Shown here: piece by piece, positions 1-36,904 of the stretch
Numbering within the stretch: position 1 is the first letter of the stretch
Layout of the letters: the number at the start of each line of letters is the position of its first letter
Notes under the pieces: generated by a model
The model's input: only the letters and a program-made list of their open reading frames with translations
What the model was told of the DNA's origin: nothing
Databases searched by the model: none
Assembly: GCF_025060375.1 (NCBI RefSeq)
Contig: NZ_JANXCG010000082.1
Span: forward strand, 1 to 36,904
DNA length: 36,904 bases
DNA from: Meiothermus sp.
Lineage (GTDB): Bacteria; Deinococcota; Deinococci; Deinococcales; Thermaceae
Direction: 5' to 3'
Translations under genes and position numbers: made by a program

Positions 1-120
<120 letters not shown>

Positions 121-171
121 AGTACGCGCCGTAAAGGCGCAGCAGAACTGGCCTTCCCTTGCTAAGGTGCT

Positions 172-201
172 AAAAGCGCCCCTTTGGGGCGCTTTTGTTT
201 T
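172..201 (+). terminator. Rho-independent terminator after 16S rRNA
   Basis: An 11-bp perfect stem (AAAAGCGCCCC / GGGGCGCTTTT) with a TTT loop is followed by GTTTTG. It lies 56 nt past the rRNA end, so the 16S transcript should stop here. Because the stem has A-rich and T-rich ends, it could also stop the exporter operon arriving on the other strand, whose last stop codon is at 229. Confidence 0.9.
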
Positions 202-228
202 GCATAGCGGGGTTTCTCTTTCCCAAAA

Positions 229-1521
229 CTACTCGTAACGTAGGGAGTCCACTGGGTCAAGCCGGGCGGCGCGGGCCGCAGGGTAGTAGCCAAAGAAAAC
301 CCCCACCCCAACCGAGAAGGCAAAGGCCAGTACTACGCTGAAGGGGTCAAAGATGGGGGTGATTCGCAGGAATTGCCCCACGCTACCGGCCATGGCCAGC
401 CCTAGGAGGATTCCCAAGGTGCCCCCCACCACCGAAAGCAAGATTGACTCTACGAGGAATTGCGTGAGGATGTCGCGGGGTTTGGCTCCTAGGGCCTTGC
501 GGATGCCGATCTCGCGGGTGCGCTCGGTAACCGAGACCAACATGATGTTCATGATGCCGATGCCGCCTACCAAGAGGCTGATGCCGGCCACTCCACCTAA
601 AAAAAGGGTCATGGTTTGGGTAACCTGGTTCACCGAGGCCAGCGCGTCGGCTTGGTTTTGCACGCTAAAGTCGTACTCGCTAGGGTCGGTGACCTTGCGC
701 CGCTGGGCCATGAAGTCGGTAAGCTCCTGTTGCAGGCGGGGGAGGTTGTCCTTATCGGGCGCTTGGATGTAGATGGCGTTGACCCGAGGCTCGCCAGTGC
801 TACTACGAGCGAGCCGTTGGAGGTAGGTTGAAAGCGGCACGATCACCTGGTAGTTGGGGTTGGCGAAGCCGGAGTCGCCCTTGTCTGGAAGCACCCCCAC
901 CACCGTAAAGGAGATGCCTGCAACCCGTATGCGCTGTCCTATGGGGTCTTGGCCACCAAAGAGGTCTTGTGCGATGCCGTAGCCGATGACGGCCACCCTT
1001 CGGCGGTTTTGCAGGTCGGCCTCGGTGAAGAAGTTGCCCTGCGCAGGCTGGGTGTTGCGTACGCTGGCGTAATCAGGCCAGGTGCCGATTACAGTGGCGT
1101 TTAGGTTGTTGGGGCCCAATTTCACTTGCTGGTTGCTTTGCAGGCTAGGGGCAATGCCCGCGATGCGGCCAGCGAACTCCGCCTGGATGGCTTCGGCGTC
1201 TTTTAGGGTGATGGTTTGAGGGCCGCCAAAACGGACCAGGCCGAAGCCTGGGCCCCGGCCCCCTGTAGCGCTGCCGATGGTGATGAGGTTGGTGCCCAGG
1301 CTTTGCAGGGTACGGGTGATGTTGGCAGTGGAACCCTGGCCCACCATGGTTAGGGCCACCACCGCCGCTACGCCGATAATGACCCCCAAAGTGGTCAGCA
1401 CCGAGCGCAGGGGGTTGCCCAGAATGGCCCGCCAGGCGATGGAGAAGACCTGCCAGGGGTTCATTCCAGCCATCCGGGAGCGTGGCCTTTTGAGAGCCAA
1501 AGGGGTTGTTGGTGCGCTCAT
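229..1521 (-). CDS. ABC transporter permease, MacB/FtsX family
   Basis: Inner-membrane permease of a MacB-type (type VII) ABC system, 430 aa. One N-terminal membrane helix (about residues 28-60) is followed by a large periplasmic domain (about 65-300), then three C-terminal helices forming the FtsX-like domain. The segment with GIGIMNIMLV and TREIGIRKALGA is typical of that domain. It is last in a three-gene operon: its ATG overlaps the stop of the upstream ATPase by 4 nt (ATGA). Such permeases use cytoplasmic ATP hydrolysis to drive mechanical movement of the periplasmic domain, for export of peptides, lipids or drugs. The substrate cannot be read from sequence. The family call is firm; the exact role is unknown. 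Confidence 0.93.
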   Translation of the reverse strand: MSAPTTPLALKRPRSRMAGMNPWQVFSIAWRAILGNPLRSVLTTLGVIIGVAAVVALTMVGQGSTANITRTLQSLGTNLITIGSATGGRGPGFGLVRFGGPQTITLKDAEAIQAEFAGRIAGIAPSLQSNQQVKLGPNNLNATVIGTWPDYASVRNTQPAQGNFFTEADLQNRRRVAVIGYGIAQDLFGGQDPIGQRIRVAGISFTVVGVLPDKGDSGFANPNYQVIVPLSTYLQRLARSSTGEPRVNAIYIQAPDKDNLPRLQQELTDFMAQRRKVTDPSEYDFSVQNQADALASVNQVTQTMTLFLGGVAGISLLVGGIGIMNIMLVSVTERTREIGIRKALGAKPRDILTQFLVESILLSVVGGTLGILLGLAMAGSVGQFLRITPIFDPFSVVLAFAFSVGVGVFFGYYPAARAARLDPVDSLRYE

Positions 1522-2231
1522 GCCGGTCCTCCTACAGCCCGTTTCCGGTGAGGGTTGGGTGCATCGGACTCGACCTGTCCGTCTCGAATTCGCACGATGC
1601 GCTCAGTGTAGTCTGCTATGTCGGGTTCGTGGGTCACGATGACCACGCAGGTGCCTTCCTCGTTGAGCTCTTGAAAGAGCTGCATGACCTCAACGGCGGT
1701 CTTGGAGTCTAGGTTTCCTGTGGGCTCGTCGGCCAGCAGTAAGGAGGGGCGCATGGCCAGGGCTCGAGCAATGGCCACCCGCTGTTTCTGGCCGCCCGAA
1801 AGTTGGGAAGGGAGGTTTTTAAGTTTGTTCCCAAGGCCCACCTTTTGCAGAACCTCAATGGCTCGCTCTCGCCGCTCTTTGGGGCTGTAGCCCGCGTAGG
1901 TGAGCGGTACTTCCACGTTCTCCAAGACGTTCAAGCGTGGCAGTAGGTGGAAAGCCTGGAAGACGAAGCCGATCTCCTGGTTGCGCACCTCGGCCCGTTC
2001 GTTTTCGGTTAGGGTGGTTACGTCACGCCCTGCGAGCAAGTAGCGCCCTTCAGTAGGCCGGTCGAGCAGCCCGATAATCTGCATCAAGGTGGTTTTGCCC
2101 GAGCCGGAAGGGCCCATCAGGGCTACCATCTCGCCTTGGCGGATCTGGAGCGAAATCCCTTTGAGGGCCTCAAACTCCACCGCTCCGCTCCTGTAGACCT
2201 TACGCACCCCCTCGAGCGCAACCACCGTCAC
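1518..2231 (-). CDS. ABC transporter ATP-binding protein, MacB/LolD type
   Basis: Cytoplasmic ATPase of 237 aa that energises the neighbouring permease. Visible motifs are Walker A GPSGSGKT (residues 40-47), the Q-loop region [13 protein letters not shown], the signature LSGGQKQR, Walker [13 protein letters not shown] and the H-loop VTHEPD. Length and motif set match the LolD/MacB-N/FtsE group. The start overlaps the stop of the adaptor gene by 4 nt and its stop overlaps the permease start by 4 nt, so the three are translationally coupled. In E. coli MacB the ATPase and permease are fused; here they are separate, as in many Gram-positive and Thermaceae systems. Confidence 0.95.
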
Positions 2232-3586
2232 CGCCCACCTCCTGGGGGGGCACCTACCCCGATAGGCAGGCGCGGTCCACCCTGGCTGCTTTGGCTGCTC
2301 GAGCGGGTGCTGCTGCGGCTGGGCAGCACTACCCGCTGCCCAGCTTGAAGCCCCTCCTGCACCACCTGGTTCACCCCGTCGTCGGGGCCCAGGGTAACCC
2401 GCACGGTTTCCCTACTTCCGTCTGGTTGCAGAACATCCACGTAGGCCCGATTGCGCACCGTTTGCACGGCCCGCTTAGGGATGATGAGGGCATCCTGGAT
2501 TTCTTCAGCGATGATCTCTGCCTCAGCGGTCATTCCGGGGCGCAGCTTGCGGTCGGGGTTGGGGATGTTGACGGTTACGTAGAAGAAAGCGATGTTCTGC
2601 TGCATCTGGGCCTGGGGCGCAATGGCTGTTACCACCCCCTCGAAGGTTTCCCCGCTGTAGGCATCCAGGCTGACCTCCACCTTCTGGCCTACCCTAACTT
2701 TGGCAATCTCACTCTCGTCCACTTGAACCGGCAGGCTGACGCTGCTGTCGTCAATTAGGGTGAGTAGAGCGGTGCTGTTGCTGACCGTGGCCCCTACCCC
2801 AATGCTGCCCACCTGGGCGTTCACCTCGGCCACTACGCCGTCGAAGGGGGCGTAGATTTTGGTGGCGGCCAGGTTTTCCTCCGCGGCCCTGACGTCAAGT
2901 CGGGCCTGCTCCACCGCGAGCTGGGCATTGCGCAGGTCTTGGGCGTTGGCGCTGTTCCTGAGGTTGAGGGCCTGCCGGGCTGTGTGGAGGTTAACCCGGG
3001 CCACCTCGAGCGCGGCCTGGGCCTTGGCGTAGGCGTCGCGGGCGCTCTGCAGGCTTTGAGCGCTGGCTCCGCCCAGCTCGTAGAGCTTTTGGGTGGCCTC
3101 CAGGCTGGCTTTGGCCGCCTCGAGGTCCCGCACCGCGTTGGTGTAGGCGGCCTCGGCGCTGGTCAGGTTTTGCCGGGCGGTGGCCAAGTTGCTAGCCTGG
3201 TCGGCCCTCAGCTTATCCAGATTGGCTTGGGCTTTTTGCAGGGCCAATCGGGCGTTTTCTAGGGCACGGGTATAGCTGGTGGGGTCAAGCTCCACGATGA
3301 GCTGCCCTTTTTGTACCCGATCGCCTACGTTGGGGAGCTTGAGCACGGTGCCGTTCACAGCAGGCTTAACCGACAGCGACTGGATGGGCGCGAGGGTTCC
3401 CGGCCCCGAGACCGAGACCCTGAATACCCCCCGCTGAACGGGGGCAGTTTCCACCGTGGGGGCGCTGACGGTGGTAGGCTTGGGCCTAAGCAGCAGGTAG
3501 CCTGCACCCAGGCCTGCGGCCAGTAAGAAAAGCCCGAGCCAGGGCCAGGGAATGCGGATGCGTGGCTGGGAGCGCGTCGTGTTCAC
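2228..3586 (-). CDS. Periplasmic adaptor (HlyD/MacA family) of ABC exporter
   Basis: Membrane-fusion protein, 452 aa from the chosen GTG at 3586. One N-terminal membrane anchor follows a short basic segment (WPWLGLFLLAAGLGAGYLLL, about residues 14-33). Next come a first lipoyl/barrel-sandwich half (about 50-100), a long alanine/leucine-rich coiled-coil hairpin (about 105-225), the second lipoyl half (IYAPFDGVVAEVNAQVG) and beta-barrel domains. The tail is rich in Ser, Gly and Arg. The open frame extends further upstream, but that part has no adaptor features, and AAGG lies just before the GTG. First gene of the operon; it probably connects the ABC pump to an outer-membrane channel. The start is moderately certain. 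Confidence 0.88.
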   Translation of the reverse strand: MNTTRSQPRIRIPWPWLGLFLLAAGLGAGYLLLRPKPTTVSAPTVETAPVQRGVFRVSVSGPGTLAPIQSLSVKPAVNGTVLKLPNVGDRVQKGQLIVELDPTSYTRALENARLALQKAQANLDKLRADQASNLATARQNLTSAEAAYTNAVRDLEAAKASLEATQKLYELGGASAQSLQSARDAYAKAQAALEVARVNLHTARQALNLRNSANAQDLRNAQLAVEQARLDVRAAEENLAATKIYAPFDGVVAEVNAQVGSIGVGATVSNSTALLTLIDDSSVSLPVQVDESEIAKVRVGQKVEVSLDAYSGETFEGVVTAIAPQAQMQQNIAFFYVTVNIPNPDRKLRPGMTAEAEIIAEEIQDALIIPKRAVQTVRNRAYVDVLQPDGSRETVRVTLGPDDGVNQVVQEGLQAGQRVVLPSRSSTRSSSQSSQGGPRLPIGVGAPPGGGR

Positions 3587-3980
3587 GCCTTGATCTTTCC
3601 CCAGCAGGGCCAAAGTTCGGTGTACGGGTTGCGAAGGTTTTGTGAAGAAGGGGCGCTGAAGGCCCCCAACTTCGGGAAGTGAGGTTGAGCCCCTGACGGA
3701 GGAGCGCCATACCTTTCGGCCAGCGGTGGGTAGGGCTCGAAAGACTGGCGCATGAGCAACACGCCAGACGCGCCGATCCGGGGAACGGAAGCCCCCAGCA
3801 GGGGTCCAGTGGGTGGTGGTCACGCTGCCTTGGGCCTATTTCCCAAGAGCACGAACGGGGGAGCAGAATCTCCCCCATTCGGACCGGCTGCGAAAGAGGG
3901 CTCATCTGACCGAGGCCGAGGTATGGCCGGCGGTATGCGCCTCTTCGAGGTCCAAATGAGTTCACGGGCACAAAGTCCGC
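3587..3980. other. Intergenic region without a recognisable gene
   Basis: These 394 bp separate the exporter operon from tsaE, both on the minus strand. Open frames here have no recognisable motifs. The one structured element is a perfect 7-bp hairpin (GGGGGAG-CAGAAT-CTCCCCC, 3857-3876) without a T-run on either side; it may be a weak end signal for the tsaE transcript. The promoter of the exporter operon should lie here, but I see no convincing -35/-10 pair. Confidence 0.5.
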
Positions 3981-4406
3981 CTAGATTTTTGGAAGAAATG
4001 CCCTTCCATGGGGAAAAATTGCTACCTGGCGCCCCGCATCGGTGGGGGTCAGGCGCACCTCCAGGCTGTCTGGAAAGACCTCCGGGCGGCCCCACTCGAT
4101 GAGCACCAGCCGGGCCTCAGGCAGGTAGTCCTCCAGGCCCAGGTGGTACAGCTCCTCCTGGTTGACCATGCGGTAGGCGTCGATGTGCACCACCAGGCCC
4201 GCCGGAGTGGGGTACTCGTGAATCAGGGTGTAGGTGGGGCTGGTCACCTCGCCTTTGAACCCCAAGGCCTCGGCGATGAACTTGACCAGGGTGGTTTTGC
4301 CCGCCCCCACGGGGCCCGTCAGCAGCACCAGGGCGCCTTCGGGTAAGGTTTGCGCCAGCTTTTGGGCAAAGGCGCGTGTTTCCTCGAGGCTGGCTAAGGT
4401 ACACAC
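3981..4406 (-). CDS. tsaE: tRNA threonylcarbamoyladenosine biosynthesis ATPase TsaE
   Basis: TsaE is the small P-loop ATPase that works with TsaB and TsaD to form N6-threonylcarbamoyladenosine at A37 of ANN-decoding tRNAs. The frame shows Walker A GPVGAGKTT, then SPTYTLIHEY and HIDAYR, all characteristic of the family. From the GTG at 4406 the product is 141 aa, near the family norm. A longer frame runs upstream into the macro-domain gene but lacks conservation. A GGGGAG sequence about 10 nt upstream could be the ribosome site. The gene starts 7 nt after the macro gene's stop and is probably co-transcribed. TsaB and TsaD are not in the window. Confidence 0.93.
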   Translation of the reverse strand: MCTLASLEETRAFAQKLAQTLPEGALVLLTGPVGAGKTTLVKFIAEALGFKGEVTSPTYTLIHEYPTPAGLVVHIDAYRMVNQEELYHLGLEDYLPEARLVLIEWGRPEVFPDSLEVRLTPTDAGRQVAIFPHGRAFLPKI

Positions 4407-4413
4407 CCCTAGC

Positions 4414-4923
4414 TTACTCCCCCGAGGGAGGCTGGCCCCGGCGGGCCAGGGCCTGCCGGATGGCCTTGGCATCAGCCTCGGTGTAGCCATAAAGGGTGAC
4501 TTCAAGGTCTTCAGGGGTGTCTGCGAGCTCGTCCAGCAAGGTCTCTATGACCTCGGGCACCCCCAGCCCGCCTACCCCGGTTCCGAGCAGGGGAAAGGCC
4601 ACCCTGCGGAGACCCTTCTCCGAGGCCAGGCGCAGGGCCGCGCGGGCAGCGCTGCGCACGGTGTGCAGGCTGGCCGGTGTATCGCCCAGCACCGCGGCGT
4701 GGATTACGTAGCGCACCGGCAACTGCCCTGCCCCGGTGAGGGCCGCCTCCCCCACTCGGATGGGGCCGTGCCGGTTGCACTCCTCCTGGATGCTGGGGCC
4801 GCCTTTGCGCCGGATGGCCCCAGCCACACCGGAGCCCAGCACCAGCTGGTTGTTGGCGGCGTTCACAATGGCGTCCCCTACGAACTCAGTGATGTCGCCC
4901 TGGGCTACCCGGATGCGCGCCAT
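4414..4923 (-). CDS. Macro-domain protein (ADP-ribose binding / deacetylase type)
   Basis: Single macro domain, 169 aa, the full usual length. Conserved elements are QGDITEF near the start, the ADP-ribose-binding segment [19 protein letters not shown] (about residues 17-35) and the phosphate loop [15 protein letters not shown] (about 110-124). Bacterial members remove ADP-ribose from proteins or deacetylate O-acetyl-ADP-ribose; which applies here cannot be told. The upstream C45 gene ends only 9 nt before this start. A TAAAAT hexamer 6 nt before the ATG suggests that it can also be transcribed on its own. Confidence 0.93.
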
Positions 4924-4929
4924 GGGGGT

Positions 4930-4935
4930 ATTTTA
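4930..4935 (-). promoter_or_regulatory. Candidate leaderless -10 element for the macro-domain gene
   Basis: TAAAAT on the minus strand is followed by ACCCCC and then the ATG at 4923, a 6-nt gap. No Shine-Dalgarno sequence is present in that gap. The hexamer contains the stop codon of the upstream gene. This matches the TANNNT-plus-short-gap arrangement of leaderless genes in Deinococcota. No -35 element is evident. Confidence 0.5.
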
Positions 4936-6000
4936 GACCACGTAGCGGATGTAGGGGTTCTCGTGAGGAGGGCCATCCGAGATCCAGAGCTCGCCGGTGC
5001 CCAGGTTCATAATCACCGAGACAATGGTGCGGTAGGGTTCGCCCAAGGCGTACTCCTCGGGGCTGGGGGTGCGGCAGACCGCGTAGGGAGCTCCCTCCCG
5101 GTCGGCCAGGGCGGATTGAATGTCGGCCAGGCTGGGTTTTTCCACCGCGCGCAGGCGCTGTTCCAGCCGTTCGGCCCGTTGGTGGGAGCGGTCGAGCCAC
5201 TCGATGGGGGGCACCTCGATGCCGTAGCGCTCGGGGGCGATGAAGTGGTTGGCATGCACAAGCTGGCGCGGGTCTTCCCAACGGGCGAGGCCCATGGGCG
5301 AGACCTCGAGGTCCACTGCCCTACCCCCTTGCCCCAGCAGGAAGTTGGCCGAGGTGGTGTGGGGGGGCTCGAGCAGCGCCCTTTGGGCCGCTTCCAGGGT
5401 GTGCTGCCGCAGCGCTCGGTAGGTGCGCAGGTGGAAGGGCTGGCCCAGCCCGGCCCAGTCGTCGCCCTTAGAGACCAGCCCATTGATACAGAGCCCTAGT
5501 CCGTGCGAGTTGAGGCCGATTTTGCCCCCGAAGATGCCCGCTTCTGTGAAGGCCAGTACCCGCGTGCCATCGGGTTCGGTGATGTGCTGCAAAGCCCCCT
5601 GTACCCCCTCCATCCAGTCCCAGTTCTGGCCCATCCAGAGGTGGCCGTCGGCGCTGTGGGCAGGCATCAGGGCAAAGGCGGTGCAGCCGTTGGGGGCCTC
5701 GCGCCCAAACTGGTGATAGACGATCTCGTAGCGCACGTTGAGGGTAGCGATGTCCACCAGGGGCTGCCCCGAGCCCGCCGCAATGCCCTCGAGGCCTGCG
5801 GTGTAGGCCGGGCTTTGCTGGCGTAGGGCCTCCAGATAGCGGGCACCCCGCTCACGGGCCTCGGTGGGTGAGAGCTTGCACTCTACCTCAAAGCGGCGGA
5901 AGTAGAGCTCCAGGTTGTGGGCTATCGCCTCGCTTAGGGCTTTTCCCTGGGAAAGCCCTTGTTCGTAGGGTGGGCCGGAGAGCTTCAGGTAGGGCAACAT
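4933..6000 (-). CDS. C45-family Ntn hydrolase (acyl-CoA:6-APA acyltransferase-like)
   Basis: Protein of 355 aa resembling the peptidase C45 / acyl-CoA:isopenicillin N acyltransferase family. These proenzymes cleave themselves to expose an N-terminal cysteine nucleophile. The expected cleavage site is Gly105-Cys106 in PNGCTAFA, followed by MGQNWDW, which matches the conserved GxNxDW segment. The region before it (about residues 10-105) would be the alpha chain. Bacterial members hydrolyse or transfer acyl groups on amides, but their natural substrates are mostly unknown; penicillin biosynthesis is not implied. The ATG at 6000 is chosen because the protein similarity begins there and a -10 element lies 7 nt upstream. 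Confidence 0.88.
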   Translation of the reverse strand: MLPYLKLSGPPYEQGLSQGKALSEAIAHNLELYFRRFEVECKLSPTEARERGARYLEALRQQSPAYTAGLEGIAAGSGQPLVDIATLNVRYEIVYHQFGREAPNGCTAFALMPAHSADGHLWMGQNWDWMEGVQGALQHITEPDGTRVLAFTEAGIFGGKIGLNSHGLGLCINGLVSKGDDWAGLGQPFHLRTYRALRQHTLEAAQRALLEPPHTTSANFLLGQGGRAVDLEVSPMGLARWEDPRQLVHANHFIAPERYGIEVPPIEWLDRSHQRAERLEQRLRAVEKPSLADIQSALADREGAPYAVCRTPSPEEYALGEPYRTIVSVIMNLGTGELWISDGPPHENPYIRYVV

Positions 6001-6007
6001 CCCGGCT

Positions 6008-6016
6008 ATTATCACA
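6008..6016 (-). promoter_or_regulatory. Candidate extended -10 promoter for the C45 hydrolase gene
   Basis: On the minus strand TGTGATAAT is an extended -10 (TGn followed by GATAAT) placed 7 nt before the ATG at 6000, so the transcript would begin at or very near the start codon. No -35 match was seen. The rest of 6001-6284, between this gene and the divergent HAD gene, shows nothing else recognisable. Confidence 0.55.
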
Positions 6017-6269
6017 CCAGCCAGAGCGCAGCCGGAGGGTGATGCTGACGACAACCCCGAATTACCCCCACCATCACCTGGACGGGCTGGCCGGAAGCCA
6101 CCCTCTTGCGCATGCCCCCACCAGCTCCGGCAGGCGGGTTGTGGGGGGTAGAGGGCGAAAAGCGGTGCCCGAGGCAAGCGTTCTCCTCAGCCAGGGAGGT
6201 CCGGTCGGGCGCTGTTTATGGGCGATGCGGCGCCCCCTCCTGGTAAAGCCCCAGAGGTAGGCCGTAGGG

Positions 6270-6275
6270 TACAAT
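6270..6275 (+). promoter_or_regulatory. Candidate -10 element for the HAD phosphatase gene
   Basis: TACAAT lies 9 nt before the ATG at 6285, with a G-run (CCCAGGGGG) between them. Transcription would start within a few bases of the start codon. No clear -35 element is visible. Confidence 0.5.
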
Positions 6276-6284
6276 CCCAGGGGG

Positions 6285-6962
6285 ATGCAGGCCCTCATCT
6301 TTGATTTAGACGGAACTATACTGGACACCGAGAGCAGCGAGTTTCGGTCCTGGCAGGAGGTCTACCGAGACTACGGCGCTGAGCTAAGCCTGGACTACTG
6401 GCTGCCTTTTGTGGGCAACAACTCGTTGCCCTTTGACCCGGTGGGGCACCTCGAGACCCTGCTGGGGACCAGCCTGGATAGGGAGGAGATTGAGGCTAGG
6501 GTAGAGCGGCGTAGGGACGAGCTCAACCGGGAACTGAAGCCCCTGCCGGGGGTGCTGGAATACATTGAGGCAGCCCGGGCGATGGGCCTTGGGCTGGCCC
6601 TTGCCAGCAGCTCGAGCCGGGCTTGGGTGGAGGAGCACCTGCGCAGGCTGGGGCTTCTTTCCGCTTTCCAGGTAATCTGTACCAAGGAGGACGTTCCCCT
6701 GACCAAACCCGACCCAGCCCTCTTCCTGAGGGCCGCGGAGGCCTTGGGTGTTCAGCCCCGCCAGGCCCTGGCCATAGAGGACTCCCTCAACGGCGTGCGG
6801 GCGGCTCGAGCCGCTGGTGCTTTTACCGTGGCGGTTCCCAACGCCATCACCCGCCACCTGGACCTGAGCGAGGCTGATTTGGTGCTCAGTCGCCTGGACG
6901 ACCTGCCCCTTTGGGAGCTGGTGCGGATTGCCCGCGGGCGGAGGTTATTCCCCGTTGTTTAG
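6285..6962 (+). CDS. HAD-superfamily phosphatase (beta-phosphoglucomutase-like)
   Basis: Soluble 225-aa HAD hydrolase. Motif I is FDLDGTILDTE, with the nucleophile Asp7 and general acid Asp9. Motif II is the serine in LASSSS, motif III the lysine in TKPDP, and motif IV is AIEDSLNGVRAA. A helical cap lies between motifs I and II (about residues 15-85), which places it in subfamily IA. Members dephosphorylate sugar phosphates, phosphoglycolate or similar small molecules, or act as phosphomutases; the sequence does not say which. The 3' end overlaps the convergent amidase gene by 18 nt. Confidence 0.92.
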   Translation: MQALIFDLDGTILDTESSEFRSWQEVYRDYGAELSLDYWLPFVGNNSLPFDPVGHLETLLGTSLDREEIEARVERRRDELNRELKPLPGVLEYIEAARAMGLGLALASSSSRAWVEEHLRRLGLLSAFQVICTKEDVPLTKPDPALFLRAAEALGVQPRQALAIEDSLNGVRAARAAGAFTVAVPNAITRHLDLSEADLVLSRLDDLPLWELVRIARGRRLFPVV

Positions 6963-8027
6963 GAAGCGCAGAATGCCCCGGGCCAGTCCCTCGGCCAGGG
7001 CCTGCCGATATGCGTCCGTCTGCAGTTTGCGTCCTTCTGTGGGGTGGTTGGCAAAGCCTACCTCTACCAGGATGGCTGGGATGCGGGCGTTGCGCAGCAC
7101 GTAGAAAGGGGCCTGCCGTACCCCTCGGTCTACCGCTCCTGTGGCCCGCAGCAAGGAGGCCTGTACATAGTGGGCGAGCTGGCGCGAGAACATCAGGTTG
7201 GACTGGGCAATCAGGTCGCTCATGATTCGCTGGCTTACGCTCTGGGCCTCCTGCGTTAGCCGACGCCCCACCTCACCGCCGCCGTTTTCCCGGATGACCT
7301 GGGCCAGAAGGGCTGGGTCAAGGGTGTTGCCGAAATAGTAGACCTCAATCCCCTGGGCAGGGGTGGAGGCGCTGTTGACGTGGATGGATACGAACAGGTT
7401 TCGCTTGGAGTTGGCCATCTCAGCCCGAAGGCCCAGGTCGGTGGCCTTGTCGGGGGAGAGGTGGGTGTCCCGGTTGCGGGTCAGCACCACCTCCACGCCT
7501 TCCCTTTCCAAGATGCGCTTTACCCGAAGGGCCAGGTCCAGGGTCACCTCCTTCTCCACCACAAAGCCCACCGCGCCTGGGTCCACCCCGCCGTGGCCCG
7601 GGTCGAGGACCACCACCTTGGGCTGGGCTCTCGGTTTGGGTGGGTTGGGCCTGGGTTGGGCTGCGGGGGGGGAAGTGGGGGCCTGGTTTGCGGTCAGTAC
7701 GTCTACCACCAGGCGCCGTCGGTTGGCGTCCTCCAAGAGAAAGGTTTTTACCTCCACGCCAGGGCGCAGGCGCACAAACACGTTGGCCCCCTGGGGGGTG
7801 GGCACCACCTGGTAGGAAGCTACCTGGGGAGAACCCACATCGTTATCGCTGGCTGGCGGCCTGTTGCCGGTAAAGCGCAGGGTAAGGGTGTCAGAGGTTT
7901 GGGCGATTTGGTACTGGACCCCTTTTTCCAGGTCGAAGACCAGCCGGGTGTAGCCCTCGTGGAGCCCTAGGCGGGGAAAGGCCATGGCCAGTGGGAAGCA
8001 CACAACCAGGAGGGCGAGGAGCCGCAT
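6945..8027 (-). CDS. Secreted N-acetylmuramoyl-L-alanine amidase with AMIN domain
   Basis: Cell-wall amidase of 360 aa that cleaves the bond between N-acetylmuramic acid and L-alanine of peptidoglycan. A signal peptide (MRLLALLVVCFPLAMA) is followed by an AMIN-like domain (about residues 20-112), a proline-rich linker (about 115-135) and an Amidase_3 catalytic domain (136-357). Likely zinc ligands are His145 (LDPGHGG), Glu159 and His216 (SIHVNS); Glu322 in LVEVGF is the catalytic acid. The ATG at 8027 puts the signal peptide at the N-terminus; upstream codons in frame are not conserved. AmiC-type enzymes work in daughter-cell separation, which is the likely role. Confidence 0.93.
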   Translation of the reverse strand: MRLLALLVVCFPLAMAFPRLGLHEGYTRLVFDLEKGVQYQIAQTSDTLTLRFTGNRPPASDNDVGSPQVASYQVVPTPQGANVFVRLRPGVEVKTFLLEDANRRRLVVDVLTANQAPTSPPAAQPRPNPPKPRAQPKVVVLDPGHGGVDPGAVGFVVEKEVTLDLALRVKRILEREGVEVVLTRNRDTHLSPDKATDLGLRAEMANSKRNLFVSIHVNSASTPAQGIEVYYFGNTLDPALLAQVIRENGGGEVGRRLTQEAQSVSQRIMSDLIAQSNLMFSRQLAHYVQASLLRATGAVDRGVRQAPFYVLRNARIPAILVEVGFANHPTEGRKLQTDAYRQALAEGLARGILRFLNNGE

Positions 8028-8035
8028 TACTTGCG

Positions 8036-8041
8036 AGTATA
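8036..8041 (-). promoter_or_regulatory. Candidate leaderless -10 element for the amidase gene
   Basis: TATACT on the minus strand is separated from the ATG at 8027 by 8 nt (CGCAAGTA), which contain no Shine-Dalgarno sequence. This suggests a leaderless or nearly leaderless transcript. Confidence 0.55.
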
Positions 8042-8076
8042 ACCTCAGGAGGTGGGATTTTCTTAGAGCCCTCCTG

Positions 8077-8085
8077 TGGGATACT
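8077..8085 (+). promoter_or_regulatory. Candidate extended -10 promoter for the small gene at 8092
   Basis: TGGGATACT (TGn plus GATACT) stands 6 nt before the ATG at 8092, with GGGGGT between. It lies about 35 bp from the oppositely directed amidase promoter, so the two divergent genes share a 64-bp spacer. Confidence 0.5.
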
Positions 8086-8091
8086 GGGGGT

Positions 8092-8379
8092 ATGTTCGGC
8101 CTGTTTCGCAAGCCCGATGAACACCTCAAGAGGGAGGGCGACAGCGCCTTCCGGGTGCGGGTACGCACAGCGCGGCACAAGGAGGTGGTGGAGCTTCGGC
8201 TTTCCAAAAGCGGTGAGATTTCCCCTTCCGATGAGGGCGGTTTTTACGTGCGCAAGGTTATCGTATCTCCCCAGTACCTTGACCGGGCGGTACTGGAGAT
8301 ATGGTTTGATCGGGCTTACCGCCCGGTGCGAAAGGCAGTGGAAGGGGGCGAGTTGGTGCCGATACGGGAGTGGGGCTAG
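8092..8379 (+). CDS. Small protein of unknown function (95 aa)
   Basis: I do not recognise this family. The product is 95 aa, starts MFGLFRKPDEH, has no membrane segment and no cysteines, and alternates charged and hydrophobic residues as in a small beta-rich fold (RVRVRTARHKEVVELRL, then FYVRKVIVS). Codon use resembles the neighbours. The start is supported by a GGGGG run and an extended -10 directly upstream. It is a single-gene unit, divergent from the amidase and convergent with the NYN gene. The earlier in-frame codons overlap the amidase promoter and are not counted. Confidence 0.75.
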   Translation: MFGLFRKPDEHLKREGDSAFRVRVRTARHKEVVELRLSKSGEISPSDEGGFYVRKVIVSPQYLDRAVLEIWFDRAYRPVRKAVEGGELVPIREWG

Positions 8380-8400
8380 TTTTCTCCTGCCCTTAGGGAG

Positions 8401-8430
8401 TAAAAGCGCCCGGCTGTGGAGCCGGGCGCC
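8401..8430 (-). terminator. Rho-independent terminator of the NYN-domain gene
   Basis: A perfect 10-bp stem (GCGCCCGGCT / AGCCGGGCGC) with a 4-nt loop is followed on the minus strand by TTTTA. It sits 16 nt past the NYN gene's stop and 27 nt past the stop of the convergent small gene. It may act on both transcripts, though the T-run favours the minus strand. Confidence 0.85.
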
Positions 8431-8445
8431 TTGCTAGCGGCGTCT

Positions 8446-9015
8446 TTACCTGAGCTCGTCCTCGAGGTTTTCGAGCAGGCGCCGGGCTGGGTTGGTTTCC
8501 TCGGCCCTTTGAGCCTCCTCGTTCAGGCTGGGGTAGACCCGCCGCCCACCCCCGGTGCGCTCGAGCTGGGTCTGCATATCGCGCAGGTCAATGTAGCGGT
8601 CGCACTGGTTGCGAAGCTCGAGGTCCGTGAGCTCGGGCACCCCCAGGAGGTGGATCTCCTTGCCCATGGCCCGCAAGGCCGCAAGCGTATGGGCCAGGTC
8701 CCCCGAACCGCTGGCCAGCACGGCCCGCTCCCAGCGGGGTGCGGTGACCAGGAGGTCGGTAGCGATCATCGCCTCAAAACGGGGGTCGCCGTGGGTCTCC
8801 CGGCTGCGCACGGTGTAGCCCATAAAGACCAGGGCATCCAGGAACTTCTGTTGTCGCTCATCGTTGCTGTCGGTGACCGGAGCGTAGTAGAAGGCGTTGT
8901 ACAGCTCTTCAGGAGGGGCGAAGAGGCCGATTGCCTTCCGGTGGTCTATGTTCCACCCCAGACGCTTGGCCGCATCGTACATGTAGGAGCCGTCGATAAA
9001 CAAAGCCGTCCTCAT
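8446..9015 (-). CDS. NYN-domain protein (LabA/DUF88-like, PIN-fold)
   Basis: Protein of 189 aa with a PIN-fold NYN domain, a family of predicted metal-dependent RNases. The N-terminus RTALFIDGSYMYDAAKRLGW carries the first acidic residue (Asp8), and later come AMIATDLLV and LASGSGDLAHTLAALRAMG, the positions of the remaining acidic residues. A charged C-terminal tail (about residues 150-189, rich in Glu and Arg) follows. Start at ATG 9015, with AGGAAGAG about 6-8 nt upstream, so this gene has a classical leader. RNA processing or turnover is likely, but the substrate is unknown. Confidence 0.87.
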   Translation of the reverse strand: MRTALFIDGSYMYDAAKRLGWNIDHRKAIGLFAPPEELYNAFYYAPVTDSNDERQQKFLDALVFMGYTVRSRETHGDPRFEAMIATDLLVTAPRWERAVLASGSGDLAHTLAALRAMGKEIHLLGVPELTDLELRNQCDRYIDLRDMQTQLERTGGGRRVYPSLNEEAQRAEETNPARRLLENLEDELR

Positions 9016-9329
9016 CTCAGTTCTCTTCCTGTGGGCAGTGGGCTGCCCGTTCCGCAAAAGTAGCATGGTACCCCCTTGACGGCCAAAATACCATCCCCCG
9101 ATTTTCTGGGTACCACTGCGAGGGCCCCCCTTGCTCCGCCTAGACCATCATGCGACAGGAGGCCCTGGTTTCCAAGAACCCCAAGCTGCGTTGAGGGGGG
9201 TAGGCTGCCTTGGGGTTTTTGTCACGAAAACGGAATTTTTCCCCGTGCGGGTTTCTCAGGGCACAGGGTACCGACACCTCCCCGTGCGCGTTATCTGCAC
9301 CGGGTAAGGTTTTTTTCCAACGCCTTGAT
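9016..9329. other. Intergenic region with repeats and a terminator-like hairpin
   Basis: No gene is supported in these 314 bp. There is a 9-bp inverted repeat (AACCCCAAG 9177-9185 / CTTGGGGTT 9209-9217) with a 23-nt loop, running into TTTTT on the plus strand, where no plus-strand gene exists. A 10-mer TCCCCGTGCG occurs twice (9240-9249 and 9279-9288), and GGTACC occurs three times (9067, 9109, 9267). A weak promoter for the NYN gene may lie near 9060-9090. The region may be the remnant of a lost gene or repeat element. Confidence 0.4.
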
Positions 9330-10358
9330 TCAAACCTCCAGCACCACCTTGCCAAAAACCCGTCGCTCCTCTAAGAGGCGGTGTCCCTCAGCGGCGTTGG
9401 CTAGGGGCAGAATGCTCCCCAACACGGGCTTGAGACGGCCCTGGGCTACCCAGCGCAGGATGGGGTAGAGGCGGCTTTTGGAGGCCATGGTGGAGCCGAG
9501 GATGGTGAGCTGGCGGTAGAAGACGTGGGAGAGGGGGGTAGGGGCTTGGTAGCCTGAGGAGGCCCCCACCAGGCTGATGCGCCCACCCCAGGCAGTGGCC
9601 TTGATGACCCCTTCCCAGTAGGCTGCCCCGGTGTGGTCCACCACTGCGTCGGCCCCTTTGCCTCCGGTAAGGCGGCGCACCTCTTTGGACCAGTCGGGCT
9701 GGCTGTAGTTGACCACCTCATCCGCACCCAGGGCCCGCGCCTTTTCTAGCTTCTCCTCGCTTCCGGCTGCAGCGATAACCCGCGCCCCATACAGCTTGGC
9801 AATCTGTATGGCCGCCACAGAAACACCAGAGCCCGCGGCCATGACCAGCACGTCTTCGCCGGGCTTGACCTGGAGCTTATCCACCACCATCTGCCAGGCG
9901 GTGAGGAAGGTTAGGGGGACGGCCGCGGCCTCTGCAAAGCCCAGATTTTTTGGCTTGGGCAGCACGTTGACCACTGGAACCACCACAAGCTCTGCGTATC
10001 CACCCCAGCGGTGCTCGCCTAGGATCTGGTAGTCCGGGCAAAGGTTGTCCTGGCCGCTCAAGCAGCGTTCGCAGCGACCGCAGGAAACCCCTGGGTTCAC
10101 CACCACCTCCTCCCCAGGGACCACCCCTTGGGCGCCGGGCCCCACCGTCTCCACCACCCCAGCGATGTCGGAACCCAGGATGTGGGGCAGGGCCAGATTA
10201 GGAGCCGCCACCCCCTTGCGCACCCACAGGTCGAGGTGGTTCAGGGCCACGGCCCGGACGCGGACCCGCACCTCCCCAGGGCCCACCTCTGGCTCTTCAA
10301 TCTCGCCATAGCGCAGGACTTCCAAACCGCCCCGCCCTTCCATCCACACTGCTCGCAC
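9330..10358 (-). CDS. Zinc-containing MDR dehydrogenase / quinone oxidoreductase-like
   Basis: Medium-chain dehydrogenase/reductase of 342 aa. The N-terminal GroES-like domain holds the structural-zinc loop SCGRCERCLSGQDNLC. The Rossmann domain has GSGVSVAAIQIAK, and NYSQPDW and VDHTGA lie further on. The usual catalytic-zinc cysteine near residue 35-40 is replaced (ALNHLDLWVRKG), so it probably resembles quinone oxidoreductases or enoyl reductases, using NAD(P)H without a catalytic zinc. A GTG start at 10358 is preferred over TTG 10394 because similarity begins there and a -10 element lies 6 nt upstream. Substrate unknown. Confidence 0.9.
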   Translation of the reverse strand: MRAVWMEGRGGLEVLRYGEIEEPEVGPGEVRVRVRAVALNHLDLWVRKGVAAPNLALPHILGSDIAGVVETVGPGAQGVVPGEEVVVNPGVSCGRCERCLSGQDNLCPDYQILGEHRWGGYAELVVVPVVNVLPKPKNLGFAEAAAVPLTFLTAWQMVVDKLQVKPGEDVLVMAAGSGVSVAAIQIAKLYGARVIAAAGSEEKLEKARALGADEVVNYSQPDWSKEVRRLTGGKGADAVVDHTGAAYWEGVIKATAWGGRISLVGASSGYQAPTPLSHVFYRQLTILGSTMASKSRLYPILRWVAQGRLKPVLGSILPLANAAEGHRLLEERRVFGKVVLEV

Positions 10359-10364
10359 AGGGCG

Positions 10365-10395
10365 ATTCTGCCATCCTGCCCAAACTGAGGTCAAT
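10365..10395 (-). promoter_or_regulatory. Candidate promoter of the MDR dehydrogenase gene
   Basis: On the minus strand TTGACC (10395-10390), an 18-nt spacer and CAGAAT (10370-10365) form a -35/-10 pair, with TGG directly before the -10 hexamer. Only 6 nt separate the -10 from the GTG at 10358, so the mRNA should be leaderless. The -35 element overlaps the upstream side of the divergent yceH promoter. Confidence 0.6.
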
Positions 10396-10399
10396 CGGC

Positions 10400-10405
10400 T
10401 ATATT
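10400..10405 (+). promoter_or_regulatory. Candidate leaderless -10 element for the yceH gene
   Basis: TATATT is followed by TGCTCC and the GTG at 10412, a 6-nt gap without a Shine-Dalgarno sequence. It lies 5 bp from the -35 of the divergent dehydrogenase promoter. Confidence 0.55.
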
Positions 10406-10411
10406 TGCTCC

Positions 10412-11026
10412 GTGGAGCCTCTTTCCGAAATTGAGGTGCGGGTGCTGGGAACCCTTGTCGAGAAACAGTTTGCCACCCCTGAACACTACCCTCTGACGGA
10501 GAACGCGGTGCGGTTAGGGGCCAACCAGAAGAGCAACCGGAACCCGGTGATGAACCTGAGCGAGAAGGAGGTGCGGGAAGCCCTGGACTCCCTGCAGCGC
10601 AGGCGGCTTTGCGGGATGTTCCGGGAGCCCGGGGCTCGAGCCCCTAAGTACCGGCAGTTTTTGGACCGGGAGTACAGGTTGACCCCTGCCGCAACCGTTC
10701 TGCTGGCCTTGCTGATGCTTCGGGGCCCGCAGACCCTGGGGGAGTTGCGGGCTCGAGCCGAGAGCATGAACCAGCGGTTTGCCTCCTTGCAGGAAGTGGA
10801 GGCCGTGCTGGAGGGTCTCATAGAGCACGCCCCTCACCCCTTGGTGGTGCGCCTGGAGCGGCGGCCGGGGGAGCGGGAGGCTCGCTACGCCCACCTTCTG
10901 GCCGGCCCTCCCAGCTTTCCGGTTCCTCTAGAGGCTAAAGGTGAGCTGGAAGCACGCCTGGAGGCCCTCGAGGCCGAGGTAAGGGAGTTGCGAAGCCTGG
11001 TGGAGGCTCTAAGAAAGGGGAAATAG
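10412..11026 (+). CDS. YceH/DUF480 family protein
   Basis: Conserved bacterial protein of 204 aa. It starts EPLSEIEVRVLGTLVEKQFATPEHYPLTE in essence, the family hallmark, then has the stretch GANQKSNRNPVM and two winged-helix-like halves (about residues 1-85 and 90-175). The end is a glutamate/leucine-rich heptad segment (about 178-202), likely a short coiled coil. The family's function is not established; the fold suggests nucleic-acid binding. It begins with GTG and probably has a leaderless transcript. It stands alone between a divergent dehydrogenase and the ligase-like gene. Confidence 0.9.
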   Translation: MEPLSEIEVRVLGTLVEKQFATPEHYPLTENAVRLGANQKSNRNPVMNLSEKEVREALDSLQRRRLCGMFREPGARAPKYRQFLDREYRLTPAATVLLALLMLRGPQTLGELRARAESMNQRFASLQEVEAVLEGLIEHAPHPLVVRLERRPGEREARYAHLLAGPPSFPVPLEAKGELEARLEALEAEVRELRSLVEALRKGK

Positions 11027-11068
11027 AGGCCCGCGCTCCTGTTTGGCGAGGGTTTAGAGGTTGGGGGA

Positions 11069-11074
11069 TATAAT
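11069..11074 (+). promoter_or_regulatory. Consensus -10 element upstream of the ligase-like gene
   Basis: A perfect TATAAT lies 27 nt before the ATG at 11102, and GAGGAG sits about 6 nt before the start. This gives a short conventional leader with a Shine-Dalgarno site, unlike several neighbours. No clear -35 is visible. Confidence 0.55.
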
Positions 11075-11101
11075 CTTGGGGACCAAAGCGAGGAGCCCCC
11101 T

Positions 11102-12241
11102 ATGGACAGAGTTCAGCGCTTGAGAACGGTTGTCGCCGCTGCGCAAAGGCACCCTGTTTACGCCGAGAAGCTAAGGCAGGTGGATGTTGACGCCCTAACC
11201 CCAGAGGGCCTCACCCGGCTTCCCCTGACCACCCGCCAGGACTGGCTGGCCTACCTGCAGGCTAACCCGCGGCCTCCCCAAGGGGCTGCGCTGATGCACC
11301 TGACCCCCAGCCCAGCTATGGGTTGGATGCCCGAGTACCTTTCTGCCGAGGATGTGGCCTACCAGGCCGAAGCCCTGGCGGCCCAGATGCGCCGGCTGGG
11401 AGTTGCAGGGAAGAGGGTGTTGGTGGCCTTTGGCTACCACGTCTTCGCTGGTGGGTGGCTTTTCCATGAGGCCCTGCAGCGGGCTGGGGCTATGGTGTTG
11501 CCCCACGGGCCCGGGGAGGCTGAGCGCATAGCCCAGCTTCAGCGGCAGTATGGCTTTGAGGTTCTGGTCTCCAACCCCAGCTTCGCAATGAAGGTGGCCC
11601 AGGCTGGGGGGCGCTTTGAGCTTTTGATGGCTGGTGGGGAGCCCTTCACTTCGGTGCCCGGATACCGGGAGCGGCTCGAGCAGGCCATAGGGGGGGTGGC
11701 GGTGGACGCCTACGGCACCTCCGAGCTGGGGGTGGTGGCCGGGGAGGGCTTGGAGAAGGATGGGCTTTGGGAGATACCCGAGATGGCGGTCTTGGAGGTC
11801 ATAGACCCCGAGACCCTGGAGCCCACCCCTGAGGGGGAGAAGGGCGAGCTGGTGGTGACCTCCCTCTCCCGCACCCTGATGCCCATGATTCGCTTCCGCA
11901 CGGGCGACTTGGCGGTGGTGAGCCGTCGTGGGGGAAGGGTTTGCCTGCCCAAGGGGGTGATTGGCCGCACCGACCTGATGGTCAAGGTCAAGGGGGTCAA
12001 GCTCTACCCCACCGAGCTGGCTCCGCTGTTGATGGCCTTTGGGATTGATCCGCGGGGTGGGGCCCAGGTGGTGGTGGAGACCAAAGAAGGCGGCACCGAC
12101 CGGCTCATTTTGCGCATCAAGGCCGAGTCGGTTCCGCCCCAGCTTGGCCCCGCCCTGCAGCAGGCTACGGGCATCCGCATTGATGAGATACAGGCCGACC
12201 CTGCCCTGGAGGGCCCGCCCTTGGTGGACAGACGCTACTGA
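11102..12241 (+). CDS. Phenylacetate-CoA-ligase-like AMP-binding protein
   Basis: Protein of 379 aa related to PaaK-type adenylate-forming enzymes, which activate a carboxylate with ATP and pass it to CoA. Recognisable parts are AYGTSELG (A5), RFRTGDLA (A7) and GRTDLMVKVKGVKLYP (A8). The phosphate-binding loop near residues 66-75, normally a Ser/Thr-Gly-rich motif, reads LTPSPAMGWM and is degenerate. The protein is also shorter than typical PaaK (about 430 aa). It may have altered chemistry or be a divergent subfamily. Start ATG with a good GAGGAG site. It is separated from the nuo operon by 216 bp. Confidence 0.8.
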   Translation: MDRVQRLRTVVAAAQRHPVYAEKLRQVDVDALTPEGLTRLPLTTRQDWLAYLQANPRPPQGAALMHLTPSPAMGWMPEYLSAEDVAYQAEALAAQMRRLGVAGKRVLVAFGYHVFAGGWLFHEALQRAGAMVLPHGPGEAERIAQLQRQYGFEVLVSNPSFAMKVAQAGGRFELLMAGGEPFTSVPGYRERLEQAIGGVAVDAYGTSELGVVAGEGLEKDGLWEIPEMAVLEVIDPETLEPTPEGEKGELVVTSLSRTLMPMIRFRTGDLAVVSRRGGRVCLPKGVIGRTDLMVKVKGVKLYPTELAPLLMAFGIDPRGGAQVVVETKEGGTDRLILRIKAESVPPQLGPALQQATGIRIDEIQADPALEGPPLVDRRY

Positions 12242-12322
12242 TGCGAATGGAGCTCCCCAGGGCTGAGACGGCTTGGCCCAGGGGCGCTGCGGTTGCCGGG
12301 CGCGGTGTCTGGCTTGGGGTGA

Positions 12323-12352
12323 TTGCTGGAAATTTTGGAACGGGGCCATACT
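12323..12352 (+). promoter_or_regulatory. Candidate promoter of the nuo operon
   Basis: TTGCTG (12323-12328), an 18-nt spacer and CATACT (12347-12352) form the best -35/-10 pair in the 216-bp gap before nuoA. Transcription would start near 12359, leaving a leader of about 100 nt. A perfect palindrome begins immediately after the predicted start. Confidence 0.5.
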
Positions 12353-12360
12353 TTTGCCGG

Positions 12361-12377
12361 CTTACAAAGGTTGTAAG
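12361..12377. promoter_or_regulatory. Palindromic candidate operator upstream of nuoA
   Basis: CTTACAA-AGG-TTGTAAG is a perfect 7-bp inverted repeat with a 3-nt centre, 9 nt after the predicted -10 element and 80 nt before nuoA. This position suits a repressor. Its half-sites face the opposite way from the Rex redox-repressor consensus (TTGTG...CACAA), so Rex is not the obvious ligand. It could also form a small RNA hairpin. Confidence 0.5.
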
Positions 12378-12457
12378 ATGTGGGCGGCGTAGGGAAGCTC
12401 GAGCCGCTTTGCCCGACTTCGTGAAGGTTGGCACGAGGATTCCCCCCGAGGAGGCAC

Positions 12458-12817
12458 ATGTCACCGATTACCGAGTATCAAGCAGTGCTGGTTTACCTGG
12501 CGGTTGCGGTTGGAATCGCGGTGCTGGCGACGGTGGTGGGGGCTCTCTTAGGCCCGAAGAAGGGAGGCCGGGCCAAGCTCATGCCGTATGAGTCCGGCAA
12601 TGACCCCGCAGGTGAGGTCAGGCGGTTTCCGGTGCACTTCTACGCGGTGGCCATGCTCTTCATCATCTTTGATGTGGAGGTGGCCTTTCTGTGGCCCTAT
12701 GCGGTGAGCGCAGGTACTTTAGGAGTGGTAGGCTTCGTGGGCCTGCTCATCTTCACCCTGTTGCTTCTGGTGGGGTTTTTGTACGAGTGGTACAAGGGTG
12801 TTTTGAAGTGGCGTTAG
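12458..12817 (+). CDS. nuoA: NADH-quinone oxidoreductase subunit A (Nqo7-like)
   Basis: Small membrane subunit of complex I, 119 aa, the same length as Thermus Nqo7. It has three membrane helices (about residues 8-30, 60-83 and 88-110) and the conserved loop [19 protein letters not shown] before helix 2, which lies near the quinone chamber. [10 protein letters not shown] is the acidic helix-2 motif. The ATG at 12458 is fixed by GAGGAGG 4 nt upstream; earlier in-frame codons lack conservation. First gene of the 14-gene nuo operon. Confidence 0.97.
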
Positions 12818-12839
12818 CGGTCCTCTGTGGGGGAGGTTT

Positions 12840-13379
12840 ATGGCAACCCTGACCGACCTGTTCACCAAAGACGTTCAGGAGCTCGAGAACGCGGGTGTTC
12901 TTTTCACAACGCTGGAAAAGCTCATCGCCTGGGGACGGTCCAACAGCTTGTGGCCGGCTACCTTTGGCCTGGCCTGTTGCGCCATTGAGATGATGGCCTC
13001 TACCAACTCCAGAAACGACCTGTCCCGCTTCGGTTCGGAGGTCTTCAGGGCCTCGCCCCGGCAGGCCGATGTGATGATCGTAGCCGGGCGGCTCTCCAAG
13101 AAGATGGCCCCGGTGATGCGGCGCGTCTACGACCAGATGCCCGATCCTAAGTGGGTGATCTCCATGGGGGCCTGCGCCTCTTCGGGCGGTATGTTCAACA
13201 ACTACGCGATCGTGCAGAACGTGGACAGCGTGGTGCCGGTGGACGTCTTCGTGCCGGGCTGCCCGCCTCGGCCGGAGGCGCTCATCTACGCGGTGATGCA
13301 GCTTCAGAAGAAAATTCAGGGGAAGGCCCGCGACGAGCAGGGCCGCAAGCTCCCCAAGGTGGAGGCCTGGACGCGCTAG
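12840..13379 (+). CDS. nuoB: NADH-quinone oxidoreductase subunit B (Nqo6-like)
   Basis: Peripheral-arm subunit of 179 aa that carries cluster N2, the last iron-sulfur centre before quinone. All four ligands are present: Cys46-Cys47 in FGLACCAIE, Cys112 in MGACASSGG and Cys141 in PGCPPRPE. The start follows GGGGGAGG by 4-6 nt. It lies between nuoA and nuoC with gaps of 22 and 9 nt. Confidence 0.98.
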
Positions 13380-13388
13380 GGGTGGAGC

Positions 13389-14012
13389 ATGCGCAGACTG
13401 GAAGAGCTCAAGCAGGAGGCGCGGGCTAGAGGTTGGGCAGTGGAGGAAGCCCACGGCAGCACCTGGGTGGTGGTGCCCCGGGCAGAGCTAAAGCCCCTTA
13501 TGGCCGAGCTCAAAGCCCGGGGATGGAACTACCTGGCGGACATCGTGGGGATAGACTACCTTACCTACCCTGAGAGGAAGCCCGAGCGCTTCTCGGTGGT
13601 CTACGAGCTGGTCTCGCTCCCGGGCTACAAGGAAGGGGACGGCAGCCGGGTTTTCATCCGGGTCTACGTTCCCGAGCAAGACCCCAGGCTGCCTACCCTC
13701 ACCGACCTCTGGCGGGGGGCCGATTTCCTGGAGCGGGAGGTGTACGATATGTTCGGCATCCGGTTTGAGGGGCACCCTGACCTGCGCAAGATTCTCACCC
13801 CCGAGGACCTCGAGGGCCACCCCCTGCGCAAGGACTTTCCCTTGGGTGAGACCCCAACCCTTTTCAAGGAGGGGCGCTTCATTGACCCCGAGGCCTTCCG
13901 CGCGGGGTTGGCCGGCAACAAGCCCGGCCTTACCGGCTGGCGTGGCGGCACCCGCAAAGGGTACAGTGAGGTGGCCGCCGAGGTGCAGAAAGCCATCAAG
14001 GGAGGCAGCTAA
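13389..14012 (+). CDS. nuoC: NADH-quinone oxidoreductase subunit C (Nqo5-like)
   Basis: Peripheral-arm 30-kDa subunit, 207 aa, the same length as Thermus Nqo5. It has no cofactor and docks with NuoD. The family signature is clear at [19 protein letters not shown] (about residues 117-135), then [16 protein letters not shown] precedes the ATG. Its TAA shares one base with the nuoD start (TAATG), so translation is coupled. NuoC and NuoD are separate here, unlike the fused NuoCD of E. coli. Confidence 0.97.
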
Positions 14013-15259
14013 TGGTACGTGACCCGGCCAAGCTCCACAGCCCCTCGGTGGAAGCCTACGAAATTTCCGATGCTCCAGAGCTCAAGTCCGAGGTGATGAC
14101 CCTGAACGTGGGCCCGCAACACCCCTCCACGCACGGGGTGTTGCGGGTGGTGGTCGACCTCTCGGGGGAGCAGATTCTGCGCCTTACCCCCCACATCGGC
14201 TACCTGCACACCGGGTTTGAGAAGAACATGGAGCACCGCACCTACACCCAGTGCCTCACCTACACCCCCCGCATGGACTACCTGCACAGCTTCGCCCACG
14301 ACCTGGCCTACGCCTTGGCGGTGGAGAAGCTGGTGGGGGCCGAGGTGCCCCCCAGGGCAGAGACCATCCGGGTAATGCTCAACGAACTCTCGCGCATTGC
14401 CTCTCACCTGGTCTTTTTGGGAACCGGCCTTCTGGACTTCGGGGCCCTTACCCCTTTCTTCTACGCCTTCCGCGAGCGTGAGGCGGTGCTGGACCTCTTT
14501 GAGTGGGTTTCAGGTCAGCGCTTCCACCACAACTACATCCGCATCGGTGGTCTAAAGGAGGACTTGCCGCCAGAGTTCTTGGGAGAGGTTAAAAAGTTCA
14601 TCGCCCAGATGCCCTACCGGATCGACGAATACGAGGCCCTCTTTCGGGAAAGCCCCATCTTCTACGAGCGGGCCCGGGGGGTGGCGGTGATTCCCCCGGA
14701 GGACGCCATTAACCTCTCCCTCACCGGGGGAAGCCTCCGGGCCTCGGGGGTGGATTACGACGTGCGCAAGGCCTACCCCTACTCGGGCTATGAGACGTAC
14801 AAGTTTGACGTGCCGGTCCTCTATGGGGGGGATGTCTACGACCGGATGATCATCCGCATCCTCGAGATGCGCGAGTCGGTCAAGATCATTCAGCAGGCGG
14901 TGGAGCGGCTCGAGGCGATGGGCCCGGGCCCCGTACGCGACCCCAACCCGCAGATTTCTCTGCCGCCGCGGCATCTGCTGGAGACCTCAATGGAGGCGGT
15001 TATCTACCACTTCAAGCTGGTGACCGAGGGCTTCCACCCGGCCTTGGGAGAGGTGTATGTGCCCACCGAGAGCGCAAGGGGGGAGCTGGGTTACTACATC
15101 ATCTCTGACGGGGGCTCGATGCCCTACCGGGTCAAGGTGCGCGCGCCCAGCTTCGTCAACCTGCAGAGCCTCTCCTTTGCCTGCAAGGGCGTTCAGATGG
15201 CGGACATGGTGGTGGTCATTGCCTCGCTTGACCCGGTGATGGGGGATGTGGACCGGTAG
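14012..15259 (+). CDS. nuoD: NADH-quinone oxidoreductase subunit D (Nqo4-like)
   Basis: 49-kDa subunit, 415 aa, related to the large subunit of NiFe hydrogenases but without the metal site. With NuoB it forms the quinone headgroup pocket. [12 protein letters not shown] (about residues 34-45) and [11 protein letters not shown] (84-94) are conserved; His41 and Tyr90 appear to match the quinone-binding His and Tyr of Thermus Nqo4. The C-terminus ends [11 protein letters not shown], as in the family. It starts one base inside the nuoC stop. A 41-nt gap with GGAGG sites leads to nuoE. Confidence 0.98.
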
Positions 15260-15300
15260 GGCCGCTTTGGGTAGAGGCGCGGAGGAGGCTGGAGGTAAGC

Positions 15301-15864
15301 GTGGGATTTTTCGACGACAAGCAGGAATGGTTGCGTGAGGTCTTCGCCCAGTACCCGGACACACCCCAAGGGCGGCGGGCGGCCATTATGCCCATGCTGC
15401 GCAGGGTTCAGCAGGAGGAGGGTTGGGTCTCCCCCGAGCGTCAGGAGGAGATAGGGCGCATTTTGGGCATCACCGCCACCGAGGTGGCTGGGGTGATGAG
15501 CTTTTACAGCTACTACCAGGCCCTGCCCACGGGAAGGTACCACATCCAGGTTTGCGCCACCCTTTCCTGCGCCATTGGGGGCGCCGATGAGCTTTGGGAT
15601 GAGTTGGTGGCTGAGCTTGGAATTCTGCGGGGCGAGGTGACCCCAGACGGGCTCTTCAGCATCCAGAAGGTGGAGTGTCTGGGAAGCTGCCACACCGCGC
15701 CGGTGCTCCAGGTCAACGACGAGCCTTACGTGGAATGCGTGACCAAGGCCCGCCTGAAGGCCCTGCTGGAAGGGCTTAGGTCCGGGAAGCGGCTGGAGGA
15801 GATCGAGCTTCCGGGCAAGGTGGGCCACGAGGTGCATGTGCGAGGGGATGAGGTGAGCGCATGA
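15301..15864 (+). CDS. nuoE: NADH-quinone oxidoreductase subunit E (Nqo2-like)
   Basis: 24-kDa subunit of the NADH-dehydrogenase module, 187 aa, with a thioredoxin-like domain binding the 2Fe-2S cluster N1a. The ligands are Cys85 and Cys90 (CATLSC) and Cys126 and Cys130 (CLGSC). An N-terminal helical bundle spans about residues 1-75. The start codon is GTG, preceded by GGAGGTAAGC. Its stop overlaps the nuoF start (ATGA). Confidence 0.97.
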
Positions 15865-17177
15865 ACGGACCCATCGTGAGCGGAAAGGACCCGCGTTTTG
15901 AGAAGACCCTGTACAGGCACGTGGGCCGGCCAGGCTCCTGGACGCTGGAGTACTACCTGGCCCACGGCGGCTACCAGGCCGCCCGCAAGGCCATCGCCCA
16001 GGGTCGCGACTGGGTGGTGGAGGAGGTCAAGAAGTCCGGGCTGCGCGGCCGAGGAGGTGCGGGCTTTCCCACCGGCCTCAAGTGGAGCTTCATGCCCAAG
16101 GACTCCGGCAAGCAACACTACATCATCTGCAACGCCGATGAGTCGGAGCCGGGCAGCTTCAAGGACCGCTACCTGATGGAGGACGACCCCCACCAGCTCA
16201 TCGAGGGGATGCTCATCGCCGGGGTGGGTATTGGCGCCACCAAGGGCTACATCTACATCCGGGGGGAGTACCGCCGGGCCTACGACCGGTTGGTGACGGC
16301 CATCCGGGAGGCCTACGCCGCAGGGTATCTGGGCCCGGATGTGATGGGGACCGGCTTCAGCTTCGACCTCTACGTGCACCGGGGGGCGGGGGCCTATATC
16401 TGCGGGGAGGAGACGGCGCTCATGAACTCCCTCGAGGGCCTCCGGGCCAACCCCCGCATGAAGCCCCCCTTCCCCGCCCAGGCCGGCCTTTGGGGCATGC
16501 CCACCACCATCAACAACGTGGAGACCCTTTGCTCGGTGGTGCACATCATCGAGCGCGGGGCCGACTGGTTTGCCAGCATGGGTACGGAGAAGTCCAAGGG
16601 GCACAAACTCTACCAGGTCTCGGGGCCCTTCAGGCGCCCTGGTGTGTACGAGCTGCCCATGGGCACCACCTTTCGCGAGCTCCTGTTTGACTGGGCGGGT
16701 GGTCCTACCGAGCCCATCCAGGCCATCATCCCTGGGGGTTCCTCCTGCCCACCTCTGCCCTGGACAGACGAGGTCTTGGATACCCCCATGGACTACGAGT
16801 CGTTGGCGGCCCGAGGCTCGCTCTTGGGCACCGGAGGGGTGATTGGCATCCCAGCCCGGATGAGCATGGTGGACGCGATGTGGAACGTGACCCGCTTCTA
16901 CGGGCACGAGTCCTGCGGCAAGTGCACCCCCTGCCGCGAGGGGGTCTCGGGCTGGATGGTGGCCCTCTTCGAGAAGCTGGGCACTGGCCGAGGAGAGAAG
17001 GGGGATGTGGAGTTGCTGGAAAGCCTTCTGGACCAGATTGAGGGCCGCAGCTTCTGCGCCTTGGCCGACGCGGCCTGCTGGCCGGTGCGGGGTAGCCTCA
17101 AGCACTTCCGCCAGCAGTTTGTGGAGCTGGTGGAGAACCCGCGGCCGCTGGAGCGCCAGGGGAGCTTCTGGAGGTAG
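15861..17177 (+). CDS. nuoF: NADH-quinone oxidoreductase subunit F (Nqo1-like)
   Basis: 51-kDa catalytic subunit, 438 aa, where NADH passes a hydride to FMN. The FMN/NADH glycine-rich segment is [15 protein letters not shown] (residues 61-75), followed by [13 protein letters not shown] and the second loop [13 protein letters not shown] (176-188). Cluster N3 ligands are Cys352, Cys355 and Cys358 ([11 protein letters not shown]) and Cys399 (SFCALAD). Size matches Thermus Nqo1. It overlaps nuoE by 4 nt and ends 3 nt before nuoG. Confidence 0.98.
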
Positions 17178-17180
17178 GGC

Positions 17181-19544
17181 ATGGTCCGGGTTGTGGTCAA
17201 CGATAGGGCGGTCGAGGTGCCCCCTGGCACCTCGGTGATGGACGCCATCTTTCACGCCGGCTACGATGTGCCGCTGTTTTGCGCGGAGAAATACCTGTCC
17301 CCTGTAGGGGCCTGCCGGATGTGCCTGGTGCGCACCGGTACCCCGCGCAAGGGGCCGGACGGGCAGCTCATCCTGGAAAATGGGGCGCCCAAGATCTTCT
17401 GGACCCCCAAGCTGCAGGCTGCCTGCATCACCGCGGTGAGCGAGGGGATGGTCATCGACACCCTCTCCGACGAGGTGCGCCACGCCCAGTCGGGGATGGT
17501 GGAGCTCACCCTCTTCAACCACCCCCTAGACTGCCCCACCTGCGACAAGGGCGGGGCCTGCGAGCTGCAGGACCGCAGCTACGAGTACGGCCTGGCCGAA
17601 AAGTTCTACCACCCCAACCCCCAGGAGCTGCCCCTCTACACCCGCTTCGAGATGACCCGGCGGCACATTGACAAGCACCACGCCCTCTCGCCCTTCATCG
17701 TGCTGGACCGGGAGCGCTGCATCCACTGCAAGCGCTGCGTGCGCTACTTTGAGGAGGTGCCGGGGGACGAGGTGCTTGACTTCATCGAGCGGGGGGTGCA
17801 CACCTTCATCAGCAGCGAGGAGGTGGGCCTGCCCTCGAACTTCACCGGAAACATCGTGGACATCTGCCCGGTGGGGGCTCTTTTGGACCAGACCGCCCGC
17901 TTCCGCGCGCGCAACTGGGAGTACGACACCACCCTGACCACCTCCATGGATGATGCGGTGGGTGCGGCCATCCTCGTGGACACCCGCAGCGGCCGCCTGG
18001 AGCGCATCCGCGCCGCCGAACGGCCCGAGGTGAACAGGATGTGGATCTCCGACGCGGCCCGTTTTGGGCATCGATGGGTGGGGGAGAACCGCCTTCTGAG
18101 CCCCTTGGTGCGCAAGGCGGGCATTCTGCAGGAGGCTACCTGGGAGGAGGCCCTGGAGGCCCTTCGGGCCGGGGTTTCGGGGTTCAAGGGGGAAGAGGTA
18201 GGGCTGTACCTCGGCGCGCAGAGCACCCTCGAGGAGGGCCTGGCCGCGGTGGAGCTGGCCCACCTGCTCGGCACCCCGCACCGGGACTTCCAGGGACGCA
18301 CCGCCTACCCTGCCGTTGCTTTTGCACCGGCCAGCCTTGAGGAGCTGCTCGAGGCGGAGTTTGTGTTGGTCCTCGGCGACCCCGCGGAGGAGGCCCCTAA
18401 CCTGCACCTCCGGCTTTCGGAGTACAGCCGGGGCCTCAAGCCTGCCCCGCGGTTCAACCACGGCACACCCTTTGCCGATCTGAGCATCAAGGAGCGGATG
18501 CCCCGGCTCCTCCATAAGCTGGCCCTCTTCAGCCCCTACCCCTCTCCCACCGCCAAGTGGGCCCAGGGTAGGGGGGTGCACGCCCCGGGAGAGGAACTCC
18601 CCTTGTTGCGGGCCCTGCTGGGCCAGGGGGAGGCCCCTTCGGGCCTTGAGGAGGCCGTGGCCTGGACCCGGGAGCGGCTTGCGCAGAGCCGGAAGACGGT
18701 GCTGGTGTTGGGGGCCCATGTGCTGAACCATCCAGCGGCGGCCCAGAAGGCCCGCGAACTCTCTGAGCGCCTGGGCGCGCGGGTGCTGGCCATGACCCCT
18801 GCGCCCAACGCCCGCGGTCTGGAGGGCCTGGGTCTTTTTCCTGGAAAGGGCGGAGCAGACTGGATGGGGTTGGGTCCTCGGGTGGTCTACTACGGCTACC
18901 TACCCACCGAGGCCCAGCTCAAGGCTGCCTCCTTCCGCATCCTGCACCTCTCCCACCGCCACCCCCTGGCCGATCGGTACGCCGACGTGGTGCTACCTAG
19001 CCCGACCTTCTACGAGAAGCGGGGGCACACGGTGAACCTCGAGGGGCGGGTGCTTCCCCTCGAGCCCGCCTCCATTCAGAATGGGCAGGCCGACGGGGCG
19101 GTGGCCGCACTGGCCATTTTGGCTGAAGCGATGGGGCTGAAGCCGCCGGTGCGTCTGGTGCGCCAGGCTACCCGGCTGCTCCAGGAGAAGTACGGGCTGC
19201 CCCCCGTGATGGAGCGCTGGGCGCCCAGGGCGGCTGGGTTCCCCGCCGGGGTTGAACCGGGCCAGGGCTTGCTCTTCCTGCGCCCGACCATGTGGCGGCG
19301 CGAGCAGCTCGTGGGGGAGGTGGCCCAGGTGGTGCAGGTTCGCTTGGAGATGAGCCCGGCCACGGCCAGGGCCCAGGGCCTGGCCGAGGGCTACCGGGTA
19401 GAGCTGGAGACCCCCTGGGGCCTCGAGGCGCTCGAGGTGCGGTTGGTGGAGGGTCTGCCCGATGGGGTGGTCTACCTGCCGGCCCTAGGCCCCTGGGCGG
19501 GCCGCCGGATGGAGGCCCGGGTGCTGGTCGGAGGTGGGGTATGA
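17181..19544 (+). CDS. nuoG: NADH-quinone oxidoreductase subunit G (Nqo3-like), N7 ligands absent
   Basis: Largest peripheral subunit, 787 aa. The ferredoxin-like N-terminus binds N1b (Cys34, Cys45, Cys48, Cys82). The next part binds N5 (His114, Cys118, Cys121, Cys127) and then N4 (Cys180, Cys183, Cys186, Cys229). The remainder is a molybdopterin-oxidoreductase-like domain without an active site. In Thermus and E. coli four more cysteines bind cluster N7; here the aligned positions read Ser255, Asp258, Ala262 and Ser290 ([10 protein letters not shown] and WISDA), so N7 cannot form. The surrounding sequence (DTRSG, RFGH) aligns well, so this is ligand loss rather than misalignment. The frame is intact and the stop overlaps the nuoH start. 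Confidence 0.97.
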
Positions 19545-20755
19545 GGGGCGTGCTTGGGCTGGGTGTTCTTGCCCTGGGCCCGGCCCTGGCGGCTGAGGCT
19601 GCCAGGGCCGAGGCTACCGACCCTCTGTGGATGGTGGGCCTCAAGGCCTTCCTGGTGATCTTCGGCCTGCTTACCGCCTTTGCCTACATGACCCTCATCG
19701 AGCGGCGCCTTTTGGCCCGCATCCAGGTTCGCCAGGGTCCCAACCGGGTGGGACCTGCCGGGCTTTTGCAACCCCTGGCCGATGCCATCAAGTCGGTTTT
19801 CAAGGAGGACCTGGTGGTGGCCAAGGCCGACCGGGTGGTCTTCGTGCTGGCCCCCATGATCTCGGTGACCTTTGCGGTGCTCACCTTTGGGCTCATCCCC
19901 TTCGGACCCAAGGGCGCCTTCTTCGGCTACGACCCTTGGGTCATCGACCTGGACGTGGGGCTGCTTTACGTGTTTGCGGTTTCAGAGATCGCCATCTACG
20001 GGGTTTTTCTGGCGGGCTGGGCCTCTAACTCCAAGTACTCGCTTCTGGGATCCTTGCGGGCCTCGGCCTCCCTCATCTCCTACGAGCTGGCCCTGGGTAT
20101 CAGCCTCCTTTCCCCCGTGCTCCTGGTGGGCTCGCTCAACCTGCGGGAGATCGTGGAGTGGCAGCACCAGAATGGCTGGCTCATCCTCTACATGCTCCCG
20201 GCCTTTGCCATCTTCCTCCTCACCAGCATGGCCGAGGCGGCCCGCACCCCTTTCGACCTTCCCGAGGCCGAGCAGGAGCTGGTGGGGGGTTACAACACCG
20301 AGTACAGCTCCATCAAATGGGCCCTCTTCCAGATGGCCGAGTACATCCACCTCATCACGGCGTCGGCCCTTATCCCCACCCTCTTCCTGGGTGGCTGGCG
20401 GATGCCAGGGTTCATGGAGCAGATCCCGGTCATCGGCGGAATTTTCGCCCTACCCTACCTTTGGATGTTCGTGAAGATCGCCCTCTTCCTCTTCTTCTTC
20501 ATTTGGGTGCGGGGCACCCTTTTCCGCCTCCGCTACGATCAGCTCATGGTGTTCAGCTGGGGCCGGCTTTTCCCGCTGGCCCTGGTCTGGTTCCTGCTCT
20601 CGGCTTTGGTGGTGGCTTTCGGGCTCCCAACGGCGCTTCTGGCCTGGCTTTCCCTGGCCGCCTTGGTGGGCTTTTCCCTCTACGCTGCCCTTACCGCCCG
20701 GCCCAGCCCTAAAGCCCCTTCCCGCTTAGGCAATCGAGGAGGAGTGCGCGTATGA
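19541..20755 (+). CDS. nuoH: NADH-quinone oxidoreductase subunit H (Nqo8-like), extended N-terminus
   Basis: Membrane subunit that joins the peripheral and membrane arms and forms much of the quinone channel, 404 aa against about 365 in Thermus. The conserved block [20 protein letters not shown] (about residues 228-247) and [18 protein letters not shown] are present, with eight or more membrane helices. Unusually, the first 22 residues ([18 protein letters not shown] and on) look like a cleavable signal peptide before the usual start around [10 protein letters not shown]. The ATG at 19541 is well supported: GGAGGTG lies 6 nt upstream and it overlaps the nuoG stop (ATGA). Confidence 0.96.
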
Positions 20756-21291
20756 GCATCGCTGCGTTGGCCCAGAGCATGGGCATCACCCTCAGGGCCC
20801 TGTTTTCCAAGCCCGTGACCATTCCCTATCCGGATGCCCCCGTGCCCCTCAAGCCCCGCTTCCACGGGCGGCACGTGCTGACCCGCCACCCCAATGGGCT
20901 TGAGAAGTGTATCGGCTGTAGCCTCTGCGCGGCGGCCTGTCCAGCCTACGCAATCTACGTTGAAGCCGCTGAAAACGACCCGGAAAACCCCGTGAGTGCG
21001 GGGGAGCGCTATGCCAGGGTCTACGAGATCAACATGCTCCGCTGCATTTTCTGCGGGTTGTGCGAGGAGGCTTGCCCTACCGGGGCTATCGTGATGGGGT
21101 ACGGCTTTGAGATGGCCGACTACCGCTACGCCGATTTCGTCTACGGCAAGGAGGACCTGTTGGTGGAGGTGGAGGGGACCAAGCCCCAGCGGCGCGAGGC
21201 CAAGTACACCGGAAAGCCCATCCGGAGGGGCTATACCGTGCCCTATGTGCGGCCTGAGCTCGAGGGCTTCAAGCCTCCCAAGTCCAAGTGA
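20752..21291 (+). CDS. nuoI: NADH-quinone oxidoreductase subunit I (Nqo9-like)
   Basis: Ferredoxin-like 23-kDa subunit, 179 aa, which carries clusters N6a and N6b and passes electrons toward N2. Two CxxCxxCxxxC motifs are complete: Cys53, 56, 59 and 63 ([12 protein letters not shown]) and Cys98, 101, 104 and 108 ([12 protein letters not shown]). The N-terminal amphipathic helix (about residues 3-20) should lie on the membrane surface. Its start overlaps the nuoH stop (ATGA), with GAGGAG upstream. An 87-bp gap follows, the largest inside the operon. Confidence 0.98.
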
Positions 21292-21327
21292 CCGGAGGGG
21301 ATGGGTGCGCCAAAGGCCACTCACGGG

Positions 21328-21333
21328 TAGAAT
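21328..21333 (+). promoter_or_regulatory. Candidate internal -10 element between nuoI and nuoJ
   Basis: TAGAAT is 7 nt before an ATG (21341) that opens a 13-codon frame leading into nuoJ. The spacing matches the leaderless promoters seen elsewhere in the window. It could give extra expression of the membrane-arm genes nuoJ to nuoN. No -35 match was seen. Confidence 0.35.
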
Positions 21334-21340
21334 CGCTCGG

Positions 21341-21382
21341 ATGATGCAAGGCCCTACGACCCTGGACGGGAGGAACCCATGA
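21341..21382 (+). CDS. Possible 13-codon leader ORF overlapping the nuoJ start
   Basis: The frame reads MMQGPTTLDGRNP and stops at TGA (21380-21382), which overlaps the nuoJ ATG by 4 nt (ATGA). A ribosome finishing it would be placed on nuoJ. It has a TAGAAT hexamer 7 nt upstream and no Shine-Dalgarno site. It may be a translational coupling peptide or a chance frame. Confidence 0.3.
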   Translation: MMQGPTTLDGRNP

Positions 21383-21969
21383 TTGGACCCTGGGAAGCTC
21401 TTGCCTTGCTCCTGCTGGTGGCTAGCGCCCTGGCAGTGGTGCGGCTTCAAAACGCTGTGCACGCGGCTTTGGCCCTGATTGCTAACTTTCTGGTGGTGGC
21501 TGGCGTGTACGTGGCCCTCGAGGCCCGCTTTGTGGCTATGGTTCAGGTCATCGTCTACGCCGGAGCCATCGTGGTGCTCTTTTTGTTCGTCATCATGTTA
21601 CTTTCGGCAGCCAGCGCCAATGTGGGGCCCGACCTTCTGCCCCGCCTGCCGTGGGTGGCGGCCCTGGGTGCGCTGGGCCTGGCGGGCCTCCTTATCTTTG
21701 TGGCCCTCCAATTTAGCCCACCGGCTGCTCCTGGAAGCCTGGGTGGGGGGCTGCCCCAGGCTTTAGGGCCCCTTCTGTACGATCCCGAGAAGTGGCTTTT
21801 TGCCCTTCTGGCGGTGGGTTTCCTGTTGTTGGTAGCTACGGTTGCGGCCGTGGTGCTGGTGGAGCCGGAGCGGATTCTAACGGCCACCACCCACCCGGCC
21901 CATCCCAAAAGGGTGGGCCCACCCGATCTACCCCAGGGCGAGAAAGACGGAAAGGCGGTGGTCAAGTGA
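21379..21969 (+). CDS. nuoJ: NADH-quinone oxidoreductase subunit J (Nqo10-like)
   Basis: Membrane subunit of 196 aa with five predicted helices. The conserved segment MVQVIVYAGAIVVLFLFVIML (about residues 54-74) contains the pi-bulge helix TM3 of this family. A polar tail of about 20 residues makes it longer than Thermus Nqo10 (176 aa). GGGAGG precedes the ATG. The stop overlaps the nuoK GTG (GTGA). Confidence 0.96.
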   Translation: MIGPWEALALLLLVASALAVVRLQNAVHAALALIANFLVVAGVYVALEARFVAMVQVIVYAGAIVVLFLFVIMLLSAASANVGPDLLPRLPWVAALGALGLAGLLIFVALQFSPPAAPGSLGGGLPQALGPLLYDPEKWLFALLAVGFLLLVATVAAVVLVEPERILTATTHPAHPKRVGPPDLPQGEKDGKAVVK

Positions 21970-22256
21970 TCTGGTTGGTGGCCTCTGCGATCATGTTCGC
22001 CATAGGGGCCTATGGGGTGCTGACCCGCCGCACCGCGATTCTGGTCTTTCTCTCTATTGAGCTCATGTTGAACGCGGCGGCGCTCTCCTTGGTTGCCTTT
22101 TCCAATCTGACGGGCGGGCTGGACGCTCAGGTGGTGGTGCTCTTTATCATTGCCATTGCGGCGGCCGAGGTGGCGGTGGGCTTGGGCCTGATTGTGGCCA
22201 TCTTCCGCCGGCGAGAGACCACCAACGTGGACGAGCTGCGCCAACTGAGGTGGTAA
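21966..22256 (+). CDS. nuoK: NADH-quinone oxidoreductase subunit K (Nqo11-like)
   Basis: Small membrane subunit, 96 aa, three helices. It carries the two buried glutamates of the proton path, in [11 protein letters not shown] (about residue 32) and [10 protein letters not shown] (about residue 69). The GTG start at 21966 overlaps the nuoJ stop and gives the family's standard length; the open frame extends upstream but only into nuoJ. NuoL starts 2 nt after its stop. Confidence 0.96.
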
Positions 22257-22257
22257 C

Positions 22258-24090
22258 GTGCAGGAGACCTTGCTTTTACCTCTGGTGGTAGGGCTGCCCC
22301 TGCTGGGCTTTGCCCTTCTGGGCCTGTGGGGTCGGCGTTTTGGTGAGCCGGCCTCGGGTTGGGTAGCCTCGCTTCTGGTGTTGGCGAGCTTCCTGCTGGG
22401 CTTCTACCTGCTGCTGCAGGGAGGAGCCCGCTGGACACTTGCAGAGTGGTTGCCAGGGATTCCCTTCAGTCTTCGGCTGGACAACCTCTCGGGGGTCATG
22501 CTGATGGTGGTCACCGGCGTGGGCTTTCTAATCCACGTCTGGGCCATCGGCTACATGCACGCCGACCCCGGGTATAGCCGCTTCTTCAGCTATTTCAACC
22601 TGTTCATCGCGGCCATGCTCCTGCTGGTGCTGGGCGACAGCCTGCCGGTGGTCTTCATCGGCTGGGAGGGGGTGGGGCTGGCCTCCTACCTGCTGATTGG
22701 CTTTTGGTACACCGAGCGGGTCAACGCCGACTCAGCCCGCAAGGCTTTTATCGTCAACCGAATCGGCGACCTGGGCTTTTTGCTGGGGATGGGCCTCCTA
22801 TGGAGCATGTTTGGGACGCTGTCCATTTCCGAGCTGGCCCACAAGGTGGAGGAAGGGGGCTACAGCTTTGCCAGCCTGACCCTGGCGGGTTTCTTCCTCC
22901 TCGTAGGGGCCATAGGCAAGAGCGCTCAGGTGCCCCTGATGGTCTGGCTGCCCGATGCGATGGCGGGGCCCACACCGGTCTCCGCGCTCATCCACGCGGC
23001 AACCATGGTCACCGCCGGGGTTTACCTGCTGGTGCGCCATGCTTTTCTGCTCCATGCAGACCCCTTCCTTTCTGGTCTGATTGTGGCGGTCGGCCTTTTG
23101 ACCGCCATTTATGGGGCCCTTTGCTCCTTGGGGCAGTGGGATATCAAGCGAATAGTGGCCTATACCACGCTTTCCCAGCTGGGCTTTATGTTCGTGGCGG
23201 TGGGGGTGGGGGCCTACTGGGTGGCCATCTTTCACATCGTGACCCACGCCTTCTTCAAGGCCCTGATGTTCATGACCTCCGGCTCCGTGATCCACGCCTT
23301 GGGAGGTGAGCAGGATGTGCGCAGGATGGGTGGGATGCGCAAGTACCTGCCGGTCACCCACCTGCACGGCCTGGTGGCCACTGCAGCTTCTGGAGGGCTG
23401 ATCCCGTTGGCTGGGTTTTGGTCAAAGGACGCTATCCTGGCCTACTCCTTCGGGTACGGCCCGTGGCTTTGGGCCCTGATGGTGATCGCCTCGGTACTGG
23501 CGGCGCTCTACTCCATCCGCTGGTATGTCCTGGTCTTCTGGGGGGAGTACCGAGGGAAGGAGCACCCCCACGAGAGCCCAGCGGTAATGCTCTGGCCCAA
23601 CCATATCCTGATGGGGGGTGCGATGGGGGTGGGGTTTATCGGTCTGCCCTACGTGATTGACTACGAGAACTTCCTCGAGCCCTTCCTGGTCCGGGCCATC
23701 GGCGACTTCCCCCATGAAAAGCTTCCGGTGCTGACCGAGTGGGTTCTTATCGTTCTCTCTGCGACGGTGGCCGTTCTTGCGCTGCTTTGGGGGTTCCGGT
23801 TTTTTCAGCAGCCTATGCCCGACTGGTACGTGCGCTTTCAGTCGGCCGCCTTGCAGGGGTTTTACGTGGACGCGATTTACAATGCCCTTTTGGTGAACCC
23901 AGCTAAGGTTCTGGCCGGGCTCCTGCTCGGAGGGGATAGGGGTCTGCTCGCGGGCTTTGGGGGCCTTGGGGGCCTGGTGGGTGGGTTGGGGAACCTGCTG
24001 GCCCGGCTCGAGACCGGTGCCCTGCGCTTTTACCTGGCCGGACTCTTGGTGGCTCTGGTGCTCTTGCTGGCCTGGGGGGTGTTGCGATGA
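22258..24090 (+). CDS. nuoL: NADH-quinone oxidoreductase subunit L (Nqo12-like)
   Basis: Distal antiporter-like proton-pumping subunit, 610 aa against about 606 in Thermus. Key charged residues are Glu137 in [16 protein letters not shown] (helix 5) and Lys221 in [18 protein letters not shown] (helix 7), then [12 protein letters not shown] in the broken helix 8. The C-terminal part includes the long lateral helix and final anchor. The GTG start follows GAGGTGGTAAC, only 2 nt after nuoK. The stop overlaps the nuoM start (ATGA). Confidence 0.97.
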
Positions 24091-25508
24091 TTCACCTTGG
24101 GCTTTGGCTACCCCTGCTGGCGGGTCTGGTGCTTCTGCTGTGGCCAGGCCTGGGGCGCGGCTTCGCGGTTCTCACTTCCCTGGCCAGCCTGGCGGTTTCC
24201 CTCTACCTCTTTGCGGAGTACCCAGGGGAGGGGGTGGCCTATGCCAGTCAGACGCCCTTTCTCCTCGAGGCAGGGGTTTACTATGCGGTGGGCCTGGACG
24301 GGGCTGGGCTCCTCCTTTGGCTAGCGGTGAACCTGGTGGTCCTCCTTGGGGTTTGGCTGGCTGATGTTCCGGTGCGGTTTTTGGCCTACACCCTCATGAT
24401 GCAGACCGGGCTTCTGGGTATTTTTGCTGCTCAGGACCTGGTTTTCTTCTACTTCTTCTTCGAGGCTAGCCTGATTCCAGCCCTCCTCATGCTGTGGTTT
24501 TACGGGGGATCAGAGCGGCTCAGGGCCATATACACCTTCGCTCTTTTTACCCTGGTGGGCTCACTGCCGATGCTGGCGGCGGTCTTCGCGGTGCGCTTCC
24601 TGAGTGGCGCCGAGAGTTTCCTCTACACCGACCTAGCCGCCAAGCCGCTGGCTGGTCCGGCGGCAACCTGGGCCTTTTTGGGCTTTTTGGTGGCCTTTGC
24701 GGTCAAGACCCCGCTGTTCCCCCTCCACGCTTGGCTCCCCAGCTTCCATCAGCAAAACCATCCCTCGGGGCTGGCGGATGCGTTGGGGACGCTTTACAAG
24801 GTGGGCATCTTCGCCTTCTTCAAGTGGGCCATCCCCCTGGTCCCTGAGGGGTTTCGGGAGTGGCAGGGGCTCCTCCTTTTCCTTGCCGCTTTTGGGGCCC
24901 TGTACGCGGCCTGGCTGGCGTTTAGTGCACCCGATTGGAAGACCCTGTTGGCCTATGCTGGGGTGTCGCACATGGGGTTGGCAGCCCTGGGGCTTTTCAG
25001 CGGGACCCCTGAGGGTGCGGTGGGCGCTTTGTACTTGCTTGGTGCCTCCATGGTCTATAGCTCGGCTATGTTCCTCTTTGTGGGAAGGGTGTACGCCCGT
25101 ACTGGAAGCCTAGAGACACGGCCCGTGCGGGGTCTGGCTCGGTACGCTCCAGGTTTGTACGTTTTGGGGATGTTCCTCTTGATGGCCATGATTGGTTTGC
25201 CTGGCCTTTCGGGTTTTCCCGGCGAGCTGATGGTGCTCCTGGGGGCCTACCGGGTTGCCCCGTGGCTCACCTTTCTGGCCTTCCTATCGGTAATTGCAGC
25301 CGCGGCCTACGCCCTTACCGCTTTCCAGCGGCTTTTCCAGGAAGCCCCGCAGGCCCAGGCAGTTTCAGACATGGATGCCAGGGAGTGGGCCTTTGCAGGG
25401 GTGACGGTGGGGGTGCTGCTCCTGATGGGCCTCTACCCCAGGCTCTTCACCGCCTACTTAGAGCCGCTGGGGCGGGCTCTGGGCGCGCTTTTTGGAGGTG
25501 CCTCATGA
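24087..25508 (+). CDS. nuoM: NADH-quinone oxidoreductase subunit M (Nqo13-like)
   Basis: Second antiporter-like proton pump, 473 aa against about 469 in Thermus, with 14 predicted helices. Glu126 ([13 protein letters not shown]) and Lys207 ([15 protein letters not shown]) are the conserved channel residues, followed by the His-containing helix 8 region [12 protein letters not shown]. It overlaps nuoL by 4 nt. A 13-codon frame overlaps its stop and leads to nuoN. Confidence 0.97.
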
Positions 25509-25546
25509 CGGGGGTTTTGAGGGCCAGCGGAGGTGCCCGATGCTGA
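25505..25546 (+). CDS. Possible 13-codon frame bridging nuoM and nuoN
   Basis: ATG at 25505 overlaps the nuoM stop (ATGA). The frame reads [13 protein letters not shown] and stops at 25544-25546, just inside nuoN, whose ATG is at 25540. It contains the GGAGGT site of nuoN. It may keep ribosomes on the message across the 31-nt gap, or be chance. Confidence 0.25.
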   Translation: MTGVLRASGGARC

Positions 25547-27774
25547 CCTTGTATGTCCTGGTCGGTAGCTCCACCCTGCTGTCGTTGCTGGCTTTCGCTG
25601 TCTCTCGGGAGGCCAACCGGGTTCTGTCTGTGGCGGCTTTGGTGCTGGCTGGGCTTTTCGCTTTGTTGGGCTGGGGAGAGACGGTGGAGGCGTTCGGGGG
25701 GCTCTATCGGTTGGATACCCTCGCCCGCGGCCTGACCCTGGTGGCCGTACTGGGGGGGCTTTGGACCCTGTTGCTGGGTCCGGTCAAGAAGTTTGAGTTC
25801 CCCCTCCTGGTGCTTTACGCCGTTACCGGGATGCACCTCATGGCCAGCAGCCCCAACCTGGTGGTGCTGGTCATCGCGCTGGAGATTTTTTCTCTGCCCC
25901 TGTACGTACTCTCGGCTTGGCAGCGGGATGAGAAGGGCTTTGAGGCAGGGCTCAAGTACTTTTTGCTGGGCGCTTTGGGGGCTGCGGTTTTCCTGTATGG
26001 TGTGGCGCTTTACTACGGGGCCACCGGTAGCTTCATGGCCGGGGCGGCTGGTTCGGGGCCGCTGTATACCGCAGCGCTGCTCCTGATTCTGGCGGCCTTT
26101 GCTTTCAAGACCGCGATGGTGCCTTTCCACTGGTGGTCGCCCGATGTCTACCAGGGTAGCCCCACGGTGGTCTCCCTCTTCATGGCCACCGCGGTCAAGG
26201 CGGCGGCCTTCGCGGCCATGCTTCGCATTTTTACCCCCCAGGGTCTGGAAGCCTGGGGGGTGGGGCTGGCTGTGCTAGTGGCCCTAAGCGCCCTCTTCGG
26301 GAACCTTGGGGCCCTTGCCCAGACCGAGGCCAAGCGCCTTTTTGCTTACTCCTCCATTGCCAACGCAGGGTACGTTGGGCTTGGGCTTTTCGGCCCCACC
26401 GCGGGGGTTGCGGTGCCCTTCTACCTGCTCACCTACGCCTTGGGTACAGGCTTGATTTTTGCAGTGCTCTCCACTATCTCCAACCAGGAGGTGCCTTTAG
26501 ATCGGTTGCGAGGGCTTTGGTACCGCAGGCCCTTGCTGGCTGGGGCGCTCGCGCTGGGGGTGCTCTCGGTTCTAGGGCTTCCTCCTCTGGCGGGCTTCTG
26601 GGCTAAGTACCTGGTCTTCCAGGAGGCGGCTCGAGCCGGGCTGTACGGCCTGGTGGTGTTGGCCCTGGTGACCTCGGCGGTGGGGGCCTACTACTACCTC
26701 CGGGTCTTCTTCCTGCTTTTTGCCCAGCCAGAGCCATCCCAGGAGGTCCTGGAGCGCGAGGCTGAGGAAGCGGTGGCCCGCTTTGGCGGCTCGGAGGCGC
26801 CAGGCGCACCGCTGTCGGGGGCCCCTTTGGGCCTCACCCAGTCGCTCATGGCCCCGGCGGCGCAGCAGGCTGGTGTGGGGGTGCTTTGGATGGGGATGGG
26901 CCTTTTGTTGTTGCTCTCCTTGTTGCCAGGCCCGGCGCTGCGGGTTTTGGGGATGGGCCAGAGCCTTTCCCTGGCCGGGGTGACGCTGAAGGTCCCTCCC
27001 GATGGGGCCACGTTGGTGGCGGGACCTTTGGTCCTGGAGGGCACCGGCCGGCCCGGGGAGGACCTGGAACTTTTTGACAACGGCCAGCCCATCGGTCGCG
27101 TGACGGTGGGTCCGGATGGGCGTTGGCGTTTTGAGCTCCCCGCTTCGGCCCTTGCGGTGGGGGATCACGTCTACGAGGCCCGTGGAGGGGGTCAGCCGGG
27201 CGTAGCCCGAGCAAGGGTTACCCTGGTCGCCCCCGTGGGGTTGGCCATCACCGCCCCTGTTGATGGGGCCTCGGTGGCCCCCACAGGGTTTACCCTGGAG
27301 GGCACCGCTGCGCCGGGTCAGGAGGTCGAGGTTTTTGAGGATGGGGTGAGCCTGGGCCGGGTAAAGGCCAACGCAGAGGGCCGGTGGAGCCTTGGTGTTC
27401 CACCCCCGGCAGGGGGCACCCGGGTTTACGAGGCTCGAGCCGAGGGGGCTCCTGCCGCCCGGGTTTCCCTGGTGGTGCCCGAGGCTCAGGCGGGCGCCAT
27501 TTGCAGCCAGCGCTTTGCCCTTTCCAACCTCCAGGCGGGTGGAACCGTATCCCGACCCTTCCGCTTCGGTGGGGTGGGTTCAGCCAGCGGCTACACGGTT
27601 GTGGTCAAGCGGGGGGAGCGGGTGATTGGCCGTAGGGAGCTCTCCTTGAGCGCGGCTTGCGGTTGGAGTTACCTTTCCGACCCGGGGCCCGGGGAGGTGA
27701 CCTACGAGGTGCGTGAGGCCGGGGCCTCTGAGGCTGACCCTCCCCTGGCCGTCATCACCCTGAACGTGCGCTGA
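25540..27774 (+). CDS. nuoN: NADH-quinone oxidoreductase subunit N (Nqo14-like) fused to Ig-like repeats
   Basis: The first ~470 residues are a normal NuoN proton-pump subunit: Glu115 (ALEIFSLPLYVLSAW), Lys190 (FAFKTAMVPFHWWSPD) and Lys265 (TEAKRLFAYSSIANAGY) are conserved. Thermus Nqo14 is about 427 aa; this protein is 744 aa. After the last helix (about residues 446-463) comes a soluble region with two Ig-like repeats (about 486-563 and 573-647). Both have the pattern LEGT-PG-(E/V)-F--G--(I/L)GRV---GRW, typical of bacterial Ig-like domains. A third segment (650-744) has two cysteines, Cys655 and Cys707, that could form a disulfide. The frame is continuous, so the fusion is seen directly. 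The domain probably faces the periplasm. GGAGGT fixes the start. Confidence 0.95.
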   Translation: MLTLYVLVGSSTLLSLLAFAVSREANRVLSVAALVLAGLFALLGWGETVEAFGGLYRLDTLARGLTLVAVLGGLWTLLLGPVKKFEFPLLVLYAVTGMHLMASSPNLVVLVIALEIFSLPLYVLSAWQRDEKGFEAGLKYFLLGALGAAVFLYGVALYYGATGSFMAGAAGSGPLYTAALLLILAAFAFKTAMVPFHWWSPDVYQGSPTVVSLFMATAVKAAAFAAMLRIFTPQGLEAWGVGLAVLVALSALFGNLGALAQTEAKRLFAYSSIANAGYVGLGLFGPTAGVAVPFYLLTYALGTGLIFAVLSTISNQEVPLDRLRGLWYRRPLLAGALALGVLSVLGLPPLAGFWAKYLVFQEAARAGLYGLVVLALVTSAVGAYYYLRVFFLLFAQPEPSQEVLEREAEEAVARFGGSEAPGAPLSGAPLGLTQSLMAPAAQQAGVGVLWMGMGLLLLLSLLPGPALRVLGMGQSLSLAGVTLKVPPDGATLVAGPLVLEGTGRPGEDLELFDNGQPIGRVTVGPDGRWRFELPASALAVGDHVYEARGGGQPGVARARVTLVAPVGLAITAPVDGASVAPTGFTLEGTAAPGQEVEVFEDGVSLGRVKANAEGRWSLGVPPPAGGTRVYEARAEGAPAARVSLVVPEAQAGAICSQRFALSNLQAGGTVSRPFRFGGVGSASGYTVVVKRGERVIGRRELSLSAACGWSYLSDPGPGEVTYEVREAGASEADPPLAVITLNVR

Positions 27775-27796
27775 GGCGGGGTTCCTGGGGGTGCAG

Positions 27797-28258
27797 ATGA
27801 CCGCGCGCGCCAGCCCCTTGGAGGAGGGTCCGGAGTACTTTTGGGAGCGCTTTTCTGCGTATGCGCAGACCTTCCCGGTGGGCCCTGAGCCGGTCGGTAG
27901 CCCGCTCGTTGAGGTGCTCACCCCTCTGGGCCCCCTTTACGCCTTTGACCGCGGTCTCGCCCCATTCTCGGGTGGTGAGACCCCGTTAATTCTCCACGGG
28001 CAGGTGGAGTTTTGGGAGGAGACCGAGGGACAGCGGGAGGCCGTGCGGCGGATGGATGGGGGCCGTTATGCTTTTTGGGGCCAGGTGGAGGCGCTGCTGG
28101 AGCCCCCCTTTTTCGTGTTGCGGGTCTTGGGGCCAGAGGGTCGGGCTGGGTTTCGGCTGCTCCTGGCGGCCTCGGAGCCTCCTCCCTTGGAGCGGTGGGT
28201 CGTGGTGCGCCTGCGCCCTCCTTTGATGGTCTTCCGCCCCGAGGTGCCGGGCCGCTAG
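27797..28258 (+). CDS. Protein of unknown function downstream of nuoN
   Basis: I do not recognise this 153-aa protein. It has no membrane segment, no signal peptide and no cysteines. It is rich in Pro, Glu and aromatic residues, with predicted beta strands (FFVLRVLGPEGRAGFRLLLAA; WVVVRLRPPLMVF). It starts 22 nt after nuoN at ATG 27797, with GGGGGTG just upstream; a GTG at 27791 is an alternative. Position and spacing suggest that it belongs to the nuo transcript. A role in complex I assembly is possible only by context. Confidence 0.75.
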   Translation: MTARASPLEEGPEYFWERFSAYAQTFPVGPEPVGSPLVEVLTPLGPLYAFDRGLAPFSGGETPLILHGQVEFWEETEGQREAVRRMDGGRYAFWGQVEALLEPPFFVLRVLGPEGRAGFRLLLAASEPPPLERWVVVRLRPPLMVFRPEVPGR

Positions 28259-28260
28259 GT

Positions 28261-28266
28261 TATCCT
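28261..28266 (+). promoter_or_regulatory. Weak candidate -10 element before the rhodanese gene
   Basis: TATCCT ends 6 nt before the ATG at 28273, with TGAGGT in the gap. The match to TATAAT is only 4 of 6, but the spacing is the same as in the stronger leaderless cases here. The TGAGGT could instead serve as a ribosome site on the nuo message. Confidence 0.3.
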
Positions 28267-28272
28267 TGAGGT

Positions 28273-28566
28273 ATGCGCGCTGTTCGTCCCGAGGCGTTGC
28301 CCGAGTTCCTTAGGGAAGACCCTTTGGTGGTGGATGTGCGTCCGCCTGGGCAGGCTGGGCCTGTCGGCTTTGCGCAGGCGCTCTGTGTGCCCCTGGCCGA
28401 CATCCAGGGGGGCAACCACCGCCTTCCCAAGGACCGCCCCATTCTGTTGGTCTGCGAGCGGGGGGTGATGAGCGAACTCGCCGGGTTGTACCTCGAGGCG
28501 GCAGGGTACGAGCGGGTCTACCATCTTGAGGGCGGCCTCCGGGGGCTGCGCCGGTCCTCCACCTGA
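28273..28566 (+). CDS. Single-domain rhodanese-like protein
   Basis: Small sulfurtransferase-like protein of 97 aa. It has the rhodanese fold elements VVDVRPPGQ, PLADIQGG and the active-site loop CERGVMS with Cys61 as the persulfide-carrying residue, then YHLEGGLRGLR. Such proteins move sulfur or act in redox and cyanide handling. It follows the unknown protein by 14 nt on the nuo strand. Sulfur supply for iron-sulfur clusters is an attractive but unproven link. The stop lies in a 17-bp inverted repeat (28563-28579) shared with the stop of the convergent mltG. Confidence 0.9.
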   Translation: MRAVRPEALPEFLREDPLVVDVRPPGQAGPVGFAQALCVPLADIQGGNHRLPKDRPILLVCERGVMSELAGLYLEAAGYERVYHLEGGLRGLRRSST

Positions 28567-28575
28567 GCCGCGGCC

Positions 28576-29625
28576 TCAGCGGTAGTACCGGGCGGTATCC
28601 CTCAGGTGGCCCTCAAAGTCCACGTTCAGGAAGAGGCGCCCCTGGGCATGGAGGAAGTAGAGGTACCTCTGGCCCTTTTCGTTGGTGCGGATTGGGTTGA
28701 GCACGGCCCGCAGCGCCTCAGCCCCGGGGTTGCCGATGGGGCCGGGGGGCAGACCGCGGCGGGTGTAGGTGTTGTAGGGGGTGTCCTTGCTGAAGTCGCC
28801 GGCGTTCCGGTCCAGTTCGGGGAGGCGCTTGCCCAGGCCGTAGGCCACGGTGGGGTCGGCCTGCAGGGGCATGCCCAGCTCCAGCCGGTTGAGGAAGACC
28901 CCCGCGATAAAGGGCTTCTCGCTAGGGTTGGCGGCCTCCGCTTGGACGATGGAGGCCAGGGTAACCCAGGCGTGGACGCTTCTGAGCCCCAGGCTGTGCA
29001 GGCGCTCTAGGGCCTCTGGGGTGAACTCCTGGGCCATGCGGCGGGTCATGGTGCGGATGATCTCCTCGGGGGTTGCGTCCATGGGGAATTCATAGGTGGC
29101 GGGGAACAGGTAGCCCTCCAGGGTGGGGCCCTCGGCCTCAGGGGGGCGTAGCTCAGGGGTTGGCTGGTTGACCAGCTCCAGGAAGCGGGCCCCATCCAGG
29201 TTGTGCTCGCTCAGCCGCTGGGCCATCTCCGAGGCCCGCCAGCCCTCAGGAAAGGTGATCCGCACCCGTAGGGGACGGGAAGGATCCGTGAGGGCTAGGG
29301 CGATGGCCCTTATGCCCCTGCCTTCAAGGCGGTAAAAACCCGGTTTTAGGGCTTTATCCAGACCAGAAAAGCGCAAGTATAGGGCAAAGAGGTACCCTGA
29401 GCGCACCAGCCCAGCCTGCTCCAGCAGACGCCCCACCGCCTGGGCCCCGCTGCCCCTGGGAATTCGCACCTCGGCCGCCGCCCCGGTGGGGCCCATGAGG
29501 TAGAGGAGATGCCCCATGAGGCCAGCCAGGAGCAGGAACATCACCAGAACCCCCCGCAGAATCCAGCGGTTGGGGATTTTCCGCTCCTGGAGGGCGCCAT
29601 TGTTGGTGGGAGTGTGCTCGTTCAT
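28576..29625 (-). CDS. mltG: Endolytic murein transglycosylase MltG
   Basis: Inner-membrane enzyme of 349 aa that cuts nascent peptidoglycan strands and so limits glycan chain length. A short cytoplasmic N-terminus is followed by one membrane helix (about residues 23-43), then a LysM-like region and the YceG catalytic domain. LASIVQAEA holds the likely catalytic Glu230, and [30 protein letters not shown] and YLYFLHAQG are family motifs. The ATG overlaps the ruvX stop (ATGA). The order alaS-ruvX-mltG is common in bacteria. Confidence 0.95.
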
Positions 29626-30026
29626 GGTCTAGCCAGGTAGGACTCCAGCAGGGCCACGGCGGCGGCCTCGTCCAGCCGGCCCTTCTCCCTGCGGACGCGC
29701 CTGGGAGCCTCCCGAAGGCGCCGCTGGCCTAGCTGGGTGGTGTAGCGCTCGTCCACCAGCTCCACCTGCAGACCCTCCCGGCGCAGCGCTTCCACCAGCC
29801 TCAGCACCCGCTCAGCCTGGGCGCTTGGGTGCCCATCGGTGCGCAGGGGCAGGCCGACCACCAGCCGCTGGGCCCCCTCCCGCTCCACGACCCCCTTCAG
29901 GGCCCTTAGGTCCTCCTCCAGGCCCCTGCGCACCAGGTAGCCCCGACCAAAGGCCCAGGGCCGGCCCACCTCGCCCACCGCCAGGCCGATCCGGGCTTCC
30001 CCCACGTCCAGGGCTAGCACCTTCAT
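29622..30026 (-). CDS. ruvX: Putative pre-16S rRNA nuclease / Holliday junction resolvase YqgF
   Basis: RNase H-fold protein of 134 aa. The family motifs [11 protein letters not shown] (Asp7), VVGLP and VDERYTT are present, with [13 protein letters not shown] at the end. In E. coli YqgF matures the 5' end of 16S rRNA; older annotations call it a Holliday junction resolvase. It lies 45 nt after alaS and overlaps mltG by 4 nt. A CATAAT hexamer 8 nt upstream suggests an internal promoter. Confidence 0.95.
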
Positions 30027-30034
30027 TGGCCCCT

Positions 30035-30040
30035 ATTATG
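30035..30040 (-). promoter_or_regulatory. Candidate internal -10 element before ruvX
   Basis: CATAAT on the minus strand lies 8 nt before the ruvX ATG (30026), with AGGGGCCA between. It would let ruvX and mltG be expressed apart from alaS. No -35 match was seen. Confidence 0.45.
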
Positions 30041-30071
30041 GCCCGGGCGGCGGTGGAAAATGTGAGGTCCT

Positions 30072-32720
30072 CTAGCCCAGGGCCCTTTCCAGAGCGGCAA
30101 AGGCCTTCTCCAGGTTGAATCCCCCGCCTTGGGCCAGTCCTCCTTTACCCCCGCCCCGTCCCCCGGCTGCCTCGGCCAGCCGCCTCATCACCGCCCCGGC
30201 GTCCAGCCCTCTCTCCAAAGCGGCCTTGCCCACCTTGATCACCAGGTTCTGCCCCGAACCCACCGCCACCAGGTCAGCCTTGTGCTTTTCCAGCAGCTCA
30301 TCGGCCACCCCGCGCAGGGCCCCTGCCTCGAGGCCTGTGAGCTGAACCGCCAGGTACCGGTAGCCCCCTGCTTCCCGCAGGGCAGCCCCTGTGGAGCCCC
30401 CAAGCTGGCTCCGGGCCAGCTCGAGCCTCAGCCTCTCCAGCTCCCGCTCGCGCCCCTTGAGCTCATCCTGGAGTTTTCTTACCCGCTCTCCTAGCTGCTC
30501 GGGCGGAACCCCCAGCTCGCGGCCCAGGGCTTGTACCCGCTCGAGGGTCTCCCGCACAAAGGCGGTGGCCGCAGTGCCGGTTAGCGCCTCAATGCGCCGA
30601 ACCCCGGCGGCCACCGCCTCCTCACCCACGATGACCAGGCTGCCGATTTCGCCGGTCCGCCGCACATGGCAGCCGCCGCACAGCTCCTTGGAAGAGACCC
30701 CATCTATGCTTCCCTCCACGCTCACCACCCGCACCACATCCCCGTACTTCTCGCCGAAAAGGGCCATGGCCCCCTCCTTGCGGGCCTCCTCGAGGGGCTT
30801 GTAGGTGTAGCTCACTGGAAAGTCGGCCTGAATCCATCGGTTGACCAACATCTCTACGCGGGCGAGATCGCGTGGGGAGATGGGCTCAAACTGGCTGAAG
30901 TCAAAGCGCAACCGGTCGGGGCCTACATAGCTTCCCCTCTGTTGGACATGAGGCCCCAGCACTGCCCTTAGAGCGGCGTGCAGAAGGTGGGTGGCGGTGT
31001 GGTTCCTTTCCGTGTCGCGCCGACGGGGGTCTACCAGGGCCCGCACCGGGGTGCCGGCCCTCAGGGTGCCCTCCTCCACCCGCGCCAGGTGCAGGTACAC
31101 CCCCTCGGGGCTCTTCTGGGTGGTGAGCACCCGGGCCCAGCCGCCCTCCCACTCCAGCACCCCCGTATCGCCCACCTGCCCTCCTCCCTCGGCGTAAAAG
31201 GGGGTGCGGTCAAGCGCTACCTGCAGCTCGGTTCCTTTGGGCGCCTCTTCTATGGCCTGTTCACCCACCAGCATGAGCTTGACCTGGGCTTGGGCCTCCA
31301 GGCTTTCGTACCCTACGAACACCGTGCCTCCGTAGTCGGAGGCCAGCGCGGCGAGGGCCTCGCTGCGCCGGTGGAAGAGCTCCCGGCTGAATGCGGCCTT
31401 GGCCCGGGCCCGTTCTTGCTGCTCCTCCAGGGCCCTCTCGAAGCCCTCGGTATCTACCTGGATGCCGTGTTCCCCCGCGATTTCGATGGTCAGGTCCAGG
31501 GGGAAGCCGTAGGTGTCGTAGAGGGTAAAGGCGTCCTTGCCTGAGAGGGTGTGGCCTGGCTTGAGCCCGGAAAGCATCGCGTCAAGGCGTTTGATGCCCG
31601 CCTCGAGGGTCCGGAAAAACTGCTCCTCCTCAATTCTAATCTGCTTCTGGACGCTCTCCAGGTTGGTCCTGAGCTCCGGGTAAACACCCCCCATCACCTC
31701 CGCAACCACTTCCGCTAGCCTGTACAAGAAGGGCTCCCGCAGGCCCAGCAGGTAGCCAAAGCGCACCGCGCGGCGCAGAAGCCGCCGCACCACGTAGCCC
31801 CGGCCGGTGTTGGAGAAGTGCACCCCATCGGAGAGGATGAAGGTCACTGCTCGAGCGTGCTCGGCGATTACCCGGTGGGCCACCGAGCGGGGGCCTTCGT
31901 AGCTTACCCCTGCGAGCTCCACCACCTTATCGATGAGGGGTCTGAACTCGTCGGTTTCGTAGAAGTCGGTTACCCCCTGCAGAACCATGGCCACCCGCGA
32001 AAGCCCCATCCCGGTGTCGATGTTGGGCTTGGGCAGGGGCTCCAATACCCCGCCGTCTTTGCGGTTGTATTGGGGGAAGACCAGGTTCCAAATCTCCACA
32101 AAGCGGTTGGACTCCCGGGTTTCGTAGTAGTCGGCCCAGGTGTCGGAGCCAAACTCGGGCCCCCGGTCGTAGTAGATTTCGCTGCAGGGGCCGCAGGGGC
32201 CGTTGGGGCCCTGGGTGGGGGCGTTTTGCGGCCAGAAGTTTTCATCGGCACCGAAGCGGTGGATGCGCTCGGGGGGCACCCCCACCCGCGTCCAGTGAGA
32301 GAAGGCCTCGTCGTCATCAATGTAGATAGTTACGTAGATGCGGTCGGGGTCCAGGCCCAGCCACTCGGGGCTGGTCAGGAACTCCCAGGCCCACTCGATG
32401 GCTTCCTTTTTGAAGTAGTCGCCAAAGCTGAAGTTGCCCAGCATTTCGAAGACGGTCTGGTGCCGGTTGGTGCGGCCCACGTTCTCAATGTCGCCGGTGC
32501 GCACCGACTTCTGGCAGGTGGTCACGCGGTACCACTCCCCTTCATGCCCGGGGAAGACCGGTTTTTTCCCCATGAAGTAGGGCTTGAGGGGGGTCATTCC
32601 AGCGTTGATGAAAAGCAGGGTAGGGTCGTCCTCAGGCACCACGCTGAAGCTGGGCAGGCGCAGATGGCCCTTGGACTCGAAGAACCGGAGGAACTTTTCG
32701 CGAATCTCGGCGGTGGTCAT
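30072..32720 (-). CDS. alaS: Alanyl-tRNA synthetase
   Basis: Class II synthetase of 882 aa, full length, charging tRNA-Ala. The N-terminal aminoacylation domain includes FFESKGHLRLPS, the FINAGM motif and TGMGLSRVAMVLQG (about residues 236-250). The editing domain carries metal ligands HTATH (His574 and His578) and CGGCH (Cys681 and His685), which clear mischarged Ser and Gly. The C-terminal C-Ala domain ends the protein, with a Gly-rich linker GGRGGGKGG. First gene of the alaS-ruvX-mltG group, with its own promoter. Confidence 0.98.
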   Translation of the reverse strand: MTTAEIREKFLRFFESKGHLRLPSFSVVPEDDPTLLFINAGMTPLKPYFMGKKPVFPGHEGEWYRVTTCQKSVRTGDIENVGRTNRHQTVFEMLGNFSFGDYFKKEAIEWAWEFLTSPEWLGLDPDRIYVTIYIDDDEAFSHWTRVGVPPERIHRFGADENFWPQNAPTQGPNGPCGPCSEIYYDRGPEFGSDTWADYYETRESNRFVEIWNLVFPQYNRKDGGVLEPLPKPNIDTGMGLSRVAMVLQGVTDFYETDEFRPLIDKVVELAGVSYEGPRSVAHRVIAEHARAVTFILSDGVHFSNTGRGYVVRRLLRRAVRFGYLLGLREPFLYRLAEVVAEVMGGVYPELRTNLESVQKQIRIEEEQFFRTLEAGIKRLDAMLSGLKPGHTLSGKDAFTLYDTYGFPLDLTIEIAGEHGIQVDTEGFERALEEQQERARAKAAFSRELFHRRSEALAALASDYGGTVFVGYESLEAQAQVKLMLVGEQAIEEAPKGTELQVALDRTPFYAEGGGQVGDTGVLEWEGGWARVLTTQKSPEGVYLHLARVEEGTLRAGTPVRALVDPRRRDTERNHTATHLLHAALRAVLGPHVQQRGSYVGPDRLRFDFSQFEPISPRDLARVEMLVNRWIQADFPVSYTYKPLEEARKEGAMALFGEKYGDVVRVVSVEGSIDGVSSKELCGGCHVRRTGEIGSLVIVGEEAVAAGVRRIEALTGTAATAFVRETLERVQALGRELGVPPEQLGERVRKLQDELKGRERELERLRLELARSQLGGSTGAALREAGGYRYLAVQLTGLEAGALRGVADELLEKHKADLVAVGSGQNLVIKVGKAALERGLDAGAVMRRLAEAAGGRGGGKGGLAQGGGFNLEKAFAALERALG

Positions 32721-32734
32721 AGCAGTACCAACCC

Positions 32735-32763
32735 AGCATAAGAAAAGTTCTCCCCCAGGGCAA
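32735..32763 (-). promoter_or_regulatory. Promoter of the alaS operon
   Basis: On the minus strand TTGCCC (32763-32758), a 17-nt spacer and TATGCT (32740-32735) form a good -35/-10 pair. Transcription would start near 32728, leaving a leader of about 8 nt. Confidence 0.6.
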
Positions 32764-32807
32764 ACCGCGGTTGACGTGGAGGCGCGCAGCCACCCGACTA
32801 AGGGGCG

Positions 32808-33081
32808 ATGACCCTGGAGATGCTGGGGTTTCTCAGAACCCTAGAAAAGCACTGCGTCCGCTACACGGTCATTGGGGGGTATGCCGTGGGGTTTTAAGGG
32901 ACGCCCCGCCATACCAAGCCCAAAAGTTCCGTTTTGGCGAGCTACCCCCAGAGTGTGAAGCCTGGCAGGGTCTGCCTGTGGAGGTGCGGGAGATGGTTTT
33001 TTCTGGGCAGAGCTCAGGGGGCAGGATATCCGTGGCATTGCCCCGGTGGCCCGCAAGAGGGTCTGGGGCGAGATTGGGTAG
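32808..33081 (+). pseudogene. Relic of a minimal nucleotidyltransferase gene
   Basis: An AAGGGG site and ATG at 32808 open a frame that includes HCVRYTVIGGYAVGF, the N-terminus of MntA/DUF6036-type nucleotidyltransferases, and meets TAA at 32895-32897. The same frame continues GTPRHTK, as expected after GF in this family (GFHG-PRHTKDLD), then the similarity is lost. A second unrecognised frame, ending RKRVWGEIG, stops at 33081. The gene thus appears inactivated by an in-frame stop plus loss of the rest. Such proteins are often antitoxins of HEPN toxins; no partner is visible here. The family call rests on about 25 residues. Confidence 0.55.
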
Positions 33082-33122
33082 GGAAAACCGCCTTTGACCC
33101 TAGTTTGCCCGTGAGAAACCCT

Positions 33123-33128
33123 TATCCT
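33123..33128 (+). promoter_or_regulatory. Weak candidate -10 element before the permease at 33136
   Basis: TATCCT stands 7 nt before the GTG at 33136 and no Shine-Dalgarno sequence lies between. The hexamer matches consensus at 4 of 6 positions. TTGACC occurs upstream (33094-33099) but the spacing of 23 nt is too long. Confidence 0.35.
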
Positions 33129-33135
33129 ACTTTGC

Positions 33136-34275
33136 GTGGAAGTGCTGGCGCTGGTCTACCGAAACCTTCGGGCCCGCCCGGTTCGTAGCCTCCTCACGCT
33201 GCTAGGCATTGTGGTCGCTACGGCCTCCATGGTCCTTTTTCTCTCTTTCGGCGAGGGACTGCGCAGGGCTTTGGGCGCTGAGCTGTCCCGCGTGGGCCCG
33301 GCGATCCTGGTGGTGCCTGAAGGGGCCGAGGCCTTTAGCCCTGGCTACCCGGAGCTACGGCCGGAGACCCTGGAGGCCATACGAAGGGTAGCCCCATCGT
33401 TGGGTATCGTTCAGGTTATCCCTACTGCGGTCTTTGCTAGGGGAGGGTTTGATCCATCCAGCAGCTTCGTGTTCCAGGGCCTCCCAGCTGGCGTAACGGC
33501 CAGGGACCTCTACCCAAATTTGCGGCTGGCTAAGGGCTCTATGGACCCTGGAGACTGGGGTGCGGTGGTAGGAGGGGGTGTGGCCCGACGCAACAACCTG
33601 GATTTGGGCAAGACGCTGCGCCTCTCACCCCAGGTCACCTTGAGGGTGGTGGGGGTGCTGGAGCGCTCGGGAGGGCTGGCCGACAACTTCATCTACGTGC
33701 CCCTCCCGGTCATTCACGCGCTTCTCAATACCGGCAACTACAGCTCCATCCTGGTCGCCATTGAGCCTGGCCGCCGGGCTGAGGAGGTGGCCCGGGCCCT
33801 GGAGGAGCGGGTTTCGGGGATAGACGCCCAAACCACTGGGGATGTAATGCGGTTTGCCGAGCGGGCGGTGCGTATTTCCGACCTGGTGCGCTTTGGCATA
33901 AGCCTGGTGGCTTTGGTGGTGGGCGGCCTGCTGGTGGCCAATACGGTGATGATGTCGGTTTACGAGCGGATTCGTGAGTTTGGCCTCATGCGAGCCTTGG
34001 GGGCCAAGCGGCGGTTCATCTTTGGGCTGGTCCTTCTGGAGGCGCTGGTTTTGGGGTTGGCAGGGGGTCTGTTGGGCTTGCTGCTGGGCCAGGCTGCCTC
34101 CGGGCTGGTCAACTGGTTCACCCTGCGGGAGGTGGGGCTGGCCCTTTCGGCGGTGACCCTTCGCCTGGCCTCCTTTGCGCTGTTGGTGGCGGTGGTCTTG
34201 GGGCTTGCGGCGGGCTTTTTGCCGGCCCGTACTGCAAGCCGCATCCGGGTTGTGGAGGCTTTGGGGAGGGTTTGA
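33136..34275 (+). CDS. ABC transporter permease, FtsX/MacB-like
   Basis: Permease of 379 aa. Helix 1 spans about residues 15-40 ([20 protein letters not shown]), then comes a periplasmic domain (about 45-250) and three C-terminal helices, with [25 protein letters not shown] typical of FtsX domains. It starts with GTG. The stop TGA shares a base with the ATG of the next gene (TGATG). It is a second, shorter MacB-type system in this window, without an adaptor gene beside it. The substrate is unknown; lipoprotein, peptide or lipid export are the usual roles. Confidence 0.92.
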
Positions 34276-34979
34276 TGCTCGAGGCGGTCGGGCTTTGCAA
34301 GCGCTACTACCAGGGCGAGCTGGACGTGGTGGCGGTGGACCATTTCACCTACGCTTTCCCCCCGGGTCTTACCGCCATTGTGGGCCCCTCGGGCTCAGGG
34401 AAGACCACCCTCCTGAACCTTCTGGCGGGTTTTGATGTGCCTACCGAGGGTGAGGTTCGCCTGGACGGGCGGGTTTTCTCAACCCTTTCCGAGGACGAGC
34501 GGGCTGAGGTGCGGCTTCGCCACATGGGCTTTGTCTTTCAGCAGTGGAACCTGATTCCAACGCTCACCGCGCTGGAGAACGTGGCCTTTCCCCTCATGCT
34601 GGCAGGCCATAGCTTGAAAGAGCGCACTGAGCGGGCACAGGCACTTCTGGCGGCGGTGGGTTTGGAGAGACGGGCTAAGCACCTGCCCAGCAGGCTTTCG
34701 GGCGGTGAGCAGCAGCGGGTGGCCATTGCGCGGGCCTTGGCCCTAGACCCGCCCGTCCTTTTCGCCGACGAGCCCACGGGGAACCTGGACTCGGCCTCGG
34801 GCGCGCGGGTGGTGGAGCTGCTTTTGGCTCAGGCTCAGGCGGGCCGCACGGTGATCCTGGTAACCCACGACCTCGAGCTCTCCCGCAAGGCCGACCGCAT
34901 CCTGCACCTGCGCGATGGGCGGCTAATGCGGGTAGAGACCCCGTCTGCCGGCCTGACAAGGGCGGCTCAGTCTTTGTAG
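34275..34979 (+). CDS. ABC transporter ATP-binding protein, LolD/MacB type
   Basis: ATPase of 234 aa for the preceding permease. Walker A is GPSGSGKT (residues 37-44). [13 protein letters not shown], the signature LSGGEQQR, Walker [14 protein letters not shown] and the H-loop LVTHDLE are all intact. The ATG at 34275 overlaps the permease stop by one base, with GGGAGG upstream. Its last 13 nt overlap the convergent rtcB gene. Confidence 0.95.
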
Positions 34980-36145
34980 GGGTCAAACTCCCCTGGCCCA
35001 GCCATCACCACCACCAGAGGGCGCAGCACATGGAGCACCTTTACGGTGGGGCCCTGGGCCTCCAGCACATCCGAAAGCCGTCGGTAGACCTGGGGAGCCT
35101 CGTCCAGGTCCCCACCGCGCAGGATTACCCCCTTGCGCCCCAGCCAACTCCGCATCGCTTCCGGGCTTACCGCTCCGGCTTTGCCTCGCTTACCCAGGGC
35201 TTGGCGACGGCTCATCACCCGTCCGGCCCCGTGGACTGTGCTGAAGAGGGCGGCCTCCTGAAGGGGCCGGGCGCCTGGGTCGGTGCTTCCCTGGAGGATC
35301 ACCGCGTCGTCCCCCATGGAGCCTCCCACAAACCCCTTCTGTCCGGGAAAGGCGGGGGTGGCCCCCTTACGCACCACCACAAGCTCCTCTCCGCCGTGCG
35401 TCTCTTTCCAGGCGAAGTTGTGGTGGTTGTGCACCAGCTCCTCCTCCCGCCCCCCCAGAAGGGCCACCACCTTGCGGGCCACCCACTCCCGCCCCGCGTA
35501 GGCATAGCGTCCGGCCAGGTTCATGGCCGCCCAGTAGGCCTGCCCCAGAGGACTCTTCAGGTCCAGCAGGGTTTCCGACTCCGGCACCCGCTCGCCCCAG
35601 GCGCGGTTTTGGGCCAGGGCCATAAATCCGCTGGCAATGCTATGTCCCAAGCCCCGGCTGCCAAAGTGCACGCCTACCCAGATGCGGCCCTTCTCGTCAA
35701 CAAAGAGGTCCACATAGTGGTTGCCCCCACCCACCGTGCCGAGCTGAGCCCGGGCCTTCTCCCTCAATGCCTCGCGGTGGGCTTTGGGGATGGCCTCCCA
35801 GGCCTCGTCCTCAAAGAGGGGATGGTCGGTAGGGGCGTCGTCGGCCCGGTTGGTCCGCCCCAGGCCGAAGGAGACAGTGGCGGCGATTTCGTCGGCCAGC
35901 TCCTCTAGGTGCTTCTCAATCTTCTCCAGATGCAGGTTGGTGCGGATGGCGGCGTTGCCGCAGGCGATGTCGAACCCCACCCCAACAGGGCTGACCTGGT
36001 TGCGGTAGGCCGCAACCCCTCCAATGGGCATGACATAGCCCAGGTGACCGTCGGCCATCAGGGCTGCCTGCACAGCCCGTTGGGCTACATCGTAGAACTG
36101 GGCCAGTGTCCTCTCGTCGTGCTGACCGAATACGTGCGTTTTCAT
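34967..36145 (-). CDS. rtcB: RtcB-type RNA ligase
   Basis: GTP- and manganese-dependent ligase of 392 aa that joins RNA 2',3'-cyclic phosphate or 3'-phosphate ends to 5'-hydroxyl ends. Metal ligands are recognisable: Asp59 and Cys62 in GVGFDIACG, Asn142 and His143 in [10 protein letters not shown], His160 and His168 in HFGSRGLGH, and HNHHN (239-243). HGAGR (305-309) contains the histidine that becomes guanylated. The ATG at 36145 is chosen because similarity begins at MKTHVFG; no Shine-Dalgarno sequence is seen directly upstream. The gene lies 49 nt downstream of tRNA-Leu on the same strand. No archease or RtcA gene is nearby. Likely role: repair of cleaved tRNA or rRNA. Confidence 0.95.
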
Positions 36146-36159
36146 CAGACAAGCAAAGG

Positions 36160-36182
36160 CCCCCAGGCTCAACGGCTGGGGG
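36160..36182 (-). terminator. Hairpin between tRNA-Leu and rtcB, weak terminator
   Basis: CCCCCAG / CTGGGGG form a 7-bp stem with a 9-nt loop. On the minus strand it is followed by CCTTTGCTTG, a poor T-run. It lies 13 nt after the tRNA 3' end and 15 nt before rtcB. It probably ends most tRNA transcripts while allowing some to read into rtcB. Confidence 0.55.
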
Positions 36183-36194
36183 ATTGCTTTTGGC

Positions 36195-36281
36195 TGGTGC
36201 CGGGAGCGGGACTTGAACCCGCATGAGCTTGCGCTCGCTACCCCCTCAAGATAGTGTGTCTACCAGTTCCACCATCCCGGC
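36195..36281 (-). tRNA. tRNA-Leu (anticodon GAG)
   Basis: The 87-nt gene folds into a class II tRNA. The acceptor stem is GCCGGGA / TCCCGGC with discriminator A and an encoded CCA. The anticodon stem CTATC/GGTAG encloses loop TTGAGGG (anticodon GAG), the variable arm is GAGC-GCAA-GCTC, and the T arm is GCGGG-TTCAAGT-CCCGC. The long variable arm and GAG anticodon identify leucine, reading CUC and CUU. Confidence 0.96.
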
Positions 36282-36292
36282 AGGCACTCATT

Positions 36293-36321
36293 AGGTTAGT
36301 CGGGCCCGGTGCGCTTGTCAA
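36293..36321 (-). promoter_or_regulatory. Promoter of tRNA-Leu
   Basis: On the minus strand a perfect TTGACA (36321-36316) and TAACCT (36298-36293) are spaced by 17 nt. Transcription would start near 36286, about 5 nt before the mature tRNA. Confidence 0.75.
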
Positions 36322-36489
36322 GCACACTGCCCTTCCCCGGTCTTGCGTTACACAAGGCGCTACGGGCCTTTGCAAAGGTCAAAAACGCCTTTGCGAACGC
36401 ACCTTCTCCTTGGCTGGAAGTGGCTTTTGGGCCTACCAGAACGCCGTGGAAGCCCTTTCTGAAAACGGCCCGTTCTGTTTTGCGCAAAA
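36322..36489. other. Intergenic stretch with palindromes, no gene seen
   Basis: No coding region is supported. Two perfect 12-bp palindromes occur: CCTTTGCAAAGG (36367-36378) and TTTTGCGCAAAA (36478-36489). The second directly precedes an extended -10 promoter and could be an operator. A related imperfect copy, CCTTTGCGAACG, lies at 36389-36400. Confidence 0.45.
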
Positions 36490-36498
36490 TGCTATAAT
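36490..36498 (+). promoter_or_regulatory. Extended -10 promoter upstream of the CRISPR array
   Basis: TGCTATAAT joins a TGn extension to a perfect TATAAT. No -35 match is needed for an extended -10 site, and none is clear. It is directed toward the CRISPR array, whose first repeat is 224 nt downstream, but a hairpin with a T-run lies between them. Confidence 0.6.
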
Positions 36499-36517
36499 GA
36501 CTTTGTCGGAGCTTTCG

Positions 36518-36550
36518 ATGGTGAATCTTGAAAACCTAGCCTTCCGATAG
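36518..36550 (+). CDS. Possible 10-codon leader peptide
   Basis: ATG at 36518 opens MVNLENLAFR and stops with TAG. GGAG lies 6 nt upstream, an ideal ribosome site, and the extended -10 promoter is 20 nt upstream. It may be a leader peptide or a chance frame within a small RNA. No similarity is known to me. Confidence 0.3.
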   Translation: MVNLENLAFR

Positions 36551-36629
36551 CTAAGGCAAACCCTCAGCACAAAAAATCTAAAAGAGTGGGTTTGCAGGCC
36601 CTCATCGAGAAGACCGCAATTTCTGGCCC

Positions 36630-36665
36630 GGTTATCCACAGCCCTCCTGTGGATAACCCGGTTTT
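36630..36665 (+). terminator. Terminator-like hairpin containing two inverted DnaA-box sequences
   Basis: GGTTATCCACAG (36630-36641) and CTGTGGATAACC (36647-36658) form a perfect 12-bp stem with a CCCTC loop, followed by CGGTTTTC. Each arm contains TTATCCACA, the consensus DnaA box, in opposite orientation (36632-36640 and 36648-36656). It could end a short transcript from the promoter at 36490, bind DnaA, or both. Confidence 0.55.
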
Positions 36666-36721
36666 CTCATAAATACCCCCTTGGAGAACCTCTTGCGGGA
36701 CGGCGATTAACGGGGTATGCT

Positions 36722-36904
36722 GTCGCAAACCCAAAGCCCCGAAAGGGGATTGCAACACTATCCCAGAGCCCGGGTTGCGGCGGTGCGCTCCACCCTGTCG
36801 CAAACCCAAAGCCCCGAAAGGGGATTGCAACAGAGCCTCCCCTAACATCAGCAACATCGGCGTTTTCTTCAGTCGCAAACCCAAAGCCCCGAAAGGGGAT
36901 TGCA
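36722..36904 (+). CRISPR. CRISPR array, first three repeats (truncated by window end)
   Basis: A 35-nt repeat begins GTCGCAAACC, has the internal hairpin CCCC-GAAA-GGGG and ends GGATTGCAAC. Copies are at 36722-36756, 36797-36831 and 36872-36904 (the last cut 2 nt short). All visible bases are identical. The two spacers are both 40 nt (36757-36796 and 36832-36871). The 3' end ATTGCAAC resembles the ATTGAAAC tag that becomes the crRNA 5' handle, so transcription is probably left to right with the leader at 36500-36721. The repeat resembles known Thermaceae repeats of type I/III systems. No cas genes lie in the window, so the type is not determined. Confidence 0.95.

Follow-up and report, generated by a model that had tools for sequence, protein, structure and literature searches.

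Ig-like domains fused to NuoN in Meiothermus form a predicted periplasmic arm of complex I that may act as an envelope tether

The core subunits of complex I rank among the most conserved membrane proteins. NuoN/Nqo14, one of the antiporter-like subunits, comprises 14 transmembrane (TM) helices (PMC7434922, PMC3046159). The best solved relative of the NuoN core described here is Nqo14 of Thermus thermophilus (PDB 4HEA). In the genomes examined, the NuoN chains of Thermus and of the Thermus-like genera g4 and g5 were 426-431 aa long and stopped directly after TM14, with no extension and no Ig domain. Lineage-specific C-terminal additions to core subunits are known from Escherichia coli complex I, in which NuoB, NuoI, and NuoF carry extensions of 22-45 residues on the peripheral arm (PMC8357420); these are short and form no series of periplasmic domains. 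Ig-like repeats of the Big_6 (PF17936) and Ca_tandemer (NF033510) types usually occur in secreted adhesin-like proteins. An open-access literature search found no paper on a fusion of NuoN with Ig domains or on folded periplasmic domains on antiporter-like subunits; annotation databases may mention them. The parts are known, and their combination is apparently new.

The nuoN gene and its C-terminal extension

We analyzed a stretch of 36,904 nucleotides (hereafter, the window) from a Meiothermus genome near M. luteus, which was the closest named genome (90% identity). nuoN was the last gene of the nuo cluster, as in Thermus, with nuoA, nuoH, nuoJ, and nuoL upstream, nuoM ending at 25508, and nuoN starting at 25540 (Table 1). 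No internal stop codon was found when 25540-27774 was translated. NuoN residues 1-402 matched Thermus Nqo14 at 1e-113 (phmmer) and TIGR01770 at 9e-94 (315 bits, below the curated cut-off of 333), and the match to Proton_antipo_M (PF00361) indicated that the full antiporter-like membrane domain is present, as in the whole 14-TM core of Thermus. The lengths of the other antiporter-like subunits, NuoM and NuoL (610 aa), were normal.

Table 1 Features of the nuo cluster and of NuoN in the window.
Feature	Position	Strand	Basis or remark
nuoA, first gene of the nuo cluster	12428..12817	+	PF00507, 1.8e-31
nuoM, upstream neighbour in the nuo operon, 473 aa	24087..25508	+	TIGR01972, 1.2e-110; normal length
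nuoN	25540..27774	+	744 aa; single open frame; ATG at 25540, stop at 27774
NuoN membrane domain, TM1-13 (residues 1-394)	25540..26721	+	Conserved; Thermus Nqo14 alignment; Pfam Proton_antipo_M, 2.2e-58
TM13-TM14 cytoplasmic loop, enlarged (about residues 395-443)	26722..26868	+	Alignments; acidic stretch and LMAPA motif
TM14 (about residues 444-463)	26869..26928	+	Hydrophobic helix; end resembles Thermus NuoN '..LGLFPG'
D1, Ig-like domain 1 (residues 481-564)	26980..27231	+	Big_6-like; predicted fold; nearest to the single NuoN Ig domain of two sister genera
D2, Ig-like domain 2 (residues 566-650)	27235..27489	+	Big_6/Big_7; 46-51% identity to the corresponding domain of the standalone paralogue
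D3, terminal beta-sandwich domain (residues 653-744)	27496..27771	+	Structure prediction; no Pfam match; Cys655 and Cys707 invariant

Behind TM14, the chain continued for ~270 residues, with the extension proper starting near residue 464-480. A first-pass annotation of the window had reported such an extension on a complete NuoN, and the uninterrupted 744-aa frame together with matches to Big_6 (1.5e-10 over two stretches; 41.6 bits against a gathering cut-off of 27.6) and NF033510 (2e-14) bore this out; the coordinates it gave were correct to within a few residues. A sequencing error hiding a stop near residue 470 was rejected because many independent genomes, namely M. luteus and 12 other Meiothermus, had the same open frame. 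In a profile search of the window's own genome, the NuoN extension was the sole Big_6-like match, where one domain alone scored 26.0 bits, slightly below the cut-off.

The same annotation had read the extension as two Ig-like repeats followed by a third segment with two cysteines. The two repeats were confirmed as D1 and D2, which were 41% identical to each other and resembled Big_6 and Ca_tandemer repeats in sequence pattern and predicted fold, here joined to a respiratory proton-pump subunit. The third segment was revised: AlphaFold models of seven window and locus sequences contained three beta-sandwich domains (mean pLDDT 87), and the extension is hence better described as three domains than as two plus a tail. 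D3, searched as the last 95 residues, matched no Pfam family, Big_6 included. Foldseek and VIA-align recovered generic Ig/Fn3 folds for the extension and no functional lead, and a domain search found neither LysM nor another known wall-binding domain in the NuoN chain, LysM being limited to the standalone relatives described below.

The N-terminus of NuoN is usually outside, and with 14 TM helices, the C-terminus is therefore expected outside as well. Lysine and arginine residues in the predicted loops numbered 12 on the inner and 3 on the outer side, with helix limits taken partly from a low-confidence model; the membrane part of the full-length AlphaFold model of NuoN was unusable (pLDDT 50). 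The helix count, this charge bias, the conserved cysteine pair of D3, and the TM-anchored standalone relatives, some of which end in LysM, agree with the periplasmic location first proposed for the extension, which we infer with good support. The cysteine pair would then be a putative disulfide, as expected in the periplasm.

Three other features of the cluster were observed. The TM13-TM14 loop of Meiothermus NuoN (~50 residues) contained the acidic sequence EREAEEAVARFGGSEAPG and, right before TM14, the invariant motif LMAPA; the loop was much shorter in Thermus, and the helices modeled in this region were of low confidence. Immediately 3' of nuoN, positions 27797-28255 encoded a conserved protein of ~153 aa, also present in the M. 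luteus genome G008, which matched nothing in Pfam or NCBIfam. A 116-aa frame at 12241-12591, lying between an AMP-binding gene and nuoA and overlapping the nuoA frame, had no Pfam match.

Distribution and selective constraint

Among 18 Meiothermus genomes, nuoN was assessable in 17; in the remaining one (G019) it was broken and only residues 1-180 were found. A three-domain NuoN of 744-751 aa was present in 14 of the 17. One genome (G011) encoded a 664-aa form that kept D2-D3 and lacked D1, and in two others NuoN was truncated inside D1 (G017, 516 aa; G021, M. taiwanensis DSM 14542, 528 aa). These natural truncations, in M. taiwanensis DSM 14542 and the MAG KatS3mg071 (L035 4890-6473; L036 4890-6437), lack D2-D3 together with part of D1 and would be useful as natural deletion strains. 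As two genomes lost most of the arm and one lost D1, Meiothermus can dispense with it. In the sister genera g2 and g3, probably Allomeiothermus and Calidithermus, NuoN was 550-565 aa long and had one Ig domain. In 17 genomes examined from other families of the same order, the chain stopped after TM14 and no comparable extension was found; long open frames in these families proved not to be C-terminal extensions. Searches at the class and phylum levels covered the same 111 genomes. The NuoN Ig extension of Meiothermus is real and conserved.

Selection was estimated by the Nei-Gojobori method over nine Meiothermus pairs. The median dN/dS was 0.07 for TM1-13, 0.26 for D1, 0.17 for D2, and 0.13 for D3, values that are rough, with some pairs near saturation at synonymous sites or differing by very few changes. 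Purifying selection acts on every domain of the arm and, within the arm, most strongly on D3. The invariant residues of the arm were likewise concentrated in D3, and D1 was its least constrained part. The cysteine pair of D3 was kept in NuoN, in the standalone proteins, and in a DUF937 protein, and was invariant in the first two.

Standalone relatives and origin of the arm

Eight of the 18 Meiothermus genomes also encoded a standalone protein of ~305 aa, consisting of a short N-terminus, one TM helix, and three Ig domains. It shares with the NuoN extension the order of the three domains, the cysteine pair of D3, and a TM anchor right before the first Ig domain, but it is the product of a separate gene outside complex I. 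This gene lay a few bases 3' of a gene for a TM and coiled-coil protein ending in HHH_5 domains and did not adjoin respiratory genes in Meiothermus. In the Allomeiothermus-like genus g2, the standalone protein was longer (373-376 aa) and ended in LysM (1.3e-13 in G002; the same ending was visible in the G001 sequence). There, the standalone gene and a short TM/coiled-coil gene directly preceded the AMP-binding gene and nuoA; the standalone gene was two genes upstream of nuoA. In relatives from family f4, the LysM match ranged from weak to clear (L079, L077), and those in family f5 had no LysM. The LysM-ended forms are expected to face the wall.

A two-gene cassette was observed in several families of this order (L048 4743-7922, L079 520-2202, L055 6638-8060), in which a TM and coiled-coil protein, often with terminal HHH_5, was followed by a TM and Ig protein with or without LysM. 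The cassette looks like a trans-envelope pair, apparently undescribed. HHH-carrying matches in G000 were rejected as the partner of the standalone, being other proteins. Separately, a DUF937 protein of an f5 genome (G053, L075 586-1776) carried at its C-terminus a TM helix and a D3-like domain in which the cysteine pair recurs, and this ending suggests that D3 may be a mobile periplasmic module. The DUF937 proteins of the family, also examined, yielded no lead.

NuoN D3 shared 61-64% identity with the D3 of most standalones in Meiothermus (56% in G012) and 39% with that of the Allomeiothermus-like standalone, and NuoN D2 was closest to D2 of the standalone (Table 1). For the single Ig domain of G001 NuoN, identity reached 54% with D1 of Meiothermus NuoN and no more than 48% with any standalone domain. 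In a tree of D3, a domain too short for firm support, NuoN and the standalone separated weakly. The most likely and simplest history, judged from these relationships, is that a single periplasmic Ig-like domain was added after TM14 of NuoN in the common ancestor of Meiothermus and the two sister genera, and that Meiothermus NuoN then acquired D2-D3, most probably through recombination with a separately encoded envelope protein that has a TM anchor and Ig domains in the periplasm. The direction of the D2-D3 transfer is a likely one, drawn from relatedness to the envelope protein; a transfer from NuoN to the standalone is possible.

Possible roles of the arm

By these steps, complex I would have come to carry a covalent three-domain periplasmic arm with the disulfide-type D3 at its tip as the likely binding head. 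We tentatively favor, at somewhat below even probability, the explanation that stepwise fusion provided this arm and that through it complex I is held to an immobile part of the envelope, most likely peptidoglycan or a wall-bound protein. Such a tether would position the enzyme and leave proton pumping unaltered. A wall or envelope tether is favored because the standalone relatives have LysM and adjoin nuoA in g2, and the LysM relatives lend more plausibility to the anchoring to the cell wall that the first-pass annotation had proposed. Since NuoN has no known wall-binding domain, its ligand is putative. The more specific statement that Meiothermus complex I is physically tethered to the envelope by an Ig arm that came from a protein associated with the wall is rather doubtful.

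Alternatively, a second respiratory enzyme, or an electron carrier in the periplasm, may dock on the arm, which would aid supercomplex formation; a link to another respiratory complex had also been proposed in the first-pass annotation. The predicted position of the arm on the periplasmic side of one subunit of complex I, with D3 as its most conserved part, is consistent with docking; however, D3 is common to the standalone and a DUF937 protein with no visible respiratory link, and the Meiothermus standalone gene lies apart from respiratory genes. We regard docking as unlikely. It is distinctly unlikely that the extension has been carried along as an almost neutral passenger, harmless and so retained. 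The loss of D1 in one genome, the truncation in two, and the constraint on D1, the lowest within the arm, would fit such a passenger, but dN/dS was far below 1 in all three domains and nearest to the membrane-core value in D3, and the arm is retained across the genus.

Of much the same low probability is an arm that merely stabilizes or assembles complex I, packed on the periplasmic surface of neighboring subunits. This would accord with the covalent addition to a single subunit and with the invariant residues of D3, but Ig arrays normally project away from the membrane, Thermus complex I works without the arm, and naturally truncated forms of NuoN occur. Stabilization at high temperature, which the first-pass annotation had suggested, was weakened by the absence of the extension in Thermus and the loss of most of it in two Meiothermus. 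Thermus grows hotter than Meiothermus. Heat stability is unlikely to be the main role of the arm because Thermus lacks it. Finally, release of the Ig part by cleavage or separate translation, to give a periplasmic protein that is free or held by one anchor and resembles the standalone paralogue, which has its own gene in eight Meiothermus genomes, is very improbable: despite a conserved Met ahead of TM14, no Shine-Dalgarno-like sequence was evident by eye before this Met in the window and no cleavage signal was recognized.

Returning to the envelope tether, we know of no covalent wall anchor previously described on complex I, and the Meiothermus arm, if it is one, would be the first known to us. 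Should the arm prove to be a tether, it would allow a genetic approach to the question of whether respiratory complexes in bacteria are held in place and whether this influences function. The graded series of none, one, and three domains and the natural truncations, within the family of the structural model Thermus, make this question directly testable.

Follow-up and report, generated by a model that had tools for sequence, protein, structure and literature searches.

Inverted pairs of DnaA boxes occupy a fixed position in one class of CRISPR leader in Meiothermus and related Deinococcota

What is a hairpin made of two DnaA boxes doing beside a CRISPR array? The stretch of DNA analyzed here, hereafter the window, comprises 36,904 nucleotides of a Meiothermus genome, and a sequence-only reading of it had pointed to a facing pair of boxes within 25 bp, forming a 12-bp perfect stem with a T-run behind it. 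We find both boxes to be exact copies of TTATCCACA: box 1 lies on the plus strand (36632–36640) and starts 91 bp 5′ of the TCGC in the first repeat, box 2 lies on the minus strand (36648–36656), and the pair, spanning 36632–36656, sits inside a CRISPR leader. The inverted repeat that they make (36630–36658) does have a perfect stem of 12 bp, in which 36630–36641 pair with 36647–36658 around the five-base loop CCCTC; the hairpin thus reads GGTTATCCACAG-CCCTC-CTGTGGATAACC, with the boxes contained in its arms, and the T-run is present as TTTT at 36662–36665. No other exact copy of TTATCCACA exists in the window, where 0.09 would be expected, and none of 100 shuffled windows held two, which bears out the view that a chance double match is unlikely. 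What the earlier reading called a hairpin near the array does adjoin it, but this was an understatement: the hairpin lies within the leader, 65 bp from the first repeat, which starts at 36722. The observation is therefore confirmed, and was understated.

The array in question forms the end of the window and consists of three copies of GTCGCAAACCCAAAGCCCCGAAAGGGGATTGCAAC on the plus strand (36722–36756, 36797–36831 and 36872–36904, the last one cut by the contig end), all three recognized in the sequence and also seen as sub-threshold Rfam matches to CRISPR direct repeats. Two further blocks of the leader, both on the plus strand, are about as conserved as the DnaA boxes, namely TTCTCATAA (36664–36672; mean identity 0.990 across 34 distinct Thermaceae leaders) and GGGGTATGCTG (36712–36722), which the leader alignment marks as the conserved leader end at the leader–repeat junction; these may be Cas1–Cas2 leader motifs. 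Around them, a nearby TACCCC could pair with GGGGTA. Upstream of the hairpin, the plus strand carries a promoter-like block, TTTTGCGCAAAATGCTATAAT (36478–36498), whose extended −10 element, TGCTATAAT, lies 139 bp from box 1; the block was recognized by consensus only and is not among the predictions of a simple sigma-70 scan of the window. It is followed by the motif CTTGAAAAC (36527–36535, plus strand) in a form common to leaders of several genera. Farther to the left lie a tRNA-Leu (36195–36281), an rtcB-like gene (34967–36172) and ABC-transporter-like genes. Six proteins of the window were compared to cas families without a match, and no Rfam family was found for the hairpin, the tRNA being the sole match above threshold in the window.

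How widespread is the hairpin in its own genome? A scan of the 2.39-Mb host genome for the gapped dyad gave the window copy and one other, located where contig C86 ends, in a leader homologous to that of the window (79% identity over 160 bases). The search for further hairpins thus gave two dyads in total, both in homologous CRISPR leaders. A common terminator would have recurred after many unrelated genes, and there are no copies after unrelated genes in the host genome. The single 9-mer TTATCCACA has 20 copies, distributed as eight in contig C51, three in contig C96, four in the two leaders and five that stand alone. The eight in C51 fill about 145 bp of the dnaA–dnaN intergenic region, the host oriC, and are perfect boxes identical to the leader 9-mer; this oriC cluster differs from the leaders in number, with eight boxes as opposed to two. 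The host DnaA itself has ATPase and helix-turn-helix domains and has the stretch GRDHTTV in common with DnaA structure 8btg, from B. subtilis. In C96 (G000:C96:27771–27812; L193 1260–1313), three perfect boxes and TTTTCCACA lie directly upstream of a 166-aa ORF without a Pfam match. A plasmid-borne origin of the leader was considered and rejected, as a plasmid collection gave no match to it.

The class of array to which these leaders belong can be read from a related genome (G002), where the stretch between two dyad leaders encodes Cas10/Csm1, Csm2, Csm3, Csm4, Csm5, Cas6, a CARF protein, a shortened Cas1, and Cas2. This is a type III-A operon, and the sole cas operon that we read. Upstream of a dyad, and on the strand of the leader, at least 15 of the 20 genomes with dyad leaders have a Cas1 match whose end is 545–836 bp away. 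The host genome yielded neither a Cas1 nor a RAMP match, so that its arrays, of whose leaders two or more are still present, look orphaned; they may be orphans or be served in trans. As a control we inspected ten arrays with other repeats near other cas1 genes, from eight of the same genomes (twelve 20-kb stretches, two of them overlapping, with untyped arrays called by a mechanical detector), and encountered no perfect box. Among the arrays examined, the dyad is restricted to one class of array leader.

Leader homologues were found in 17 of 101 genomes, the own genome counted, and are followed by arrays with this class of repeat wherever the contig allows. Exact dyads (gap of 4–10 bp) are present in 31 of 111 genomes of the phylum and number 57, as compared to zero matches for a reversed control pattern in the same 111 genomes. 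These CRISPR leaders hold 44 of the 57 (36 of 39 in Thermaceae), including the one in C86, which was placed by leader homology alone because the contig ends there. The 13 others have no array beside them in the stretch examined, according to the mechanical detector, and 11 are accompanied by at least three perfect boxes in the surrounding stretch, as origins have. Searching by repeat instead retrieved two arrays in G013, two in G016, four in G052 and five in G055, with a dyad in all 13 leaders; the four genomes, from three families, were picked as known dyad carriers, while for the arrays the 13 of 13 is free of dyad-selection bias. Two further families have dyads before arrays (five of five dyads in G055, one of one in G109, and four of four leaders in G052), although the family of G109 is less sure owing to 9% contamination of that genome. 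Two of the four G052 leaders have box 1 as CTATCCACA. In total, we gathered 48 dyad leaders from 20 genomes, 44 with both boxes perfect and four with one, a frequency that is biased since leader homology, dyad or repeat search served to collect them. Four of five G055 leaders have a third perfect DnaA box 32 bp further upstream (L183 996, L185 1192, L186 910, L187 1163); in L184, TGTGGACAA is seen.

The dyad also has limits to its occurrence. The 27 genomes of one genus (g5), probably Thermus, are all without an exact dyad; in its member G032, none of four leaders carries one, the leader being otherwise related, and a repeat-based search of four more g5 genomes (G026, G029, G034 and G036) returned no such array. 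In G004 and G015 the arrays run up to contig ends, and the few bases left there hold no leader of this kind; the other ten of the twelve genomes in that search had no match to the repeat, a result that is uninformative as to their leaders. A wider scan for inverted dyads listed at least 116 loci. The mechanical detector placed an array no more than 400 bp from four of these, all in Meiothermus or Calidithermus; two more (L077 and L139) belong to leaders of Meiothermus that are followed by too few repeats for the detector. The other 110 loci listed had no array called at this range, and the closest arrays were 687 bp (L128) and 728 bp (L173) away. The link between dyad and CRISPR therefore looks lineage-specific, and a general one is disfavored. 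Halieaceae (Parahaliea, Halioglobus and Haliea) have a similar inverted dyad with TGTCCCCA directly upstream and no array near (L072 3051–3076, L080 4531–4556, L118 3010–3035, L169 3747–3772); that of L080 follows a gene for an RlmL-like methyltransferase, at the point where a converging ADH-like gene ends. Elsewhere (L192 1037–1071; G018:C168), three DnaA boxes lie directly 3′ of a uvrC-like gene, a 338-aa ORF on the minus strand.

Where in the leader does the dyad sit? Box 1 starts 89–92 bp before the repeat in all 43 leaders measured (91 bp in 31, 90 bp in seven, 89 bp in three and 92 bp in two); this table leaves out G000b, G001, G014a, G055d and G109, for lack of a repeat-pattern match or because of a contig end, all five being kept in the 48-leader stem table. 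The constancy spans three families, with an intervening sequence that is partly unlike. By comparison, a CTTGA motif upstream is 105–106 bp from box 1 in Thermaceae, 67–68 bp in G052, and 88 bp (three leaders) or 103 bp (one) in G055, and is unmatched in nine of the 43 leaders. With the repeat distance fixed and the upstream motif distance variable, the site appears to be held relative to the point of Cas1–Cas2 insertion, even if shared ancestry of the final 90 bp may play a part. As expected of a leader element, the dyad falls between the inferred promoter and the first repeat, at a fixed distance to the latter. However, the −10-like block is likewise at a constant distance in Thermaceae, where 27 of 35 leaders have it 138–140 bp upstream of box 1 (unmatched in eight), so that geometry does not cleanly separate a role in acquisition from one in transcription. 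The −10-like matches of G052 (110–111 bp in three of four leaders) and G055 (136 bp in one of four) are both doubtful.

Conservation is concentrated on the 9-mers. The 35 Thermaceae leaders reduce to 34 distinct ones, over which box 1 has a mean identity of 1.000 and box 2 one of 0.997. The spacer between them reaches 0.65 and the rest of the leader, hairpin aside, 0.78, a contrast that speaks for purifying selection on the box sequences. Ranked by identity, the best five among the 222 nine-base windows are the two boxes, one-base-shifted box frames and TCTCATAAA. In the nine box pairs, by contrast, none of 21 distinct stems shows a two-sided change: the four deviating box cells are all one-sided (C-A twice in pair 1 and once in pair 5, A-G once in pair 9). 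The adjoining pairs break as well, outer pair 1 in five of 21 stems (C-C in four, T-C in one, with G-T counted as paired), outer pair 2 likewise in five of 21, and the inner adjoining pair, as A-C, in three of 21. The spacer measures 6, 7, 8, 9 and 10 bp in 5, 33, 5, 1 and 4 of the 48 leaders, respectively. The 9-mers are thus kept as half-sites, and the box pairs are without covariation. The pattern fits recognition of DNA, 9-mer by 9-mer, better than it fits an RNA hairpin. The earlier reading is supported in part: the comparison speaks for its suggestion of a DnaA site, given that the boxes rank with the best-conserved leader windows, equal those of oriC and are conserved as half-sites; what it missed is that they belong to the leader.

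Could the 9-mer match nevertheless be incidental to a hairpin in the leader transcript, be it an intrinsic terminator or an element for processing or stability? The window hairpin folds well as RNA (−23.8 kcal/mol, z −6.25) and has TTTT after it, the G002 copy (L198) keeps its fold despite a broken inner pair (−14.5 kcal/mol, z −5.56), and outer pair 2 changes from A-T to G-C in two of 21 stems. Yet the one-sided, uncompensated changes in the box pairs and the breaks beside them speak against a hairpin or terminator formed in the transcript, as does the T-run, whose longest stretch within 12 nt is four in 17 of 43 leaders and three, two or one in nine, 11 and six, that is, shorter in 26. The G001 leader, moreover, has lost the hairpin fold and retained one perfect box (two of the five folded windows, L018 and L023, are left out here since all or part of the dyad is missing), and a terminator at this place would silence the array. 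We thus consider a role as RNA improbable. An ordinary terminator with box-like arms, as the sequence-only reading had allowed for, is at odds with the T-run in the 43 leaders and with the want of copies after unrelated genes; an intrinsic terminator was rejected on the two dyads of the host genome, both in leaders, and the unconserved T-run, and a structured RNA element on the lack of compensatory changes in the box pairs and of an Rfam family. A different protein (a dimeric repressor, say, or a Cas-encoded or architectural factor) might instead bind half-sites that are inverted, as those of dimeric regulators are, and whose conservation reaches somewhat past the boxes, to about GTTATCCACAG. 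A spacer varying from 6 to 10 bp would be unusual for a rigid dimer, though, and the likeness to DnaA boxes would be a large coincidence when the exact 9-mer, the same as in oriC, comes twice per leader in three families; this explanation seems to us more improbable still.

If DnaA is what binds, the boxes might simply be spares, spread over the chromosome with the arrays as a reservoir that titrates the protein. That leader boxes make up four of the 20 perfect boxes in the host genome, and that G014 has six dyads, would agree with this, but titration predicts neither the fixed repeat distance nor the preference for one array class, both of which are seen, and we give it little credence. A role in transcription deserves more. 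The promoter-like block TGCTATAAT upstream of box 1 would put the dyad within the presumed transcript, where DnaA, about 140 bp 3′ of the leader promoter, could act as a roadblock or repressor and tie pre-crRNA synthesis to its own activity; DnaA does regulate transcription in E. coli (PMC11317965), and such a role would be independent of Cas1, which the host genome lacks. Against it stand the CTTGA–box 1 distance, which differs between families when the repeat distance does not, and the putative promoter itself, with the unmatched −10 elements in Thermaceae and the doubtful ones in G052 and G055. On balance we deem control of array transcription by DnaA inside the transcribed leader unlikely, albeit the next most likely role after that in acquisition.

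We therefore return to spacer acquisition. DnaA probably binds the leader boxes, and since their spacing from the repeat is held more tightly than that from upstream leader sequence, a role in acquisition appears the most likely one, with less certainty than the binding. DnaA would occupy the two boxes as separately placed monomers, we infer, and serve as a host factor by which the leader is shaped, or marked, for Cas1–Cas2, much as IHF does in E. coli; spacer acquisition would then follow the level or nucleotide state of DnaA. That the leader dyad is a DnaA-binding element of fixed position, and that bound DnaA acts foremost in acquisition, is for us an evenly balanced proposition. Among the points against it, the host lacks Cas1 and RAMP matches and yet has perfect boxes, and in four of the 48 leaders one box is damaged.

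The comparison with IHF can be made more specific. IHF-dependent leaders include those of the E. coli type I-E system and others, and the E. coli IHF site is closer to the junction than are the leader DnaA boxes, 66–91 bp upstream. Both kinds of leader have a site for a host DNA-binding protein upstream of the leader–repeat junction; the former have IHF sites and those of Meiothermus, of the type III-A class, have predicted DnaA boxes. For the leader dyad, the geometry would fit an IHF-like role in integration. In the sections consulted of a review on type III adaptation, IHF is required for correct integration in CRISPR leaders, IHF and other elements help integration at the correct position, and no type III-specific integration element is named (PMC9048733). 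As to DnaA itself, the E. coli work describes double boxes (oriC, nrdA, datA, DARS) in which two nearby 9-mers act as a unit, as they may in the dyad, with an in vivo preference for direct pairs 2–3 bp apart and at least one imperfect box per listed pair (PMC11317965). The leader boxes are usually both perfect, inverted and 6–10 bp apart, hence a different arrangement. D. radiodurans DnaA binds a single TTATCCACA in vitro with a Kd of about 2.9 µM (PMC7988490).

The type III leaders of the g5 genus, probably Thermus, are instructive in this regard. They have a related CTTGAAA motif, a TTTCTCAC/TAAACCCC block, the repeat class and, upstream of one leader, a partial cas1 match in common with the Meiothermus leaders, which differ in having the dyad, absent from four of four leaders in the one g5 genome. 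In a Thermus strain, two of seven arrays, of type III, are reported to acquire spacers (PMC7515739). If g5 is Thermus, type III acquisition there can proceed without a dyad, and the boxes are not generally required.

What might a DnaA site be good for in a CRISPR leader? We tentatively propose, with more doubt than confidence, that DnaA at −91/−66 licenses or times type III-A spacer integration or array expression in Meiothermus and in Marinithermus-like and Truepera-like bacteria, and that this would couple immune memory to replication initiation or to the sequestration of DnaA by replicating invaders. We found no report of DnaA boxes in CRISPR leaders in the literature searched, subscription journals being mostly outside its scope. 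The conserved DnaA-box pair provides a concrete candidate for a host-factor site in this leader. If true, a link absent from that literature would tie CRISPR memory in these bacteria to the initiator of replication.
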